From Agromyces terreus (GTDB taxonomy: Bacteria > Actinomycetota > Actinomycetes > Actinomycetales > Microbacteriaceae), in NCBI RefSeq assembly GCF_009749465.1, contig NZ_WBIS01000001.1:806001-870000 (forward strand): a DNA stretch of 64,000 bases, read 5' to 3'. How positions within the stretch are numbered: the first letter of the stretch is position 1; each line of letters opens with the position of its first letter. Below, in pieces: positions 1-64,000 of this stretch. The position numbers and the translations under genes are program-made. The notes under the pieces were generated by a model, which was not told the DNA's origin, did not search any database, and was given only the letters and a program-made list of their open reading frames with translations.

Positions 1-933
1 CGTGCCGAGCAGCGCGAGGCCGCTCCTGATCACCTCACCGTACAGCTCGTCGGGATCGAGCCGGCGCAGCTCGTCTGCGAGGCAGTCGCGCAGGTTGCGG
101 CGGGGGAGCGCGACGTCATGCAGCGGCTGCCCCGGCTGGCGCAGTGTGGCGATCCCGGGGACGTCGCGGATGAGTTCGACCACGCCGCTCGAGCGCTGCA
201 GCTGCACGCCGTGGATGCCGTGGGAGCCCTCCTCGACGCTCGTCAGCTCGTACTCCGTCTCGGTGTCGAGCTGCAGGCGGAGCCAGGCCGCGAGCAACGT
301 CGTCGAAGGGGAGTCGATCGCCCCGGTGACGCTCACGCTCGTGATCGGCTCGTACGGCGGTTGGTCGAGGACCGCGGCGAGCTGCGCGCGCCACAGCGTG
401 AGCCGAGTCCATGCGAAGTCGGCGTCGCCCGGCGTGTAGCTCGCTGCGAGGGCGCGGAGCGCGAGTTGCGGATCAGGCTGCGCCGAGGCATCCGTGATGC
501 GCCGTTGCGCGATGCGCCCGAGCGGAGAGGTGCCGGGCACCTCGGGCGCCGAGCCCGGCCACCAGGTCACCACGGGGGCGTCGGGGAGGAGGAGCGCCAT
601 GACGAGGCTCTCCTCGTCGCGCGCCACCGCACCATGCGCACGGAGCACGATGACCTCGCTCGCCCCGGCGTCGCCGCCGACGCGGATCTCGGCGTCGAGG
701 CGCGGCGCGGCGTCTGCGGGCTCGTCGGGGTCGGTGGCGACGACGATCACGCGCATCGGGTGCTCGCGAGAGGCGTCGTTCGCCGCCTCGATGGCCTCTT
801 CCTCGATGCCCGGCGTCGTCGCGATGACGAGCGTGAGCACACGTCCGAGTGCGACGACGCCGTTCTCCTCGCGGATCTTGACGAGGGACTTCGAGACCTT
901 GCTCGTCGTGGTGTCGGGAAGGTCGACGATCAC
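1..933 (-). CDS. opcA: Glucose-6-phosphate dehydrogenase assembly protein OpcA (partial)
   Basis: OpcA is the actinobacterial and cyanobacterial partner of glucose-6-phosphate dehydrogenase, needed for its assembly or activity in the oxidative pentose phosphate pathway. The visible protein is 311 codons long, starts with a GTG (V/M-IVDLPDTTTSKVSKSL) and stays open to the left edge, so only its C-terminal end is missing. The N-terminal MIVDLPDTT..KV and the internal VVTWWPG stretch are typical of the family. Its GTG overlaps the zwf stop codon by 4 bp (GTGA), so it is translationally coupled to zwf and forms the last visible gene of the tkt-tal-pgi-zwf operon. Family members are usually 300-370 aa, so little is missing. 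The identification is firm because of both sequence and position after zwf. Confidence 0.9.
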   Translation of the reverse strand, partial: MIVDLPDTTTSKVSKSLVKIREENGVVALGRVLTLVIATTPGIEEEAIEAANDASREHPMRVIVVATDPDEPADAAPRLDAEIRVGGDAGASEVIVLRAHGAVARDEESLVMALLLPDAPVVTWWPGSAPEVPGTSPLGRIAQRRITDASAQPDPQLALRALAASYTPGDADFAWTRLTLWRAQLAAVLDQPPYEPITSVSVTGAIDSPSTTLLAAWLRLQLDTETEYELTSVEEGSHGIHGVQLQRSSGVVELIRDVPGIATLRQPGQPLHDVALPRRNLRDCLADELRRLDPDELYGEVIRSGLALLGT

Positions 934-2471
934 GGGCGCCTCCAGGTTCGGCCGTCGCGGGCGAGCAGGGCGTCGGCGGATGCCGGGCCCCACGTGCCGG
1001 GACGGTACTGCTCGGGCTGGCCCTGCGTGGACCAGAACTCCTCGATCGGGTCGAGGATCTTCCAGGAGAGTTCGACCTCCTCCTGGCGGGGGAAGAGCGG
1101 CGGCTCGCCGAGGAGCACGTCGAGGATGAGGCGTTCGTACGCCTCGGGGCTGGCCTCGGTGAAGGCGTGGCCGTACCCGAAGTCCATCGTCACGTCGCGC
1201 ACCTGCATGCCCGCGCCCGGGACCTTCGAACCGAATCGGATCGTGACGCCCTCGTCGGGCTGCACGCGGATCACGAGGGCGTTCTCGCCGAGCTGCGAGG
1301 TCTGGCTGTCGGCGAAGAGCTGCTGGGGTGCCCGCTTGAACACGACCGCGATCTCGGTGACGCGGCGCCCGAGGCGCTTGCCGGCCCGCAGGTAGAACGG
1401 GACGCCGGCCCAGCGGCGCGTGCCGATGGTGAGCTTCATGGCGGCGTACGTCTCGGTCAGCGACTCGGGGTTCATGCCGTCTTCGTCGAGGAAGCCGACG
1501 ACCTCCTCGCCGCCCTGCCATCCGCCGGAGTACTGTCCGCGTGCGGTGCCCTCGGCGAGATCCTCCGGGAGCCGCACGGCGGCCAGGATCTTCTCCTTCT
1601 CGGCCCGGAGATCGGCGGCGTCGAACGAGATCGGCTCCTCCATCGCGGTGAGCGCGAGAAGCTGGAGCAGGTGGTTCTGGATGACATCGCGCGCCGCGCC
1701 GATGCCGTCGTAGTACCCGGCCCGCCCGCCGACCCCGATGTCTTCGGCCATCGTGATCTGCACGTGGTCGACGAAGTTCGCGTTCCAGATGGGCTCGTAC
1801 AGCTGGTTGGCGAACCGCAGGGCGAGGATGTTCTGGACCGTCTCCTTGCCGAGGTAGTGGTCGATGCGGAACACGGAGTCGGGCGGGAAGACCGAGGCCA
1901 CGACGTCGTTGAGTTCTCGTGCCGTCTCGAGGTCGGAGCCGAACGGCTTCTCGATGACCACGCGTCGCCACTGGGCGTCCTGCTGCTCCGTGAGACCGGA
2001 ACGCTTCAGCTGCTCGGTCACGAGCGGGAACGACTTCGGCGGGATCGACAGGTAGAACGCGTGGTTGCCCATGGTCCCGCGGTCGGTGTCGAGCGTCTCG
2101 ACGACCTCCCGGAGCCGATCGAACGCCGCATCGTCGTCGAAGTCGCCCTGGACGAAGCGGATGCCGCGAGCGAGCTGCTTCCAGACGTCTTCACGGAACT
2201 CGGTGCGGGCGTACTGACGTACCGAGTCGTGCACGACCTGTTCGAAGTCCTCGTCGGCCCAGTTGCGCCTGGCGAATCCGACGAGCGCGAAGCCCGGAGG
2301 AAGCAGGCCGCGGTTGGCGAGGTCGTACACGGCGGGCATCAGCTTCTTGCGGGACAGGTCGCCCGTCACGCCGAAGATGATGAGGCTGGAAGGACCTGCG
2401 ATGCGGTTGAGGCGGTAGTCCTTCGGGGACCGCAGCGGGTTCTCCGTCGCGGAGATGTGTGCCGGAGGCAT
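930..2471 (-). CDS. zwf: Glucose-6-phosphate 1-dehydrogenase
   Basis: This enzyme oxidises glucose 6-phosphate to 6-phosphogluconolactone with NADP+, the first step of the oxidative pentose phosphate pathway, in the cytoplasm. The 513-aa protein has the family's usual length. It shows the nucleotide-binding GVTGDLSRKK at about residues 34-43 and the active-site RIDHYLGKE at about 202-210. The ATG start at 2471 is preceded by an AGGAAGG Shine-Dalgarno sequence. It follows pgi by 15 bp and overlaps opcA by 4 bp, so both are almost certainly in the same transcript. Confidence 0.97.
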   Translation of the reverse strand: MPPAHISATENPLRSPKDYRLNRIAGPSSLIIFGVTGDLSRKKLMPAVYDLANRGLLPPGFALVGFARRNWADEDFEQVVHDSVRQYARTEFREDVWKQLARGIRFVQGDFDDDAAFDRLREVVETLDTDRGTMGNHAFYLSIPPKSFPLVTEQLKRSGLTEQQDAQWRRVVIEKPFGSDLETARELNDVVASVFPPDSVFRIDHYLGKETVQNILALRFANQLYEPIWNANFVDHVQITMAEDIGVGGRAGYYDGIGAARDVIQNHLLQLLALTAMEEPISFDAADLRAEKEKILAAVRLPEDLAEGTARGQYSGGWQGGEEVVGFLDEDGMNPESLTETYAAMKLTIGTRRWAGVPFYLRAGKRLGRRVTEIAVVFKRAPQQLFADSQTSQLGENALVIRVQPDEGVTIRFGSKVPGAGMQVRDVTMDFGYGHAFTEASPEAYERLILDVLLGEPPLFPRQEEVELSWKILDPIEEFWSTQGQPEQYRPGTWGPASADALLARDGRTWRRP

Positions 2472-2486
2472 GTGGACCTTCCTGGA

Positions 2487-4091
2487 TCAGCCGATGGCGT
2501 CGAAGAGCGCCGCGAGGTCGGTCGCGGGGTCGGTCAGCGTGAGCGTGAGCACGGGGCGTCCGTGCTCGGCGAGCACGCTCGAGTCGCCGGAGGCCTGCGC
2601 TGCGATGAGCTCGCCGAACGTGAACGGCCGCTCGGGAATCGCGAGGTCTTCGGCGACGGCCTGCGTGATCTGCAGGAAGACCCCCACCGCGGGGCCGCCC
2701 TTGTGGAACTGACCGGTCGAGTGCAGGAACCTGGGGCCCCAACCGAAGGTCACGGGCCGACCGGCGTGCTGTGCGAGGCGCGCGCGGATCTGCTCGATCT
2801 CGGGGTGGGCGACGCGGTCGGCGTAGGCCTGCACCGAGAGGTATCCGTCGGCGGGGAGTTCTTCGAGGAGCACCTCGATGGCGGACGCGAGGTCGCTCGA
2901 CGCGCCGATGACCTCGGGCGTGCCGCGGACCTCGATGCCGGCCTCGACGAACGCCGCGGGCGTCGGCTCGGGGCGGGCGTCGAGCAGTCCGCGAGCCGCG
3001 ATCTTGGCGGATTCCACGTCGGGCTGGTCGAACGGATTGATGCCGAGCAGGCGCCCCGCGACGGCGGTCGCGTACTCCCAGACGAGCAGCTGAGCGCCGA
3101 GGGTGCCCGACACGCGGATCTCGTCGGTGCCGTCGTCGACGAAGATCTCGTCACCGGCCTCGTCCACCACACGCACGACCTGGAGGTCTGCGAGGCCCGC
3201 CTGCAGTTCGGGGGCACCGGTCTCGAGCACGACGGGGAGGATGCCGGTGCCCTCCTTGCCCGTCGACTCGGCGATGAGCTGCTCGGCCCAGTCGGCGAAC
3301 CCGACGATGTGGGTGCCGTCGGCCACGATCGCGAGCTTGTCGCGTCGCGGCGTGGTGGCGGCGATCGCCGCGCCGAGCACGAGACCGGGGTTCTGCGCGG
3401 TGTCGACGGCGAGCGAGAGCTCGATCGTCTCGGCCTCGTCGAGGATCTCGGAGATGTCCACGCCGGCGAGGCCGGAGGGCACGAGGCCGAACGCCGTGAG
3501 CGCCGAATACCGGCCGCCGACGTTCGGGTCCGCGTTGAACACGCGGTACCCGGCGGCGCGCGCCGACTCGTCGAGGGGCGAGCCGGGGTCGGTCACGATG
3601 ACGATGCGCGAGACGGGGTCGATGCCCGCCTCCCGGAACGCCTGCTCGTAGACGCGGCGCTGGCTGTCGGTCTCGACCGTGGAGCCCGACTTCGACGAGA
3701 CGACGAGCGCGGTCTCCTCGAGTCGGTCGCCGAGGGCGGCCCGCACCTGCCCCGGCTCGGTGGAGTCGAGTACCGTCAGCGGCACTCGGGCGGTGCGCGT
3801 GATGACTTCGGGCGCGAGGGAGGAGCCGCCCATGCCCGCGAGCGCGATGTGGGTCACGCCCGCAGCGTGCAGTTCGGCACGGAGTTGCTCGATCTCGGCG
3901 ACGAGCGGACGCGAGATCGCGACGGCTTCGGTCCAGCCGAGGCGCTTGGTCGCCTCCTCTTCGGCGGCCGGGCCCCACAGGGCGCCGTCCTGGGCGGTGA
4001 TGCCGCTCGCGACGAGGTCGGCCACGAGACCGGGAACGGCGGTGCGAACAGCCTCGGCGGCGGCGCCGCTGACCGCGATGCGGAAGCTCAT
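2487..4091 (-). CDS. pgi: Glucose-6-phosphate isomerase
   Basis: This protein interconverts glucose 6-phosphate and fructose 6-phosphate, linking glycolysis to the pentose phosphate genes around it. The 534-aa protein carries the sugar-phosphate-binding [11 protein letters not shown] and the SKSGSTVET motif of the SIS-type isomerase fold. The frame is open far upstream, but the ATG at 4091 ([11 protein letters not shown]) is chosen because it overlaps the tal stop codon in an ATGA, the usual coupling in this operon. It sits between tal and zwf. In many Microbacteriaceae pgi lies in this cluster, which supports a bona fide Pgi rather than a bifunctional transaldolase/isomerase, since tal is a separate gene here. 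Confidence 0.95.
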
Positions 4092-5200
4092 CGTGCGGAC
4101 TCCAGCGCACTGCGGACCGTGTCGAGCAGCTCGTTCCAGGAGACGATGAACTTCTCGACGCCCTCGCGCTCGAGCAGTGCCGTGACGTCGTCGTAGTCGA
4201 CGCCGACCGCGGCCAGCGCGTCGAGCACGGCGCCCGCCTCGACGTAGGCCACGGTGACCGTGTCGCCCGCGATGACGCCGTGGTCGAACGTCGCCTCGAG
4301 CGTCTTCTCGGGCATCGTGTTGACCACGCCCTGCGCGACGAGTTCGGTCACGTAGAGCGTGTCGGGCAGCGCCGGGTCCTTGACGCCGGTCGAAGCCCAC
4401 AGCGGGCGCTGGCGGTTGGCGCCCGCCTCGAGGAGCGCGGTGGCGCGGTCCGCGCCGAACTCCTGCTCGAAGAGCTCGTAGGCGAGCTGGGCGTTGGCGA
4501 TGCCGGCCTTGCTCTTCAGGGCGAGCGCCTCGTCGGTTCCGATGGCGGTGAGGCGCTTGTCGATCTCGGTGTCGACGCGCGACACGAAGAACGAGGCGAC
4601 CGAGTGGATGGTGCCGAGGTCGATGCCCGCGGCCTTCGCCTGCTCGAGGCCGGTGAGGTAGGCGTCGATGACGGCGCGGTACCGGTCGAGGCTGAAGATG
4701 AGCGTCACGTTCACGCTGATGCCGGCGCCGATCGCGGCCGTGATGGCCGCGAGGCCCTCGACGGTCGCGGGGATCTTGATCATCGCGTTCGGACGGTCGA
4801 CCTTGGCCCACAGCGCCTTGGCCTGCTCGATGGTGCCGTCGGTGTCGTGCGCGAGGTCGGGGGCGACCTCGATCGAGACCCTGCCGTCGTAGCCGTTGCT
4901 GGCGTCGTACACGGGGCGGAAGATGTCGGATGCCGCACGCACGTCGTCGGTGGTGATCTCGAAGACGGCCGTGTCGACGTCGGCGCCGGCCGCGGCGAGG
5001 GCCGAGACCTGCTCGGCGTAGGCGGCGCCGTTCGCGAGGGCCCCGGCGAAGATCGTCGGGTTGGTGGTGACGCCGACGACGTCGCGTTCGGCGATCAGCT
5101 TCTCGAGCCCGCCGGACGCGATGCGTTCACGGGAGAGGTCGTCGAGCCAGATGCTGACGCCGGCTGCGGACAGGTCGGCGGTGGGGGTGGTGGTGCTCAT
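4088..5200 (-). CDS. tal: Transaldolase
   Basis: Transaldolase transfers a dihydroxyacetone unit from sedoheptulose 7-phosphate to glyceraldehyde 3-phosphate in the non-oxidative pentose phosphate pathway. The 370-aa product matches the longer actinobacterial class. The N-terminal VTTNPTIF stretch (about residues 44-51) and the Schiff-base lysine in [10 protein letters not shown] (Lys142) are visible. The ATG at 5200 begins [18 protein letters not shown]; the upstream open frame has unlike composition and is ignored. It lies 25 bp after tkt and overlaps pgi by 4 bp. Confidence 0.96.
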
Positions 5201-5225
5201 GTTCCAGATCTCCTTCGTGTTCGCG

Positions 5226-7319
5226 TCAGGCCGACGCGAGCGATTCCTTGGCGGCGGCGACGACGGCTTCGGTCGTGATGCCGAACTCGCGGAAGAGCGT
5301 CTTGTAGTCGGCGGATGCGCCGAAGTGCTCGATGGACACGCTGCGGCCGCGATCGCCGACGTAGCGGCCCCAGCTGAGCGCGACGCCGGCCTCGACCGAG
5401 ACGCGCGCCGTGACCGCGGCGGGGAGCACGGACTCGCGGTACGCGGCATCCTGCTCCTCGAACCATTCGAGGCTGGGCGCCGAGACGACGCGCGCCTGCA
5501 CGCCCTCGGCGGCGAGCTGCTCGCGCGCCGCGACGGCGAGCTGCACCTCGGAGCCGGTGGCGATGAGGATCACGTCGGGGGTGCCGGACGGAGCATCGGC
5601 GAGCACGTACGCGCCCTTGGCGACGCCCGCGGTCGACGCGAGTTCGTCACCGGATGCGTCGCCGTCGCCGCGCTCGAACACCGGGATGTTCTGGCGGGTG
5701 AGCGCGATGCCCACCGGGGCGTCGCGCCGCTTGAGGATCTCGAGCCAGGCGGCCGCGGTCTCGTTGGCGTCGGCGGGACGGACGACGGTGAAGCCGGGGA
5801 TCGCACGGAGCGTCGCGAGCTGCTCGATCGGCTGGTGCGTCGGTCCGTCTTCGCCGAGCGCCACCGAGTCGTGCGTCCAGACGAAGATCGAGGGCACCTT
5901 CATGAGCGCGGCGAGGCGCACCGCGGGGCGCATGTAGTCGCTGAAGATCAGGAACGTGCCGCCGAACGCGCGCGTCTTGCCGTGCAGGACGATGCCGTTC
6001 AGGATCGCGCCCATCGCGTGCTCGCGGATGCCGAAGTGGAGCACCCGGCCGTAGGGGTTGCCGCTGAACTCGTGGGTCGACCACTCGGACGGGATGAACG
6101 AGGCCGCGCCGTTGATGGTCGTCAGGTTCGACTCGGCGAGGTCGGCCGAGCCGCCCCAGAACTCGGGCAGCTGCGCGGCGAGGGCGTTGATCACCTTTCC
6201 ACTCGCGGCGCGGGTCGACACCTCGGTGCCGCCGTCGAACGCGGGCAGGGCGGCGTCGAGACCATCGGGGAGCTCGCCGGCCTCGAGGCGGTCGAGCAAC
6301 TGCTTGCGCTCGGGGTTCGCGGCGGCCCAGGCGTCGAACGAGGTCTGCCACTCGGCCTTCGCCGCTGCGCCGCGCTCCAGCGCGCCCCGGGTGTGCTCGA
6401 TGACGTCGTCGGCGACGACGAAGGTCTGCTCGGGGTCGAATCCGAGCACCTCCTTCACGCCGGCGAGCTCTTCGGCGCCGAGCGCCGAGCCGTGGATCTT
6501 GCCCGTGTTCTGCTTCTTCGGGCTCGGCCAGCCGATGATCGTCTTGAGGATGATGATCGACGGCTTCGAGGTCTCGCCCTTGGCCGCCTCGATCGCCCGG
6601 TGGAGTTCGGCGACGTCTTCGACGTACTCGCCCGTTTTCTTCCAGTCGACGGTCTGCACGTGCCATCCGTAGGACGCGTAACGGTCGGCCACGCTCTCGG
6701 TGAACGCGATGTTCGTGTCGTCCTCGATCGAGATCTGGTTCGAGTCGTAGATCACGACGAGGTTGCCGAGCTGCTGGTGGCCCGCGAGCGAGGACGCCTC
6801 GCTGGTGACGCCCTCCTGCAGGTCGCCGTCACCGGCGACCACGTACACGAAGTGGTCGAACGGGCTCGTGCCCGCCGCGGCATCCGGGTCGAAGAGCCCG
6901 CGCTCGAAACGCGAGGCGTACGCGAATCCGACGGCGGAGGCGAGCCCCTGGCCGAGCGGGCCGGTGGTGATCTCGACGCCGTCGGTGTGGCCGTACTCGG
7001 GGTGTCCCGGGGTCTTCGAGCCCCATGTGCGCAGCGACTTCAGGTCGTCGAGCTCGAGCCCGTCGCCCGCGAGGTACAGCTGCACGTACTGGGTGAGCGA
7101 GCTGTGGCCCGCGGAGAGGATGAAGCGGTCGCGGCCGAGCCAACGGTGGTCGGCCGGGTCGCGGCGCATGACCTTCTGGAAGAGCAGGTACGCCGCCGGA
7201 GCGAGGCTCATGGCGGTGCCGGGGTGGCCGTTGCCGACCTTCTCGACGGCGTCGGCCGCCAGGATCCGAGCGGTGTCGACGGCGCGGTCGTCGATGGGCT
7301 CCCAGTTCAGGTGAGTCAC
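5226..7319 (-). CDS. tkt: Transketolase
   Basis: Transketolase moves two-carbon ketol units between sugar phosphates using thiamine diphosphate. It is the first gene of the minus-strand operon tkt-tal-pgi-zwf-opcA. The 697-aa protein has the usual length. It has the N-terminal [12 protein letters not shown] stretch, the thiamine-diphosphate motif starting GDGDLQEG and ending near YDSNQ, and the central [11 protein letters not shown] segment of the pyrimidine-binding domain. The GTG at 7319 ([11 protein letters not shown]) is preceded by GGAAGGA at good spacing. The frame stays open well upstream, but that part lacks family features. Confidence 0.96.
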
Positions 7320-7647
7320 GAGTGGGGTGTTCCTTCCGGGTGAGGGCGGCCGCGACGAGGTCGGCGGCCTTTGGAAATCACTGCGGCGACGTTGCCTTCG
7401 GCGTGCGCGAACGGACCACGTGCAAGTGTGGATCGCGAACAACGCGGGGAGGCCCGCATGCTCAAAGTATATGGAAAGGCTCAGTTTCACGGGCGTGACG
7501 GCGAGTTCACGGCGCGCTCCCGACCGTGTGAGGTGCCGGATCGGCGCGGTGCCGCGGCGGGAGCGGCGCCACGGGGGATGACGTCCGATGACGTAGAATC
7601 TCTGTCGGGCTGCGTTCTCTTCGGCGCGCCCGCCCGGAAGAGGAGCG
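7320..7647. promoter_or_regulatory. Divergent tkt/ctaB intergenic region
   Basis: A 328-bp gap without a gene separates the divergent starts of tkt and ctaB. On the minus strand a TATACT box (plus positions 7466-7471) lies in the most AT-rich part of the gap and could be the tkt -10, giving a leader of about 140 nt. On the plus strand TAGAAT at 7594-7599 could be the ctaB -10, with a leader of about 40 nt. I see no convincing -35 hexamer for either. No ORF in this gap has coding character. Confidence 0.4.
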
Positions 7648-8568
7648 ATGCAGGCAGCAGTTGAGACGCGGCAGGCCCGTCCGGAGCCGACCCTGAAGCG
7701 CAAGCTCGCGGCGTACCTCGCGCTGACGAAGCCGCGGGTGATCGAGCTCCTGCTCGTCGTGACGGCTCCGACGATGATCCTCGCCCAGAACGGCCTTCCG
7801 AGCCTCTGGCTGCTCATCGCGACGCTCATCGGCGGCGCCATGAGCGCGGGTTCGGCCGGCGCCTTCAACTGCTACATCGACCGCGACATCGACCGCCTCA
7901 TGAAGCGCACCCAGGGCCGCCCCCTGGTCACCGGCGAACTGACCGACCGCGAGGCGCTCGTCTTCGCCTACGGCCTCGGCGTCGCCTCGATCGTCTGGCT
8001 CGGCGTGTTCACGAACTGGCTCGCCGCGGCGCTCTCGCTCGGCGCGATCCTGCTCTACGTCGTCTTCTACAGCCTCATCCTGAAGCGCCGCACGGCGCAG
8101 AACATCGTCTGGGGCGGCGTCGCCGGCTGCATGCCCGTGCTCATCGGATGGGCGGCCGTCACTGGCGACCTCAGCTGGCCGCCGATCATCCTGTTCCTCA
8201 TCATCTTCCTCTGGACGCCGCCGCACTACTGGCCGCTCTCCATGAAGTACAAGGACGACTACGCCGCCGCCGGCGTGCCGATGCTCGCGGTCGTCCGCGG
8301 ACGGGCCCAGGTCGGCCTCCAGGTCATCCTCTACGCGTGGGCGACCGTGGCCTGCTCGCTGCTCCTCATCCCGATCGCCGACATGGGGCTGCTCTACTCG
8401 AGCGTCGCGCTCGTGACCGGCGTCTGGTTCATCTACGAGACGCACCGGCTCTACAACCTCGCGATCCGCCACGTGAACGTCTCGCCGATGCGCGTCTTCC
8501 ACGGCTCGATCGCGTACCTCTCGCTGCTCTTCATCGCGATCGGCATCGACCCGCTGCTGCCGTTCTGA
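7648..8568 (+). CDS. ctaB: Protoheme IX farnesyltransferase (heme O synthase)
   Basis: CtaB attaches a farnesyl group to heme b to give heme O, the precursor of heme A for aa3-type cytochrome oxidase. It is an integral membrane protein of the UbiA prenyltransferase family. The 306-aa protein has several hydrophobic helices. The Mg-diphosphate binding motif [15 protein letters not shown] lies at about residues 74-88, followed by QGRPL. The ATG at 7648 is preceded by GAGGAG. The downstream convergent ctaA takes heme O to heme A, so the two neighbours supply consecutive steps. Confidence 0.97.
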
Positions 8569-8786
8569 GGTCGACAGGGCACCGGTTCCGGGCCTTCGGC
8601 GCACCTCGGTCGCGCGGGGGCGGGAGAATGCGTCCGCCCGTCGAAGTGCGTGCCGATCCGAGGTGACGGATCAGCCCTCGTCACGGTCATCCGACGCGGT
8701 CGGCGGCACGGTCATCACGAGCATCACGCGACCCGTCGCTCCGTCGCCGCGGACCTCCGCCGCGACGGTCCGACGACACGACACGG

Positions 8787-8805
8787 CTGCGCAACGGTTG
8801 CGCAG
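8787..8805. terminator. Hairpin between convergent ctaB and ctaA
   Basis: CTGCGCAA and TTGCGCAG form an 8-bp perfect stem with a CGG loop in the 258-bp gap between the two converging genes. There is no U-run on either side, so termination here is only plausible. The rest of the gap (8569-8826) shows no gene that I can support. Confidence 0.35.
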
Positions 8806-8826
8806 GCGTCCGCCCGCGGAGCGCGG

Positions 8827-9771
8827 TCAGGGTCGGGGAGCGGATGCCTCGGCGAGCGGGCGTTCGGCTGTGGCATCCGTCGCAGCCGGCCGCTTGAGGT
8901 GCAGCACCACGACGGTCATCGCGGCGGCCAGCAGCGCCGCGAGCACCATGTGCACGCCCACCGCGAGCGGCGGAAGACCGTTGCGGGCCTGGTAGAGCCC
9001 GACGGCGATCTGCACGAGTTCGACGGCGAGCAGCACGAGGCTCCAGCGCAGGGTCGGCAACCCCAAGCGGGCCGCCGCGATGACGAGCACGAGCGTGAGG
9101 GCGAAGACCGCGTAGCCGGGCCAGGCGTGGATGTGCTCGAGCAGTTCGGCATCGAAGCCGTTGCGCCCTGCGGCCGAATCGCCGGAGTGCGGGCCCGCGC
9201 CCGTCGTCAGCACGCCGAACACGACGGACACCGCGAGCACGGCGGTTGTGGCGTGCGTGAGCCCGGCGTACCAGCCGGGCACGGCGCGCTCACGCGGCCC
9301 GGGCGCGTCGTCCATGCGCACCAGGAACGCCGCCATCACGCAGACCAGCAGCAGCGACGACACGTAGTGGAATCCGACGATGAACGGATTGAGGCCGGTC
9401 CACACCGTCACGCCGCCGACGATCGCCTGGGCGACGATGCCGACGCCCACGATGAAGGACAGCGTGAAGAGGTCGCGCCGCTCGGCGCGGATGCGCCAGA
9501 CCAGGATGAAGAGGACGAGCGCGACGATGCCGACCACGCCGGTCATGAGCCGGTTGCCGAACTCGATGAGCGAGTGGTAGCTGAGCTCCTCGGTGGGCAC
9601 GAGGGAGCCGGGCGTGCAGGTCGGCCAGGTGGGGCATCCGAGCCCGGAGCCGGTGAGCCGGACGGCGCCGCCGGTCGCGATGATCAGGGTCTGCGCGGCG
9701 AATGAGAGCCAGGCGAAGAATCGGATGCGGCGATCGACGTGCTGGGGGAGCCACGCGGTGAAGCGGTTCAC
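8827..9771 (-). CDS. ctaA: Heme A synthase (CtaA/Cox15 family)
   Basis: CtaA oxidises a methyl group of heme O to a formyl group, making heme A in the membrane. The 314-aa product begins (GTG at 9771) VNRFTAWLPQHVDRRIRFF and continues into the first helix. It contains GLGCPTWPTC (a Cys-rich loop typical of class B enzymes) and conserved histidines in SYHSLIEFGNR and in the later GFHYVSS and HIHAWPG segments. About eight hydrophobic helices are visible. The open frame extends 60 codons upstream, but that part is not membrane-like and contains likely promoter sequence. A TATAGG box on the minus strand (9839-9844) would give a leader of about 67 nt. The gene converges on ctaB and diverges from suf. 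Confidence 0.92.
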   Translation of the reverse strand: MNRFTAWLPQHVDRRIRFFAWLSFAAQTLIIATGGAVRLTGSGLGCPTWPTCTPGSLVPTEELSYHSLIEFGNRLMTGVVGIVALVLFILVWRIRAERRDLFTLSFIVGVGIVAQAIVGGVTVWTGLNPFIVGFHYVSSLLLVCVMAAFLVRMDDAPGPRERAVPGWYAGLTHATTAVLAVSVVFGVLTTGAGPHSGDSAAGRNGFDAELLEHIHAWPGYAVFALTLVLVIAAARLGLPTLRWSLVLLAVELVQIAVGLYQARNGLPPLAVGVHMVLAALLAAAMTVVVLHLKRPAATDATAERPLAEASAPRP

Positions 9772-9838
9772 GCTGGGAGGTCCTGCTCCGGGTCGGCCTG
9801 TGACGGCACTGGGAGTACGGACCAGTCGTCGGTGCGAC

Positions 9839-9846
9839 CCTATAGA
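9839..9846. promoter_or_regulatory. Possible divergent -10 boxes for ctaA and sufB
   Basis: The short sequence CCTATAGA reads TATAGA on the plus strand (9841-9846, toward sufB) and TATAGG on the minus strand (9839-9844, toward ctaA). Both resemble TANNNT -10 elements and could be back-to-back promoters. For sufB this gives a leader of about 170 nt. No regulator gene (sufR) lies beside the operon, and I see no strong palindromic operator in 9772-10022. Confidence 0.3.
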
Positions 9847-10022
9847 CTTGTGTGGTTGGAGATTCCGCGAGGCGCGCGAGAACGCGCGATGCGGGTACCC
9901 ACACATCTTAGGTTCGCATTGACGCCACCCGCACATCATCACCATCTCCACGAGCGCCTCGACTCACGGGAGGCGATGGGCCGGACTGATAGCCGGTTGC
10001 ACGGGAGGAGAAGAGGGAGAGC

Positions 10023-11441
10023 ATGACGGACGTACTGATCGACCGCCCCGAACTGGAAGGACTCGGCACGTACGAGTTCGGCTGGGCCGATTCCGACGCG
10101 GCCGGGGCTTCGGCCCGCCGCGGCATCTCGCCGGAGGTCGTCGCAGACATCTCCGCGCTGAAGTCGGAGCCCGAATGGATGCTCCAGCGTCGCCAGCGCG
10201 GCCTGCAGCTCTTCGAGCGCAAGCCGATGCCGACCTGGGGCGCCGACCTGTCCGAGATCGACTTCGACAACATCAAGTACTTCGTGCGATCGACGGAGCA
10301 GCAGGCCCAGACCTGGGAGGACCTGCCCGACGACATCAAGAACACGTACGAGAAGCTCGGCATCCCCGAGGCGGAGCGTCAGCGCCTCGTCGCCGGCGTC
10401 GCCGCGCAGTACGAGTCCGAAGTGGTCTACCACCAGATCAACGAGGAGCTCGAGCGTCAGGGCGTCATCTTCATGGACACCGACACCGCGCTGAAGGAGC
10501 ACCCCGAGTTCTTCGAGGAGTACTTCGGCACCGTGATCCCCGCGGGCGACAACAAGTTCGCCGCGCTGAACACGGCGGTGTGGTCCGGCGGTTCGTTCGT
10601 CTACGTGCCCCCCGGCGTGCACGTCGAGATCCCGCTCCAGGCCTACTTCCGCATCAACACCGAGAACATGGGCCAGTTCGAGCGCACGCTGATCATCGCC
10701 GACGAGGGCAGCTACGTGCACTACATCGAGGGCTGCACCGCCCCGATCTACAAGAGCGACTCGCTGCACTCCGCGGTCGTCGAGATCGTCGTGAAGAAGA
10801 ACGCCCGCGTTCGCTACACGACGATCCAGAACTGGTCCAACAACGTCTACAACCTCGTGACCAAGCGGGCCACCGCGGCCGAGGGCGCCACCATGGAGTG
10901 GGTCGACGGCAACATCGGCTCGAAGGTCACGATGAAGTACCCGTCGATCTTCCTCATGGGCGAGCACGCCAAGGGCGAGACGCTCTCAGTCGCCTTCGCG
11001 GGCCCGGGCCAGCATCAGGACGCCGGCGCGAAGATGATCCACATGGCGCCGTACACGCAGTCCTCGATCGTCTCGAAGTCGATCGCGCGCGGCGGCGGCC
11101 GCGCCGGATACCGAGGCGAGGTGCGCATCGACGCGAACGCGCATCATTCGGCGAACAGCGTCGTCTGCGACGCGTTGCTCGTCGACACGATCTCGCGCTC
11201 CGACACCTACCCGGCCATCGACATCCGCGTCGACGACGTCAAGCTCGGCCACGAGGCGACCGTCTCGAAGGTCAGCGAGGAGCAGCTCTTCTACCTGATG
11301 AGCCGTGGCATCGACGAGACCGAGGCCATGTCGATGATCGTTCGCGGATTCATCGAGCCGATCGCGCGCGAGCTGCCGATGGAATACGCGATGGAACTCA
11401 ACAAGCTCATCGAGATGGGCATGGAAGGATCGGTGGGCTAG
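10023..11441 (+). CDS. sufB: Fe-S cluster assembly scaffold subunit SufB
   Basis: SufB is the scaffold of the cytoplasmic SufBCD complex that builds iron-sulfur clusters. The 472-aa protein has the family's usual length. Typical stretches are [12 protein letters not shown], the ribbon segment [11 protein letters not shown] with a conserved cysteine, and the C-terminal [15 protein letters not shown] motif shared with SufD. A GAGGGAGAG Shine-Dalgarno sequence precedes the ATG at 10023. It opens the operon sufB-sufD-ferredoxin-sufC-sufT, and sufD starts 2 bp after its stop codon. No intein is present. Confidence 0.98.
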
Positions 11442-11443
11442 CA

Positions 11444-12640
11444 GTGACCGCCCAGATGACCAGCACAGCACAGCGTTCATCTCCCTTGGCCACTCCCGGA
11501 CAGCACGGCCTCGTCGCGCACTCCGACGGCCCGTTCGTCCCGGTGCAGACGCGTTCCGAGCGGTTCCGTTCGGTGAACGTCGACGACTTCGAGCCGGTCA
11601 ACGGCCGCGAGCACGAGTGGAAGCTCTCGCCCGTCGCCGCATTCGCCGACCTCACGGGCGGCGAACTCGACGGGTCCCGGCTTCCGATCGAGGCGGCGGA
11701 TGTCGCCGGCGTCGCGCTCTCGTACATCGCACGCGACGACGACCGCATCGGCACCGCCGGCACCCCCGAGGACCGCGCGAGCGCGAACGCCTGGTCGGCC
11801 TTCGATGAGGCGCTGCTCGTCTCGATCACGGGCGAAGACGAGAAGGTCGCCTTCGTGACCCGCACTGCGCTCGGCGACGCGCCGCGCGCCGCGCACACCG
11901 TGATCGAGGCGGCCCCGAACAGCCGCGGCTTCGTCGTGCTCGCAGGCTCGGGCAGCGCCCGCCTGAGTGAGAACGTAGAGATCCTCGTCGGCGACGGCGC
12001 ATCCCTCACGGTGGTCTCGCTGCAGGAATGGGACGACGAGGCGGTCCACCTGTCGAGCCAGTTCGCGCGCCTCGGCCGCGACTCCTACCTGAAGCACATC
12101 GTCGTCTCGCTCGGCGGCAAGGTGGTCCGGGTGAACCCCTCGACCCACCTCGCCGAGCAGGGCGCCGACATCGAGTCGCTCGGCCTCTACTTCGCCGACG
12201 CGGGCCAGCACCTCGAGCAGCAGGTGTTCGTGCACCACGATGCGCCGCACACGAAGAGCCGTGTGACCTACAAGGGCGCGCTGCAGGGAACCGGCGCCCG
12301 CACGGTCTGGATCGGCGACGTCCTCATCGGCAACGCCGCGGTCGGCACCGACAGCTACGAGCAGAACCGCAACCTCGTGCTCACCGAGGGAACCCGCGCG
12401 GACTCCATCCCGAACCTCGAGATCGAGACGGGCGACATCGAGGGCGCGGGCCACGCGAGCGCCACCGGCCGCTTCGACGACGAGCAGTTGTTCTACCTCA
12501 TGGCGCGCGGCATCCGCGAAGACGAGGCACGTCGCCTCGTCGTGCGCGGATTCCTCACCGACATCGTGCAGAAGATCGGTTCGGCCGACCTCGAGGCCCG
12601 CCTCACGGCGGCGATCGAGGCTGAACTGGAAGGCCGCTGA
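11444..12640 (+). CDS. sufD: Fe-S cluster assembly protein SufD
   Basis: SufD pairs with SufB in the SufBC2D complex and contributes to iron acquisition for cluster assembly. The 398-aa protein shows the C-terminal DEQLFYLMARGIREDEARRL motif in common with SufB, while its N-terminal half is divergent as usual. The GTG at 11444 lies 2 bp after the sufB stop; an ATG at 11456 (MTSTAQRSS) is an alternative start. The frame is open upstream inside sufB, but that part is a shadow of sufB. It is 1 bp from the next gene, so the genes are tightly coupled. Confidence 0.96.
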   Translation: MTAQMTSTAQRSSPLATPGQHGLVAHSDGPFVPVQTRSERFRSVNVDDFEPVNGREHEWKLSPVAAFADLTGGELDGSRLPIEAADVAGVALSYIARDDDRIGTAGTPEDRASANAWSAFDEALLVSITGEDEKVAFVTRTALGDAPRAAHTVIEAAPNSRGFVVLAGSGSARLSENVEILVGDGASLTVVSLQEWDDEAVHLSSQFARLGRDSYLKHIVVSLGGKVVRVNPSTHLAEQGADIESLGLYFADAGQHLEQQVFVHHDAPHTKSRVTYKGALQGTGARTVWIGDVLIGNAAVGTDSYEQNRNLVLTEGTRADSIPNLEIETGDIEGAGHASATGRFDDEQLFYLMARGIREDEARRLVVRGFLTDIVQKIGSADLEARLTAAIEAELEGR

Positions 12641-12641
12641 C

Positions 12642-12968
12642 GTGACATCCGTTCGTGTCTGCTCGGTCGCCGAGCTCACCGAGAACGAGGCTTCCCGTTT
12701 CGTGCTCGAGGGCGTGCCGATCGCCGTCGTCAAGGACTCGGCGGGTCAGGTGTTCGCCATCGGCGACACCTGCACCCACGGCGACATCTCGCTGGCCGAG
12801 GGATTCGTCGAGGACGACACACTCGAGTGCTGGGCGCACGGGTCGAAGTTCTCGCTGAAGACCGGCAAGCCCCTGACGCTGCCCGCCTACGAACCGGTGC
12901 CCGTCTACCAGGTGGAGATCACCGACGGCGACGTGCACATCGACCCCGCGGTCACCCTGGCCGTCTGA
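12642..12968 (+). CDS. Rieske-type [2Fe-2S] ferredoxin of the SUF operon
   Basis: This 108-aa soluble Rieske-fold protein resembles the ferredoxin subunits of non-heme iron oxygenases. The cluster ligands are visible as Cys44-Thr-His46 (GDTCTHGD) and Cys63-Trp-Ala-His66-Gly (LECWAHGSKF), spaced as in Rieske proteins. The GTG start lies immediately after the sufD stop. Its place between sufD and sufC, common in Microbacteriaceae, suggests it delivers electrons to cluster assembly or is an early client, but no specific partner is known to me. No oxygenase alpha subunit is nearby. Confidence 0.9.
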   Translation: MTSVRVCSVAELTENEASRFVLEGVPIAVVKDSAGQVFAIGDTCTHGDISLAEGFVEDDTLECWAHGSKFSLKTGKPLTLPAYEPVPVYQVEITDGDVHIDPAVTLAV

Positions 12969-13018
12969 AACAGTTTCCGGTCCCCGCGGCCGACAATCGA
13001 AAGAGAACCCCCATCACC

Positions 13019-13786
<768 letters not shown>

Positions 13787-13793
13787 GCGCGAG

Positions 13794-13799
13794 TAGACT
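13794..13799 (+). promoter_or_regulatory. -10 box placed for a leaderless sufT transcript
   Basis: TAGACT ends 7 nt before the sufT ATG at 13807. That is the position expected when transcription begins at or next to the start codon. It would give sufT its own transcript in addition to read-through from the suf operon. There is no clear Shine-Dalgarno sequence before sufT, which fits. Confidence 0.45.
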
Positions 13800-13806
13800 C
13801 CCGCTC

Positions 13807-14136
13807 ATGGCCAGTTCACTCGCACCCGAGCGCTACGACGAGGTCGAAGATGCGCTGAAAGACGTCGTCGACCCCGAGCTCGGCGTCAACGTCGTCGACC
13901 TCGGACTCATCTACGACCTCGGCTGGGACGACGAGAACGACGCGCTCATCATCCACATGACGCTCACGAGCGCCGGTTGCCCGTTGACCGACGTCCTCGA
14001 GGAGCAGACGGCCGAGGCGCTCGACGGCGTCGTCGACGCCTTCCGCATCAACTGGGTCTGGATGCCGCCGTGGGGTCCCGAACGCATCACCGACGACGGC
14101 CGCGACATGATGCGGGCCCTCGGCTTCGCGATCTGA
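13807..14136 (+). CDS. sufT: MIP18-family metal-sulfur cluster assembly factor (SufT-like)
   Basis: The 109-aa protein belongs to the DUF59/MIP18 family, whose members help mature or transfer Fe-S clusters. It has the N-terminal DVVDPELGVNVVDLGLIYDL stretch and the conserved Thr-Ser-x-Gly-Cys segment (TLTSAGCPL) with the functional cysteine. The C-terminal WMPPWGPERIT element is typical of the actinobacterial SufT branch. It follows sufC by 20 bp and probably belongs to the same operon, but it also has a possible promoter of its own. There is no sufS or sufU between them. Confidence 0.92.
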   Translation: MASSLAPERYDEVEDALKDVVDPELGVNVVDLGLIYDLGWDDENDALIIHMTLTSAGCPLTDVLEEQTAEALDGVVDAFRINWVWMPPWGPERITDDGRDMMRALGFAI

Positions 14137-14172
14137 GCCCGGTCGGCAGGCCTCGTCGCCGACCACGACCAT

Positions 14173-14209
14173 CGGATGCCCCGTGCAGCACGCCTGCGCG
14201 GGGCATCCG
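14173..14209. terminator. Bidirectional hairpin between sufT and the M3 peptidase gene
   Basis: CGGATGCCCCG and CGGGGCATCCG form an 11-bp perfect stem around a 15-nt loop in the gap between convergent genes. It lacks a clear U-run. A longer hairpin built on the same word ends the ndk operon at 32334-32372, which supports a role in termination. Confidence 0.6.
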
Positions 14210-14214
14210 TCGTC

Positions 14215-16287
14215 TCAGCCGAGTCCGCGCCGCGCGATCAACGCGTCGATCGAGGGCTCCCGGCCGAGGAACGCCCGGACGGACGTGCCGGGATCGCGGG
14301 ATCCTCCCGGCGCCAGGATCTCCCGGCGGAATCGGTCGCCGTTCTCGGGGGTCGCACCGCCGTGCTGCTCGAACCAGGCCATGATGTCGGCGCCGGGAAC
14401 CTCGCTCCAGATGTAGGAGTAGTAGCCCGCGTCGTAACCGCCGGCGAAGACATGGGCGAAGTACGAACTGCCGTAGCGCGGGGGAACGAGCGGGTGCGCG
14501 AGCCCGACGGCGTCGAGCGACTCGGCTTCGAATCGCGCCACGTCGGAGACGAGATCGGCGGGGGAGAGGCGGTGCCACGCCAGGTCGAGCGCGGCGGCCG
14601 CCAGGTACTCGGCGGTCGCGAACCCGGTCTCGGTACCGGTCGCCGCCAGAAGCCCGGCCGCCACGTCGGCCGGCATCGGCTCGCCGGTCTCGTGATGCAC
14701 GGCGAAGCGCTCGAGGATCTCGGGGCGCGTGAGCCAGAGCTCGTTCACCTGACTGGGGAGTTCGACGAAGTCGCGGAAGACCCGGGTCCCGGCCTGCGAG
14801 GGGAAGCGCACTCGCGCGAGCAGCCCGTGCAGCGCATGGCCGAACTCATGGAAGAGGGTCGCGGCCTCGTCGAGCGTCAGCAGCGTCGGCTCGCCGGCCG
14901 CAGGCTTCGGGATGTTGAGGTTGTTCACCACGATGGGCAGTTCGCCCGTGAGCTCGGACTGCTCGGCGAGCGAGTTCATCCAGGCGCCGCCCCGCTTGGA
15001 GTCACGCGTGTACGGATCGAGGAGGTAGAGCCCGACCGGTGCACCGTCGCGTTCGCGGACTTCGTACACGCGGGCATCGGGGTGATATCCGACGAGATCG
15101 GGGCGGGCGGTGAATCTCAGCCCGTAGAGGAGGTTCGCGGCGTGGAACACGCCGTCGAGGAGGACGCGGTCGAACTCGAGGTACGGGCGCACGGCCGAGG
15201 CATCGAACACGTCGCCATCGAACACGTCGGCACCGGATGCGTCGACGCGGGCCGATCGGGACCGCGTCGTCAGGCGCGCCCAGTCCGCCGCGGTCGGGGC
15301 CCGTTCGCCGAGCGTCTCGGCGAGCCGTTCGAGGCGGGCCTGTTCGTGCCGGACGTTGCGCATCGCGGGCACGGCGAGCTGCTCGATCAGATCGGACACC
15401 GCCTCGGGTGTTCCGGCCGTCTGGCCCTGGATCACCGCCGCCGCGTGGCTCGCGAAGCCGAGCAGCGCCGCACGTTCCGCGCGGAGCCGGGCGATCTCGA
15501 CCAGCGTGGCTCGCGTGTCGTTCGGCCCGCCCCGGGCGCCGCGTGTTCGGGATGCCGCGAGCAGGGCATCCCGTGCGCCCGAGGACTCCAGATCGGCGAG
15601 CGCCGGCTGCGACGTCGGGAGCACGAGCGTGATCAGCCAGCCCTCGAGTCCCCGGGCCGCGGCCGCCTCCTCGGCAGCTGATCGCGCCCCGGCGTCGAGG
15701 CCGGCGAGGTCGCCCTCGTCGGTGAGGTGCAGCGCCAGGTCGTTCGTGTCGGCGAGCAGCCGCTGCTGGAAGGCGGTCCTCAACGTCGAGAGCCGCGCGT
15801 TGATCGCGGTGAGCCGTGCGCGGGCGTCGGCGTCGAGCGCGGCACCCGCGAGGAGCGCGCGATGGTGTGCGCGTTCGATGAGGTAGACGGCGTCGGGTGC
15901 GAGCCCGAGCTCGTCGCGCCGCTCGAAGAGGTCGTGCACTCGGGCGAAGAGGCGCTGGTCGAGCACGATGGCGTCGGCGTGGGCGCTCAGGCGCGGCGCG
16001 AAGGCCGCGTCGATCTCGTCCAGCTCGGGGGTCGCATCGGCCGAGCTCGCGTTCTCGAAGACGGCGAGCACCCGGTCGAGCAGCTCCCCGGATCGCTCGA
16101 GGGCGAGCATCGTGTTCTCGAAGGTCGGTTCCGCCTCGTCGGCGGCGATACGCTCGACGGTCTCGCGCTGGCGTCGCATGCCGGCCTCGAGCCCTTCGAC
16201 GTAATGCTCGGAGCGGATCAGGGCGAAGAGGGGCAACCCGTAGGGGAGCGGGCTCGGTTCGAGCAGCGGATTCGTCAGATCGGCCAT
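14215..16287 (-). CDS. dcp: M3 family zinc metallopeptidase (peptidyl-dipeptidase Dcp type)
   Basis: This cytoplasmic zinc peptidase removes dipeptides from the C-terminus of short peptides, probably to recycle them. The 690-aa protein has the M3 family length of about 680-700 aa. The zinc-binding motif HEFGH lies at about residues 480-484 in TLFHEFGHALHG, and the downstream glutamate ligand lies in the following helical segment. There is no signal peptide. The ATG at 16287 has a TAGGGT box 6 nt upstream, so it may be translated from a leaderless mRNA. The gene diverges from the methyltransferase gene across only 30 bp. Confidence 0.92.
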   Translation of the reverse strand: MADLTNPLLEPSPLPYGLPLFALIRSEHYVEGLEAGMRRQRETVERIAADEAEPTFENTMLALERSGELLDRVLAVFENASSADATPELDEIDAAFAPRLSAHADAIVLDQRLFARVHDLFERRDELGLAPDAVYLIERAHHRALLAGAALDADARARLTAINARLSTLRTAFQQRLLADTNDLALHLTDEGDLAGLDAGARSAAEEAAAARGLEGWLITLVLPTSQPALADLESSGARDALLAASRTRGARGGPNDTRATLVEIARLRAERAALLGFASHAAAVIQGQTAGTPEAVSDLIEQLAVPAMRNVRHEQARLERLAETLGERAPTAADWARLTTRSRSARVDASGADVFDGDVFDASAVRPYLEFDRVLLDGVFHAANLLYGLRFTARPDLVGYHPDARVYEVRERDGAPVGLYLLDPYTRDSKRGGAWMNSLAEQSELTGELPIVVNNLNIPKPAAGEPTLLTLDEAATLFHEFGHALHGLLARVRFPSQAGTRVFRDFVELPSQVNELWLTRPEILERFAVHHETGEPMPADVAAGLLAATGTETGFATAEYLAAAALDLAWHRLSPADLVSDVARFEAESLDAVGLAHPLVPPRYGSSYFAHVFAGGYDAGYYSYIWSEVPGADIMAWFEQHGGATPENGDRFRREILAPGGSRDPGTSVRAFLGREPSIDALIARRGLG

Positions 16288-16293
16288 CAGCCG

Positions 16294-16311
16294 ACCCTAT
16301 CGGCATAGGCT
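16294..16311. promoter_or_regulatory. Back-to-back -10 boxes for two leaderless genes
   Basis: Within the 30-bp gap between dcp and the methyltransferase gene, TAGGGT on the minus strand (16294-16299) lies 6 nt before the dcp ATG. TAGGCT on the plus strand (16306-16311) lies 6 nt before the methyltransferase ATG. The whole intergenic region is thus two -10 elements and two start points, and each -35 region would lie inside the other gene's 5' end. Confidence 0.5.
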
Positions 16312-16317
16312 CGCAGC

Positions 16318-17148
16318 ATGAGCGAGAACTCTCCGTCCACGGCTCGGGATCGCGACGTCTACACGCACGGTCATCACCCGAGCGTGCTCGCGTCGCACAC
16401 GTGGCGCACCGTCGCGAACTCGGCAGCGTACCTCGAGCCGCACCTCGGGGCCGGCCTCGAGATCCTCGACGTCGGCAGCGGTCCGGGCACCATCTCGATC
16501 GACCTGGCTCGACGGGTCAGGCCCGGCCGCGTCGTCGGCGTCGACGCCTCCGCCCACATCGTGGCGGAGGCGAACGGACTCGCGCGGAGCTCCGGCGTCG
16601 ACAACGTCGCGTTCCAGGAGGGCGACGCGTACGCCCTCGAGTTCGCGGATGCCACGTTCGACGTCGTGCACGCCCACCAGGTGCTGCAGCATCTGCGGCG
16701 GCCGATCGATGCCCTGCGCGAGTTCCGGCGGGTGCTGAAGCCGGGCGGCGTGCTCGCCGTGCGCGATGTCGACTACGGCGGGGTCGTCACGACGCCGGCC
16801 ACGCCCGAGCTCACGCGGTGGCTCGAGCTGTACCGTGACGTCCACGCCTGGAACGGCGGGGAACCGGATGCCGGACGGCATCTGAAGGCGTGGGTCAGGG
16901 CGGCGGGGTTCGACGACGTCGAGGCCGGCGGTTCGGTCTGGGTGTTCGCGTCCGACGCCGAGCGGGAGTGGTGGGGCACCTCGTGGTCCCAGCGCGCCGT
17001 CGAGTCGGAATTCGCCGTGCACGCCATCGAGTCGGGCCATGCCGACCCGGCGGAGCTGCGGCGCGTATCCGAGGGTTGGCTCGCCTGGGCCGGCGACCCC
17101 GACGGATGGATGCTGATGCCCCACGCCGAGATCATCGCCCGCGCCTGA
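16318..17148 (+). CDS. Class I SAM-dependent methyltransferase
   Basis: This 276-aa soluble protein has a Rossmann-type methyltransferase domain. Motif I is ILDVGSGPGTISIDLA, the acidic loop is GVDASAHIV, and motif IV/post-IV runs through FDVVHAHQVLQHL and VLKPGGVLAVRDVD. This is the UbiE/MenG-like methyltransferase 11 type. The substrate cannot be told from the sequence, and the neighbours give no hint. The ATG is supported by the TAGGCT box 6 nt upstream. Confidence 0.88.
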   Translation: MSENSPSTARDRDVYTHGHHPSVLASHTWRTVANSAAYLEPHLGAGLEILDVGSGPGTISIDLARRVRPGRVVGVDASAHIVAEANGLARSSGVDNVAFQEGDAYALEFADATFDVVHAHQVLQHLRRPIDALREFRRVLKPGGVLAVRDVDYGGVVTTPATPELTRWLELYRDVHAWNGGEPDAGRHLKAWVRAAGFDDVEAGGSVWVFASDAEREWWGTSWSQRAVESEFAVHAIESGHADPAELRRVSEGWLAWAGDPDGWMLMPHAEIIARA

Positions 17149-17175
17149 TCGCACCGCGGCACACCGCGACCGCCG

Positions 17176-17406
17176 TCACCAGTCGTCGTCTGGATCCTCG
17201 TCGTCGATCGCCGGCGACGAATCGTCGAGCGTGACCCGGGTGCCGTCGTCGAGTTCGGCGATCGGCCGGCCCTCGAGCCAGGTGAGGGTCCAGTGTCCGC
17301 CGGCCGCCGGTCGATCGGCCTCGACCGCGGCCAGACGGACGCCGAGCGCCTCGGGCACGGAGGCCGGCGGCGGTGCGCCGAACGCCCAGCGCGTGCCGAG
17401 CTGCAT
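17176..17406 (-). CDS. Small conserved hypothetical protein, coupled to GNAT
   Basis: This 76-aa protein starts MQLGTRWAFGAPPPASVPEAL and ends in a strongly acidic tail (DDEDPDDDW). I do not recognise a named domain. It contains a compact segment, WTLTWLEGRPIAEL, which looks like paired beta strands. Its ATG overlaps the stop codon of the upstream GNAT gene as ATGA, so the two are probably co-translated. It may be an accessory of that acetyltransferase. That is inference from position only. Confidence 0.6.
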   Translation of the reverse strand: MQLGTRWAFGAPPPASVPEALGVRLAAVEADRPAAGGHWTLTWLEGRPIAELDDGTRVTLDDSSPAIDDEDPDDDW

Positions 17407-17852
17407 CAGGCGCCCATCTCGTACGTGACCCAGGTGGTGCGAGCGGCGAGCGAGTCGTAGAGACGCTGCGCCGACTCGTTGTCGGCCGCCGTGATCCACG
17501 AGACGCCCGCGGCGCCGACCTCGCCCGCGCGCTCGTGCACGTGGCGGATGAGCGCCGTGCCGATGCCGGAGCCGCGGGACTCCTCGTCGACGTAGAGGTC
17601 GTCGAGGTGCATGCCGCGCGTGGCCGACAGGCTGTCGGGCACGACGCGGTAGTGGGCGAGCCCGACCGGCGTGCCCTCTTCGGAGACCGCGAGCGCGGCC
17701 TGCAGCGGGTCGTGCTCGTCGCTGATCCAGTTCCAGACGATGAGCGCCTTGGCGTCATCGAGTTCGGTCTCGTAGAAGCGGCAGTACGCCTCGAACAGCG
17801 GCAGCCAGCCGAAGAAGTCGTCTTCGCTCGCGCGTCGGATCTCGTAGGTCAT
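17406..17852 (-). CDS. GNAT family N-acetyltransferase
   Basis: The 148-aa protein has the single GNAT domain that transfers an acetyl group from acetyl-CoA to an amine. The acetyl-CoA binding motif A is visible as LDDLYVDEESRGSGIGTALI, with the R/Q-x-x-G-x-G/A loop RGSGIG. The C-terminal YDSLAARTTWVTYEM resembles the spermidine/diamine acetyltransferase branch (YDSxA..T.W..Y), but the substrate is unknown. The ATG at 17852 lies 8 bp after the valS stop, so it is probably at the end of the valS transcript. Confidence 0.85.
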   Translation of the reverse strand: MTYEIRRASEDDFFGWLPLFEAYCRFYETELDDAKALIVWNWISDEHDPLQAALAVSEEGTPVGLAHYRVVPDSLSATRGMHLDDLYVDEESRGSGIGTALIRHVHERAGEVGAAGVSWITAADNESAQRLYDSLAARTTWVTYEMGA

Positions 17853-17860
17853 GGGCTCCC

Positions 17861-20443
17861 CTAAGCCTCGGGTGTTTCCAGTTCGATGTCCCTCACCTCG
17901 AACTCGTCGGCGACGACGAACTCGAGGTCGGCGATGCGCCCCACCGCACGCAGGTCGGATGCCACGGCCTCGAGCAGCGCGATCGTCGCCGCGGGCGCCG
18001 CGATGACGGCACGCGTCACGGGGGTCTTCTGCGAGGCCTTCGCAGCGGTCTTGGCGCGGCGGATGCCCGTGAGCGCGAGGCTCGAGAGCTCGAGCAGCTC
18101 GGGGCCGGCCTCTGCGCGGGCCGCGAGCTCGTCGAGCGCCGGCCACGCTGCATGGTGCACCGAGCCCTCGTTCGACCAGCTCCAGACCTCTTCGGTCGCG
18201 AACGGGATGACCGGTGCGAACAGACGGAGCAGGACGGCGAGCGCGGTCTTCAGCGCGGCGACGGCGGAGGCCTGCTCGGAACTGGCCTCGCCGTAGGCGC
18301 GCTCCTTGACGAGCTCGAGGTAGTCGTCGCAGAAGGTCCAGAAGAAGCTCTCCGACAGCTCGAGGGCGCGGGCGTGGTCGTAGGACTCGAGTGCCTTCGT
18401 CGCCTTCGAGACGACCTCGGCGAGTTCGGCGAGCATGCTGCGATCGACGGCGACGGTCACCGCGGCATCCGCAGCGCCCTCGAACCCGAGGATGAACTTG
18501 GCGGCGTTCAGCACCTTGATGGCGAGACGGCGGCCGATCTTGACCTGCGTGGGATTCTGCGGGTCGAACGCAGCGTCGGTGCCGAGGCGCGAGGATGCCG
18601 CCCAGTAGCGCACCGCGTCGGAACCATGCTGCTCGAGGAGGCCGGCCGGGGTGACGACGTTGCCCTTCGACTTCGACATCTTCTTGCGGTCGGGGTCGAC
18701 GATGAAGCCCGAGATCGAGGCGTCGCTCCACGGGGCCGTGCCGTGCTCGAGCTCGGCGCGCAGCGTCGAGGAGAACAGCCAGGTGCGGATGATGTCCTGA
18801 CCCTGCGGGCGCAGCGAGTAGGGGAACACGAGATCGAAGAGCTCGGGGTCGCGCTCCCATCCGCCGGCGAGCTGCGGGGTGAGCGACGACGTCGCCCAGG
18901 TGTCCATGACGTCGTGCTCGCCGATGAACCCGCCGGGCGCGCCGCGCTGGGCCTCGTCGTAGCCCGGAGCCGGCGCCGACGACGGGTCGATGGGCAGGAG
19001 GTCGCGGGTGGCGACGATCGGCTCGTCGAACTTCGGGTCGCCGGCCTCGTCGAGCGGGTACCAGACGGGGATCGGCACGCCGAAGAACCGCTGCCGCGAG
19101 ACCAGCCAGTCGCCCGAGAGGCCGCCGACCCAGTTCTCGTAGCGCACGCGCATGAAGTCGGGGTGCCAGTCGATCGAGCGGCCGTGCTCGAGCAGACGCT
19201 CCTTCAGGCCTGCGTCACGGGCGCCGTTGCTGATGTACCACTGCCGCGTCGAGACGATCTCGAGCGGGCGGTCGCCCTTCTCGAAGAACTTCACGGGGTG
19301 CGTGATCGCCTTGGGCTCCTCGAGCAGGTCGCCGGAGCCGCGCAGCAACTCGACCACGGCCGCCTTGGCGGAGAAGGTCGTCTTGCCCGCGAGCTCGGCG
19401 AAGGCCGCGCGGCCGGCCTCGGAGGTGATCGCCTCGGGCGCCTCGGCGATGATGCGGCCGTCGAACCCGATGATCGCGCGGTTGGGCAGGTCGAGCTCGC
19501 GCCACCAGACGACGTCGGTCACGTCGCCGAAGGTGCAGATCATGGCGATGCCGGTGCCCTTGTCCTTCTGGGCGAGGTGGTGGGCGAGCACGGGGACCTC
19601 GACGCCGAACACGGGCGAGGTCACGGTGGTGCCGAACAGGGGCTGGTAGCGCTCGTCGTCGGGGTGGGCGACCAGGGCGACGCACGCCGCGATGAGCTCG
19701 GGGCGGCTCGTCTCAATCTCGACCGTGCCGCCGTCGGGACGGTGGAAGGAGACGCGGTGGTAGTGGCCGGGCTGTTCACGGTCTTCGAGCTCGGCCTGCG
19801 CGACGGCGGTGCGGAACGTGACATCCCACAGCGTCGGCGCGAGCGCCTGGTAGGCCTCGCCGCGCTCGACGTTGCGCACGAAGGCGAGCTGCGAGGTGAA
19901 GATCGCCTCGTCGGCGATGGTGCGGTAGGTCTGCTTCCAGTCGACCGAGAGTCCGAGCGTGCGCCAGAGCGCCTCGAACTGCTGTTCGTCTTCGACGGTG
20001 AGGCGTTCGCAGAGCTCGATGAAGTTGCGACGGCTGATGGGCTTCTGGTCGGCGGCCTTGGTGGACTTGCCGTCACCGCCCTCGAACGGCGGCACGAAGC
20101 CGGCCTCGTAGGGCAGCGTGGGATCGCAGCGGACGCCGTAGTAGTTCTGCACGCGACGCTCGGTGGGCAGTCCGTTGTCGTCCCAGCCCATCGGGTAGAA
20201 GACGTGCTTGCCGCGCATGCGCTGGAAGCGGGCCATCACGTCGGTGTGCGTGTACGAGAAGACGTGGCCGATGTGCAGCGAGCCGGAGGCCGTGGGCGGG
20301 GGCGTGTCGATCGAGAAGATCGTCTCGCGGGTGGCAGCTTCGCGCGGGAAGGCGTAGACGCCGTCGCGCTCCCAGGCTTCGGACCAGACCGTCTCGAGCC
20401 CTTCGAGGGCGGGCTTGTCGGGAATGCGCGACGTGTCGGTCAT
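17861..20443 (-). CDS. valS: Valyl-tRNA synthetase
   Basis: ValRS charges tRNA-Val with valine. It is a class I synthetase with a CP1 editing domain. The 860-aa protein has PPPTASGSLHIGH with HIGH at residues 57-60 and KMSKSKGNV at about 588. The ATG at 20443 (MTDTSRIPDKP) is chosen because CGGAGC lies at good spacing; a GTG 9 codons upstream has no such site. The C-terminus ends FEVRDIELETPEA without the long charged coiled-coil arm seen in E. coli-type ValRS, which fits the archaeal-like ValRS branch found in some actinobacteria. The GNAT gene follows 8 bp downstream. Confidence 0.96.
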   Translation of the reverse strand: MTDTSRIPDKPALEGLETVWSEAWERDGVYAFPREAATRETIFSIDTPPPTASGSLHIGHVFSYTHTDVMARFQRMRGKHVFYPMGWDDNGLPTERRVQNYYGVRCDPTLPYEAGFVPPFEGGDGKSTKAADQKPISRRNFIELCERLTVEDEQQFEALWRTLGLSVDWKQTYRTIADEAIFTSQLAFVRNVERGEAYQALAPTLWDVTFRTAVAQAELEDREQPGHYHRVSFHRPDGGTVEIETSRPELIAACVALVAHPDDERYQPLFGTTVTSPVFGVEVPVLAHHLAQKDKGTGIAMICTFGDVTDVVWWRELDLPNRAIIGFDGRIIAEAPEAITSEAGRAAFAELAGKTTFSAKAAVVELLRGSGDLLEEPKAITHPVKFFEKGDRPLEIVSTRQWYISNGARDAGLKERLLEHGRSIDWHPDFMRVRYENWVGGLSGDWLVSRQRFFGVPIPVWYPLDEAGDPKFDEPIVATRDLLPIDPSSAPAPGYDEAQRGAPGGFIGEHDVMDTWATSSLTPQLAGGWERDPELFDLVFPYSLRPQGQDIIRTWLFSSTLRAELEHGTAPWSDASISGFIVDPDRKKMSKSKGNVVTPAGLLEQHGSDAVRYWAASSRLGTDAAFDPQNPTQVKIGRRLAIKVLNAAKFILGFEGAADAAVTVAVDRSMLAELAEVVSKATKALESYDHARALELSESFFWTFCDDYLELVKERAYGEASSEQASAVAALKTALAVLLRLFAPVIPFATEEVWSWSNEGSVHHAAWPALDELAARAEAGPELLELSSLALTGIRRAKTAAKASQKTPVTRAVIAAPAATIALLEAVASDLRAVGRIADLEFVVADEFEVRDIELETPEA

Positions 20444-20509
20444 GATGCTCCGGTTCGATATCGGCGGCACCGAGTCAGTGGTGAGGTGCCTGAATGTTGA
20501 CGCTCAAGC

Positions 20510-22291
20510 CTAGCGGTTCGTTCCGGGGGCACGGGGGACGAGGCGCGGCGAATCCCGGATGAGCGCGGCGGTGGCCTCGTGCTGCGGCGACGTGAAGACC
20601 CGATCGGCGTCGCCCTGTTCGATGATGCGCCCGCTGCGCATGACGGCGATCGTGTCGCTCATGTGGCGGATCACGCCGAGGTCGTGCGAGATGAGCAGGA
20701 TCGCGAGGCCGTGCTTGCGCTGGAGCTCGTCGAACAGGTCGAGAACGCGCGCCTGAACGGTGGCGTCGAGCGCCGAGACGGGCTCGTCGCAGACGAGGAT
20801 CCCGGGTGAGCCCGCCAGGGCGCGCGCGATGGCGACGCGTTGGCGCTGGCCTCCGGAGAGGGCGAGCGGATGCCGCGCCGCGAGCTCGGGGGAGAGATGC
20901 ACCTGTTCGAGGAGCGCCGCGACCGCGGCATCCGATGCCGGCATGCGCGCGGCGCCCAGCGCGTCGCGGAGGATGCGGCGCACGCTCCAGCGGGGATCGA
21001 ACGAGCCGAGCGCATCCTGGTAGACGGCGCCGATGCGCGGGCGCAGCGGCCGTCGGTCGCGTTCGACGAGCGTCGACCAGGCTCCGCCGTCGAGGCGCAC
21101 CTCGCCGGCGTCGGGCGGGGTGAGGCCGAGCACGAGTCGCGCGAGGGTGCTCTTGCCCGACCCCGACTCGCCGACCAGCCCGAGCGTGCGTCCGCGGTGG
21201 AGCCGGAACGACGCATCGGCGACCGCGTGCACGGCGGTCGCACCCGATCCGAACGACTTCGCGAGCCCGAAGCCCTCGAGCACGGGCGCCTCTGCATCGC
21301 GAGCCACGCGCGGGTCGGCCGACATCGGAGGCGCTTCCGCAGGGGCCGCCTCGACCGGTCGGCGTCCGCCCGCTGCCGCCGTTCCGTCTGCGCTCGGAGC
21401 CGAAGGCGCGACGGGCGGCTCGGGATCGGCCGCCGCGGCGCGGGAGAGGGCCTCGCCCCTCGGCACATCGGTCGGCACCGCGGCGATGAGGGCTCGGGTG
21501 ATCGGATGCCGCGGCGCGCCGAGGATCTCGGCCGCCGGGCCCTGCTCCACGACGCGCCCGTCGTGCAGGACCACGACGTGGTCGGCGACACGGGAGACGA
21601 CGGCGAGGTCGTGGCTGATCAGGAGCACGCCGGTGCCGCGGTCGCGAGCCTCCTCGAGCAGGCCGAGCACGCGGGCCTGCACGCCGACGTCGAGCGCCGT
21701 CGTGGGTTCGTCGGCGATGAGGAGCGGCGGATCGAGGGCGAGGGCGGCCGCGATGAGGGCCCGCTGCCGCATGCCGCCGGAGAGCTCGCCGGAGCGTCGG
21801 TCGATCGCGAGCGCCGGGTGCGGCATGCCGACGAGTTCGAGGAGCTCGAGCGCCCGCGCGCGGGCCTCGGCCGGCGGCATCCGCAGGTGGATCCGGAGCG
21901 GGTCGGCGATCTCCCGGCCGATGGTGCGCAGCGGGTCGAGCGAGACGAGCGCGTCCTGGAGCACGAGGCCGGCGCTCGCGCCCCGCACGCGGCGCCACGC
22001 TCGCTCGTCGGCGTTCCGGAGGTCCGCCCCCGCGACCGAGAGGCGTTCGGCGTGCACGCGTGCGGTGCGTCCGGCGAGGCCGAGCAGGGCGCGGGCGGTC
22101 ACGCTCTTGCCGGACCCGGACTCGCCGACGACGGCGACGCACCGCCCGGGTGCGACGGCCAGGTCGATGTCGTGCACCACGTCGCGTCGCCTGCGCCCCT
22201 CGCTGAAGGAGATCGAGAGCCCGGTCACCTCGAGCACCGGCCCAGGGCCGTCCGTTCGCGGCGGGGACAGGGCCGCCGTGCCGGCGCTCAT
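20510..22291 (-). CDS. ABC transporter ATP-binding protein with two fused ATPase domains (peptide/nickel type)
   Basis: This is the energising component of a peptide- or nickel-type importer. In one 593-aa chain it carries two ATPase domains, equivalent to separate DppD and DppF proteins. Walker A GESGSGKS occurs at about residues 56-63 and again at about 374-381. The signatures are SGELSGGMRQRALIAAAL and ALSGGQRQRVAIARAL. An Ala/Pro-rich linker of about 50 residues joins the halves. The ATG at 22291 overlaps the permease stop by 4 bp. It ends the operon SBP-permease-permease-ATPase. Confidence 0.93.
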   Translation of the reverse strand: MSAGTAALSPPRTDGPGPVLEVTGLSISFSEGRRRRDVVHDIDLAVAPGRCVAVVGESGSGKSVTARALLGLAGRTARVHAERLSVAGADLRNADERAWRRVRGASAGLVLQDALVSLDPLRTIGREIADPLRIHLRMPPAEARARALELLELVGMPHPALAIDRRSGELSGGMRQRALIAAALALDPPLLIADEPTTALDVGVQARVLGLLEEARDRGTGVLLISHDLAVVSRVADHVVVLHDGRVVEQGPAAEILGAPRHPITRALIAAVPTDVPRGEALSRAAAADPEPPVAPSAPSADGTAAAGGRRPVEAAPAEAPPMSADPRVARDAEAPVLEGFGLAKSFGSGATAVHAVADASFRLHRGRTLGLVGESGSGKSTLARLVLGLTPPDAGEVRLDGGAWSTLVERDRRPLRPRIGAVYQDALGSFDPRWSVRRILRDALGAARMPASDAAVAALLEQVHLSPELAARHPLALSGGQRQRVAIARALAGSPGILVCDEPVSALDATVQARVLDLFDELQRKHGLAILLISHDLGVIRHMSDTIAVMRSGRIIEQGDADRVFTSPQHEATAALIRDSPRLVPRAPGTNR

Positions 22292-23142
22292 CGTGCGGCC
22301 CCGTCGCGCGCGGCGAGCACTCGACCGAGCACCGTGGTCGTGATGGTGGTGAGCACGATCATCAGGCCGGGGAACACCGTCAGCCACCACGCGGTGGTGA
22401 TGTAGGTGCGACCCGCCGCCAGCATCGCGCCCCATTCCGCGGCCGGCGGCTGAGCGCCGAGGCCCAGGTAGCTGAGGGCCGACGCCCAGACGACCGCCTG
22501 CCCGATGCCGAGCGTCGCGAGCACCGTGATCGGCGCGAGCGCGTTCGGGAGGATGTGGCGCAGGAGCACCCGGCCCCGACCGTGGCCGAGCACCCGGGCC
22601 GCTTCCACGTAGGAGCTGCCGCGGACGCGCACGAGTTCGCCGCGGATGATGCGTGCGTAGCCCGGCGCCGTCGAGAGGCCGACGGCGATCGTCGCAGTGA
22701 CCGGACCCGGCCCCCACAGCACGATGATGAGCAGGGCGAGCAGGATCCCGGGGAAGGCGAAGAGCACCTCGTTGACCCGTCCGACCGCGAAGTCGAGCAC
22801 TCGCCCTCCGAGTCCGGCGAGGGCGCCGAGGAGCAGGCCGAGCGCGAGTCCGATGGCCGTCGCGCTGACGCCGATGAGCAAGGATGCCGCGGTGCCCTCG
22901 ACCACCCGGCTGTAGACGTCGCGGCCGGACTCGTCGGTGCCGAACCAGTGGGCCGGCGAGGGCGGGTCGAAGGCGTCCCGCGGCGCGATGGCATCGGGGT
23001 CGTACGGCTGGAGCACGGCCGGCCAGGCCGTCGCGACGATGAGGTACGCGACGAAGGCGAGCGCGAGCATGGTGCCGACGCGCGGGGGCCGGGGGAGCGC
23101 GCGACCCGAGACCGCGCGGTTGGACAGTTCGAGATCGCTCAT
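22288..23142 (-). CDS. ABC transporter permease, DppC type
   Basis: This is the second membrane subunit of the importer, 284 aa with about six helices. The EAA loop that docks the ATPase is visible as SSYVEAARVLGHGRGRVLLRHILPNALAPI (contact region near the C-terminal third). The N-terminal HWFGTDESGRDVYSR stretch is a DppC/OppC hallmark. Its ATG overlaps the upstream permease stop (ATGA), and its own stop overlaps the ATPase start. Confidence 0.92.
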   Translation of the reverse strand: MSDLELSNRAVSGRALPRPPRVGTMLALAFVAYLIVATAWPAVLQPYDPDAIAPRDAFDPPSPAHWFGTDESGRDVYSRVVEGTAASLLIGVSATAIGLALGLLLGALAGLGGRVLDFAVGRVNEVLFAFPGILLALLIIVLWGPGPVTATIAVGLSTAPGYARIIRGELVRVRGSSYVEAARVLGHGRGRVLLRHILPNALAPITVLATLGIGQAVVWASALSYLGLGAQPPAAEWGAMLAAGRTYITTAWWLTVFPGLMIVLTTITTTVLGRVLAARDGAAR

Positions 23143-24092
23143 GTCGCACCGCCCGAGTGGGTCGTGCGCGGATCCGCGAGCCGCGAGACGACGTCGGTCG
23201 CGATCGTCATGAGCACGTAGACGAGGGCGACCACCAGCACGACGCCGACGACCACCGGCACGTCGCGCAGTTCCGTCGCGCGGAGCAGGGTGCGGCCGAG
23301 GCCCGGCCTGGCGAACACGGTCTCGACGACGACCGCACCCGAGATGAGGTAGCCGACCGCCCACCCCGAGAGGTTGATCGCCGGCAGCGCGGCGTGGCGC
23401 AGCGCGTGGCGGAAGCGCAGGCCCGCGGCGGTCTCGCCGCGGGCGGCGGCCGAGACGGCGAAGGGCTCCTCGAGCGCCTGCAGCATCTGCTCGCGCATGA
23501 GCTGGGCGAGGAATCCCGCGAGCGGGACGGCGAGCGTGACGACGGGCAGCACGAGCCCGGATGCCGCGTCGTTCGAGACGGGAGGCAGCCAACCGAGCGC
23601 GGTGGAGAACACGGCGATGAGCACCGTCGCAAGCCAGAAATGCGGAAGCGCCGCCGCGGTGAGCTCGAGCCCTCCGGCGATCGCGCGGCCCGCCCGCCCG
23701 GCCGAGGTCGACCAGAGCGCGAGCGCGACGGCGAGCACCCAGGCGACCACGAGGGCGAGCAGCGCGAGCACGAGGGTGCCGAGGATCTGGCCGCCGATCA
23801 GCCCGGCCACCGGCGTCTTCAAGGCGTAGGAGTCGCCGAGATCGCCGCTCAGCAGGCGACCGAGCATCGCGGCGTACTGCACGAGCAACGGCTGGTCGAG
23901 CCCGTAGTCGGCGCGCACCCGGTCGAGCGCCTCCTGCGAGGCCTGAGAGCCCGGCCCCCCGAGGATCGCCTGGGCCGGATCGCCGGGAACGAGGTGGATC
24001 GCGAAGAAGGTCAGCGTGGCGACGGCCCACAGCACGAACACCGCTCCGGCGAGTCGCAGTGCGACCCGCCGGAGGACGCGGCTCCGTGGCAT
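23139..24092 (-). CDS. ABC transporter permease, DppB type
   Basis: This is the first membrane subunit of the importer. The 317-aa protein begins MPRSRVLRRVALRLAGAV and enters a first helix ending FFAIHLVPGDP, the DppB/OppB hallmark. A large periplasm-side loop, further helices and an EAA-type loop (AAARGETAAGLRFRHALRHA) follow. The ATG at 24092 lies 4 bp after the stop of the binding-protein gene. An upstream in-frame start would overlap that gene, so it is less likely. Confidence 0.92.
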   Translation of the reverse strand: MPRSRVLRRVALRLAGAVFVLWAVATLTFFAIHLVPGDPAQAILGGPGSQASQEALDRVRADYGLDQPLLVQYAAMLGRLLSGDLGDSYALKTPVAGLIGGQILGTLVLALLALVVAWVLAVALALWSTSAGRAGRAIAGGLELTAAALPHFWLATVLIAVFSTALGWLPPVSNDAASGLVLPVVTLAVPLAGFLAQLMREQMLQALEEPFAVSAAARGETAAGLRFRHALRHAALPAINLSGWAVGYLISGAVVVETVFARPGLGRTLLRATELRDVPVVVGVVLVVALVYVLMTIATDVVSRLADPRTTHSGGAT

Positions 24093-24096
24093 CCGC

Positions 24097-25749
24097 TCAG
24101 TCTGCCAGCCAGGCGTCGGCGAAGGTCGGCGTCGACACGGTCGGCATCGCACGCGCGCCCTGGAGCTTCGGCGAGTGCAGGAAGTGGTTCTGCTGGTCGT
24201 AGAGCGGGAGGGCGTAGAAGCCGCCGAGGATGATCTGCTGCGCCTGCTCGTAGAGCGACGCCCGCGCGTCGGGATCGGACTCGGATGCCGCGGCCGTGAG
24301 CAGCGCGTCGAGGTCGGGGTCGTCGAGCTGGGCGAGGTTCGCGAAGTAGCCGCTCGGCGCGGGCGTGATGCTGTCGGAGTGGTACAGGATGCGCAGGACG
24401 TCGGGCCCGACCTTCGTGTAGGGGGCGCTCACGAGTTCGTACTCGTGCGCGGCGAGCGCGCCGTACCAGCTCGAGAGGTCGACCGGTTCGAGCTGCACGT
24501 CGAAGCCGGCCTGCTTCGCGGTCGCCTGCACCTGCTCGAAGAGGGACTGCTCCGCGGGGATCGACTGGTTCGTCGAGACCGGGAAGCGCAGCGTGAGGGG
24601 CACGCCGTCCTTCGAACGGATGCCGTCGGCGTCGCGCTCGGTCCAGCCCGCTTCGTCGAGCAGGGCCTCGGCGGCGTCGAGGTCGGTGCCGAAGAGGGCG
24701 TCGTCGGAATACGCGAGGGGCTCGACGCTCGAGAGGACCGAGAAGGAGCGTGCCGCGGTGCCGAAGAAGAGGGCGTCGATGCCGTCGTTCACGTCGACGG
24801 CCCGGATGAACGCCTCGCGGACCCGGACGTCGTCGAACGGCGCCTGCCCGGAGTTCAGCTCGATGCGGTTCGACGCGCCGGGCCGGGGTGCGTCGATCTC
24901 GACGAGCGTGCCCGTCTTCGAGGCCTGGTCGAGGGTGTCGGGCTGGGCGTTGTCGATGACGTCGACCTCCCCGGCCTGGAGCGCGGCGTACCGCGACGCG
25001 GAGTCGGGGATGAAGCGCCACTCGATGCCGTCGAGGTACGCGGCGCCCTCGTGCGCGCGATCGGCCGGGCCGGAGTCGTAGTCGTCGTTGCGCACGAGCG
25101 ACACGTGGTCCTGCGGGACCCAGCCGTCGACGACGAAGGGACCGGTGCCGATCGGTGCGGCGCAGTTCTCGTCCATGCCGCGGGCGATGCCCGCGGGCGA
25201 CTCGATGGCGGTCCACGGCTGCGAGAGCGACTCGAGGAGCGCGCTGTCGGGGACCGTGAGGTGGAAACGCGCGACCGTGTCGCTCACGGCCTCGACCGAG
25301 GCGACCTTGCCGAGCGCGAGGTACCCGGTCGACGACTGCGTGTCGGGGTTCTGGAGGTGCTCGACGTTGACCTTGACCGCCTCGGCGTTCAGCGGCGTGC
25401 CGTCGGTGAACGAGACGTCGTCGCGGAGCGTGAAGTCCCAGGTGAGCCCGTCGTCGCTCGCCGTCCACTGCGTGGCGAGCCAGGGGATGACCTCGCCGTC
25501 CTCGTCGAGCGAGACGAGCGATTCGAGGAACTGGCCGGCGATGAGGGCCTGCGGGTAGTTGCCGCCCACATGCGGATCGAGGCAGGTGGGCTCGGCGTCG
25601 CCGGAGGCGTACACGAGGGTGCCGCCCTCGACGGGCTCGCCGGTGGCCGCGGCGTCGCCGTCCGACGGAGCGCACCCGGCCAACAGGATCGCGCCGGACG
25701 CGACGAGCGCAAGGGCGGGAAGGGAACGGATGCTGCGACGCGACGACAT
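24097..25749 (-). CDS. Extracellular solute-binding lipoprotein, family 5 (peptide/nickel)
   Basis: This lipid-anchored binding protein of the SBP_bac_5 family captures the substrate for the adjoining importer. The 550-aa precursor has a lipoprotein signal with lipobox LLAGC and the lipidated Cys at residue 26. Typical segments are the N-terminal PTCLDPHVGGNY and the central WTFxL-like region (LTWDFTLRDDVSF). The ATG at 25749 is chosen because it gives the signal peptide and follows AGAGGAG; upstream in-frame Met codons would bury it. Substrate unknown: oligopeptides or other family-5 ligands. The gene diverges from the TetR gene across 70 bp. Confidence 0.92.
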   Translation of the reverse strand: MSSRRSIRSLPALALVASGAILLAGCAPSDGDAAATGEPVEGGTLVYASGDAEPTCLDPHVGGNYPQALIAGQFLESLVSLDEDGEVIPWLATQWTASDDGLTWDFTLRDDVSFTDGTPLNAEAVKVNVEHLQNPDTQSSTGYLALGKVASVEAVSDTVARFHLTVPDSALLESLSQPWTAIESPAGIARGMDENCAAPIGTGPFVVDGWVPQDHVSLVRNDDYDSGPADRAHEGAAYLDGIEWRFIPDSASRYAALQAGEVDVIDNAQPDTLDQASKTGTLVEIDAPRPGASNRIELNSGQAPFDDVRVREAFIRAVDVNDGIDALFFGTAARSFSVLSSVEPLAYSDDALFGTDLDAAEALLDEAGWTERDADGIRSKDGVPLTLRFPVSTNQSIPAEQSLFEQVQATAKQAGFDVQLEPVDLSSWYGALAAHEYELVSAPYTKVGPDVLRILYHSDSITPAPSGYFANLAQLDDPDLDALLTAAASESDPDARASLYEQAQQIILGGFYALPLYDQQNHFLHSPKLQGARAMPTVSTPTFADAWLAD

Positions 25750-25807
25750 GCGGGACGTGACTCCTCTGGGGATGTGGGGGAGGCGGACGAGGTTTCCGTA
25801 CTCAGTC

Positions 25808-25813
25808 CATAAT
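25808..25813 (+). promoter_or_regulatory. -10 box for leaderless tetR, inside a likely operator region
   Basis: CATAAT ends 6 nt before the tetR ATG at 25820, as for leaderless mRNAs. It lies within ACTCA...TGAGT (25800-25817), a 5-bp inverted repeat that could be the operator read by the TetR protein itself. The repeat also lies upstream of the divergent ABC operon, so one site could control both. Confidence 0.45.
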
Positions 25814-25819
25814 GAGTCT

Positions 25820-26476
25820 ATGACGGAATCCGACCGACTCGGCACCGCGTCCGGCGGAGCGGGCACCAGATCGCGCGGCGGGCGTCCTCGCGCGTCCTCC
25901 CGGCGCACGCTCGAGGACGCCGCGAGCGAGCTGTTCCTCGAGCAGGGCTACGCCCGGACGACGATCGACCAGATCGCCCAGCGCGCCGGAGTCGGGCGCA
26001 ACACCTTCTTCAATTACTTCGCCGCGAAGTCCGACCTGCTCTGGCTCGACGCCGACGAGACGATCTCCGCCCTGCCCGAGATCCTCGGCGCCGCGCCGCA
26101 CGACCTCGCCCCCTCGTCCGCGCTCGAGCACGTGATCGTCGCGCTCGCGGCGCGGCATCCGCACCGTGCCGTGCCGATCGCGCTCAGCCAGCGCGAGCCC
26201 ATGGCGACGCACGAGGAGTTCCTCGCCGCCGGCCTCGCCCGGTTCCTCCTCGTGGCGCGCGAGCTCGCCGACTTCCTCCGCCGCCGCGTCGACGACGACG
26301 TCGACGCGAACAGCGTCAGGGCTGCGGCGAACGCCGCCGCCGCGGCCGCCGCGACGGGTGCCGGGGCGTGGGCGCTCGCGGGGGTCGAACGCGGCGATCT
26401 CACCGTCGCCGTCGCCGCTGCGGTCGCACCGGTGTGCCGCGGCTTCGCGCCCGTCCTCGATCGCCCCGGCCGCTGA
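25820..26476 (+). CDS. TetR/AcrR family transcriptional regulator
   Basis: The 218-aa protein has an N-terminal TetR DNA-binding domain. The helix-turn-helix runs over about residues 48-70 (TIDQIAQRAGVGRNTFFNYF), followed by an Ala-rich ligand-binding region. The N-terminal RGGRPRASSRRT stretch is typical. The ATG at 25820 is supported by a -10 box 6 nt upstream; the longer open frame is out of family. It is divergent from the ABC importer, so it probably controls that operon and itself. The ligand is unknown. Confidence 0.9.
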   Translation: MTESDRLGTASGGAGTRSRGGRPRASSRRTLEDAASELFLEQGYARTTIDQIAQRAGVGRNTFFNYFAAKSDLLWLDADETISALPEILGAAPHDLAPSSALEHVIVALAARHPHRAVPIALSQREPMATHEEFLAAGLARFLLVARELADFLRRRVDDDVDANSVRAAANAAAAAAATGAGAWALAGVERGDLTVAVAAAVAPVCRGFAPVLDRPGR

Positions 26477-26546
26477 TCCGCGGATCGAGCCGCTCCGGGC
26501 GCCGACGCCGTCACACGCCCGGACGACGTCGGGCGCCCGCGACGCG

Positions 26547-26552
26547 TACAAT
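26547..26552 (+). promoter_or_regulatory. -10 box of the ileS leader
   Basis: TACAAT fits the -10 consensus at five of six positions. It places the transcript start at about 26558-26560, just before the T-box stem I. I see no strong -35 hexamer. Confidence 0.5.
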
Positions 26553-26558
26553 CGAGGC

Positions 26559-26765
26559 AACGACGTCGATCCGGCCATCACCGGGGAGTCTTCGGAAGAA
26601 CGCGAACGGATGCCGCAGGCCGCCGTCCGCCAGTAGAACCGAACGGGCCGGCCCGTCACAGCCGTGCAAGAGCGGTCGCGCCCCGGCGCGGCAAGCGAGG
26701 TGGTACCGCGGCGGCGGCCCGAAGGGCCCCGGCGTCCTCGCGGAAGCATTCGTTGATCGAAGGAG
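26559..26765 (+). promoter_or_regulatory. Isoleucine T-box leader, translational type
   Basis: This leader senses uncharged tRNA-Ile and controls ileS translation. The T-box core AGGTGGTACCGCGG lies at 26698-26711; its TGGT bulge (26701-26704) matches the A-CCA end of tRNA-Ile. A short stem I, CCGG-CCATCA-CCGG, holds an ATC specifier codon at 26577-26579. GCGAGG (26695-26700) can pair with CCTCGC (26736-26741). Alternatively the same CCTCG segment can pair with the ileS Shine-Dalgarno GAAGGAG (26759-26765). This is an antisequestrator/sequestrator switch with no U-run terminator, as in other actinobacterial ileS T-boxes with ultrashort stem I. Confidence 0.9.
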
Positions 26766-26770
26766 CCCGC

Positions 26771-29700
26771 GTGTACCCGCGCACCCCTGACGAGCACGGC
26801 GTCGCGCCGTCGCCAGACTTCCCCGCAGGCGAGCGCGACGTGCTCGCGTACTGGAACGCCGACGGCACCTTCCAGGCGTCGATCGACCAGCGCGAGGGCT
26901 CGCCCGAGTGGGTCTTCTACGACGGCCCGCCGTTCGCGAACGGCCTGCCCCACTACGGGCATCTCCTCACCGGGTACGCGAAGGACGTGTTCCCGCGCTT
27001 CCAGACCATGCGCGGCAAGCAGGTGCACCGTCGCTTCGGCTGGGACACGCACGGCCTGCCCGCCGAGCTCGAGGCCGAGCGCCAGCTCGGCATCACCGAC
27101 AAGGCGCAGATCGAGGAGATGGGCATCGCCGCCTTCAACGAGGCGGCCCGCTCGTCGGTGCTGCGCTACACGAAGGAGTGGCAGGAGTACGTCACGCGCA
27201 TGGCGCGCTGGGTCGACTTCGACAACGACTACAAGACGCTCGACACGACCTACATGGAGTCGGTCATCTGGGCGTTCAAGCGGCTGCACGAGCAGGGCCT
27301 CGCCTACGAGGGCCACCGGGTGCTGCCGTACTGCTGGCGCGACCAGACGCCGCTGTCGAACCACGAACTGCGCATGGACGACGACGTCTACAAGATGCGG
27401 CAGGACCAGACGGTCACGGTCACGTTCCCGCTGACCGGCGCGAAGGCCGAGTCGCTCGGCCTCACCGCCGTGCGCGCCCTCGCGTGGACGACGACGCCGT
27501 GGACCCTCCCGACGAACTTCGCCCTCGCCGTCGGACCCGACATCGAGTACGCCGTCGTGCCCGCGGGGCCCGACGGCACGCCCGACGCGACGGTGCTGCG
27601 CGAGAAGGCCGACGGCGCGGCATCCGACACCGAGGTGCTGGGGGCCGAGTACCTCATCGCGATCGACCTGCTCGGCGGCTACGCGAAGGATCTCGGCTAC
27701 GCGTCCGCCGAGGACGCCCGTGCCGCCGTGTCCCGCACGGTCCGCGGAGCCGAGCTCGACGGCGTCACCTACGACCGGCTCTTCGACTACTACGCCGACG
27801 TCGAGGCGTACGGCGTGCAGAACGCCTGGCAGATCCTCGTCGCCGACTACGTCACGACCGAAGACGGCACGGGCATCGTGCACCAGGCCCCGGCGTACGG
27901 CGAAGAGGACCAGAGGGTCGGCGAAGCCGCCGGCATCCCCGTGATCCTCTCGCTCGACGAGGGCGGCCGCTTCAAGCCCGAGGTGACGGATGTCGCGGGG
28001 CAGCTCTGGAGCGACGCGAACAAGCCCCTCACGCAGCTGCTGAAGGGCGAGGGCCGGCTGCTGCGCCAGGCGAGCTACGAGCACTCCTACCCGCACTGCT
28101 GGCGCTGCCGCAACCCGCTGATCTACAAGGCCGTGTCGAGCTGGTTCATCCGCGTGCCCGAGTTCCGCGACCGCATGGGCGAGCTCAACCAGGAGATCTC
28201 CTGGGTGCCCGAGAACGTGAAGGACGGCCAGTTCGGCAAGTGGGTCGCGGGCGCCCGCGACTGGTCGGTCAGCCGCAACCGGTACTTCGGCTCGCCGATC
28301 CCGGTGTGGAAGAGCGACGACCCCGAGTACCCCCGCGTCGACGTGTACGGCTCCCTCGAAGAGATCGAGCGCGACTTCGGCCGCCTGCCCGTGAACGGCG
28401 CCGGCGAGCCCGACCTGCACCGCCCGTACATCGACGACCTCACCCGGCCGAACCCCGACGACCCCACCGGCCGTTCGACGATGCGCCGCATCCCCGACGT
28501 GCTCGACGTCTGGTTCGACTCGGGCTCGATGCCGTTCGCCCAGGTGCACTACCCGTTCGAGAACCGGGAGTGGTTCGACACGCACCATCCGGCCGACTTC
28601 ATCGTCGAGTACATCGGGCAGACCCGCGGATGGTTCTACGTCATGCACGTGCTGTCGACCGCGCTCTTCGACCGCCCCGCCTACAAGAACGTCATCAGCC
28701 ACGGCATCGTGCTCGGCAACGACGGCCAGAAGATGTCGAAGTCGCTGCGCAACTACCCCGACGTCTCCGAGGTCTTCGACCGCGACGGCGCCGACGCGAT
28801 GCGCTGGTTCCTGATGGCGAGCCCCGTGCTGCGCGGCGGCAATCTCATCGTCACCGAGGAGGGCATCCGCGAGGGCGTGCGGCAGGTCATGCTGCCCCTG
28901 TGGAGCACGTGGTACTTCTTCTCGCTCTACGCCAACACGGCGCGCGAGGGCGGCTACGAGGCATCCGCCCGCACCGATTCGACCGACGTGCTCGACCGGT
29001 ACCTCTTCGCGAAACTCCGCGACCTCGTCGAGGCCGTCACCGACGACCTCGAGCACCTCGACTCCACGCTCGCGGCCGCGAAGCTGCGCGATTTCGCCGA
29101 CGTGCTCACGAACTGGTACGTGCGCCGGTCGCGCGACCGCTTCTGGGCCGGCGTCGCCGAGGGCGAGACGTCGAGCGAGGCGTTCGACACGCTCTCCACG
29201 GTGCTCGAGACCTTCACCCGGCTCGCGGCGCCGCTGCTGCCGCTCGTGACCGAACAGGTCTGGCGCGGCCTGACGGGCGGGCGCAGCGTGCACCTGACCG
29301 ACTGGCCCGAGGCCGACGCGTTCCCCGCCGACGACGCGCTCGTCGCCGCGATGGACGCGGTACGCGAGATCAGCGGCTCCGTGCTGGCGCTCCGCAAGCA
29401 GGCCGGCCGTCGCGTGCGGCTGCCGCTCGCGTCGCTCACGGTCGTGACGACGGATGCCGCGGCGCTCGCGCCGTTCGAGGGCATCCTGCGCGACGAGCTC
29501 AACGTCAAGGCGGTCGAGCTCGTCGAGCTCGACGGCTCGAGCGCCGAGACGTACGGCGTGACGAAGCGGCTGAGCGTCAACGCGCGCGCCGCTGGCCCTC
29601 GCCTCGGCAAGACCGTGCAGCAGGCGATCCAGGCCGCGCGCGCGGGCGACTGGAGCCTCGACGGCGACACCGTCGTCGCGGGCGACATCGCGCTCGAGCC

Positions 29701-30079
29701 GGGCGAGTACGAGCTCGTGCTCGAAGCCGGGGGAGCGGGTGAGGGCTCGCGCGCGCTCGCGCTGCTCGGCGGCGGCGGGTTCGCGATCCTCGACACCGAG
29801 GTCACGCCCGAGCTCGAGGCCGAGGGCATCGCCCGCGACCTCGTGCGCGCCGTGCAGGAGGCGCGCAAGGGGGCCGGACTCGAGGTGGGCGACCGCATCG
29901 CCCTCACGCTGACCCTCGACGCCGCGTCGCTCGCCGCCGCCGGCACGCACCGCGATCTGATCACGCGCGAGACGCTGGCGGTGTCGCTCGAAGTCGGCGA
30001 GCTCGACGCCGAGACGGCGAAGGCGACCCAGCCGCTCGCGGGCGGCACCCGCGTGCACATCGGATTGGAGCAGGCATGA
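26771..30079 (+). CDS. ileS: Isoleucyl-tRNA synthetase
   Basis: IleRS charges tRNA-Ile and edits mischarged valine. The 1102-aa protein has HYGH (the HIGH motif) at residues 61-64 and [11 protein letters not shown] at about 654. The length and the [11 protein letters not shown] form place it with the eukaryote-like type 2 enzymes, which are often naturally less sensitive to mupirocin; that property is inferred. GTG at 26771 ([10 protein letters not shown]) is the start because GAAGGAG lies 6 nt upstream; the frame is open from a TTG 6 codons earlier. The T-box leader controls it. It overlaps folC by 4 bp. Confidence 0.97.
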
Positions 30080-31461
30080 CCGACGCACCCGACGACTTCG
30101 ACGCCGCCGAGGCAGAGGCCAGGGACGCCGCCGACGAGGTCTACGCGACCCTCGTCGCGCGCGTCGGCGAGGGGTCGCCTCGCCCGCGGCTCGCCCCGAC
30201 GCGCCGCGCGGTCGAACTGCTCGGCGACCCGCACCGGTCCGCTCCCGTCATCCACCTCACCGGAACGAACGGCAAGACCACGACGAGCCGCATGATCGAG
30301 AGCCTGCTCCGGGCATCGGGCCTCCGCACGGGCCTGCTCACGAGCCCGCACCTCGAGCGGTTCACCGAACGCATCCGCATCGACGGCGCCTCGATCTCCG
30401 ACGAGGCCGTCGCGCGCAACTGGACCGAGATCGAGCCCTTCATCGCCATCGTCGACGCCGAGCTCGAGGCGGCGGGCGAGGCGCCGCTGACCTTCTTCGA
30501 GGCGTTCACGGCCCTCGCGTTCGCCTGCTTCGCCGACGCCCCCGTCGACGTCATGGTCCTCGAGGTCGGCATGGGCGGCGAGTGGGACTCGACGAACGTC
30601 GCCGACGGACAGGTCGCCGTGATCACGCCGATCGACCTCGACCACCAGAGCCGGTTGGGCAACGACATCGTCGAGATCGCGCGCACCAAGTCGGGCATCA
30701 TCAAGCCCGCGGCATCCGTCGTCTCGGCGCGGCAGCACGACGAGGTCATGCAGGTGCTCGAGAACGCCGCCGACCTGACCGAGTCGACCCTCGCCGTCGA
30801 GGACGACGCCTTCGCGGTGCTGAGCACGAAGCTCGCCGTCGGCGGGCAGCTCGTCTCGATCCGCGGCCTCGCCGGCGAGTACCACGACCTCGCGCTGCCG
30901 CTGTTCGGGCGCCACCAGGCGCAGAACGCGGCCGTCGCGGTCGCCGCGGTCGAGGCCTTCATCGGGGCGGGCAGCGTGCGGCTGGCCGACGAGGTCGTCG
31001 AGCTCGGCCTCGGCAGCGTGACCTCGCCGGGCCGCCTGCAGATCATCGGATCGGATCCGACCGTGCTCGTCGACGCGGCGCACAATCCGCACGGCGCGCG
31101 CTCGCTGGTCGCCGCGCTCCGAGAGTCCTTCGACTTCGACGAGGTCGCGATCGTGCTCGGCGTGCTCGGCGACAAGGACGCCGCCGGCATCGTCGACGCC
31201 CTGCTCGACCTCGACGCGCGCTTCGTCGTGACCGTCCCCGACTCGGAGCGGGCGACGGATGCCGCCGAGCTCTCGGAGCTCGTCGCCGCGAAGGTCGGTG
31301 CCGATCGCGTGACGGTCTCCGCCGACCTCGCCGCCGCCCTCGACGAGGCGCGCACGTGGGCCGGTGCGGGGGAGAAGCGCGCCGTGATCGTCACCGGTTC
31401 GGTGCTGCTCGCGGGCGAGGCCATGCGCATCGCCGCCGACCGCGGATGGGGAACCCGGTGA
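30076..31461 (+). CDS. folC: Folylpolyglutamate synthase / dihydrofolate synthase
   Basis: FolC joins glutamate to dihydropteroate and adds further glutamates to folates, retaining them in the cell. The 461-aa product is a Mur-ligase-like protein with the P-loop [10 protein letters not shown], the family segment [11 protein letters not shown], and [12 protein letters not shown]. The C-terminal domain carries DAAHNPHGA. Its ATG overlaps the ileS stop as ATGA, and the DUF4233 GTG overlaps its own stop. Its expression therefore probably follows the ileS T-box in part. Confidence 0.96.
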
Positions 31462-31895
31462 GCGACGCCGACCAGACCGCGCCCGTCGACGCCCGCGCCG
31501 ACCTCGGCGCCCCGCCCAGATCGGTCCGAGCGAGCCTCGCGTCGATCCTCCTCGGCTTCGAGCTCATCGTGGTCTTCCTCGGTGCGCTCATGATCTGGGG
31601 CCTCACCCCCGAAGACGGCGGAGCGTTCGGGCTGCCGCGCTGGGCCGCGCTCGTCGCCGGAGGCGTGGTGATCGTGCTCATGATCGCGACCATCGGCCTG
31701 CTCCGCTTCCGCTGGGCGTACGCGCTCGGTTGGGCGGTGCAGGCGCTGATCCTCGCGGCGGGCTTCATCAACCCCGCGATGTTCTTCATCGGCGCGCTCT
31801 TCGGCGGCATCTGGACCTACTGCATGATCGTCGGCGCACGTATCGACCGAGAGAAGGCGGCGGCCCTCGCCGCCCACCGAAAGGAACAGGAATGA
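31458..31895 (+). CDS. DUF4233 family membrane protein
   Basis: The 145-aa protein has a short hydrophilic N-terminus and four hydrophobic segments, beginning with the helix ILLGFELIVVFLGALMIWGL. It matches the DUF4233 family, commonly found between folC and ndk in actinobacteria; the function is unknown. The C-terminus (GARIDREKAAALAAHRKEQE) is charged and probably cytoplasmic. The GTG at 31458 overlaps the folC stop, and the ndk ATG overlaps its stop. Confidence 0.82.
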   Translation: MSDADQTAPVDARADLGAPPRSVRASLASILLGFELIVVFLGALMIWGLTPEDGGAFGLPRWAALVAGGVVIVLMIATIGLLRFRWAYALGWAVQALILAAGFINPAMFFIGALFGGIWTYCMIVGARIDREKAAALAAHRKEQE

Positions 31896-32314
31896 CCACC
31901 GCAATCGAAGAGACCCTCGTCCTCGTCAAGCCCGACGGCGTCGCCCGCAACCTGACCGGCGAGATCCTCCGCCGGATCGAGGCCAAGGGCTACTCGCTCG
32001 TCGACATCCGCCTGGTGCAGCCCGACCGCGACCTGCTCGCGGCGCACTATGCCGAGCACGAGGGCAAGCCGTTCTACGAGCCGCTCGTCGAGTTCATGGA
32101 GTCGGGCCCGGTCGTCGCGATCCGCGTCGCCGGCAACCGCGTGATCGAGGGCTTCCGCTCGCTCGCCGGCACCACCGACCCCACGACGGCGGCACCGGGC
32201 ACGATCCGCGGCGACTTCGGCCGCGACTGGGGCCTCAAGGTGCAGCAGAACCTCGTGCACGGCTCCGACTCCGTCGAGTCCGCCGACCGCGAGCTGGCGC
32301 TCTGGTTCGCCTGA
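31892..32314 (+). CDS. ndk: Nucleoside diphosphate kinase
   Basis: Ndk equilibrates nucleoside triphosphates through a phosphohistidine intermediate. The 140-aa protein has the family's usual length. It carries TLVLVKPDGVARN near the N-terminus and the active-site His123 in QNLVHGSDSVESA. The ATG overlaps the DUF4233 stop. It is the last gene of the ileS-folC-DUF4233-ndk operon, and a strong hairpin follows 20 bp downstream. Confidence 0.98.
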   Translation: MTTAIEETLVLVKPDGVARNLTGEILRRIEAKGYSLVDIRLVQPDRDLLAAHYAEHEGKPFYEPLVEFMESGPVVAIRVAGNRVIEGFRSLAGTTDPTTAAPGTIRGDFGRDWGLKVQQNLVHGSDSVESADRELALWFA

Positions 32315-32333
32315 CGAACACCCCTCAGACGCA

Positions 32334-32372
32334 GGATGCCCCGTCGACGCCGAGCGCGTCGACGGGGCATCC
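32334..32372. terminator. Hairpin terminator between ndk and the VKOR gene
   Basis: A 17-bp perfect stem (32334-32350 with 32356-32372) closes a CGAGC loop between the convergent ndk and VKOR genes. The stem begins GGATGCCCCG, the same word as in the 14173 hairpin. There is no U-run, but the stability and position between convergent genes support termination of both. Confidence 0.75.
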
Positions 32373-32383
32373 GCCGTTCGGGG

Positions 32384-33010
32384 TCAGCGCCAGAGGTTCT
32401 GCAGGTCGATCATGATGCGGGGGATCGCGTTCATCTGCGCCTGCGCGAGCAGGATGACGACGGCGTAGCAGACGACCGTGATGACCGGGATCCACCCGTA
32501 CCACGCGTCGGCGAGGCGGCGGACACGTGCCGATGCGGGAATATGCCCCGACCGGAGGTTGTGCAGCGTGACGATCCAGAACACGGGGATCGTGACGGCC
32601 CACGTGAGCATGCACCACGGGCAGAGCACGTCGAGCACGTAGATGCTCTGGTAGATCAGCCAGCCGACGAAGACCACGGCGCCCGCGACGCCGACGTTGA
32701 ATCCGATCCAGAACCAGCGCGAGAACGTGGCCCCGGCGAGGAGCCCCACGCCGATCGTGATCACGACGGGCCACGCCATCAGGCCGATGAACGGGTTCGG
32801 GAATCCGAAGGCCGCACCCTGCCAGGACGCGAGGTTCGTGCTGCACCCGATGAGCACGCCGACGTTGCAGTTCGGGACGTGGCTCGGATCCTGGAGCGTG
32901 AGCACCTTCTCGAGCGAGAGTTCGAAGGCCGCGAGCAGGCCGAAGGCTCCGAGAACGAGGAGCCAGACGGCGAGCGCGACGGGTTTCGGGCGTGCTGGGG
33001 CATCCGACAT
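32384..33010 (-). CDS. Vitamin K epoxide reductase (VKOR) family membrane protein
   Basis: VKOR homologs in actinobacteria reoxidise the periplasmic thiol oxidase DsbA through quinone, replacing DsbB. The 208-aa protein has about five membrane helices. The conserved cysteines are visible: Cys48 and Cys56 in the first loop (NCNVGVLIGCSTN) and the redox pair C130-P-W-C133. No DsbA-like domain is fused or adjacent, so the partner must be elsewhere. The ATG at 33010 (MSDAPARPKPVAL) has a CAGAAT box 6 nt upstream, suggesting a leaderless mRNA. Confidence 0.92.
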   Translation of the reverse strand: MSDAPARPKPVALAVWLLVLGAFGLLAAFELSLEKVLTLQDPSHVPNCNVGVLIGCSTNLASWQGAAFGFPNPFIGLMAWPVVITIGVGLLAGATFSRWFWIGFNVGVAGAVVFVGWLIYQSIYVLDVLCPWCMLTWAVTIPVFWIVTLHNLRSGHIPASARVRRLADAWYGWIPVITVVCYAVVILLAQAQMNAIPRIMIDLQNLWR

Positions 33011-33016
33011 GTCTCG

Positions 33017-33022
33017 ATTCTG
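33017..33022 (-). promoter_or_regulatory. -10 box for leaderless VKOR transcript
   Basis: On the minus strand CAGAAT ends 6 nt before the VKOR ATG at 33010. There is no good Shine-Dalgarno sequence, so transcription probably starts at the ATG. Confidence 0.45.
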
Positions 33023-33057
33023 GCATGCGCAATCGGACGGTTCCGCGCCGGTCGTGC

Positions 33058-33063
33058 GATAAT
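33058..33063 (+). promoter_or_regulatory. -10 box of the rne leader
   Basis: GATAAT is five of six to consensus and lies about 225 nt before the RNase E start. A long leader is usual for rne genes, which often control their own mRNA. No clear -35 was seen. The rest of the gap 33011-33287 shows no gene I can support. Confidence 0.4.
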
Positions 33064-33287
33064 CGAGGAAGTCGACCGGGCCGCGCCCGGATACGACGCC
33101 AACGAAGGCTTCACGGATGCACCGCATCCGCATGGGCGGTGAGCACACCGCAAGACGTGGCGACAAGGCAAACCGGCCGGTCGCAGTAGGTGAGAATTGG
33201 CGGTTCCCGCGTACCACGCAGGAACCGCTCGAGAGAGTACGGAGCGGGTGGCGCGGCCACCCCGACCGGCGTAGGAGTGCACCAGAG

Positions 33288-36125
33288 ATGGTGGAAGGCA
33301 ACGAGAACCAGAGCAACCGACCCGATTCCAAAGGCGCGCCCAAGCGGCGCGGCGGCCTCTTCGGCGGCCGTCGCGGTCGAGGGCGAGGCGCCCAGCAGAC
33401 GCCGCCCGAGCAGCCCGGGGCGGTCGACGTCACGCCGGCCGAACCCGCCGCAGAGCCGCTGACCGAGCACACGGCGCCCGAGCGCGGCGACGAGTCGCGA
33501 GGCGAGCAGACCGCGGCGGATGCCACGGCCGAGGCCCCCTCGACGGCGGTCGCATCGTCCGAGGCCGGCGCGACCGAGGGCGACTCGACCGAGGCCGACG
33601 GCGCCGACGCGCGCGGCGACGACCGGCACGGTCGGCACGTCGCGGCCGCGACCCCCGAGGCCTCGGCCGAAGATGCTCCCGTCTCGCCGATCCCGGCGAA
33701 CCTCACGACCACGTCGCTGATCTTCCACGCGCCGCCGGTGCTCGCCGTGCCCGACGAGCCCGACCGCCCCGAGCGGGGCGGACGCGGCGACCGTTCGGAG
33801 CGCGACGGCGACGACCGCGGACGCGGCGACGAGGAGCCCTCGAGCGTGCGCAGGCGCACCCGTCGCCGCAGCGGCGAGGAGCCCCGCTCGGGCGGCGACC
33901 AGCCGGCGAACACGGTCGTCAAGGTGCGCACGCCCCGCGAACCCGAGCTCATCACCGAGCCGCAGCGGGTCAAGGGATCCACGCGCCTCGAGGCCAAGAA
34001 GCAACGCCGGCGCGACGGCCGTGACGCAGGCCGACGCCGCACCGTCATCACCGAGTCCGAGTTCCTCGCGCGGCGCGAGTCCGTCGACCGCTCGATGATC
34101 GTCCGAGAGAAGGGCGGCCGCATCCAGATCGGCGTGCTCGAAGACGGCGTGCTCGTCGAGCACTACGTAGCTCGCAACCAGGATGCGTCGCTCATCGGCA
34201 ACGTCTACCTCGGCCGCGTCCAGAACGTGCTGCCGAGCATGGAGGCCGCCTTCGTCGACATCGGCCGCGGCCGCAACGCCGTGCTGTACTCCGGTGAGGT
34301 CGACTGGGATGCCGCCGCCGAGAACGGCGAGAAGAACCAGCCGCGGCGCATCGAGCTCGCCCTGAAGCCCGGCGACCGCGTGCTCGTTCAGGTCACGAAG
34401 GACCCCGTCGGCCACAAGGGCGCCCGCCTGACCAGCCAGGTCTCGCTGCCCGGCCGCTACCTCGTCTACGTGCCGAACGGCTCGATGAACGGCATCAGCC
34501 GCAAGCTCCCCGACACCGAGCGGGCGCGCCTGAAGAAGATCCTCAAAGAGGTGCTGCCCGAGAACCAGGGCGTCATCGTGCGCACCGCGGCCGAGGGTGC
34601 GACCGAAGAGCAGCTGACGCTAGACGTCAACCGCCTCATCGCGCAGTGGGCCGACATCTCGACCCAGCTCGAGAAGGTCCAGGCCCCGGCGCTGCTCCAC
34701 TCCGAGCCCGATCTGCTCATCAAGATCGTCCGCGACGTCTTCAACGAGGACTTCCAGAAGATGATCATCGAGGGCGACGAGGCGCGCGGCACGATCGAGC
34801 GGTACCTCCGCGCGGTCGCCCCCGACCTGCTCGAGCGCATCGAGGCCTACACCGGCGACCGCGACTCCTTCGACGAGTTCCGCATCAGCGAGCAGATCGA
34901 GAAGGCGCTCGACCGCAAGGTGTTTCTGCCCTCCGGCGGGTCGCTCGTCATCGACCGCACCGAGGCGATGACCGTGGTCGACGTCAACACGGGCAAGTTC
35001 GTCGGGTCCGGCGGCAACCTCGAAGAGACCGTCACGAAGAACAACCTCGAGGCGGCCGAAGAGATCGTGCGGCAGCTGCGCCTGCGCGACATCGGCGGCA
35101 TCATCGTCGTCGACTTCATCGACATGGTGCTCGAGTCCAACCGCGACCTCGTGCTGCGCCGGCTCATCGAGTGCCTCTCGCGCGATCGCACGAAGCACCA
35201 GGTCGCAGAGGTGACCTCGCTCGGCCTCGTGCAGATGACGCGCAAGAAGCTCGGCCTCGGGCTCCTCGAGACCTTCAGCGAGCCGTGCGAGGTCTGCGCG
35301 GGCCGCGGCATCATCGTGCACCACGAGCCCGTGCTGAAGCACCGCGCGCCGCAGCAGCCCGAGCGCCGCCGCAACAGCCGAGGCGGCAACTCGTCGGGGC
35401 AGAGCACCCAGCAGCAGCACACGGCCGCCGATCCCAAGGCGCACACCGGAACGCACGCGATCACCGAAGACGTGAAGCACGCGCTCGCGCAGATCGCGGC
35501 CTCGACCATCCCGCACAACGAGCACCACGACGCCTCGGTTCCCGAGGTCGCCGCGGCCGCCGACGAGACCGCCGCCGAGACGGCGCAGAAGCCCGTCGAG
35601 GAGGGGGCGGCCCGTTCCGGCCGTCGTCGCGGGCGCGGACGCCGCGCATCGCGCGAGCAGTCCACGGTGCCCGTCGCCGAGGCCGAGTCCGTCGAAGCGC
35701 CCGACCGCGCCGATGAGGGCGAGGAAGGGGCGGATGCCTCCGCTGCCGACGCCCCCTCGACCCGTGACGACGCGGCGGGCAGTGCGACCGACGCGGCCGC
35801 ACTCGGTGCGGCCGCCCCCTCGAAGCCCGCTGAGTCGGCCGACGCCGACGCCGACGCCGACGCGTCGAGTCAGTCGCGGCCCGAGGTCGCCGCGATCCTC
35901 GACCTCCCGATCGCGGCGGCGCCGCGCACGCGTGCCGAGAACCCCGCCACGGCGGAACTGCTCGATTCGGTCCTCGACGCGCTCCCGGCGCCGAAGAAGG
36001 CCGGCGAGGGGCGTTCGCGCAGCCGCCGGGTGTCGACCGCGGCGCTCTCGCCCGCGGGCGGTGCACCCGTCATCACGCGCGGTGCACAGGACGACGCGGT
36101 CGACCACGAGGCATCCGCCGACTGA
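33288..36125 (+). CDS. rne: Ribonuclease E/G
   Basis: RNase E/G is the endonuclease that starts mRNA decay and matures rRNA and tRNA. The 945-aa protein has an N-terminal disordered, charged part, an S1 RNA-binding domain at about 300-395 (IGNVYLGRVQNVLPSMEAAF), and a catalytic core. The metal-binding aspartates are Asp565 in VVDVNTG and Asp609 in VVDFIDM. The Zn-link is Cys667-x-x-Cys670. The C-terminus is a long Ala/Glu-rich low-complexity tail. ATG 33288 (MVEGNENQSN) follows GGAG; the frame is open to 33117, but that part has no family features. It precedes rplU as in other actinobacteria. Confidence 0.94.
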   Translation: MVEGNENQSNRPDSKGAPKRRGGLFGGRRGRGRGAQQTPPEQPGAVDVTPAEPAAEPLTEHTAPERGDESRGEQTAADATAEAPSTAVASSEAGATEGDSTEADGADARGDDRHGRHVAAATPEASAEDAPVSPIPANLTTTSLIFHAPPVLAVPDEPDRPERGGRGDRSERDGDDRGRGDEEPSSVRRRTRRRSGEEPRSGGDQPANTVVKVRTPREPELITEPQRVKGSTRLEAKKQRRRDGRDAGRRRTVITESEFLARRESVDRSMIVREKGGRIQIGVLEDGVLVEHYVARNQDASLIGNVYLGRVQNVLPSMEAAFVDIGRGRNAVLYSGEVDWDAAAENGEKNQPRRIELALKPGDRVLVQVTKDPVGHKGARLTSQVSLPGRYLVYVPNGSMNGISRKLPDTERARLKKILKEVLPENQGVIVRTAAEGATEEQLTLDVNRLIAQWADISTQLEKVQAPALLHSEPDLLIKIVRDVFNEDFQKMIIEGDEARGTIERYLRAVAPDLLERIEAYTGDRDSFDEFRISEQIEKALDRKVFLPSGGSLVIDRTEAMTVVDVNTGKFVGSGGNLEETVTKNNLEAAEEIVRQLRLRDIGGIIVVDFIDMVLESNRDLVLRRLIECLSRDRTKHQVAEVTSLGLVQMTRKKLGLGLLETFSEPCEVCAGRGIIVHHEPVLKHRAPQQPERRRNSRGGNSSGQSTQQQHTAADPKAHTGTHAITEDVKHALAQIAASTIPHNEHHDASVPEVAAAADETAAETAQKPVEEGAARSGRRRGRGRRASREQSTVPVAEAESVEAPDRADEGEEGADASAADAPSTRDDAAGSATDAAALGAAAPSKPAESADADADADASSQSRPEVAAILDLPIAAAPRTRAENPATAELLDSVLDALPAPKKAGEGRSRSRRVSTAALSPAGGAPVITRGAQDDAVDHEASAD

Positions 36126-36135
36126 ACCGCGGTGC

Positions 36136-36168
36136 AGGGTCTCGCCGGACTCAGTCCGGCGAGACCCT
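36136..36168. terminator. Bidirectional terminator at the rne / DUF4031 junction
   Basis: A 15-bp perfect stem (36136-36150 with 36154-36168) closes a 3-nt TCA loop. That loop is the stop codon (TGA on the minus strand) of the convergent DUF4031 gene. The right arm therefore encodes the last five codons of that gene. No U-run follows. Confidence 0.75.
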
Positions 36169-36441
36169 CCTGCGTTCGCGCCGCTCCCGAGGCGTGACGC
36201 GCAGGCCGCTGGCGGCGAGACGGCCCACGAGCTCGCGCGGCGAGACCGGCACCGCGCCCGCGGAGACCAGGTCGTCGTAGCGCTCGACCGGAACGTCGTA
36301 GTGGTCGAGATCGAACGCCCGGCGGGGCAATCCCGCTCGGTCGGCGAACTCGCGGAGTTCGGAGATCGACGCGTCGCTCACCAGGTGCGCCCACACGGTG
36401 CCGTGCTTCGGCCAGAGCGGCGTGTCGATGAGCACGGTCAT
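36151..36441 (-). CDS. DUF4031 domain protein
   Basis: This 96-aa protein begins MTVLIDTPLWPKHGTVWAHL and belongs to the DUF4031 family, often found in actinobacteria with no assigned function. The His residues in the HGTVWAHLVSD and DLDHYDVP stretches look like a compact conserved site. Two Met codons stand at the start; the second (36441) is chosen because a TAGGAT box lies exactly 6 nt upstream, matching the leaderless pattern of this genome. The C-terminal tail is Arg-rich. Its stop lies in the loop of the terminator hairpin. Confidence 0.78.
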   Translation of the reverse strand: MTVLIDTPLWPKHGTVWAHLVSDASISELREFADRAGLPRRAFDLDHYDVPVERYDDLVSAGAVPVSPRELVGRLAASGLRVTPRERRERRRVSPD

Positions 36442-36447
36442 CATGCG

Positions 36448-36453
36448 ATCCTA
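36448..36453 (-). promoter_or_regulatory. -10 box for leaderless DUF4031 gene
   Basis: TAGGAT on the minus strand ends 6 nt before the Met at 36441, which decides between the two adjacent ATG codons as the start. Confidence 0.45.
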
Positions 36454-36488
36454 CGACGCGCGTTCCGCGACGCGCCGACGGCCTGCGT

Positions 36489-36517
36489 TTGACCCACTCA
36501 GGTGGATCCGGTAAACT
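36489..36517 (+). promoter_or_regulatory. Strong SigA-type promoter for rplU-rpmA
   Basis: TTGACC (36489-36494) and TAAACT (36512-36517) are separated by 17 bp, close to the housekeeping consensus. Transcription would begin near 36524, leaving a leader of about 170 nt before rplU. The leader probably carries regulation by ribosomal proteins, but I could not define a known L21 leader structure. Confidence 0.8.
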
Positions 36518-36692
36518 CGACCGTTGGTGCCGCCGCTTATCCCGGTGTGCCCACTGCAGGCTCCTCCCGCGGAGATCGGCCTGCACCATCGTTTTCTGGC
36601 AGTGACGACCCTCCTTCCCGCTGGGGTCCCGCGCAGTGACACCCCATCAGACAGTCGGAACCCCCGTGGTTCCCCAGAGATAGGTACGAGTA

Positions 36693-37001
36693 GTGGTTTA
36701 CGCAGTAGTGCGCGCCGGCGGTCGGCAGGAGAAGGTCGAAGTCGGCACCATCGTGACGATGGACCGCATCAAGGCCGACAAGGACGGCAACGTCCAGCTG
36801 GTCCCGGTCCTCCTCGTCGACGGCGAGAACATCACCTCCGACGCCAAGTCGCTCGCGAAGGTCACGGTCACGGCCGAGGTCCTCAACGACCTCCGCGGTC
36901 CCAAGATCGTGATCCAGAAGTTCAAGAACAAGACCGGCTACAAGAAGCGCCAGGGCCACCGTCAGGAGCTCACGCGCGTCAAGGTCACCGGCATCAAGTA
37001 G
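36693..37001 (+). CDS. rplU: 50S ribosomal protein L21
   Basis: L21 binds 23S rRNA in the large ribosomal subunit. The 102-aa protein has the family's length and sequence: [17 protein letters not shown] at the N-terminus and the basic [17 protein letters not shown] near the C-terminus. It starts with GTG at 36693. It lies 28 bp before rpmA in the conserved rplU-rpmA-obgE order. Confidence 0.98.
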
Positions 37002-37029
37002 CAGCAGCGGCTCGCAAGGAGAATCAGAC

Positions 37030-37287
37030 ATGGCACACAAAAAGGGAGCGAGCTCCACTCGCAACGGTCGTGACTCGAACGCCCAGCGCCTCGGCGTGAA
37101 GCGCTTCGGCGGCCAGGTCGTCAGCGCGGGCGAGATCATCGTCCGCCAGCGCGGCACCCACTTCCACCCGGGTGCGGGTGTCGGTCGCGGTGGCGACGAC
37201 ACGCTGTTCGCGCTCGAGGCCGGCTCGGTGCAGTTCGGCACCAAGGGCGGCCGCAAGGTGGTCAACATCGTGGCGGCCGGCGAATAG
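37030..37287 (+). CDS. rpmA: 50S ribosomal protein L27
   Basis: L27 sits near the peptidyl transferase center. The 85-aa protein begins [20 protein letters not shown], with the N-terminal extension of the actinobacterial form. There is no cleavable Firmicutes-type leader. An AAGGAG Shine-Dalgarno precedes the ATG. A tetraloop terminator separates it from obgE. Confidence 0.98.
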
Positions 37288-37302
37288 CCGACCGACAGGT
37301 TT

Positions 37303-37332
37303 CGTGAGGGCGGGCTTCGGCTCGCCCTCACG
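37303..37332 (+). terminator. Intrinsic terminator after rpmA
   Basis: CGTGAGGGCG pairs with CGCCCTCACG, and the inner bases close a C(TTCG)G tetraloop. TGTTTC follows as a weak U-rich tract. It probably limits but does not stop read-through into obgE. Confidence 0.75.
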
Positions 37333-37359
37333 TGTTTCAACAGCAGAAGGGCAGGGCGC

Positions 37360-38922
37360 ATGGTCAGCTTCGTCGACGAGGTGACGCTGTTCGTGCGCGC
37401 CGGGCACGGGGGCAACGGGTGCGTCTCGGTGCGCCGAGAGAAGTTCAAGCCGCTCGCGGGCCCCGACGGCGGCAACGGCGGCAGCGGCGGCGACATCGTG
37501 CTCGTCGCCGACCCCCAGGTGACCACCCTGCTCGCGTACCACGGTCGGCCCCACCGGAGCTCCGGCAACGGCCAGCCCGGCATGGGCGACAACCGCTCCG
37601 GCGCCGCCGGCGAGCCGCTCGAGCTCCCGGTGCCCGTCGGCACCGTCGTCAAGGAAGCAGACGGCACCGAGCTCATCGACCTCACCGAGCCCGGCATGCG
37701 CTACGTCATCGCGCCGGGCGGCCAGGGCGGTCTCGGCAACGCGGCGCTCGCGTCGACCAAGCGCAAGGCACCCGGTTTCGCACTGCTCGGCACGCTCGGC
37801 TACGAGGGCGAGGTCAAGCTCGAGCTCAAATCCATCGCGGATGTCGCGCTCGTGGGCTACCCGTCCGCCGGCAAGTCGAGCCTCATCGCCGCCATGTCCG
37901 CGGCGCGGCCGAAGATCGCCGACTACCCGTTCACCACGCTGCATCCGAACCTCGGCGTCGTCGAGGCGGGCGACCACCGGTTCACAGTGGCCGACGTGCC
38001 CGGACTCATCGAGGGCGCGAGCGAGGGCAAGGGGCTCGGCCTCGAGTTCCTGCGCCACGTCGAGCGCTGCTCGGCACTGCTGCACGTGCTCGACTGCGCG
38101 ACGCTCGAACCCGGCCGCGATCCGCTGAGCGATCTCGACGTCATCCTCGCCGAGCTCGCCGCGTACCCCGTGCCCGAAGGGCAGACCCCGCTCCTCGAGC
38201 GTCCTCAGCTCGTCGCGCTCAACAAGATCGACGTGCCCGAGGCCCGCGACCTCGCCGAGCTCGTCAAGCCCGACCTCGAGGCGCGCGGGTTCCGAGTGTT
38301 CGAGATCTCCACGGTCAGCCACGAGGGCCTCCGCCAGCTCGGCTTCGCGCTGGGCTCGCTCGTCGACGAGGAGCGCAAGGCCGCCGCGGCTGCGCTCGTC
38401 GAGGCCGGCCCTCGCCTCGTGATCCGCCCGAAGGCGGTCAACGAGGCCGACTACGTCGTCAAGGCCGAGGGCGGCAGCTACGGCACCATCTACCGCATCC
38501 TGGGCGGCAAGCCCGAGCGCTGGGTGCAGCAGACCGACTTCGCCAACGATGAGGCCGTGGGATTCCTCGCCGACCGCCTGGCACGGCTCGGCGTCGAGGA
38601 TGCGCTCGTCCGTGCCGGAGCCGTCGCCGGCTCCACCGTCGTCATCGGCTCCGGCACCGGCGTCGTCTTCGACTGGGAGCCGACGCTCACCTCGACGGCC
38701 GAACTCATCACGGCGCCGCGCGGCACCGACGTGCGACTCGACGAGAACCGTCGGCAGACGCGCGCCGAACGCCGCAGCGAGTACCACGAGCGCATGGACG
38801 CCAAGGCGGAGGCCCGCGCCGAGCTCGACCGCGAGCGCGAAGCCGGCATGTGGGCCGACGACGAACCCGACGCGGAGCCGTCCCCGGCCGCCGCGCCGGC
38901 GGAGGCCGAGGGCGACCGATGA
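37360..38922 (+). CDS. obgE: GTPase Obg
   Basis: Obg is an essential GTPase of ribosome assembly and stress control. The 520-aa protein has the glycine-rich Obg fold ([16 protein letters not shown].. through [11 protein letters not shown]), then a G domain with G1 [10 protein letters not shown]3 DVPGLIEGA and G4 NKID. A C-terminal OCT domain and a charged tail follow. Length and order fit the long actinobacterial form. The ATG begins [15 protein letters not shown]. It overlaps proB by 4 bp (ATGA). Confidence 0.97.
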
Positions 38923-39737
38923 CCGTGCGCGACCGCGGCGACATCGTCGCCGCGAAGCGCATCGTCGTGAAGGTCGGGTCGTCCTCGATCAGCGGTGAGA
39001 ACACCGCGCAGATCGGCCCCCTCGTCGACGCCCTCGCGTCGGCGCACGCTCGCGGCGTCGAGGTCGTGCTCGTCTCCTCCGGCGCCATCGCCACCGGCAT
39101 GCCGTACCTGCGGCTCGACCAGCGCCCCGACGACCTCGCCACGCAGCAGGCCGCGGCATCCGTCGGTCAGAACCTGCTGATGGTGCGCTACCAGGACGCC
39201 CTCGACCGGTACGGCGTCATCGCGGGCCAGGTGCTGCTCACCGCGGGCGACCTCGAGAACGCGACGCCTCGTTCGAACGCGCAGCGTGCCGTCGACCGCC
39301 TGCTCGCCCTGCGCATCCTCCCGATCGTCAATGAGAACGACACGGTCGCCACGCACGAGATCCGGTTCGGCGACAACGACCGGCTCGCGGCGCTCGTCGC
39401 CGAACTGATCGGCGCCGACCTGCTGGTGCTGCTCTCCGACGTCGACGCGCTCTACACGCGGCCGCCGCACCTCGACGGCGCCGAGCGGATCGCGCACGTC
39501 CCGTTCGGCGACGAGCTCGACGGCGTCGAGATCGGTTCCGCGGGTCGCGCCGGCGTCGGCACCGGGGGAGCGGAGACGAAGGTCTCGGCGGCGCGCATCG
39601 CCGCATCGGCCGGTGCAGCCGTGCTGATCACCGCGACCCCGCTCGTCGCCGACGCGCTGGGCGGCGCCGCGGTCGGCACCTGGTTCGACCCCGCCCCGAG
39701 ACGTCACACGAGCCTCGCCGAGGCGCCGCTCGCCTAG
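38919..39737 (+). CDS. proB: Glutamate 5-kinase (short form without PUA domain)
   Basis: ProB phosphorylates glutamate in the first step of proline synthesis. The 272-aa product has the amino acid kinase fold: [37 protein letters not shown] and [15 protein letters not shown]. It ends right after this domain, while E. coli ProB (367 aa) continues with a PUA domain. Such short forms are known. The ATG overlaps the obgE stop. proA begins 9 bp after the proB stop, so the two steps are adjacent. Confidence 0.95.
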
Positions 39738-39740
39738 GCT
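39735..39740 (+). promoter_or_regulatory. -10 box for leaderless proA
   Basis: TAGGCT overlaps the end of proB and ends 6 nt before the proA ATG at 39747. It would allow proA to be made separately from proB. Confidence 0.45.
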
Positions 39741-39746
39741 GAGGCC

Positions 39747-41015
39747 ATGGAGCAACCCGACCTCGATCCCGCCGTCCTCGACGCTCGTCTCGCCGCCGCG
39801 AAAGAGGCGTCGCACCGTCTCGCGCGTGCCACGACCGCCGAGAAGGATGCGGCGCTCGAGCGCATCGCGGGCGACCTGCGCGCCGGCGCCGCCGAGATCA
39901 TCGCGGCGAATCGACTCGACCTCGACGCGGGTCGGGACAACGGGCTGACCGACGGGCTCCTCGACCGTCTCACCCTCGACGAACGCCGCATCGACGCTCT
40001 CGCCGACGCCGTCCTCGACGTCATCTCGCTGACCGACCCCGTGGGGGAGACCCTCACGGGTCGCACCCTGCCGAGCGGCGTGCGCATCGATCAGATCCGG
40101 GTTCCGCTCGGGGTCGTCGGAGCCATCTACGAGGCCCGCCCGAACGTCACCGTCGACATCGCCGTCCTCGCCCTGAAGAGCGGCAACGCGGTGGTGCTCC
40201 GCGGCGGAACCGCGGCCGAGCACACGAACGGCGTGCTCGTCGAGGTGCTCCGCGGCGCACTCGACGCCGTGGGCCTCCCGGCCGGTGCCGTGCAGACGGT
40301 CGACGACTACGGTCGCGCCGGCGCCCGGCACCTGATGCAGGCGCGCGACTACGTCGACGTGCTCATCCCCCGTGGGAGCGCTGGCCTCATCCGCGCCGTC
40401 GTCGACGAGGCCCGCGTGCCCGTCATCGAGACCGGCGCCGGCGTCGTGCACATGTTCCTCGACGCCAGCGCACCCGAGCAGTGGGCCGTCGACCTCGTGC
40501 ACAACGCGAAGGTGCAGCGGCCGAGCGTCTGCAACGCGCTCGAGACGCTGCTCGTGCACCGCGACGCCGTCGACCGCGTCCTGCCCGCGGTGCTCGACCG
40601 GCTCGAGGCGTCCGGAGTCGTCATCCACGCCGACGACCGGGTCCGGGCCATCAGGCCCGACGCGCTTCCCGTCACCGACGAGGACTTCGCGACCGAGCAC
40701 ATGAGCCTCGACCTCTCGGTCGCCGTCGTCGATTCCATCGACGACGCACTGGCGCACATCCGCCGGTTCTCGACGAGGCACACCGAATCGATCGTCACGA
40801 ACGATCTGGCCAATGCCGAGCGGTTCCTCAACGAGGTCGATTCGGCCGCCGTCATGGTCAACGCCTCCACCCGCTTCACCGACGGCGCGGAGTTCGGGTT
40901 CGGCGCCGAGGTCGGCATCTCGACGCAGAAGCTGCACGCCCGCGGCCCCATGGGGCTGCCCGAGCTCACGAGCACGAAGTGGATCGTGCGCGGCGCCGGT
41001 CACGTGCGCGCCTGA
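39747..41015 (+). CDS. proA: Gamma-glutamyl phosphate reductase
   Basis: ProA reduces glutamyl 5-phosphate with NADPH to the semialdehyde that becomes proline. The 422-aa protein is an aldehyde-dehydrogenase-fold enzyme of usual length. The catalytic Cys lies in KVQRPSVCNALETLLVH. Other family segments are GVVGAIYEARPNVTVD and TDGAEFGFGAEVGISTQK. The ATG at 39747 follows proB by 9 bp. Confidence 0.98.
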   Translation: MEQPDLDPAVLDARLAAAKEASHRLARATTAEKDAALERIAGDLRAGAAEIIAANRLDLDAGRDNGLTDGLLDRLTLDERRIDALADAVLDVISLTDPVGETLTGRTLPSGVRIDQIRVPLGVVGAIYEARPNVTVDIAVLALKSGNAVVLRGGTAAEHTNGVLVEVLRGALDAVGLPAGAVQTVDDYGRAGARHLMQARDYVDVLIPRGSAGLIRAVVDEARVPVIETGAGVVHMFLDASAPEQWAVDLVHNAKVQRPSVCNALETLLVHRDAVDRVLPAVLDRLEASGVVIHADDRVRAIRPDALPVTDEDFATEHMSLDLSVAVVDSIDDALAHIRRFSTRHTESIVTNDLANAERFLNEVDSAAVMVNASTRFTDGAEFGFGAEVGISTQKLHARGPMGLPELTSTKWIVRGAGHVRA

Positions 41016-41021
41016 GATCGC

Positions 41022-41027
41022 TAGACT
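41022..41027 (+). promoter_or_regulatory. Possible -10 box before the small membrane protein gene
   Basis: TAGACT lies 39 nt before the ATG at 41067, and AAAGGAAT is a fair Shine-Dalgarno sequence in between. There is no convincing -35. Confidence 0.3.
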
Positions 41028-41066
41028 GTCCCGAGCACCACTGAAGTCTTCGAAAGGAATCGGCGA

Positions 41067-41294
41067 ATGAGCCTCTCCAGCACGGTCCTGACCGGCATCC
41101 TGGCATCCGAGTCGGTGAACGCGCGCGAGCTCCCCATCGACTCGTGGGTCTACGGCCTCATCACCCTCTGCATCTTCGCGGTGCTCGCGTTCGTCACCGC
41201 GTCCTACCGCGACGTCGCCAACCGTCACCGGGCCAAGGCCGAGGCGTTCGCCGCCCGCCACGGGGCCGATCACGGCGAGCACGGCGGCCACTGA
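41067..41294 (+). CDS. Small single-pass membrane protein
   Basis: This 75-aa protein has one clear transmembrane helix ([19 protein letters not shown]) flanked by short segments, and a His-rich C-terminal tail ([12 protein letters not shown]) likely in the cytoplasm. I know no function for it. A similarly placed small membrane protein between proA and nadD is seen in related actinobacteria, which supports that it is a real gene. The His-rich tail could bind metal; that is speculation. Confidence 0.72.
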
Positions 41295-41308
41295 GCCGGT
41301 CCGACGCC

Positions 41309-41911
41309 GTGACCCTCGGTGAGGCACGTCGACCCAGGGTCGGCGTCATGGGCGGAACGTTCGATCCGATCCACCATGGTCACCTCGTCGCCGCGAGCGA
41401 GGTCGCGCAGTCGCTCGACCTCGACGAGGTCGTGTTCGTGCCGACCGGGCAGCCGAGCTACAAGTCGAACGTCACCGAGGCCGAGCATCGCTACCTGATG
41501 ACCGTCATCGCGACGGCGTCGAACCCGCGGTTCACGGTCAGCCGCGTCGACGTCGACCGTGCCAAACCGACGTTCACGATCGACACGCTCCGCGATCTGC
41601 GGCGGGAACGCGCCGATGCCGACCTCTTCTTCATCACCGGCGCAGACGCGATCGCGCAGATCCTCAGTTGGAAGGATGTCGCCGAGCTCTGGGAGCTCGC
41701 GCACTTCGTGGCTGTGAGTCGACCGGGACATGACCTCTCCATTCACGGTTTGCCGGAGCAGGACGTAAGCTTGTTGGAGGTCCCGGCATTGGCGATCTCA
41801 TCGACCGATTGCCGAGACAGGGTGCGCCGGGGCTTCCCGGTGTGGTACTTGGTCCCCGATGGGGTCGTCCAGTACATCTCGAAGCACCACCTCTATCGGA
41901 GTGTCGAATGA
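41309..41911 (+). CDS. nadD: Nicotinate-nucleotide adenylyltransferase
   Basis: NadD makes nicotinate adenine dinucleotide, a late step to NAD. The 200-aa protein has the nucleotidyltransferase signature [14 protein letters not shown] and the C-terminal [10 protein letters not shown] motif (ISST-x-x-R type). The GTG at 41309 ([13 protein letters not shown]) is the start; a longer frame overlaps the previous gene. The next gene overlaps its stop (ATGA), so it is translationally coupled. Confidence 0.95.
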
Positions 41912-43104
41912 CGTCGTCGCAGGAACCACAGCTGACGCGCCGCGAGATGCGCGAGCGCGAACGCCTGCAGGAGCAGGCAGCTTCGCCGACCCCGAATCCC
42001 GCGCCGACCGGTGCGACCCCGCTGCCGCCCGCCGCGCCGCGCTCGACCCCGCAGCCCGCACCCGTGCCGGCCTATTCGGCTCCCGCGACCGGCAGCACCG
42101 CCAACGGTGCCGCGCGCGCTCCGCAGCCGTCCGCTCCCTACGGGCAGCAGCCGACCCCGTATCCCACGGCGGCGCCCTTGCCTCCCGTCTCGGCCACGCC
42201 GGCGAGCAGTTTCGCCCCGGCTCCGGCCGTCCCGGTACGACCCGCGCCCGTGCCGCCCGTCTCGGCGGCACCGGCTCCCGCGGCGCCCGCACAGCCCTCG
42301 CCGGGTCCGGCCGACCAGGCGCCCGTGGCCTCGACGCCCGAACGCACGCTGACCCGCCGCGAACTCCGCGCGATGCTCGGTTCCGCGGCGACCGACGCCG
42401 ACATCGACGATCTCGACGACGTCGACGACGAGATCGCCGGCGCGACCGCGATGGAGGCGCCGCGCGCACCCGCTGCGTCGTCGCCCGCTCCGGTGCCCTC
42501 CGCACCCGCGTCGCCCGCAGCTGCCGCGCCGTCGGTCGCGGCCTCGGCACCCGCCCCCGCGCCACGTCAGCCCATCCAGCATCAGGAGTCCGCGGCATCC
42601 GTCGCCGAGCAGCCTGCTGCGGCCTCGAAGCCGGTCGGCCACTGGACATCCCAGCTCGATGCACCGGTCGAGCCGCAGCCGTACGACCAGATGCTCTCGC
42701 GCGGCGGGGTCGGTCGAGGCGTCCCGACGACCACGAACGCCCTCATCCTGCCGACGCTGCCCGATCATGCCGGCATCCCGGCTCCGCTCGCCGACAACGG
42801 CGAGATCATCGTCACCGGGTCGATCGACCTGCCGCGCAGCTTCGGGGCAACGGGCGTCCACCCCAGCCAGATCGACTCCTCAGACGTCGACCGGCTCTTC
42901 GACCAGGTCGAAGACGGGGCCACCGCCGGCGCGCCGGTGTCGGCGACCCGTGCCATCAGCACGCAGAGCGCCGCGAAGGCGGTCATGACGCCGCCCTCGA
43001 AGGAGGGCATGAACGTGCCGCTCGTGCTCGCGGTCACCGCGGGCGTGCTCGCGCTCGGCGTCGTCGCCACGCTGGTGATCGGCGCACTCACCGGGCTCTT
43101 CTGA
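41908..43104 (+). CDS. Pro/Ala-rich membrane-anchored hypothetical protein
   Basis: This 398-aa protein starts [23 protein letters not shown] with a charged helical N-terminus. A long low-complexity Pro/Ala/Ser stretch follows, with a second [16 protein letters not shown] element, an acidic part, a folded-looking middle part ([22 protein letters not shown]) and one C-terminal transmembrane helix ending ALTGLF. The repeated (L)TRRE(M/L)R element near both ends of the linker is notable. I do not recognise a domain. In this position some actinobacteria carry a LytR-type gene, but this is not one. It is coupled to nadD by ATGA and precedes rsfS. Confidence 0.8.
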
Positions 43105-43149
43105 GCGAGCCTCCCTCCAAGCCATCCATTCCAGACCGGAAACGAGCGT

Positions 43150-43518
43150 ATGACCGCATCCGACCACGCCCTCGATTCGCTCGCCGTCGCGGCGCGTGCC
43201 GCCGACGCGAAGGGCGGCGACGATCTCGTCGCACTCGACGTCTCCGGGCCCCTGCCGTTCGCCGACGTCTTCCTCCTCGTGACGGGAACCTCCGAGCGCA
43301 ACGTCATCGCGATCGCCGATGAGATCGAAGACGTCCTCCGAGAGGCCGGCAGCAAGACCCTCCGCCGCGAGGGCCACTCGTCCGGCCGATGGATCCTCCT
43401 CGATTTCGGCGACCTCGTCGTGCACGTCTTCCACCCCGAAGACCGCATGTACTACGGGCTCGAGCGCCTCTGGCTCGACTGCCCGGCCGTGCCGTTGGAG
43501 CCGCTCCTGGCCGGCTGA
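43150..43518 (+). CDS. rsfS: Ribosomal silencing factor RsfS
   Basis: RsfS binds L14 on the large subunit and blocks subunit joining in starvation. The 122-aa protein shows the family sequence: ADVFLLVTGTSERNVIAIADEIED, EGHSSGRWILLDFGDLVVHVFHPE and ERLWLDCP. It starts with ATG at 43150 and follows the nadD cluster, its usual place. Confidence 0.96.
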   Translation: MTASDHALDSLAVAARAADAKGGDDLVALDVSGPLPFADVFLLVTGTSERNVIAIADEIEDVLREAGSKTLRREGHSSGRWILLDFGDLVVHVFHPEDRMYYGLERLWLDCPAVPLEPLLAG

Positions 43519-43608
43519 CGGGTGGAGCATCCAGCCGAGCATCCCTCGATTTCGTTCCGGGCGCGAGGCTGGTGTAAGCTCAATTCGTTGCCTCAAGCGA
43601 GGCAGAAC

Positions 43609-43684
43609 GGGTCTGTGGCGCAGCTGGTAGCGCACCTGCATGGCATGCAGGGGGTCAGGGGTTCGAGTCCCCTCAGATCCACCA
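43609..43684 (+). tRNA. tRNA-Ala (anticodon GGC)
   Basis: A complete 76-nt cloverleaf ends in an encoded CCA. The acceptor is GGGTCTG/CAGATCC with the G3:U70 pair that marks alanine tRNAs. The anticodon stem CCTGC/GCAGG closes the loop ATGGCAT with GGC at the anticodon. The T arm has TTCGAGT. An integrase gene follows, so the 3' end is the probable integration site. Confidence 0.97.
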
Positions 43685-43686
43685 AG

Positions 43687-43726
43687 AACCCCTGATGAAT
43701 CGCAAGATTCGTCAGGGGTTTTTTCG
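43687..43726 (+). terminator. Intrinsic terminator after tRNA-Ala
   Basis: A 15-bp stem (43687-43701 with 43706-43720, one G-U pair) closes a GCAA tetraloop and is followed by a run of T (TTTTTTCG). It directly follows the tRNA 3' end, so it probably belongs either to the tRNA gene or to the inserted element. Confidence 0.85.
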
Positions 43727-43860
43727 TTTTGAATGGCCTGGATTGGGCCGAAGTGGCTGTTTTGGGTCTGTTTTCGATTTCGGAGACGGGGTCCACAGAC
43801 ATCCACATGCGAAGCCCTCAGACAGCAGGCACTCCGGCTTGATGCGCACTCCTCACGAGT

Positions 43861-44088
43861 ATGAGCACATCAACGCATTCCACCGTCCCGGCATCCCGCT
43901 TCGTCGACGAACTCGGGGACTACCTGAGCGTCGACGAACTGGCGCAATACCTGCAGCTGTCGAAAGAGACCATCTACCACTGGCGTCTCGAAGGCACCGG
44001 CCCGAAGGCCACCAAGCTCGGCAAGCACCTGCGCTTCAGTCGCGAGAACGTTCAGGCCTGGCTGCAGGCCCGAACGGACCGACGGTGA
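43861..44088 (+). CDS. Excisionase-like helix-turn-helix protein
   Basis: This 75-aa protein has a MerR-like winged helix of the excisionase family: YLSVDELAQYLQLSKETIYHW followed by the GTGPKATKLGKHLRF wing. Such proteins bind attachment DNA and direct integrase to excise. It stands directly between the tRNA and the integrase gene, which fits. The ATG has no strong Shine-Dalgarno sequence. It may also act as a regulator of the integrase gene. Confidence 0.85.
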   Translation: MSTSTHSTVPASRFVDELGDYLSVDELAQYLQLSKETIYHWRLEGTGPKATKLGKHLRFSRENVQAWLQARTDRR

Positions 44089-44133
44089 ACGCGGCGATGG
44101 ACTCCTGCTCTTCGCAGACAGAGGACGAAGACC

Positions 44134-45351
44134 ATGCCACGCAGCAGAATCGAACCCGGATCGCACGGAGAGATCACCTATCACGACCTGCCCGACGGCC
44201 GCGTTCGCGGCACCGTCATCTTCCGCCGCACCGACGGGAGCTACGGCAAGCTCCGAACTGTCGCCGCTTCCAGGGCTCGAGCGCGCAGGACGCTCATCGA
44301 CCGCGTCGGAGACGCGTACGAGGCGGTGCATGCGCACGGTGGCGGTCTGACGCCAGACTCGCTGTTCATCGAACTCGCCCAGGAGTACATGGAACACGTG
44401 GCGTTCACCGGCGACCAACGCGATACGACTCGGCACGAGAACAACCGGCTCATTCAGAAGAAGATCGCGCCCCTGATGGGATCGCTCGCGCTGCGGGAGA
44501 TCAAGGCGACCACGATTCTGCGGGTCTACAAGACGATCCATCGGGATACACCGCGTCAGGCTGACACGTGCAAAGCGCTGATCAGCCAGATCTGCTCGTA
44601 CGCCGTCATGAACGACCTCATGGTCGCCAACCCCGCCCGCGAGGTCAAGAGCGCGAAGCGGCGACCGAAGCTGATCTACGCGCCCGACGCCATGCAACTT
44701 GAGGCCTTCCGATCGATCATCCGCGACTACCAGAACCGTGAGGACCGGATGGGGCCGCGACCGTCGGATCTGCTCGGCGATGTGGTCGACCTCATCCTCG
44801 CGACCGGTGCCCGCGTGAGCGAAGCAGTCGGTCTCAAGTGGCAGTTCGTCGACCTCGAGTCGGAGCCGCCGAGCATCACGATCGCGGGCAAGGTTGTGGA
44901 CACGAAGGGCCAGTCCAAGCACTACGAGGACTATCTCAAGTCGGAGTCGGGGTGGCGCCGGATCCTCGTGCCCGCTGAACTGGTGCCGATGCTTCGTCGT
45001 CGCAAGCTGTCGAGCGATGGCAATGAGTTCGTCTTCCACACGCGGACTGGGTCACCCAACGGCACTCAGGACATCCATCGAGCGCTGCGGCGCGTGCGGG
45101 AGTGGGCCGGCCTCGACGAGGAACTCGTGCCGCACGCGCTCCGGAAGTCGGCCGTAACCGCAGTCGCCGATGCGCTGGGCATCGAAGGTGCGGCGCGCTT
45201 CGCCGGCCACAAGCGATCCCGCGTGACGGAGCAGTACTACGCGAAGCGTGCCGTTCAAGCACCTGATACCTCCCAGGTGCTTGGTGCTCTTCAACGATCG
45301 GGGATGAGCGGCGGGATCGTTGACATCAACGCAAAGCGCGCTGCACAATGA
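44134..45351 (+). CDS. int: Tyrosine-type site-specific integrase
   Basis: The 405-aa protein is a phage-type tyrosine recombinase. The N-terminal part has the arm-type DNA-binding and core-binding segments. The catalytic residues are Arg227 (ATGARVSEAVGL), His and Arg in PHALRKS, His in AGHKRS and Tyr368/369 in TEQYYAKR. It lies next to the tRNA-Ala 3' end, so it probably catalysed integration there. The start is ATG at 44134. It runs away from the tRNA, as in many actinobacterial integrative elements. Confidence 0.93.
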   Translation: MPRSRIEPGSHGEITYHDLPDGRVRGTVIFRRTDGSYGKLRTVAASRARARRTLIDRVGDAYEAVHAHGGGLTPDSLFIELAQEYMEHVAFTGDQRDTTRHENNRLIQKKIAPLMGSLALREIKATTILRVYKTIHRDTPRQADTCKALISQICSYAVMNDLMVANPAREVKSAKRRPKLIYAPDAMQLEAFRSIIRDYQNREDRMGPRPSDLLGDVVDLILATGARVSEAVGLKWQFVDLESEPPSITIAGKVVDTKGQSKHYEDYLKSESGWRRILVPAELVPMLRRRKLSSDGNEFVFHTRTGSPNGTQDIHRALRRVREWAGLDEELVPHALRKSAVTAVADALGIEGAARFAGHKRSRVTEQYYAKRAVQAPDTSQVLGALQRSGMSGGIVDINAKRAAQ

Positions 45352-45375
45352 GTTCGGCCGCCTGCTGTCAATACC

Positions 45376-45391
45376 GTACCGATTTTGGTAC
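45376..45391. promoter_or_regulatory. Inverted repeat likely bound by AbiEi
   Basis: GTACC-GATTTT-GGTAC lies 22-37 nt before the abiEi ATG, in an AT-rich stretch with TACTCT (45389-45394) as a possible -10 box. AbiEi antitoxins repress their own operon by binding inverted repeats in the promoter, so this is the natural candidate. The site is AT-rich compared with the surrounding DNA. Confidence 0.55.
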
Positions 45392-45413
45392 TCTTTTGGC
45401 ACGAGGAGGGCTG

Positions 45414-45947
45414 ATGGGGTACCGACACGAGCTCTGGGAGATCGCCGCTGCGTATCACGGGGTCGTGACCGTCGCAGAGGCCGAGGACGCCGGCGTGCCA
45501 GCCGTAGAGGTGCGCAAGCTCGCCTCGCGGGGCGTGCTGCGCGCGTACGGGCATGGCGTCTATACGCACCGTGAGGTGCCGTCGTCGCGATTCACCGAGC
45601 CGGCCGTCGCTGTTGCCCTCGCGGGCGACGGCGCGTTCCTGCATCGCGACGCGGTCTTCACCCTGCTCGAGCTCGGGCAGTTCAATCCACGAGCGATCCG
45701 AGTCGGCACTCGCCGACGCGTGCGCCGAACGCTTCCGGAGTGGATGAGCTTGGAGCCCCGATCGGATGTCAGTGACGACGACCTCACGCAGATCGATGGC
45801 ATCGCGGCGACGACCGTCGCGCGCGCCCTGTACGACGTGCGGCCGCAGATGCCCCGCGAACGATGGACCGCCCTCGTCGACGACGCGGAACGGCTGCAGC
45901 TGCTCGACGTTCGTGAAGGCGCTGAGCTGAAGTCAGTCGCGCCATGA
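45414..45947 (+). CDS. abiEi: AbiEi family antitoxin (type IV toxin-antitoxin)
   Basis: The 177-aa protein has the N-terminal winged helix of AbiEi antitoxins (YHGVVTVAEAEDAGVPAVEV then the RKLASRGVLRAYGHGVY wing) and the C-terminal domain that counteracts the toxin. The ATG at 45414 follows GAGGAGG. It overlaps abiEii by 4 bp. AbiE systems block phages by growth arrest and also stabilise mobile elements. It can repress its own transcription through the inverted repeat upstream. Confidence 0.9.
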   Translation: MGYRHELWEIAAAYHGVVTVAEAEDAGVPAVEVRKLASRGVLRAYGHGVYTHREVPSSRFTEPAVAVALAGDGAFLHRDAVFTLLELGQFNPRAIRVGTRRRVRRTLPEWMSLEPRSDVSDDDLTQIDGIAATTVARALYDVRPQMPRERWTALVDDAERLQLLDVREGAELKSVAP

Positions 45948-46867
45948 CCGAAACGCCACCGCTGAACGTGACGCAGCTGAACGACCGGCTCGCAGAGGTC
46001 GCCGCCGAGCTCGGGATCCCCATCACGCGTGCACGCCTGATGCTCTGCACCCTGATCGTCTCGCAGATGCTGCCCGACGCGGTCGCGATCAAGGGCGGCA
46101 TGGGCGTCAAGCTCCGCTTCGGGGAACGCGGTACGCGCGCGACATCCGATCTGGATGTCTCCACCCGGGTTCGCGGCGAGGAGTTCGAACGATCCTTCCG
46201 AGAGAGCCTCGCGGCGGGATGGGGCTCTGTGCCGCCGTCGAAAGGCGAGCGGGCGCGGAATCCGGCGGCCGGCGCTCGTGTCGCGTTCTCAGCGTCGGTT
46301 CGCGCGGTACGCCGTCATGATCCTGGTCTCGCGCGGCCCGAGTACGTGATGCACCCGTACCGGGTATCGCTCTCGTTCCTCGGCAAGGCGTGGGGAGCGC
46401 TCGATGTGGAGGTCTCCGACCCCGAGATCGATTCGAACGCTCACACGCTGAAGGCCATCGACGGCGCACTCGTGCAGTTCGGTGAACGCTTCGGGTTCGG
46501 ATCGCTGGAGCCGGTCGAACTCGTCGAGCTCGAGTACCAGATCGCGCAGAAGATCCACGCGGTGACCGACCCCGTATACACGCGGGCCCACGATCTGGTC
46601 GACCTCCAGTTGCTCTGGACAGCGGAACCCGACCTGGAGGCCCTGCGCCAACTGTGCGTGCGAACGTTCGACTGGCGGCGGCAACAAGCTTGGCCGCCTG
46701 TTCCGCTGCGCTCCATGGATGGATGGGAGACCGCATACGAGGACGCGCGCGATGAAACCTTGGTGGAGGCGAGCACCCTCGTGCTTCCCGACCTCGAATC
46801 AGCGCGAGCCTGGCTCGCACAGGTCATCGCCCGCATCGACGGCGCGAGCCGTGCTGGCAGCCGGTGA
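45944..46867 (+). CDS. abiEii: AbiEii nucleotidyltransferase toxin
   Basis: The 307-aa protein belongs to the DNA-polymerase-beta-like nucleotidyltransferases; AbiEii-type toxins such as MenT modify tRNA acceptor ends. Motif I is visible as KGGMGVKLRFG with the two aspartates Asp69 and Asp71 (ATSDLDV). Motifs III/IV are in LDVEVSDPE and in QKIHAVTDPVYTRAHDLVDLQLL. The ATG overlaps the abiEi stop (ATGA). The pair is complete with no frameshift. A GTG-started small frame overlaps its stop. Confidence 0.9.
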   Translation: MTETPPLNVTQLNDRLAEVAAELGIPITRARLMLCTLIVSQMLPDAVAIKGGMGVKLRFGERGTRATSDLDVSTRVRGEEFERSFRESLAAGWGSVPPSKGERARNPAAGARVAFSASVRAVRRHDPGLARPEYVMHPYRVSLSFLGKAWGALDVEVSDPEIDSNAHTLKAIDGALVQFGERFGFGSLEPVELVELEYQIAQKIHAVTDPVYTRAHDLVDLQLLWTAEPDLEALRQLCVRTFDWRRQQAWPPVPLRSMDGWETAYEDARDETLVEASTLVLPDLESARAWLAQVIARIDGASRAGSR

Positions 46868-47010
46868 CTCCCGGCTCTCGCCGCAACGAGCGGTGCCGCA
46901 CCCGGTGCGGCACCGTTGGTACTGCGCGTCAGACTGCTGCCGAAACGGAGCACCCGTGGTGTCCGGACGGCGACGGCCAGCCTGCGATCGCGTGGTTCAT
47001 CACACAGTAG
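46864..47010 (+). CDS. Possible 48-aa Cys-containing small protein
   Basis: A GTG-started frame overlaps the abiEii stop (GTGA) and ends with TAG immediately before the GTG of the next gene. It encodes CRTRCGTVGT and the later HPWCPDGDGQPAIAW, with three cysteines. It could be a small protein, or a degenerate SWIM-like zinc finger that once belonged to the downstream protein. A hairpin lies inside it. I am unsure that it is translated. Confidence 0.2.
   Translation: MTPGSRRNERCRTRCGTVGTARQTAAETEHPWCPDGDGQPAIAWFITQ
46891..46915 (+). terminator. Hairpin after abiEii
   Basis: CGGTGCCGCA and TGCGGCACCG form a 10-bp perfect stem with a CCCGG loop, followed by TTGGT. It may end the AbiE transcript, or it may be a structure within the small frame. 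Confidence 0.4.
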
Positions 47011-48300
47011 GTGTGCACGTGCTCCCTGGAACGGGTCAGCGCGCGTCCGATCATTGGGATCAGCGAAGATGGGGAGGTGCCCGAACTCGCCGACGCAGTG
47101 CTGCCCCTCATCCGCACCCGCGGCGATCTGTACCGGTGGAGCGCGGCGAATGCGCACGGACGCGACATGCATGAGGCGATCGACATCCTCGAATCGCACC
47201 TGGCCACTGCCGACGCAGCCGATGCGTACGCCGTGACCCACAAGGCGCTCGCGAGTTCGCTCAAGGTCATCGCGCGCGCTGACGACTCGAGCGGCATCAT
47301 CGGCGACGCGTGCCGGCGCCTGCTCGACCTCCACCCGCGACTCGCTGCTGCGGCATCCGTTCCGCCGGCGAAGCTCGTGAAGTGGATGTTCGCATTTCAA
47401 CTCGACGGCGACGTCGACTACTTCGAACTCGATCCGGTCGCCTACGCGCCGGCGCTCGGCGAGCGTGGCCTGAAGGCGTATCGCGAGCGACTCGAGGAGG
47501 TTCGGACATCCATTCCGGCGAAGAGCCTCGATGACTGGCGCGACCCCCATAGCCACGAGCGCTGGGTGCTCGAGTGGAACGACCGGCGCCTCGCGGTGCT
47601 CGACCGCGACGTCGAGGCGATCATCCGCACGCACGCCCGGGACCGTCGTGTCGCAGCCTGGCTCGAGCAGACCGCCGAGGCGCTCGCCGAGATCGGCGAG
47701 ATCGACCTCGCGATCGATTGGGCGAAGCAGGCCACGGACTTCGATCTCGGACACCAATCGGTTCAGGCCGCTCGGTACTGGTGCAAGCTGCTAGGCGAGC
47801 ATCGGCCGACCGAGCTGATCGAGGCTCGACGCTACGTCTTCGACCGCTGGCCGAACGGCGAGACGGCCGCGAACCTGTATTCCGCTGTCGGGGCGGACTG
47901 GCCATCGATCGAGCCCGACATCATGTCGAAGCTCGCGACGAATCCGAGCGGCGCGGTGTCTTTCGCGCTGCACACGCTGCACGACCCGCAGCGCGCGTGG
48001 GATCTCGCGCATGAACTCGACGTGGAGAGCGATCGGTTGTGGATGTCTGTCGCCGATGCCTACGAGCGCATCGACTGGGTGGCGACGCTGCCGGTGCACC
48101 GCCGGCTCATCGAAGCCGAACTGCAGGACGCGGACGCGCGCCGCTACCGCTCCGCGGCCGTCCGCCTGGCGCACCTCCGGAAGCTCGCGAACGGCACCGA
48201 GCACGCCGCCGGCGTCGACGAGTTCATCGCCGACCTCCGCCTGGTGCACAAGCGACGGCCTCGTTTGAAGCAGGAGTTCGATCGGGTTCGCTTGCCGTAA
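47011..48300 (+). CDS. Helical-repeat protein resembling the C-terminal part of SWIM zinc-finger proteins
   Basis: This 429-aa protein is almost entirely alpha-helical, with TPR-like pairs such as RRVAAWLEQTAEALAEIGEI and a tail rich in Leu/Arg. The start ELADAVLPLIRTRGDLYRW and the following ANAHGRDMHEAI resemble the region after the SWIM finger in actinobacterial SWIM-domain proteins (DUF6880-like). The zinc finger itself is not present. I do not know the function. The GTG at 47011 directly follows a TAG; a GTG at 47077 is an alternative. It stands between AbiE and the relaxase gene. Confidence 0.6.
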   Translation: MCTCSLERVSARPIIGISEDGEVPELADAVLPLIRTRGDLYRWSAANAHGRDMHEAIDILESHLATADAADAYAVTHKALASSLKVIARADDSSGIIGDACRRLLDLHPRLAAAASVPPAKLVKWMFAFQLDGDVDYFELDPVAYAPALGERGLKAYRERLEEVRTSIPAKSLDDWRDPHSHERWVLEWNDRRLAVLDRDVEAIIRTHARDRRVAAWLEQTAEALAEIGEIDLAIDWAKQATDFDLGHQSVQAARYWCKLLGEHRPTELIEARRYVFDRWPNGETAANLYSAVGADWPSIEPDIMSKLATNPSGAVSFALHTLHDPQRAWDLAHELDVESDRLWMSVADAYERIDWVATLPVHRRLIEAELQDADARRYRSAAVRLAHLRKLANGTEHAAGVDEFIADLRLVHKRRPRLKQEFDRVRLP

Positions 48301-48302
48301 CG

Positions 48303-48330
48303 CACTCGACGGTCGTTCCGGCCCCGAGTG
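48303..48330. other. Inverted repeat upstream of the relaxase gene (possible oriT part)
   Basis: CACTCG (48303-48308) and CGAGTG (48325-48330) form a 6-bp inverted repeat with a 16-nt spacer, in the 119-bp gap before the relaxase. Transfer origins of MobF systems often lie next to the relaxase gene and contain such repeats, but the nick site cannot be seen. This is a weak candidate. Confidence 0.2.
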
Positions 48331-48419
48331 AGAGCAGCCCTGAGCCACCCATCACGAGATGCCACGCCTCTTGCAGATCGAGGGCGCACACCTTGATCCC
48401 GTAGGGGGAGGTGGCGCGG

Positions 48420-51400
48420 GTGACGGTGTCGATGCGGGTGATGAGCGCAGGCGACGGGTACCGATACCTCCTTCGCACGGTTGTCGCCGGTGATGGCGTC
48501 CGCTCGCTTGCGACGCCGCTCACCCGGTACTACGAGGCGAAGGGCACCCCGCCGGGCCGGTGGATGGGCGCTGGCCTCCGGGGCCTCGGCATCAGCGTCG
48601 ACACGATCACTGCGGGCGAGGAGGTCACCGAAGCGCAGTTGCAGCTCCTCCTCGGCCATGGCCGCGATCCGGTCACGGGTGAACCGCTCGGCCGTGCCTA
48701 CCCGCACTACGAGCAGAACGTTGACTCGCATCGACGTGCGGTCGCCGGATACGACTTCACCTTCTCGGTGCCGAAGTCCGCGAGCATCCTGTGGGGCGTT
48801 TCCGATGGGCGCACGCAGCAGACGATCGTGCGTGCGCACCACGCCGCGGTCGAGCAGGTCGTCGCATTCATGGAGCGCGAGGTCGCTGCAACGCGCATGG
48901 GCATCGCGGTCGGCAATGCGGGCGGCGGCGCCGTTGCGCAGGTCGAGGTGCACGGGCTGATCGCGACCGCGTTCGACCACTTCGACAGTCGTGCCGGCGA
49001 CCCGCACCTGCACACGCACGTCGTGGTGAGCAACAAGGTGCAGGCCGTGCTCGATGGCAGGTGGCGCTCCCTCGACGGGCGCCCGTTGCACAGTGCGGTG
49101 GTTGCGCTGTCCGAGCTACACGGGGCGCTCTTCGCCGATGAGCTCACGCGTGCACTCGGCGTCGAATGGGACCAGCGTGCACAAGGCCGCGACCGCAACC
49201 CCGCCTGGAGCATCCGCTCGGTTCCTGAATCGCTCGTCGCCGAGTTCTCGACCCGCGCCCGCCGCATCGACGAGGCGACCGACCAGCTCATCACAGCGTA
49301 CGTCGCCATGCACGGGCGTCGGCCGACCAGAGCCGTGATCATGAAGTTCCGCGCGCAAGCGACCCTCGCAACGCGCCCGCCCAAGCAGGTGCGTTCACTC
49401 GCCGAGCTCACCGCGGGGTGGCGTGCACGCGCGACGAGCGTCCTCGGCACCGATGCAACGCACTGGGCGACGAACGTCGTTGCCGCACCGGGCAGCCAGG
49501 CTCTCGTGCACGGCGTCGACCTCCCCGGCGACGTGGTCGAAAAACTCGCCCAGCGCGTGCTCGCAACCGTCGCCGAGAAGCGTGCAACCTGGCGCCACTG
49601 GAACCTCGCCGCCGAAGCCGCCCGCCAGACCATGCACGTCCGCTTCGCAACACCCGACGACCGGCTCTCCGCCATCAGCCAGGTCGTCGAAGCTGCCGAG
49701 CACGCCTCGCTGCGCATCACCCCGCCCGAGCTCGCGACCACGCCCGCTGCGTTCCGACGCGACGACGGCAGCAGCGTCTTCCGCCCGAAGCACAGCGCGG
49801 TGTACACGTCCGAGGCGCTGCTCGCCGCCGAGGCACGACTCCAGGCCAGAGCAGCGGATGTCTCGGGCCCGACCATCCCGGCAAACCTGCTCCGCAGTCT
49901 CGCGACAAAGCGCCTGCGCCGCGGCGGCACCCTCACAGAGGCGCAGCACGCAGCACTCACCGCGATCGGCTCATCGGGCCGCGTCGTCGACCTCCTCGTC
50001 GGCCCGGCCGGCGCCGGCAAGACCACCGTCATGGGCGCGCTCCGCCAGACCTGGGAAGCCGTCCACGGCCGCGGCAGCGTGATCGGCCTCGCACCCTCCG
50101 CCGCAGCCGCGCACGTGCTCGCCGAAGACCTCGGCATTCGCACCGAGAACCTCGCGAAGTGGTGGCAGAACCACCTCGTCCGCCGCACGAGGTTCACCCG
50201 CGGCCAGCTCGTGATCGTCGACGAGGCATCCCTCGCCGGCACCCTCGCCCTCGACCGCGTGACGAACCTCGCCGCGCGAGCCGGCGCGAAGGTGCTGCTC
50301 GTGGGGGACTGGGCGCAGCTCCAGTCCGTCGACGCGGGCGGCGCGTTCGCGATGCTCGCGCACGATCGCGCCGACACCCCCGAGCTGACCGACGTGCACC
50401 GCTTCGCCCACGACTGGGAGAAGACCGCGTCGCTCGCGCTCAGGCACGGGCACGAGACATCCATCGATGCCTATCTCGCGCACGATCGCTTGCGTGAGGG
50501 TGACAGTGAACAGATGGCGGATGCCGCGTACCGCGCGTGGCGCGACGACGCGCGTGCCGGTCGGGTGAGCGTGCTGATCAGCGATTCGAACGACGGTGTC
50601 GCCGCGCTGAACGAGCGAGCCCGCAACGATGCGATCCTCGACGGACGCGTCGACCCTGGGCGCGAGGTCGGGCTGCACGACGGTGCCAGAGCGGGTGTGG
50701 GCGACACGATCCTCACCCGCCGCAACGACCGCACCCTGCACGCCGGGCGCGGCTGGGTGCGCAACGGCGACCGGTGGACGGTGACCGCGATCCGCCGCGA
50801 CGGCGCCATCGAAGCCCGCCACGCGGGAGCCAGCCATGGCACTGGGGTCGTGCTGCCGGCCGCGTACGTCGCCGAACACGTCGAGCTCGGATACGCGGTC
50901 ACGGCGCACCGCGCACAGGGCCTCACGACCGACACCGCGCACGTCGTCATCGCCCGCGGCATGACCCGCGAGAACCTCTACGTCGCCATGACCCGCGGCC
51001 GCGCCGCGAACACGGCCTACGTCGCGCTCGATACTCCGGATGTCGCGCACGCCGGCCTTCGCCCGCGTGACTGCGCCGACATTGACGCCCGGTCGGTGCT
51101 CGTCGGCGTGCTCGCACACGTCGGCGCCGAACTCTCGGCACACGAGACGATCACCGCCGAACAGGACTCGTGGGGATCGATCGCGCAGCTCGCCGCCGAG
51201 TACGAGACCATCGCAGCCGCCGCGCAACGAGGCCGGTGGACGCGGCTCGTTCGGGGGAGCGGACTCACCGCTGAGCAGGCGGATGCCGTCATCGGTTCGG
51301 ATGCGTTCGGGCCACTCTGCGGGGAGTTGCGTCGAGCGGAGGCGTACCACGTCGACGTGGAGGCGCTGCTCCCGAGGCTGGTCGCCACGCGTGGCTTCGA

Positions 51401-51893
51401 GGATGCCGCTGACATCGCGTCCGTGTTGCGAGCACGTGTAACGCGAGCTGCCGTTGGTGCGCGAGGACATCGCGACCCGCGCTTGATCGCGGGTCTGATC
51501 CCGAGTGCGGTCGGCCCGATCGACGCGGAGTCTCGGCGTGCCCTCGACGAGCGCGCGACACTCATCGAACGTCACGCCGATGCGCGACTCGACCGTGCGC
51601 TGACGGATCGCGAACCGTGGATACGAGCCCTAGGAGTCCAGCCGCGCGGTATGGGTGCTGCTGCATGGCGGCGGTGTGCGTCAACCGTTGCCGCATATCG
51701 CGATCGGTTCGATATCCAGAACGACGAGCGAACGACCGCCGTGAACGGATCGGTGTCCACGGTCCAGCGAGCGGATGCTGCACTTGCCCAAGCCCGGGCG
51801 AAAGAGGCCCGTCGCGTTGCGGAGCAAGACGTCGAATTCGCTTTTGCTCAGGCGCTACAGTCTAGGTCAGTGCCTACGCTCGAACGTCGATAA
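48420..51893 (+). CDS. MobF family conjugative relaxase with helicase domains
   Basis: This is the DNA-nicking and unwinding protein of conjugative mobilization (TrwC/TraI type). The 1157-aa protein has an N-terminal relaxase with tyrosines in GYRYLL and LTRYYEAKGTPPG, and the metal-binding triad His196, His198 and His200 in GDPHLHTHVVV. The SF1B helicase part has Walker A GPAGAGKTT at about 528-536, Walker B VIVDEAS and later motifs up to VTAHRAQGLT and YVAMTRGR. GTG at 48420 (VTVSMRVMSAGDGYRYLL) has GGGGGAGG upstream; GTG 48411 is an alternative. It is full-length. Confidence 0.92.
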   Translation: MTVSMRVMSAGDGYRYLLRTVVAGDGVRSLATPLTRYYEAKGTPPGRWMGAGLRGLGISVDTITAGEEVTEAQLQLLLGHGRDPVTGEPLGRAYPHYEQNVDSHRRAVAGYDFTFSVPKSASILWGVSDGRTQQTIVRAHHAAVEQVVAFMEREVAATRMGIAVGNAGGGAVAQVEVHGLIATAFDHFDSRAGDPHLHTHVVVSNKVQAVLDGRWRSLDGRPLHSAVVALSELHGALFADELTRALGVEWDQRAQGRDRNPAWSIRSVPESLVAEFSTRARRIDEATDQLITAYVAMHGRRPTRAVIMKFRAQATLATRPPKQVRSLAELTAGWRARATSVLGTDATHWATNVVAAPGSQALVHGVDLPGDVVEKLAQRVLATVAEKRATWRHWNLAAEAARQTMHVRFATPDDRLSAISQVVEAAEHASLRITPPELATTPAAFRRDDGSSVFRPKHSAVYTSEALLAAEARLQARAADVSGPTIPANLLRSLATKRLRRGGTLTEAQHAALTAIGSSGRVVDLLVGPAGAGKTTVMGALRQTWEAVHGRGSVIGLAPSAAAAHVLAEDLGIRTENLAKWWQNHLVRRTRFTRGQLVIVDEASLAGTLALDRVTNLAARAGAKVLLVGDWAQLQSVDAGGAFAMLAHDRADTPELTDVHRFAHDWEKTASLALRHGHETSIDAYLAHDRLREGDSEQMADAAYRAWRDDARAGRVSVLISDSNDGVAALNERARNDAILDGRVDPGREVGLHDGARAGVGDTILTRRNDRTLHAGRGWVRNGDRWTVTAIRRDGAIEARHAGASHGTGVVLPAAYVAEHVELGYAVTAHRAQGLTTDTAHVVIARGMTRENLYVAMTRGRAANTAYVALDTPDVAHAGLRPRDCADIDARSVLVGVLAHVGAELSAHETITAEQDSWGSIAQLAAEYETIAAAAQRGRWTRLVRGSGLTAEQADAVIGSDAFGPLCGELRRAEAYHVDVEALLPRLVATRGFEDAADIASVLRARVTRAAVGARGHRDPRLIAGLIPSAVGPIDAESRRALDERATLIERHADARLDRALTDREPWIRALGVQPRGMGAAAWRRCASTVAAYRDRFDIQNDERTTAVNGSVSTVQRADAALAQARAKEARRVAEQDVEFAFAQALQSRSVPTLERR

Positions 51894-52076
51894 GTCGCAA
51901 GGCCGCAGTACGAGCTGCCCGACGCGAAGGTCGTCGACCTCCTGTCAGCGAAGTCGCTCGCGAACGTGAGCGTCGCGCCGGACCTGTGCGGGCAGCCATA
52001 CAAGTACCGAGTCGCGAAGTTCGCCGACCAGCCGAACGGAGTGCTGGCGAGGACTACATCGCGTTCACTGTGCTGA
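51894..52076 (+). pseudogene. Coding-like remnant downstream of the relaxase
   Basis: Directly after the relaxase stop and in the same frame, 60 codons have normal host-like codon use, reading PQYELPDAKVVDLLSAKSLANV and ending with a stop at 52074-52076. There is no start codon of its own and no family recognised. Around 52048 a coding-like stretch (EDYIAFTVLMLY) continues in another frame, suggesting a frameshift in an old gene. The rest of 52077-52166 is not obviously coding. Confidence 0.35.
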
Positions 52077-52166
52077 TGCTCTACCGTTCTCTCGCCCAAG
52101 GAAGATGGAATGGTTCGATACTTGCGGGACGCGCAAGACGCAGAAACGCGCCCACAGAGACCGAGC

Positions 52167-53090
52167 CTAAGCTGGCGGATGCTGCGAGATACCGAATCCG
52201 GCGCGAACGAGATCATCGAACAGCATCGACGGGCTCTCGAACTGTTCACCGGATGAGAGCGTCACCATGGCCGTGACGCTGACGATGCTCGTCGCGTTCT
52301 GCAAAGCCTGCACGTTGCCGCGAATATTCGCAGCCGCGATCGGCCAGTGGCCTGCTTCTCCATCCTCGACGCGGTGCGGTAGGCGGTCTGCGCGGGCGTT
52401 CACGGGCGGATAGAAGATCGCGGGTGAACCTACTCCGTCGAGCGACCAATGGAGGGCGACCGACTCAACCACGATGTCGAGTAGTCCCTTGTTCCGCACG
52501 GAGATTACGAGCGCTAGCCCCCAATCGTTGAGTTCGATGCTCGGGCCAAAGACTTCCGCGAAGCCCTGAACAGGCGCCGTGAGAGCTTGGTTGCCGCTGA
52601 GAACCGCCGCAGACAACTCGACGATCGCGTTGCGAGTGGGCGATACGGCAGAGGCAATCGCCATCAGGATCTGCTCCAGATTGGTGTCATTGACGGAGGC
52701 ATCCAGAAGCGCAGACCGCAGCCCGGGATCCTCACTGTCAGACTTCCATCGTCGTAATTCGTCCACAGAAAAATCTCCGGGCCGAACCTTGTCGACTAGG
52801 TTGTGGTGCGCCTGGCATAGCAGGATGAGATTGTCGATCGATCGACGCTCTTCATCAGTCTTTGACGAGTCGTAACGCGGTCCACCAGGCTCCGCAGCAG
52901 CGATGTGTGCGATCTGCACATCGACGAGTGGCTCGGCGCTCTCGTACGTAAGGATCTCGCGCGAGCAGCCCGGGAAGTAACACGTGCCACGCGCGAGTCG
53001 GAAGATCGCCTTCTGCGTGCCGCTCGTGAAGGAGTGCGGGTTCGGAGATGCCTTGGTGTGGCCACCATGGAGCGGATTAGGCGACTTCAT
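52167..53090 (-). CDS. HNH-type nuclease-like protein with a C-terminal domain
   Basis: The 307-aa protein has an HNH-like zinc finger: Cys37-x4-Cys42, then VQIAHIAAAEPGGPRYD (His62), then Asn87 in DNLILLCQAHHNLVD with Cys92 and His95/96. This is the HNH fold with its structural zinc and catalytic His/Asn. The C-terminal 150 residues (from about SIELNDWGLALVISV) look beta-rich and are unlike known HNH partners. It overlaps the dynamin 1 gene by 14 bp. ATG 53090 (MKSPNPLHGG) follows GGGGAG by 8 nt; ATG 53096 is an alternative. Lower GC than the host core. Confidence 0.72.
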   Translation of the reverse strand: MKSPNPLHGGHTKASPNPHSFTSGTQKAIFRLARGTCYFPGCSREILTYESAEPLVDVQIAHIAAAEPGGPRYDSSKTDEERRSIDNLILLCQAHHNLVDKVRPGDFSVDELRRWKSDSEDPGLRSALLDASVNDTNLEQILMAIASAVSPTRNAIVELSAAVLSGNQALTAPVQGFAEVFGPSIELNDWGLALVISVRNKGLLDIVVESVALHWSLDGVGSPAIFYPPVNARADRLPHRVEDGEAGHWPIAAANIRGNVQALQNATSIVSVTAMVTLSSGEQFESPSMLFDDLVRAGFGISQHPPA

Positions 53091-54795
53091 CTGCATAGCT
53101 CCCCGATAGGAGCCGGTTCGCCTCATCGGCGATCGCGCGAAGCTCGTCAGCAGCCGACGTGCGGGCGTTGTCAGCGCTCAAGATCTCGTCCTGCGCCGCG
53201 CGAATCTCATCTAGGAGTTCGTCGAGCGGCGGATCGACGATGGCGGCCAGCTCACGACGCGCATCGGATGCGATCTTATCGGCGTGACCCATGATTTCGG
53301 TGACGAGTGCGGAGCGCTGGCGTTCGCCTTGGATCTGTGCGGCCCGCGCTTCGCGCTCGTTCTTCCAGACTTCGTAGCCTGCCGTCCCGGCCGAGATGAC
53401 GAAGCCACCGACCTTCGCGGCTTTGCCGATCTTGTCTGCGATCTTCAGCGCCTGCCATGGCTTGAACTTGTAGCCGAACGTGTGGCCGACGTTCTTGACG
53501 AGCTTGTGTCCGAGTGAGCCTGAAGCCTCGCGCAGTCCGTCGCCAGCGCCCCACCAGCCCTGTCCGCGCTTGATGAGGTCGCCGATCTTCTGCCAATCCA
53601 CCGCGAGCGGTGCCGTCGCTTGGGCAGCTGAAGTTGAATCACCGGAGTGGACTTGATCGGGAGCATCGAGCGAGACCGCGCCCGTTGGCCGGAGTAGGAG
53701 GCCGAGTCGATTGCTATCACCAATATCCAGCAGCTCCTCGGACAACGTGTCGAGCTCGGAGTCGGTGAGCCTGTTAATCCGCCCGGCGAAATCCGTCGCG
53801 TGACGTTCGAGAGACTCGATGAGACGAGCCTCTGCGCCAGCGAGTATCTCGCGAGCAGCGGTTTGGTCGTCCGGGAGCGTCGAAGCGGCGTCCACGAATC
53901 CGACGACGTCCACGAGACAACCCTGCTTGAATTCGGCATCCGCGCGTGCGAAGCCCTGATCGAGCATGAAGCGCCGCTGCGAGATGGCACGGCTCTGCGC
54001 GGCAAGCAGCGCGAGGGCAGCGCGAGACGTGTCATCGGGCGTGAACAGCTCTTGCGCCTCATCGCAGAGCTGTCGGATCAGGTGCACCGGCTGGCGCAGC
54101 CGAGCGAGCTCGCCTCGTTCAGCGCTCACCTGGTTGATCATCGCCCGCAGGCTGTCGATGCGGGACCGCTGCCTGAACGCGTCGGCGCGGCTGCCACCCT
54201 CGAGGCTTCGCATGTAATCGACCGAGTCGACCTCGACGATGGGCAAGTTGAAGGTTGCCGTCCCTAGCGCATCTTGGACGGCCTGTTGTCTCACGCCCGC
54301 CTCTGCGGCGCGTTTGCTCGTCTGTGTAATGACCACGATCATCTGCCCATGCAACCGAAGTCCGGTGGCCAAGCGACGGAGGAAGTCGCGGGAAGCATCG
54401 TCGAAGAGGCTGACCGTGACGACGAACAAGATGAAATCTGCGTTGCCGATGGCATCCATCGCGAGTTCATCGTGACTACGGAGACCAGATTGGACGCCAG
54501 GTGTGTCGACGAGCATAACTGCGCCGTCCCAGTCGTATTCGGTGACTTCGCCTGTGGCGATATCCGCGTCGATGAGCGGCTCCACCGCACCATCGGTCAG
54601 TGCCCGAATGAGACTCGACTTACCACTGCTGTACTGGCCGGTGAGAACCATACGCGGCTTCTCGGCTTGATGGATCGTAGCGCGCGCGAGCAACCCTGTG
54701 GCCGCGCTGCCCGATGCTTCACCCAGTACGGCTTGAAGCCGTGTGAGCAGACGTTCCGATTGTCCTGGCAGTTCATGGATGAGAACCTTCGTCAC
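53077..54795 (-). CDS. Dynamin-like GTPase 1 (LeoA/LeoBC-like)
   Basis: Bacterial dynamins bind GTP and act on membranes. The 572-aa protein has G1 GQYSSGKS at 53-60, G2 within TGEVTEY, and G3 DTPG at 97-100. The G4 region TQTSKR (157-162) departs from the usual T/N-K-x-D, so base specificity may be altered. A long helical part follows, then KFKPWQALKIADKIG at about 444-457 and a hydrophobic stretch ending GTAGYEVWK, as in LeoA-type proteins. Its ATG overlaps the dynamin 2 stop by 4 bp (ATGA). It is the middle gene of three. GC is lower than in the host core. Confidence 0.82.
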   Translation of the reverse strand: MTKVLIHELPGQSERLLTRLQAVLGEASGSAATGLLARATIHQAEKPRMVLTGQYSSGKSSLIRALTDGAVEPLIDADIATGEVTEYDWDGAVMLVDTPGVQSGLRSHDELAMDAIGNADFILFVVTVSLFDDASRDFLRRLATGLRLHGQMIVVITQTSKRAAEAGVRQQAVQDALGTATFNLPIVEVDSVDYMRSLEGGSRADAFRQRSRIDSLRAMINQVSAERGELARLRQPVHLIRQLCDEAQELFTPDDTSRAALALLAAQSRAISQRRFMLDQGFARADAEFKQGCLVDVVGFVDAASTLPDDQTAAREILAGAEARLIESLERHATDFAGRINRLTDSELDTLSEELLDIGDSNRLGLLLRPTGAVSLDAPDQVHSGDSTSAAQATAPLAVDWQKIGDLIKRGQGWWGAGDGLREASGSLGHKLVKNVGHTFGYKFKPWQALKIADKIGKAAKVGGFVISAGTAGYEVWKNEREARAAQIQGERQRSALVTEIMGHADKIASDARRELAAIVDPPLDELLDEIRAAQDEILSADNARTSAADELRAIADEANRLLSGSYADEVA

Positions 54796-56969
54796 AATGC
54801 GCCTCCTTCGATGTGCTCACTGATGCTTAATCTGACTCCTGTGTGAGCCCAGGCCAAGGCCTGCCATGCTTCTTGGGCTCCGAGCGCCAGCGGATGTGTG
54901 AGTTCGACTCTCACCTGCAAGTCCGTCCACTCTCGGACCGTCACCACACCATCCGACAGGTTCCGAACCAGCTGGATGGCGCTGGTGGACGACACTGCGG
55001 ATGCTGCTGTGGGCAGTACACGCTCGGCATCCTCCGGAACCGGGAAGAGCACCAGCTCACTGAACTCAGGCTCGGGGAGCTCCACAGCGATGCCTGCACC
55101 ACGCCAACGAGTGGCGCGTATCAGTGCTGAGGCCGCCCTCCCGCGGCCCATGATTCGCAGGAGATCGCGCGCGATCTCGGTATCGACTTCAGCCAGCACG
55201 GGCTCGAGCTCCATCGTCATGGTGTGCTGGAGGGTGCGCTCGGCCTGCTCAAGCATGTCAATCCGGACCGAGTGTCGTGCTGCCTCCTGCTCGACTGCCC
55301 GCTGCCACGTGGCACGGACCACCTCGCCTGCCTGCGCCAACTGCTCATTGACTTGAACCAGGAGCGGAGACAGCTGGTCATGCACGTTCTCTCTTCGCCG
55401 TTTGCGAACGTCGGCGGCGCTTCGGAAGACCTTGTCACTGACCCAGTCGATGCCACGGCTCAAGCCGAGCAGTCCTGTGAGGAGACCGACGATCGCGCCA
55501 AGGACGAGCCCGATTGCGTTGCCCAAGCCTGGGCCCAAAGCAGTGCCCGCCAGTGCGCCTATCTTCGCGCCAAGAACGGTCGTACCGACCGCGGTTGCGA
55601 ATCTTCCCCCAACCTTCACCAGGCGATTGCCCCAGATCGCGCCCCGCCCTCCGAGTTCCTGGAACTCGCCGACGGCGAGGTGCGACCAGTCATCGGCGAC
55701 GTCGAATGCGATCTGATTGAGATCTCGCTCCAGACGTCGGCCAGCATGGTCGACGTCGGCACTGATCTCTTCCTTCAGCAGTCCCATCTCGCTGGCCCAC
55801 GCGGCGTTGATCTTCGCCTCGCTGAGGCTGACGTCGACCCGCTCGATCCAACGCTCTCGACGTGAGAGCGCCACTGAGAACGCGGCCATGAGTTCGTTGT
55901 GCGCGTCATCGACGCGACGATCTGCGCGCCTCACGAAGTCGTCGAGGCTTCCTCGGGCGGTATCGAGCATCATGCGCACGGTCTTCGTCACCGTGGCGGT
56001 TGTGCTTGCGGCGTCCAGCAGTTCCCGACGGATGAAGTCCCCGATACTCGCTACGCGTCGAGCGTCGGCAGTTCGGTCCTTCTGGACACCGATCTCGGTG
56101 AGAAGGTGTCCGACGCGACTTGCTAGCCGTATGTCGCTCGCGTCGTCGGAAGTCAGATCGCTGGACTGAGACATCAGCGCGGCTTGGGCGTGAATCATCA
56201 CTGCCGAGATGTAGCGGCCGCCGGCCCGTGCGAGGTGGCGGTCAATCGGCTTCAGGTTGCCGAGAGTGTCGCCGCCGAAGACGAAGTCCGGCTCCTCCAA
56301 CAGATCGAGCAGGTCCAGCTGGTCCGTGACGTCCCGGAGGCAGTTCAGGGCCACAAGTATCGGTTTGCCGTAGTCGGCGAGTTGCTCCAACGCGCGGCCA
56401 GTTCGTTCCTGCGTCGCTTCGTTGGTCGCGACCCAAAGGATCAAATCTGAGTCGGCCACTTGGCTGAATGCTTCCGCATAGTCCGCGTCCCCATCCATCG
56501 CGCCGACTCCGGGCGTGTCAACGATCTCGATGTCGTGGCCGAGCACCGTCCCGATGTGTGACTCACGGGTGGTGCGCTGGCCTCCGCGGCCGACGCTCGC
56601 ACCGTCCCCGCCCGTCAGAAACTCAAACAAGGTGCTCTTGCCCGCCATCGTCCGCCCCATCAGGACAATCCGGAATGGGCGATCCACATCACGACCGAGC
56701 AGTAGTCGACGAGCCTCGGCGACGCGGTGGGTCGCATCGGTCAGAGGGGCGAGGACCGCGTCGCGTATCGCAACATCCTCTGCCGAGTCCAACTGGGATC
56801 TGAGCGACGCGGCCGACCGGTCGAGTGCCCGTTCCACGGCTCGAGCGAGCTCGATCAGTCGCGCCTTCAAAGCGGCTAGAGACGTCTCGATCTGGGGATC
56901 GAGGCCATAGAACTGTTGGCGCGCGCGCTCATCGCCCGGGATTCTCGGCTGGTTCTGCAGGATCATCAT
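54792..56969 (-). CDS. Dynamin-like GTPase 2 with a glycine-rich membrane segment
   Basis: The 725-aa protein has G1 GRTMAGKS at 105-112, G3 DTPG at 151-154 and a G4-like NCLRD at 209-213. A helical stalk precedes a Gly/Ala-rich hydrophobic segment at about 457-503 (KIGALAGTALGPGLGNAIGL) that looks like a membrane-inserting hairpin. A long helical tail follows. The two dynamins differ in this segment: only this one has the long hairpin. ATG 56969 or the next ATG may be the start. The gene leads dynamin 1 and the HNH gene. Paired dynamins of this type resemble the Eleos defense architecture. Confidence 0.82.
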   Translation of the reverse strand: MMILQNQPRIPGDERARQQFYGLDPQIETSLAALKARLIELARAVERALDRSAASLRSQLDSAEDVAIRDAVLAPLTDATHRVAEARRLLLGRDVDRPFRIVLMGRTMAGKSTLFEFLTGGDGASVGRGGQRTTRESHIGTVLGHDIEIVDTPGVGAMDGDADYAEAFSQVADSDLILWVATNEATQERTGRALEQLADYGKPILVALNCLRDVTDQLDLLDLLEEPDFVFGGDTLGNLKPIDRHLARAGGRYISAVMIHAQAALMSQSSDLTSDDASDIRLASRVGHLLTEIGVQKDRTADARRVASIGDFIRRELLDAASTTATVTKTVRMMLDTARGSLDDFVRRADRRVDDAHNELMAAFSVALSRRERWIERVDVSLSEAKINAAWASEMGLLKEEISADVDHAGRRLERDLNQIAFDVADDWSHLAVGEFQELGGRGAIWGNRLVKVGGRFATAVGTTVLGAKIGALAGTALGPGLGNAIGLVLGAIVGLLTGLLGLSRGIDWVSDKVFRSAADVRKRRRENVHDQLSPLLVQVNEQLAQAGEVVRATWQRAVEQEAARHSVRIDMLEQAERTLQHTMTMELEPVLAEVDTEIARDLLRIMGRGRAASALIRATRWRGAGIAVELPEPEFSELVLFPVPEDAERVLPTAASAVSSTSAIQLVRNLSDGVVTVREWTDLQVRVELTHPLALGAQEAWQALAWAHTGVRLSISEHIEGGAL

Positions 56970-57100
56970 CGTGGAATCTTCAGCTGGCGGGCTTCGGTGT
57001 CAGAGGGCACCCGATCGGCTTCCCGCGGTCGGAGGTTGCTTGAGGCTATCGGATGAGTCGTGGCTGCACGCACGCTCGAGGTTTTGCTTCGGCGGCGCAC

Positions 57101-57793
57101 CTACCCGTAGATCTCAATCACGCTCGGGTCGTAGAGCTCGATCTGCGCGACTCCGTTGTAGAGGGTGATGAGCCCCTCGGTGCAGAGCGTCTTCCCTCCG
57201 TCGATGGGCTCGAGACCGCCGATGTCCCAGATGACGATCTGGAAGCGCTCAGGATCGGGATAGTCGCGCCCGAGGTTGAGGAAGACGTCGTCGTAGTCGT
57301 TGCCGCCGCCGGCCAGCGGCCCACAGACACGCTGGGTTGTTCCGGCGTAATCGACGGCTTCATTCCACGAGATTCCGCCTCCGGGCTGCTGTGGCGCCGG
57401 GGCATCAGGCGACGCTGCTGCGGCATCAAGACTGTCGGAGCACAGCCCGTCCTCGGAGAGCAGTCGGATGGCATCCAGCGAGATGTACTCAGCGAGGTCA
57501 CTGCACTCTCTGACACCCAATCGGTCTACCTGGCGTCTCGCAGAGGCGTAGTCGATCAGCACTCCGTACGTGGCGCCGCAGTTGCCGCTCATCCACGCAT
57601 ACTCGTCGTTCACATCCTCGGTCGACTCTGAGCGCTCATGGGCGACCAGTGCATCGAGCATCTCATCGCAGCTCACCTCGGATTGGGGTGAGGAGTACGA
57701 GCTCGAGCCATAGCTACTGCATCCCACAAGGACGAGCGGAACAGCGACGGCGAGGAGTGCGAGGAGGGGAGTCGGGCGCGGCACGGGTCTCAT
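57101..57793 (-). CDS. Secreted lipoprotein with six extra cysteines
   Basis: The 230-aa precursor has a lipoprotein signal (MRPVPRPTPLLALLAVAVPL) with the lipobox LVGC and lipidated Cys25. The mature part has six further cysteines in SCDEM, GNCGAT, RECSDL, GLCSDS, RVCGPL and TLCTEG, which could form three disulfides outside the membrane. No family recognised. The tandem ATG codons make the start uncertain by one codon. It runs in the same direction as the dynamin genes and ends 131 bp before dynamin 2. A functional link is unproven. Confidence 0.65.
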   Translation of the reverse strand: MRPVPRPTPLLALLAVAVPLVLVGCSSYGSSSYSSPQSEVSCDEMLDALVAHERSESTEDVNDEYAWMSGNCGATYGVLIDYASARRQVDRLGVRECSDLAEYISLDAIRLLSEDGLCSDSLDAAAASPDAPAPQQPGGGISWNEAVDYAGTTQRVCGPLAGGGNDYDDVFLNLGRDYPDPERFQIVIWDIGGLEPIDGGKTLCTEGLITLYNGVAQIELYDPSVIEIYG

Positions 57794-57958
57794 CATCGCG
57801 GCTAGAAAACCAGAAGGAAGTCGCCTGACCGTGAAAGCCTGACCCCAGTTCTGGTGCCATGGCTTCCCTGCCCAACCCGCGTCGGTGCGGAATGATGAAC
57901 AGCAGCGGCGCATCCTTCGTCGCGCGTCAGCATCGACCCGACCAGGAGTGCCCTACCT

Positions 57959-59905
57959 GTGGTGAACCACGTCTCCTTCATCTGGAACATCGCCGAATCC
58001 CTTCGCGGCCCGTTTAAGCCTTCCGAGTACGGGTCGGTGGTGTTGCCGTTCACCGTGCTGCGCCGCCTCGACGCAGTGCTGGCGAGCACGAAGGAGCAAG
58101 TGCTCGAGACGGCCGCCGCGCAGCCCGAATCGCTCCCAGAGAAGATCCGCGACCTCCAGCTGCGCGAGGCATCCGGACACGAGTTCTACAACACGAGCAA
58201 GTTCACGATGGCGAAGCTTGTTGCTGACCCGGCCGACCTCCGTGAAAACTTCGCCTCCTACCTCGCGGGCTTCTCCGAGAACGTGCGGGACATCTTCGAG
58301 CGGTTCGAGTTCGACAAGTCGCTGAACAAGCTTGCCGAGAAGAACAAGCTCTTCGCGGTGACCGAGAAGTTCGCGCAGGCGAACCTCCACCCGAGTGTCG
58401 TGAGCAACATCCAGATGGGGCTCGTGTTCGAGGAGCTCATCCGGTGGGCGAACGAGAAGTCGAACGAGACCGCCGGTGACCACTACACGCCGCGCGAGGT
58501 GATCGCGCTGATGGTGCAGCTGCTGTTCGCGCTCGACGACGATGCGCTGACGAAGCCTGGCACGGTCCGCTCGATCTACGACCCGACCGCCGGCACAGGG
58601 GGCATGCTCTCGGTCGCCGACGAGTACCTGCATTCGGTGAACCCGGGCATCCAGCTCAGCCTGTACGGGCAGGACATCAACGACGGCTCGTACGCGATCT
58701 GCAAGGCCGACATGGTGATCAAGGGGCAGGATGTCGACAACATCCGGCTCGGCGACACCCTCACCGAAGACCACTTCGACGAGAAGAAATTCGACTACGG
58801 GCTCTCGAACCCGCCGTTCGGCGTCGACTGGAAGGACCAGCGCGCGTTCGTCGAGGACGAGCACTTGAAGCTCGGCTTCAACGGCCGCTTCGGCCCTGGC
58901 ACACCGACTGTCAGCGACGGCGCGATGTTGTTCCTGCTTCACTTGGTCTCGAAGATGCGTAAGCCCGAAGACGGCGGCTCGCGTATGGCGATCGTGCTGA
59001 ACGGGTCACCGCTGTTCTCCGGTGGCGCCGGCGGCGGCGAGTCGAATATCCGCAAGTGGCTGCTCGACAACGATCTCGTCGAAGCGATCATCGGCCTGCC
59101 GAAGGACATGTTCTACAACACCGGCATCTCGACGTACATCTGGGTGCTGAGCAACCGCAAGACGGATGACCGCGAGGGCCGCGTGCAGCTCATCGACGGC
59201 CGCGAGATGTTCGTCAAGCTTCGCAAGGGCCTCGGCTCCAAGCGCAACGAACTCTCCCCGAAGAACATCGAGGACATCGTTGGCCTCTACGCCGGCTTCG
59301 AGGCCGGCGAGCACTCGAAGATCTTCCGCAACGAGGACTTCCTCTATCGAACCATCACCGTCGAACGCCCCCTCAAGCAGGTCTGGCGACCGACCGAGGA
59401 CGCCTTCGAGACGGCACGAAAGCGCGCGCTCAAGCCGTTCGGCGGTTCGGCAGGCGAGCTCGACCAGCTGCTCAGCCAGCTCGCGGGTAGCTGGGAAGAG
59501 CGCACCGAGCGGGGCTTCCGCGCGCGAGTCATCGACGCAGCAGAAAGCATCAACGCGGATGTCTCGACTGCCGCTGTCACCGCGATCGCCAAGGCATTCG
59601 CAGTTGCGGACGAGAACGGCGCACTCATCGCGGACTCGAAGAGCAAGCCGCTGCCGGATGCCTCGCTGCGCGACACCGAGATCGTGCCGTGGAACGAGGA
59701 TGTCGACGCCTACTTCGCCCGCGACGTGCTGCCGTACGCACCCGACGCGTGGATCGACCATACAAAGACCAAAGAAGGCGCGGAGATCCCCTTCACCCGC
59801 CACTTCTATGAGTACGTGCCGCCGCGCTCGCTTGAGGAGATCGACCGCGACCTCGACGCCGTCATGGACCAGCTCCGGGCCATGCTCGTGGAGGTCGAGC
59901 GGTGA
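57959..59905 (+). CDS. hsdM: Type I restriction-modification methyltransferase subunit HsdM
   Basis: HsdM methylates adenine in the recognition sequence with HsdS. The 648-aa protein has an N-terminal helical domain (VNHVSFIWNIAESLRGPFK), motif I DPTAGTGG at 208-215 and motif IV NPPF at 284-287, as in N6-adenine methyltransferases. The tandem GTG codons at 57959 and 57962 leave the start uncertain by one codon. An AGGAG lies upstream. The hsdS GTG overlaps its stop (GTGA). Confidence 0.95.
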   Translation: MVNHVSFIWNIAESLRGPFKPSEYGSVVLPFTVLRRLDAVLASTKEQVLETAAAQPESLPEKIRDLQLREASGHEFYNTSKFTMAKLVADPADLRENFASYLAGFSENVRDIFERFEFDKSLNKLAEKNKLFAVTEKFAQANLHPSVVSNIQMGLVFEELIRWANEKSNETAGDHYTPREVIALMVQLLFALDDDALTKPGTVRSIYDPTAGTGGMLSVADEYLHSVNPGIQLSLYGQDINDGSYAICKADMVIKGQDVDNIRLGDTLTEDHFDEKKFDYGLSNPPFGVDWKDQRAFVEDEHLKLGFNGRFGPGTPTVSDGAMLFLLHLVSKMRKPEDGGSRMAIVLNGSPLFSGGAGGGESNIRKWLLDNDLVEAIIGLPKDMFYNTGISTYIWVLSNRKTDDREGRVQLIDGREMFVKLRKGLGSKRNELSPKNIEDIVGLYAGFEAGEHSKIFRNEDFLYRTITVERPLKQVWRPTEDAFETARKRALKPFGGSAGELDQLLSQLAGSWEERTERGFRARVIDAAESINADVSTAAVTAIAKAFAVADENGALIADSKSKPLPDASLRDTEIVPWNEDVDAYFARDVLPYAPDAWIDHTKTKEGAEIPFTRHFYEYVPPRSLEEIDRDLDAVMDQLRAMLVEVER

Positions 59906-61101
59906 CTTTCCCTGTGCCTGAACACTGGGTTCAGACCAAGTTCAGCCGGTTCGCTCGAATTGGAAACGGTGCCGACTATAGCTCCGTGGAGCTAGAAGAA
60001 GGCGGATACCCGGTCTACGGATCGGGCGGAGAGTTCCGGCGCGCCTCGAAGTATCTCTTCGACGGAGAGTCTGTGCTGTTCGGACGCAAGGGAACCATCG
60101 ATCGTCCGCTCTACGTGTCAGGGAAGTTCTGGACAGTCGACACGATGTTCTACAGCATCATCGACAAGACAGCGCTCGTTCCCCGATTCGCCTACTACTG
60201 GGCCACAACCTTGCCTTTCGGTGCTTGGGCGACCGACACGGCGCTGCCGAGCATGACTTCTACTGCGATCAAGGCCGCACCGATCGCGGTCCCCCCGCTC
60301 GACGAGCAGCGGGCGATTGCGGACTATCTGGATCGGGAGACGGCGCAGATCGATGCGTTCATCGCGAAGAACGAGGAACTCATCGCCCTCCTCACCGAAC
60401 GCCGCGCCGCGACCGTTTCCCGCGTTGTTGTTCAGGGACTCGACCCGGAGGTCGAGATGACCGCGACATCACTTGAGACGCTCGGACGATTGCCCACGAC
60501 GTGGACGATCGAGCGCTTCTCGCGCGTGGCACGGATTCGGGGCGGACTCTTGAAGCCCGACGACGCAAGGTTCGAAGAGTGGGCGCTCATCGCGCCGAAT
60601 CACATCGAATCCAAGACGGGACGGCTACTAGAACTCGTCGCGGCGACTGAGCAATCTGCCGAGAGCGGGAAGTATCCCGTTCGGGCCGGCGATGTCATCT
60701 ACTCGAAGATCCGCCCGGCATTGGCCAAGGCCGTAATCGCCCCCGGGGACTGCCTCTGCAGCGCTGACATGTATGCGATCACGACTCGAACAGAATCAGT
60801 CCTCGCCAACCGCTTCTTGCGATGGCAGATGCTCGGCAAGTGGTTCACTGAATGGGCAACCGAGCGCTCGATGCGCGTCGCGATGCCCAAGGTGAATCAG
60901 GACACGCTGAATGCGGCGCCGATCTTTGTCCCGCCGATTGCTGAGCAGCACCGGATTGTTGAGTACATCGAGGCCGAGATTGGCGCCGCGGATGCGGCCA
61001 TCGGCGTCGCAAGACAGTCCGTGGAACTCGCTCGCGAGCGCCGCTCGGCACTCATCTCGGCCGCAGTAACCGGGAAGATCGACGTGGGAGTGGTCGCATG
61101 A
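59902..61101 (+). CDS. hsdS: Type I restriction-modification specificity subunit HsdS
   Basis: HsdS determines the bipartite DNA target. The 399-aa protein has two target-recognition domains (about 1-130 and 198-345) and two conserved spacer helices. The spacers begin PPLDEQRAIADYL (about 131) and PPIAEQHRIVEYI, and the last ends SAAVTGKIDV. The target cannot be read from the sequence. The two recognition domains differ clearly. It overlaps hsdM by GTGA and hsdR by ATGA. Confidence 0.95.
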   Translation: MTFPVPEHWVQTKFSRFARIGNGADYSSVELEEGGYPVYGSGGEFRRASKYLFDGESVLFGRKGTIDRPLYVSGKFWTVDTMFYSIIDKTALVPRFAYYWATTLPFGAWATDTALPSMTSTAIKAAPIAVPPLDEQRAIADYLDRETAQIDAFIAKNEELIALLTERRAATVSRVVVQGLDPEVEMTATSLETLGRLPTTWTIERFSRVARIRGGLLKPDDARFEEWALIAPNHIESKTGRLLELVAATEQSAESGKYPVRAGDVIYSKIRPALAKAVIAPGDCLCSADMYAITTRTESVLANRFLRWQMLGKWFTEWATERSMRVAMPKVNQDTLNAAPIFVPPIAEQHRIVEYIEAEIGAADAAIGVARQSVELARERRSALISAAVTGKIDVGVVA

Positions 61102-64000
61102 CTGGACCGTCGGGCGCACACCTCGAGTCCGTCCTCGAGACCGAGATCGCCGAGCACCTCGCCGCGAACGGCTGGCTCTATTCGCCGACGGACGCCGGCT
61201 ACGACCGGGAGCTCGCGCTCTACCCGGAGGACGTGCTGGGGTGGCTCGAGGATACGCTGCCTGATGAGTTCGCGAAGGTCGTGCGACCCGCCGACACTGA
61301 GCCGCAGCGTGCGGCGGCGGTACGCGGCATCCTCGAACGTCTTGCGAAGGCGCTCGACAATGATCCGTGGAAGAACGGTGGGACGATTCGAGTCCTGCAT
61401 GAGGGCTTCACGGTGGTGCCGTTGTCGGGTGGGGCGGTGAAGTTCCGGTTGGCGCAGTTTCGGCCGGCGACGACGAACAACCCGGCGACGCTCGAGGCGT
61501 ACGCGAAGATGCGCGTGCGGGTGATGCGGCAAGTGCACTACTCGGCGAAGCATCCGAACAAGGCGTTGGATCTGGTGCTGTTCGTCAACGGCATCCCGGT
61601 GTCGACGATCGAGCTGAAGACGGACTTCACGCAGCCCATCGAGAACGCCGTCGAGCAGTACCGGTTCGATCGGTCGCCGGCGGGGGAGCCGCTGTTCGCG
61701 TTCGCGAAGCGGTCGCTGGTGCATTTCGTGGTGTCGAACTCCGAGGTGCGGATGACGACGAAGCTCGCCGGCGCGAACACGCGGTTCCTCCCGTTCAACC
61801 GCGGGCACGACCAGGGCGCGGGCAACCCGGTGAACCCGAGCGGGTCGGCGTCGTCGTACTTCTGGGAGGAGATCCTGCAGTGCGACACGTGGCTGTCTCT
61901 GCTCGGATCGTTCGTGCACCTGCAGGTCGAGGTCGACGTCGACCCCGATACCGGGAAGAAGACGACGACCGAGAAGGTGCTGTTCCCGCGGTACCACCAG
62001 TGGCGTGCCGTGACCCGACTTGTCGCGGCGGCGCGCGTCGAGGGTCCGGGCAACCGGTACCTGGTGCAGCATTCCGCGGGGTCGGGGAAGACGAACTCGA
62101 TCTCGTGGCTCGCGCATCGGCTCTCGCAACTGCACGATGACGCGAACGAGCGGGTGTTCGACACGGTCGTGGTGGTGACCGATCGCACAGTGCTCGACAA
62201 GCAATTGCAGGATGCGATCTCGCAGTTCGAGAAGCAGGCCGGCGTGGTGCAGTCGATCACGCGGGACGGCGGGGAGTCGAAGTCGAAGCAACTCGCCGGC
62301 GCGCTCACGGGCGGCAAGCACATCGTGATCGTGACGATCCAGTCGTTCGAGGCGCTGATCACCGCGATCCAGACCCTGCCCGAGCTCCAGGGGCGCCGGT
62401 TCGCAGTGATCGCGGACGAGGCGCATTCCTCGCAGACCGGGTCGACGGCTGGAGCGTTGACGAAGGTGCTCTCGCCGGCCGAGCAAGCGGCGGTTGCCGA
62501 GGGGGCGCCGATTGACTCGGACGCGTACCTGCAGTGGGCGATGGAAGTCACGGCGAAGGCGCCGAACATCTCGTACTTCGCGTTCACCGCGACGCCGAAG
62601 GCGAAGACACTCGAGCTGTTCGGGCGTGTGCCCAACGCGAGTGAGGCGGCCGCGGCATCCGCTGGCCTTGATGGTTCGGCGGCGACGCCAGAGCCGTTCG
62701 ACCTGTATTCGATGCAGCAGGCAATCGAGGAGGGGTTCATCCTCGACGTCCTGGCGAATTACACGCCGTACAAGGTCGCGTGGCAGTTGCAGCATCCCGG
62801 CGCCGACTACGACGGGCTCGACGAGGTCGACGAATCGACCGCGGTGAAGGCGCTCGTGCAGTATGTGCGACTGCACCCGACGAACATCAGCCAGAAGGCG
62901 AAGATCGTCGTCGATCACTTCCGCACGTACGTGCAGTCGGAGCTCGACGGCAAGGCGAAGGCGATGGTCGTCACCGGGTCGCGGAAGGAAGCGGTGCGGT
63001 GGAAGAAGTACCTCGACCAGTACCTCGCGGCCTCGCAGGTGCAGGGGGTGCGGGCGCTCGTCGCGTTCTCGGGGACGGTCGACGACCCTGAGGATGTCGG
63101 CGAGGGGCTGACTGAAAAGACGCAGAACCCGGGGCTGCACACGTCGGATCTCGCGGAGGCGTTCAAGCCGTCGACCTACAACGTGATGATCGTCGCGGAG
63201 AAGTTCCAGACCGGATTCGACCAGCCGCGGCTAGTCGCTATGTATGTCGACAAGCGGCTCGGTGGGGTGCAGGCGGTGCAGACGCTGTCGCGGCTGAACC
63301 GGACGTACCCGGGTAAAGAGAAGACGTTCGTGCTCGACTTCGTGAACGAGCCGGGCGATGTGCTGGATGCATTCCTTCCGTACTTCCGCGGGGCGCAGCT
63401 GACCGCGCTGACCGACCCGAACCTCATCTACGACCTGGTCGGCAAGCTGGACTCCGCAGGGATCTACACGATGCAGGAGGTCGAGCAGGCGTTCGATGCC
63501 GCGCTGATGGGCGGGCCAAACGCCAACTCGAAGGTTTCGTCGGCGACCGCACCGGCCGTGTCACGATTCTCAACGCGCTGGGTGTCGGCCGTGCTCGACG
63601 GTGACAAAGCCGAGCAGGACGAGCTGAAGCTGCTCAAGGCGGACATTGCTCAGTTCGTGAAGTTCTACGACTTCATCTCGCAAGCCCGGAACCTCGAGGA
63701 CACCGATCTGCCGCGTCGGCACTACTTCTTCCGGCGGATTCTGCCACAGCTGTCGACCGCGACATACGACGACCCGGTGGACATCTCGAAGGTGTCGCTC
63801 GTCGGTGTGCAGATCAGCGCGGGGGAGTCAGTACAGCTCAAGCTCGGTCAGGGACCCGGTCTCGACCCGATCTCGGCGATCGGGTCGGGCGCAGTGCACG
63901 AGAAGCACCGGTCGGCGCTCGAGGCGATCATCGCGAAACTCAACGAGCGATTCGGCGACAAGTATGCGCCCGGTGCCGTGGACATCACCATCGGCGGGGT
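61098..64000 (+). CDS. hsdR: Type I restriction endonuclease subunit HsdR (partial)
   Basis: HsdR translocates DNA with ATP and cuts it when two complexes collide. The 967 visible codons stay open to the right edge, so the C-terminus is missing. The nuclease residues are Asp158, Glu172 and Lys174 in VSTIELKTD. The SF2 motor has Walker A SAGSGKT at about 326-332, DEAH at about 440 and the later FAFTATPKAK and AEKFQTGFDQP motifs. The ATG overlaps the hsdS stop (ATGA). Confidence 0.95.
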   Translation, partial: MTGPSGAHLESVLETEIAEHLAANGWLYSPTDAGYDRELALYPEDVLGWLEDTLPDEFAKVVRPADTEPQRAAAVRGILERLAKALDNDPWKNGGTIRVLHEGFTVVPLSGGAVKFRLAQFRPATTNNPATLEAYAKMRVRVMRQVHYSAKHPNKALDLVLFVNGIPVSTIELKTDFTQPIENAVEQYRFDRSPAGEPLFAFAKRSLVHFVVSNSEVRMTTKLAGANTRFLPFNRGHDQGAGNPVNPSGSASSYFWEEILQCDTWLSLLGSFVHLQVEVDVDPDTGKKTTTEKVLFPRYHQWRAVTRLVAAARVEGPGNRYLVQHSAGSGKTNSISWLAHRLSQLHDDANERVFDTVVVVTDRTVLDKQLQDAISQFEKQAGVVQSITRDGGESKSKQLAGALTGGKHIVIVTIQSFEALITAIQTLPELQGRRFAVIADEAHSSQTGSTAGALTKVLSPAEQAAVAEGAPIDSDAYLQWAMEVTAKAPNISYFAFTATPKAKTLELFGRVPNASEAAAASAGLDGSAATPEPFDLYSMQQAIEEGFILDVLANYTPYKVAWQLQHPGADYDGLDEVDESTAVKALVQYVRLHPTNISQKAKIVVDHFRTYVQSELDGKAKAMVVTGSRKEAVRWKKYLDQYLAASQVQGVRALVAFSGTVDDPEDVGEGLTEKTQNPGLHTSDLAEAFKPSTYNVMIVAEKFQTGFDQPRLVAMYVDKRLGGVQAVQTLSRLNRTYPGKEKTFVLDFVNEPGDVLDAFLPYFRGAQLTALTDPNLIYDLVGKLDSAGIYTMQEVEQAFDAALMGGPNANSKVSSATAPAVSRFSTRWVSAVLDGDKAEQDELKLLKADIAQFVKFYDFISQARNLEDTDLPRRHYFFRRILPQLSTATYDDPVDISKVSLVGVQISAGESVQLKLGQGPGLDPISAIGSGAVHEKHRSALEAIIAKLNERFGDKYAPGAVDITIGG

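Follow-up and report, generated by a model that had tools for sequence, protein, structure and literature searches.

Three overlapping minus-strand genes of Agromyces terreus form a genuine three-gene variant of Eleos that is confined to one clade; two dynamin genes are joined by one for an HNH-Ig protein, which is optional as a partner yet inherited together with them. We tentatively interpret the trio as a single anti-phage module, whose dynamins would detect membrane damage and whose predicted HNH nuclease would cut DNA. The genes lie in a 64,000-nucleotide stretch of contig NZ_WBIS01000001.1 (positions 806,001 to 870,000), called the window below, as follows:

54792–56969, minus strand: dynamin 1, LeoBC-like dynamin-family GTPase, 725 aa (PADLOC LeoBC, Pfam MMR_HSR1, AF2 model)
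53077–54795, minus strand: dynamin 2, LeoA-like dynamin-family GTPase, 572 aa, GTG start (PADLOC LeoA, Dynamin_N, DLP_helical)
52167–53090, minus strand: HNH-Ig protein, third gene, 307 aa
53077–53090, minus strand: overlap of the dynamin 2 stop with the HNH start, 14 bp

All three ORFs were present with the 4- and 14-bp overlaps given in the first-pass annotation. The 4-bp overlap, between dynamin 1 and dynamin 2, follows from the ORF coordinates, and the 14-bp overlap, ATGAAGTCGCCTAA, is counted from the HNH ATG at 53090. A start at the first in-frame ATG (53126, giving a 50-bp overlap) was rejected, as 11 of the 15 other rows in the HNH alignment start at the residue equivalent to 53090; the calls for P0004 and P0007 extend 12 residues further and that for P0015 two, and P0021 is shorter. 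Scanning for promoters and terminators gave a result at chance level. A lipoprotein-like ORF of 270 aa (57101–57913) precedes dynamin 1 on the minus strand; it was rejected as a fourth member, being without a family match and without a homologue in the 11 loci compared.

Dynamin 1 matched the PADLOC LeoBC model (2.9e-50) and dynamin 2 the LeoA model (2.5e-68), both judged without the PADLOC cut-offs, in agreement with the earlier proposal that these paired dynamins represent the Eleos core. Pfam matches were MMR_HSR1 for dynamin 1 (2.1e-14), and Dynamin_N (2.4e-10) and DLP_helical (5.8e-07) for dynamin 2. The P-loops of the two proteins are GRTMAGKS and GQYSSGKS, DTPG occurs in both, and a canonical [NT]KxD G4 motif was found in neither. 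The AF2 model of dynamin 1 had a mean pLDDT of 81, with BDLP, IniA and LeoA as its top Foldseek PDB matches. Between long helices the model contains a segment of mostly low pLDDT, with its hydrophobic maximum at residues 485–503, that would be a membrane paddle if judged by the position of this element in BDLP and LeoA:

55425–55676, minus strand: Gly-rich hydrophobic segment of dynamin 1, residues 432–515, candidate membrane paddle

As in Eleos, tandem dynamin-like GTPases, LeoBC-like and then LeoA-like, stand among defence genes, and the LeoBC-LeoA order recurs in a Klebsiella plasmid locus (L040). The window differs from Eleos in its third gene, which overlaps the LeoA-like gene, and in a C-terminal alpha/beta domain of dynamin 1 (approximately residues 610–725) that extends past the LeoBC match. 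Dynamin 2 scored 54.3 bits against the NCBIfam LeoA/HP0731 family (NF041922), far below the curated cut-off of 325 bits, and we therefore name the pair Eleos-type. In the accessible portions of the literature, Eleos is enriched in Rhodococcus in a survey of Actinobacteria (PMC10482375), is called dynamin-like in a Bacillus cereus survey (PMC11811056) and is listed with two proteins in Rhodococcus erythropolis (PMC12915292). This two-gene composition is not that of the window, and because of the third overlapping gene we term the operon a variant. Cj-DLP1/2 and the fused DynA are likewise heterotypic dynamin pairs on membranes (PMC6104087, PMC8844932); a nuclease gene alongside them is unmentioned in the accessible text of these two papers, whereas the window has a predicted one. 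At the Klebsiella locus, LeoBC-LeoA is followed 222 bp downstream, on the same strand, by the gene for a 277-aa protein that matched neither Pfam nor PADLOC models (L040:6804–7637). A megablast search of E. coli genomes with the Eleos DNA of this locus gave no near match.

Two domains were assigned to the product of the third gene:

52728–53030, minus strand: Cap5-type HNH domain, residues 21–121 (sequence and profile matches)
52191–52640, minus strand: Ig-like beta-sandwich domain, residues 151–300

The structure model of the HNH-Ig protein had a mean pLDDT of 59.9 overall, with a poor N-terminal half, and sequence is therefore the basis of the HNH assignment. This domain matched the PADLOC models 'Effector, Endonuclease' (3.7e-22) and SAVED_HNH (3e-20), both of which we take to describe CBASS effectors, as well as the solved Cap5 chains 7rwm and 7rwk. 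The likeness to CBASS Cap5 covers the HNH domain (residues ~21–121), in which the HNH and putative zinc positions are kept. In Cap5 the C-terminal domain is SAVED, whereas the modelled C-terminal domain of the window protein aligned with Ig-like folds. By sequence, SAVED-type models matched the protein nowhere outside the HNH part and its edge, and the SAVED fold was not in the list of structural matches to the C-terminal domain, an absence that excludes nothing. A further difference from Cap5 systems is that no nucleotide cyclase (CD-NTase) gene was found in the mobile element that carries the trio, be it among the 10 Pfam-scanned and 8 PADLOC-scanned window proteins or in the two ORFs that come last in the element (for HsdR and an ankyrin-repeat protein). 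The top PADLOC match of the whole protein was the candidate PDC-M68A (8.5e-27, residues 21–154), limited to the HNH part and linker; PDC-M68 is unnamed in the literature searched.

Residues C37, C42, H62, N87, C92, H95 and H96 are invariant in the 16-row HNH alignment. These HNH and putative zinc-ligand positions, together with the greater conservation of the HNH domain over the Ig-like domain in 13/15 rows and the persistence of dynamins without an HNH gene, make it highly improbable that the protein, instead of being a nuclease effector, regulates the dynamins or serves as their antidote, even though a third position with an overlapping start would suit such a role and the nuclease activity is itself a prediction.

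Searching ~5.8 billion proteins gave 26 matches to the HNH-Ig protein, itself included, and 16 of these, again counting itself, had ≥65% identity with ≥80% query coverage, showing that the gene is no chance ORF. With the HNH query, 204 plasmid records matched partially, none over 80% or more of the query; the HNH alignment found no relative in viral contigs, and a scan of genome contigs returned one distant HNH locus. The same alignment matched 16/398 genomes of the family at 1e-5, along its length only in the A. terreus genome and one other (G343), the remaining matches covering the HNH region and its edge. The HNH-Ig proteins of G343 and Arthrobacter bussei are ~35% identical, and no dynamin was found beside their genes in 18 and 9.3 kb of DNA, respectively. 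The same type of HNH domain opens two plasmid-borne NCAB2 (NACHT C-terminal) proteins and so recurs as an effector-like domain. On the Marinovum plasmid pMaD1 (L043:2223–10404), the 1458-aa HNH...NCAB2 gene has a 14-bp overlap with an upstream 1272-aa NTPase-like gene.

Co-occurrence was assessed by comparing contigs, identical base counts of the longest contigs of HNH and dynamin clusters being taken as shared contigs. Dynamin partners were sought among the matches listed (120 for dynamin 2 and 120 for dynamin 1, a further 62 and 55 hits, respectively, lying outside the listing); 34/120 dynamin 2, 26/120 dynamin 1 and 26/26 HNH rows were entered, and the rest, compared by eye, gave no further match. 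Excluding the window, at least 7 of the 11 close HNH clusters (≥65% identity) on contigs of ≥5 kb share a contig with a dynamin homologue, as do at least 7 of the 8 on contigs of ≥8 kb. HNH homologues occur on metagenomic contigs of 8,048, 8,457, 10,555, 19,095, 25,666, 46,638, 61,580 and 72,231 bases. All three proteins are matched on contigs of 8,457 and 72,231 bases, and on those of 19,095, 25,666 and 61,580 bases the HNH protein was paired through dynamin 1 only. A 46,638-base contig with a close HNH cluster had no dynamin partner among the matches listed, and on contig 156287 the two dynamins, which belong to the same clade, were present without an HNH protein among the matches listed. 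HNH divergence tracked that of dynamin 1 (r 0.85, slope 1.08; 15 non-independent pairs) and of dynamin 2 (r 0.79, slope 1.44; 10 pairs). In a 35-row dynamin 2 tree, which includes only the five HNH-bearing rows with a dynamin 2 match, these five fell into one 11-row clade (support 99/94) together with a row carrying an HNH remnant and a row carrying a two-TM protein in the third slot (both described below); the other four rows of the clade gave no HNH evidence. Clustering of the HNH label on the tree was not significant (67/500 shuffles).

Genomes with a dynamin 2 homologue numbered 3/398 of the family, 3/394 of the class, 1/60 of the genus and 3/297 of the order (alignment query, 1e-50), the A. 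terreus genome being among the matches for each of these four; 2/366 of another genus of the family; and 3/41, 1/6 and 1/3 in further sets. The sets overlap, and several searches scored the top few candidates per genome (e.g., three), so that misses are possible. Viral contigs held no relative by the dynamin 2 alignment and phage records no dynamin 2 match, and six distant plasmid records were found, of which the three examined were all dynamin pairs.

Nine actinobacterial pair loci were read as DNA (the window, G086, G078, G632, G958, G1160, G1213, G1463 and G1453), and the window alone (1/9) has an intact HNH gene after the dynamins. When the HNH alignment was searched against five of the eight remaining genomes, it gave no full-length match, and the one partial match was on a different contig of G1160. 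In G958, whose dynamin 2 is 90% identical to that of the window, approximately the first 29 HNH codons are kept and then give way to unrelated sequence, a decayed 5' remnant. In G1160 (dynamin 2 88% identical), the third slot is occupied by an ORF of 162 aa (L031:8754–9242, minus strand), for which two TM segments are predicted and which starts with the same 14-bp overlap as in the window; GC is highest at its third codon positions, and this single sequence is supported by codon-position GC and the overlap only. The two-TM protein had no homologue in viral contigs or plasmids. These loci fit an ancestral presence of HNH in the 11-row clade, followed by loss and replacement, and the third slot behind the pair is lost in relatives and perhaps exchanged. 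It is doubtful, though conceivable on these grounds, that the dynamin pair is a membrane sensor with an exchangeable third slot, filled by the HNH-Ig nuclease or the two-TM protein and leading to DNA destruction or membrane killing, respectively.

The idea that HNH-Ig is a conserved part of all Eleos-type pairs was rejected, as 8/9 of these loci lack an intact copy. The coupling of the HNH protein to the dynamins put forward in the first-pass annotation stands in part: as a third component it is conserved in one clade of relatives, but there is no fixed operon, and the proposed search for co-occurrence across genomes found co-conservation inside that clade but none beyond it. The sense-and-release mechanism suggested there stays hypothetical. 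It is somewhat unlikely that HNH-Ig is a self-contained defence or toxin gene riding behind dynamins that work alone, for example by DynA-like membrane stabilising, the overlap reflecting packing. The eight pair loci without intact HNH and the two distant HNH homologues beside other genes, without dynamins, agree with such independence, as does B. subtilis DynA, for which the accessible text of PMC8844932 describes delayed lysis after phage infection and phage resistance. Against it are the seven or more further close HNH clusters on dynamin contigs and their correlated divergence; moreover, no relative of ≥65% identity was seen in another context, the contexts seen being those of 7/11 contigs of ≥5 kb.

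The operon lies inside a 22.1-kb integrative element at a tRNA-Ala gene, bounded by a 48-bp repeat (46 identical). Features of the element beside the trio are:

43648–43695, plus strand: attL, 3' part of tRNA-Ala and flank (second copy at window-equivalent 65767–65814, past the window end)
44134–45351, plus strand: tyrosine integrase of the element (Phage_integrase 6.9e-16)
45348–46867: AbiE
48411–51893, plus strand: MobF relaxase, convergent with the HNH-dynamin operon (NF041492 MobF 5.1e-69)

Its cargo comprises the integrase, AbiE, a DUF6880 protein, the MobF relaxase, the trio, the lipoprotein-like ORF, a type I RM system (HsdM, HsdS and HsdR) and the ankyrin-repeat protein. Family scans and the tRNA-Ala repeat confirmed the earlier view of AbiE and type I RM neighbours in a tRNA-borne element. 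Among relatives, the dynamins have BrxL (G086), BrxC (G632), or HmaB/HmaC and PDC-S19 (G958) as defence neighbours. In both G958 (L030:1547–8875) and G1160 (L031:13155–19970), the dynamins are preceded on their own strand by an HmaC-like gene and then a DUF3644 (PDC-S19) gene, which ends ~10 bp short of dynamin 1. An Hma operon may thus end with the dynamins in these genomes, the family scans having covered the proteins of G958 only.

These surroundings also bear on whether the operon is antiviral at all. The accessible text of PMC4159319 describes LeoA and LeoBC as a dynamin pair with a link to vesicle release, and LeoA/LeoB mutants of E. coli H10407 as releasing fewer vesicles. A role in membrane remodelling or vesicle release, as for LeoABC, would follow that precedent, and a role in the mobility or maintenance of the MobF element would agree with G086 (L022:5509–13902), where a relaxase 64% identical to that of the window is convergent to an HNH-less dynamin pair, in the same order. 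From this locus, the pair may travel with this type of MobF element. Both non-antiviral roles are nevertheless improbable, since three relatives lie among BREX or Hma genes and the third protein carries an effector-type HNH domain, and at the other dynamin loci no MobF-like relaxase was found within the stretches fetched.

The case for the trio as one defence module draws on the Eleos and Cap5-type matches, the shared contigs, the tracking divergence, the common clade, the G958 remnant and the defence context; from these we infer the effector function of the HNH protein and phage defence by the trio. In such a module, the LeoBC-like and LeoA-like GTPases would form a heterotypic membrane complex, as in other bacterial dynamin pairs, and membrane stress caused by phage would change its assembly. 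This change would be passed to the HNH protein through the Ig-like domain, which stands where Cap5 has its SAVED sensor, and once activated the HNH domains would break down the DNA of phage or host. Since the dynamins persist without HNH in close relatives, the HNH gene would encode an effector that was added or can be exchanged, and the pair would also be able to work alone.

No dynamin-HNH trio was found in the literature searched, most subscription papers and preprints lying outside that search, and the accessible text of PMC12757443, PMC11973324, PMC10999152, PMC12915292 and PMC13335696 contains none. A clade with an overlapping, predicted nuclease gene, with sisters in which that gene has been lost or replaced, constitutes a natural deletion series. 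This series bears on whether membrane patching is all that dynamins do or whether they signal to a killing effector as well, and an exchangeable third slot, if true, would make the HNH-Ig protein the first dynamin-gated nuclease.
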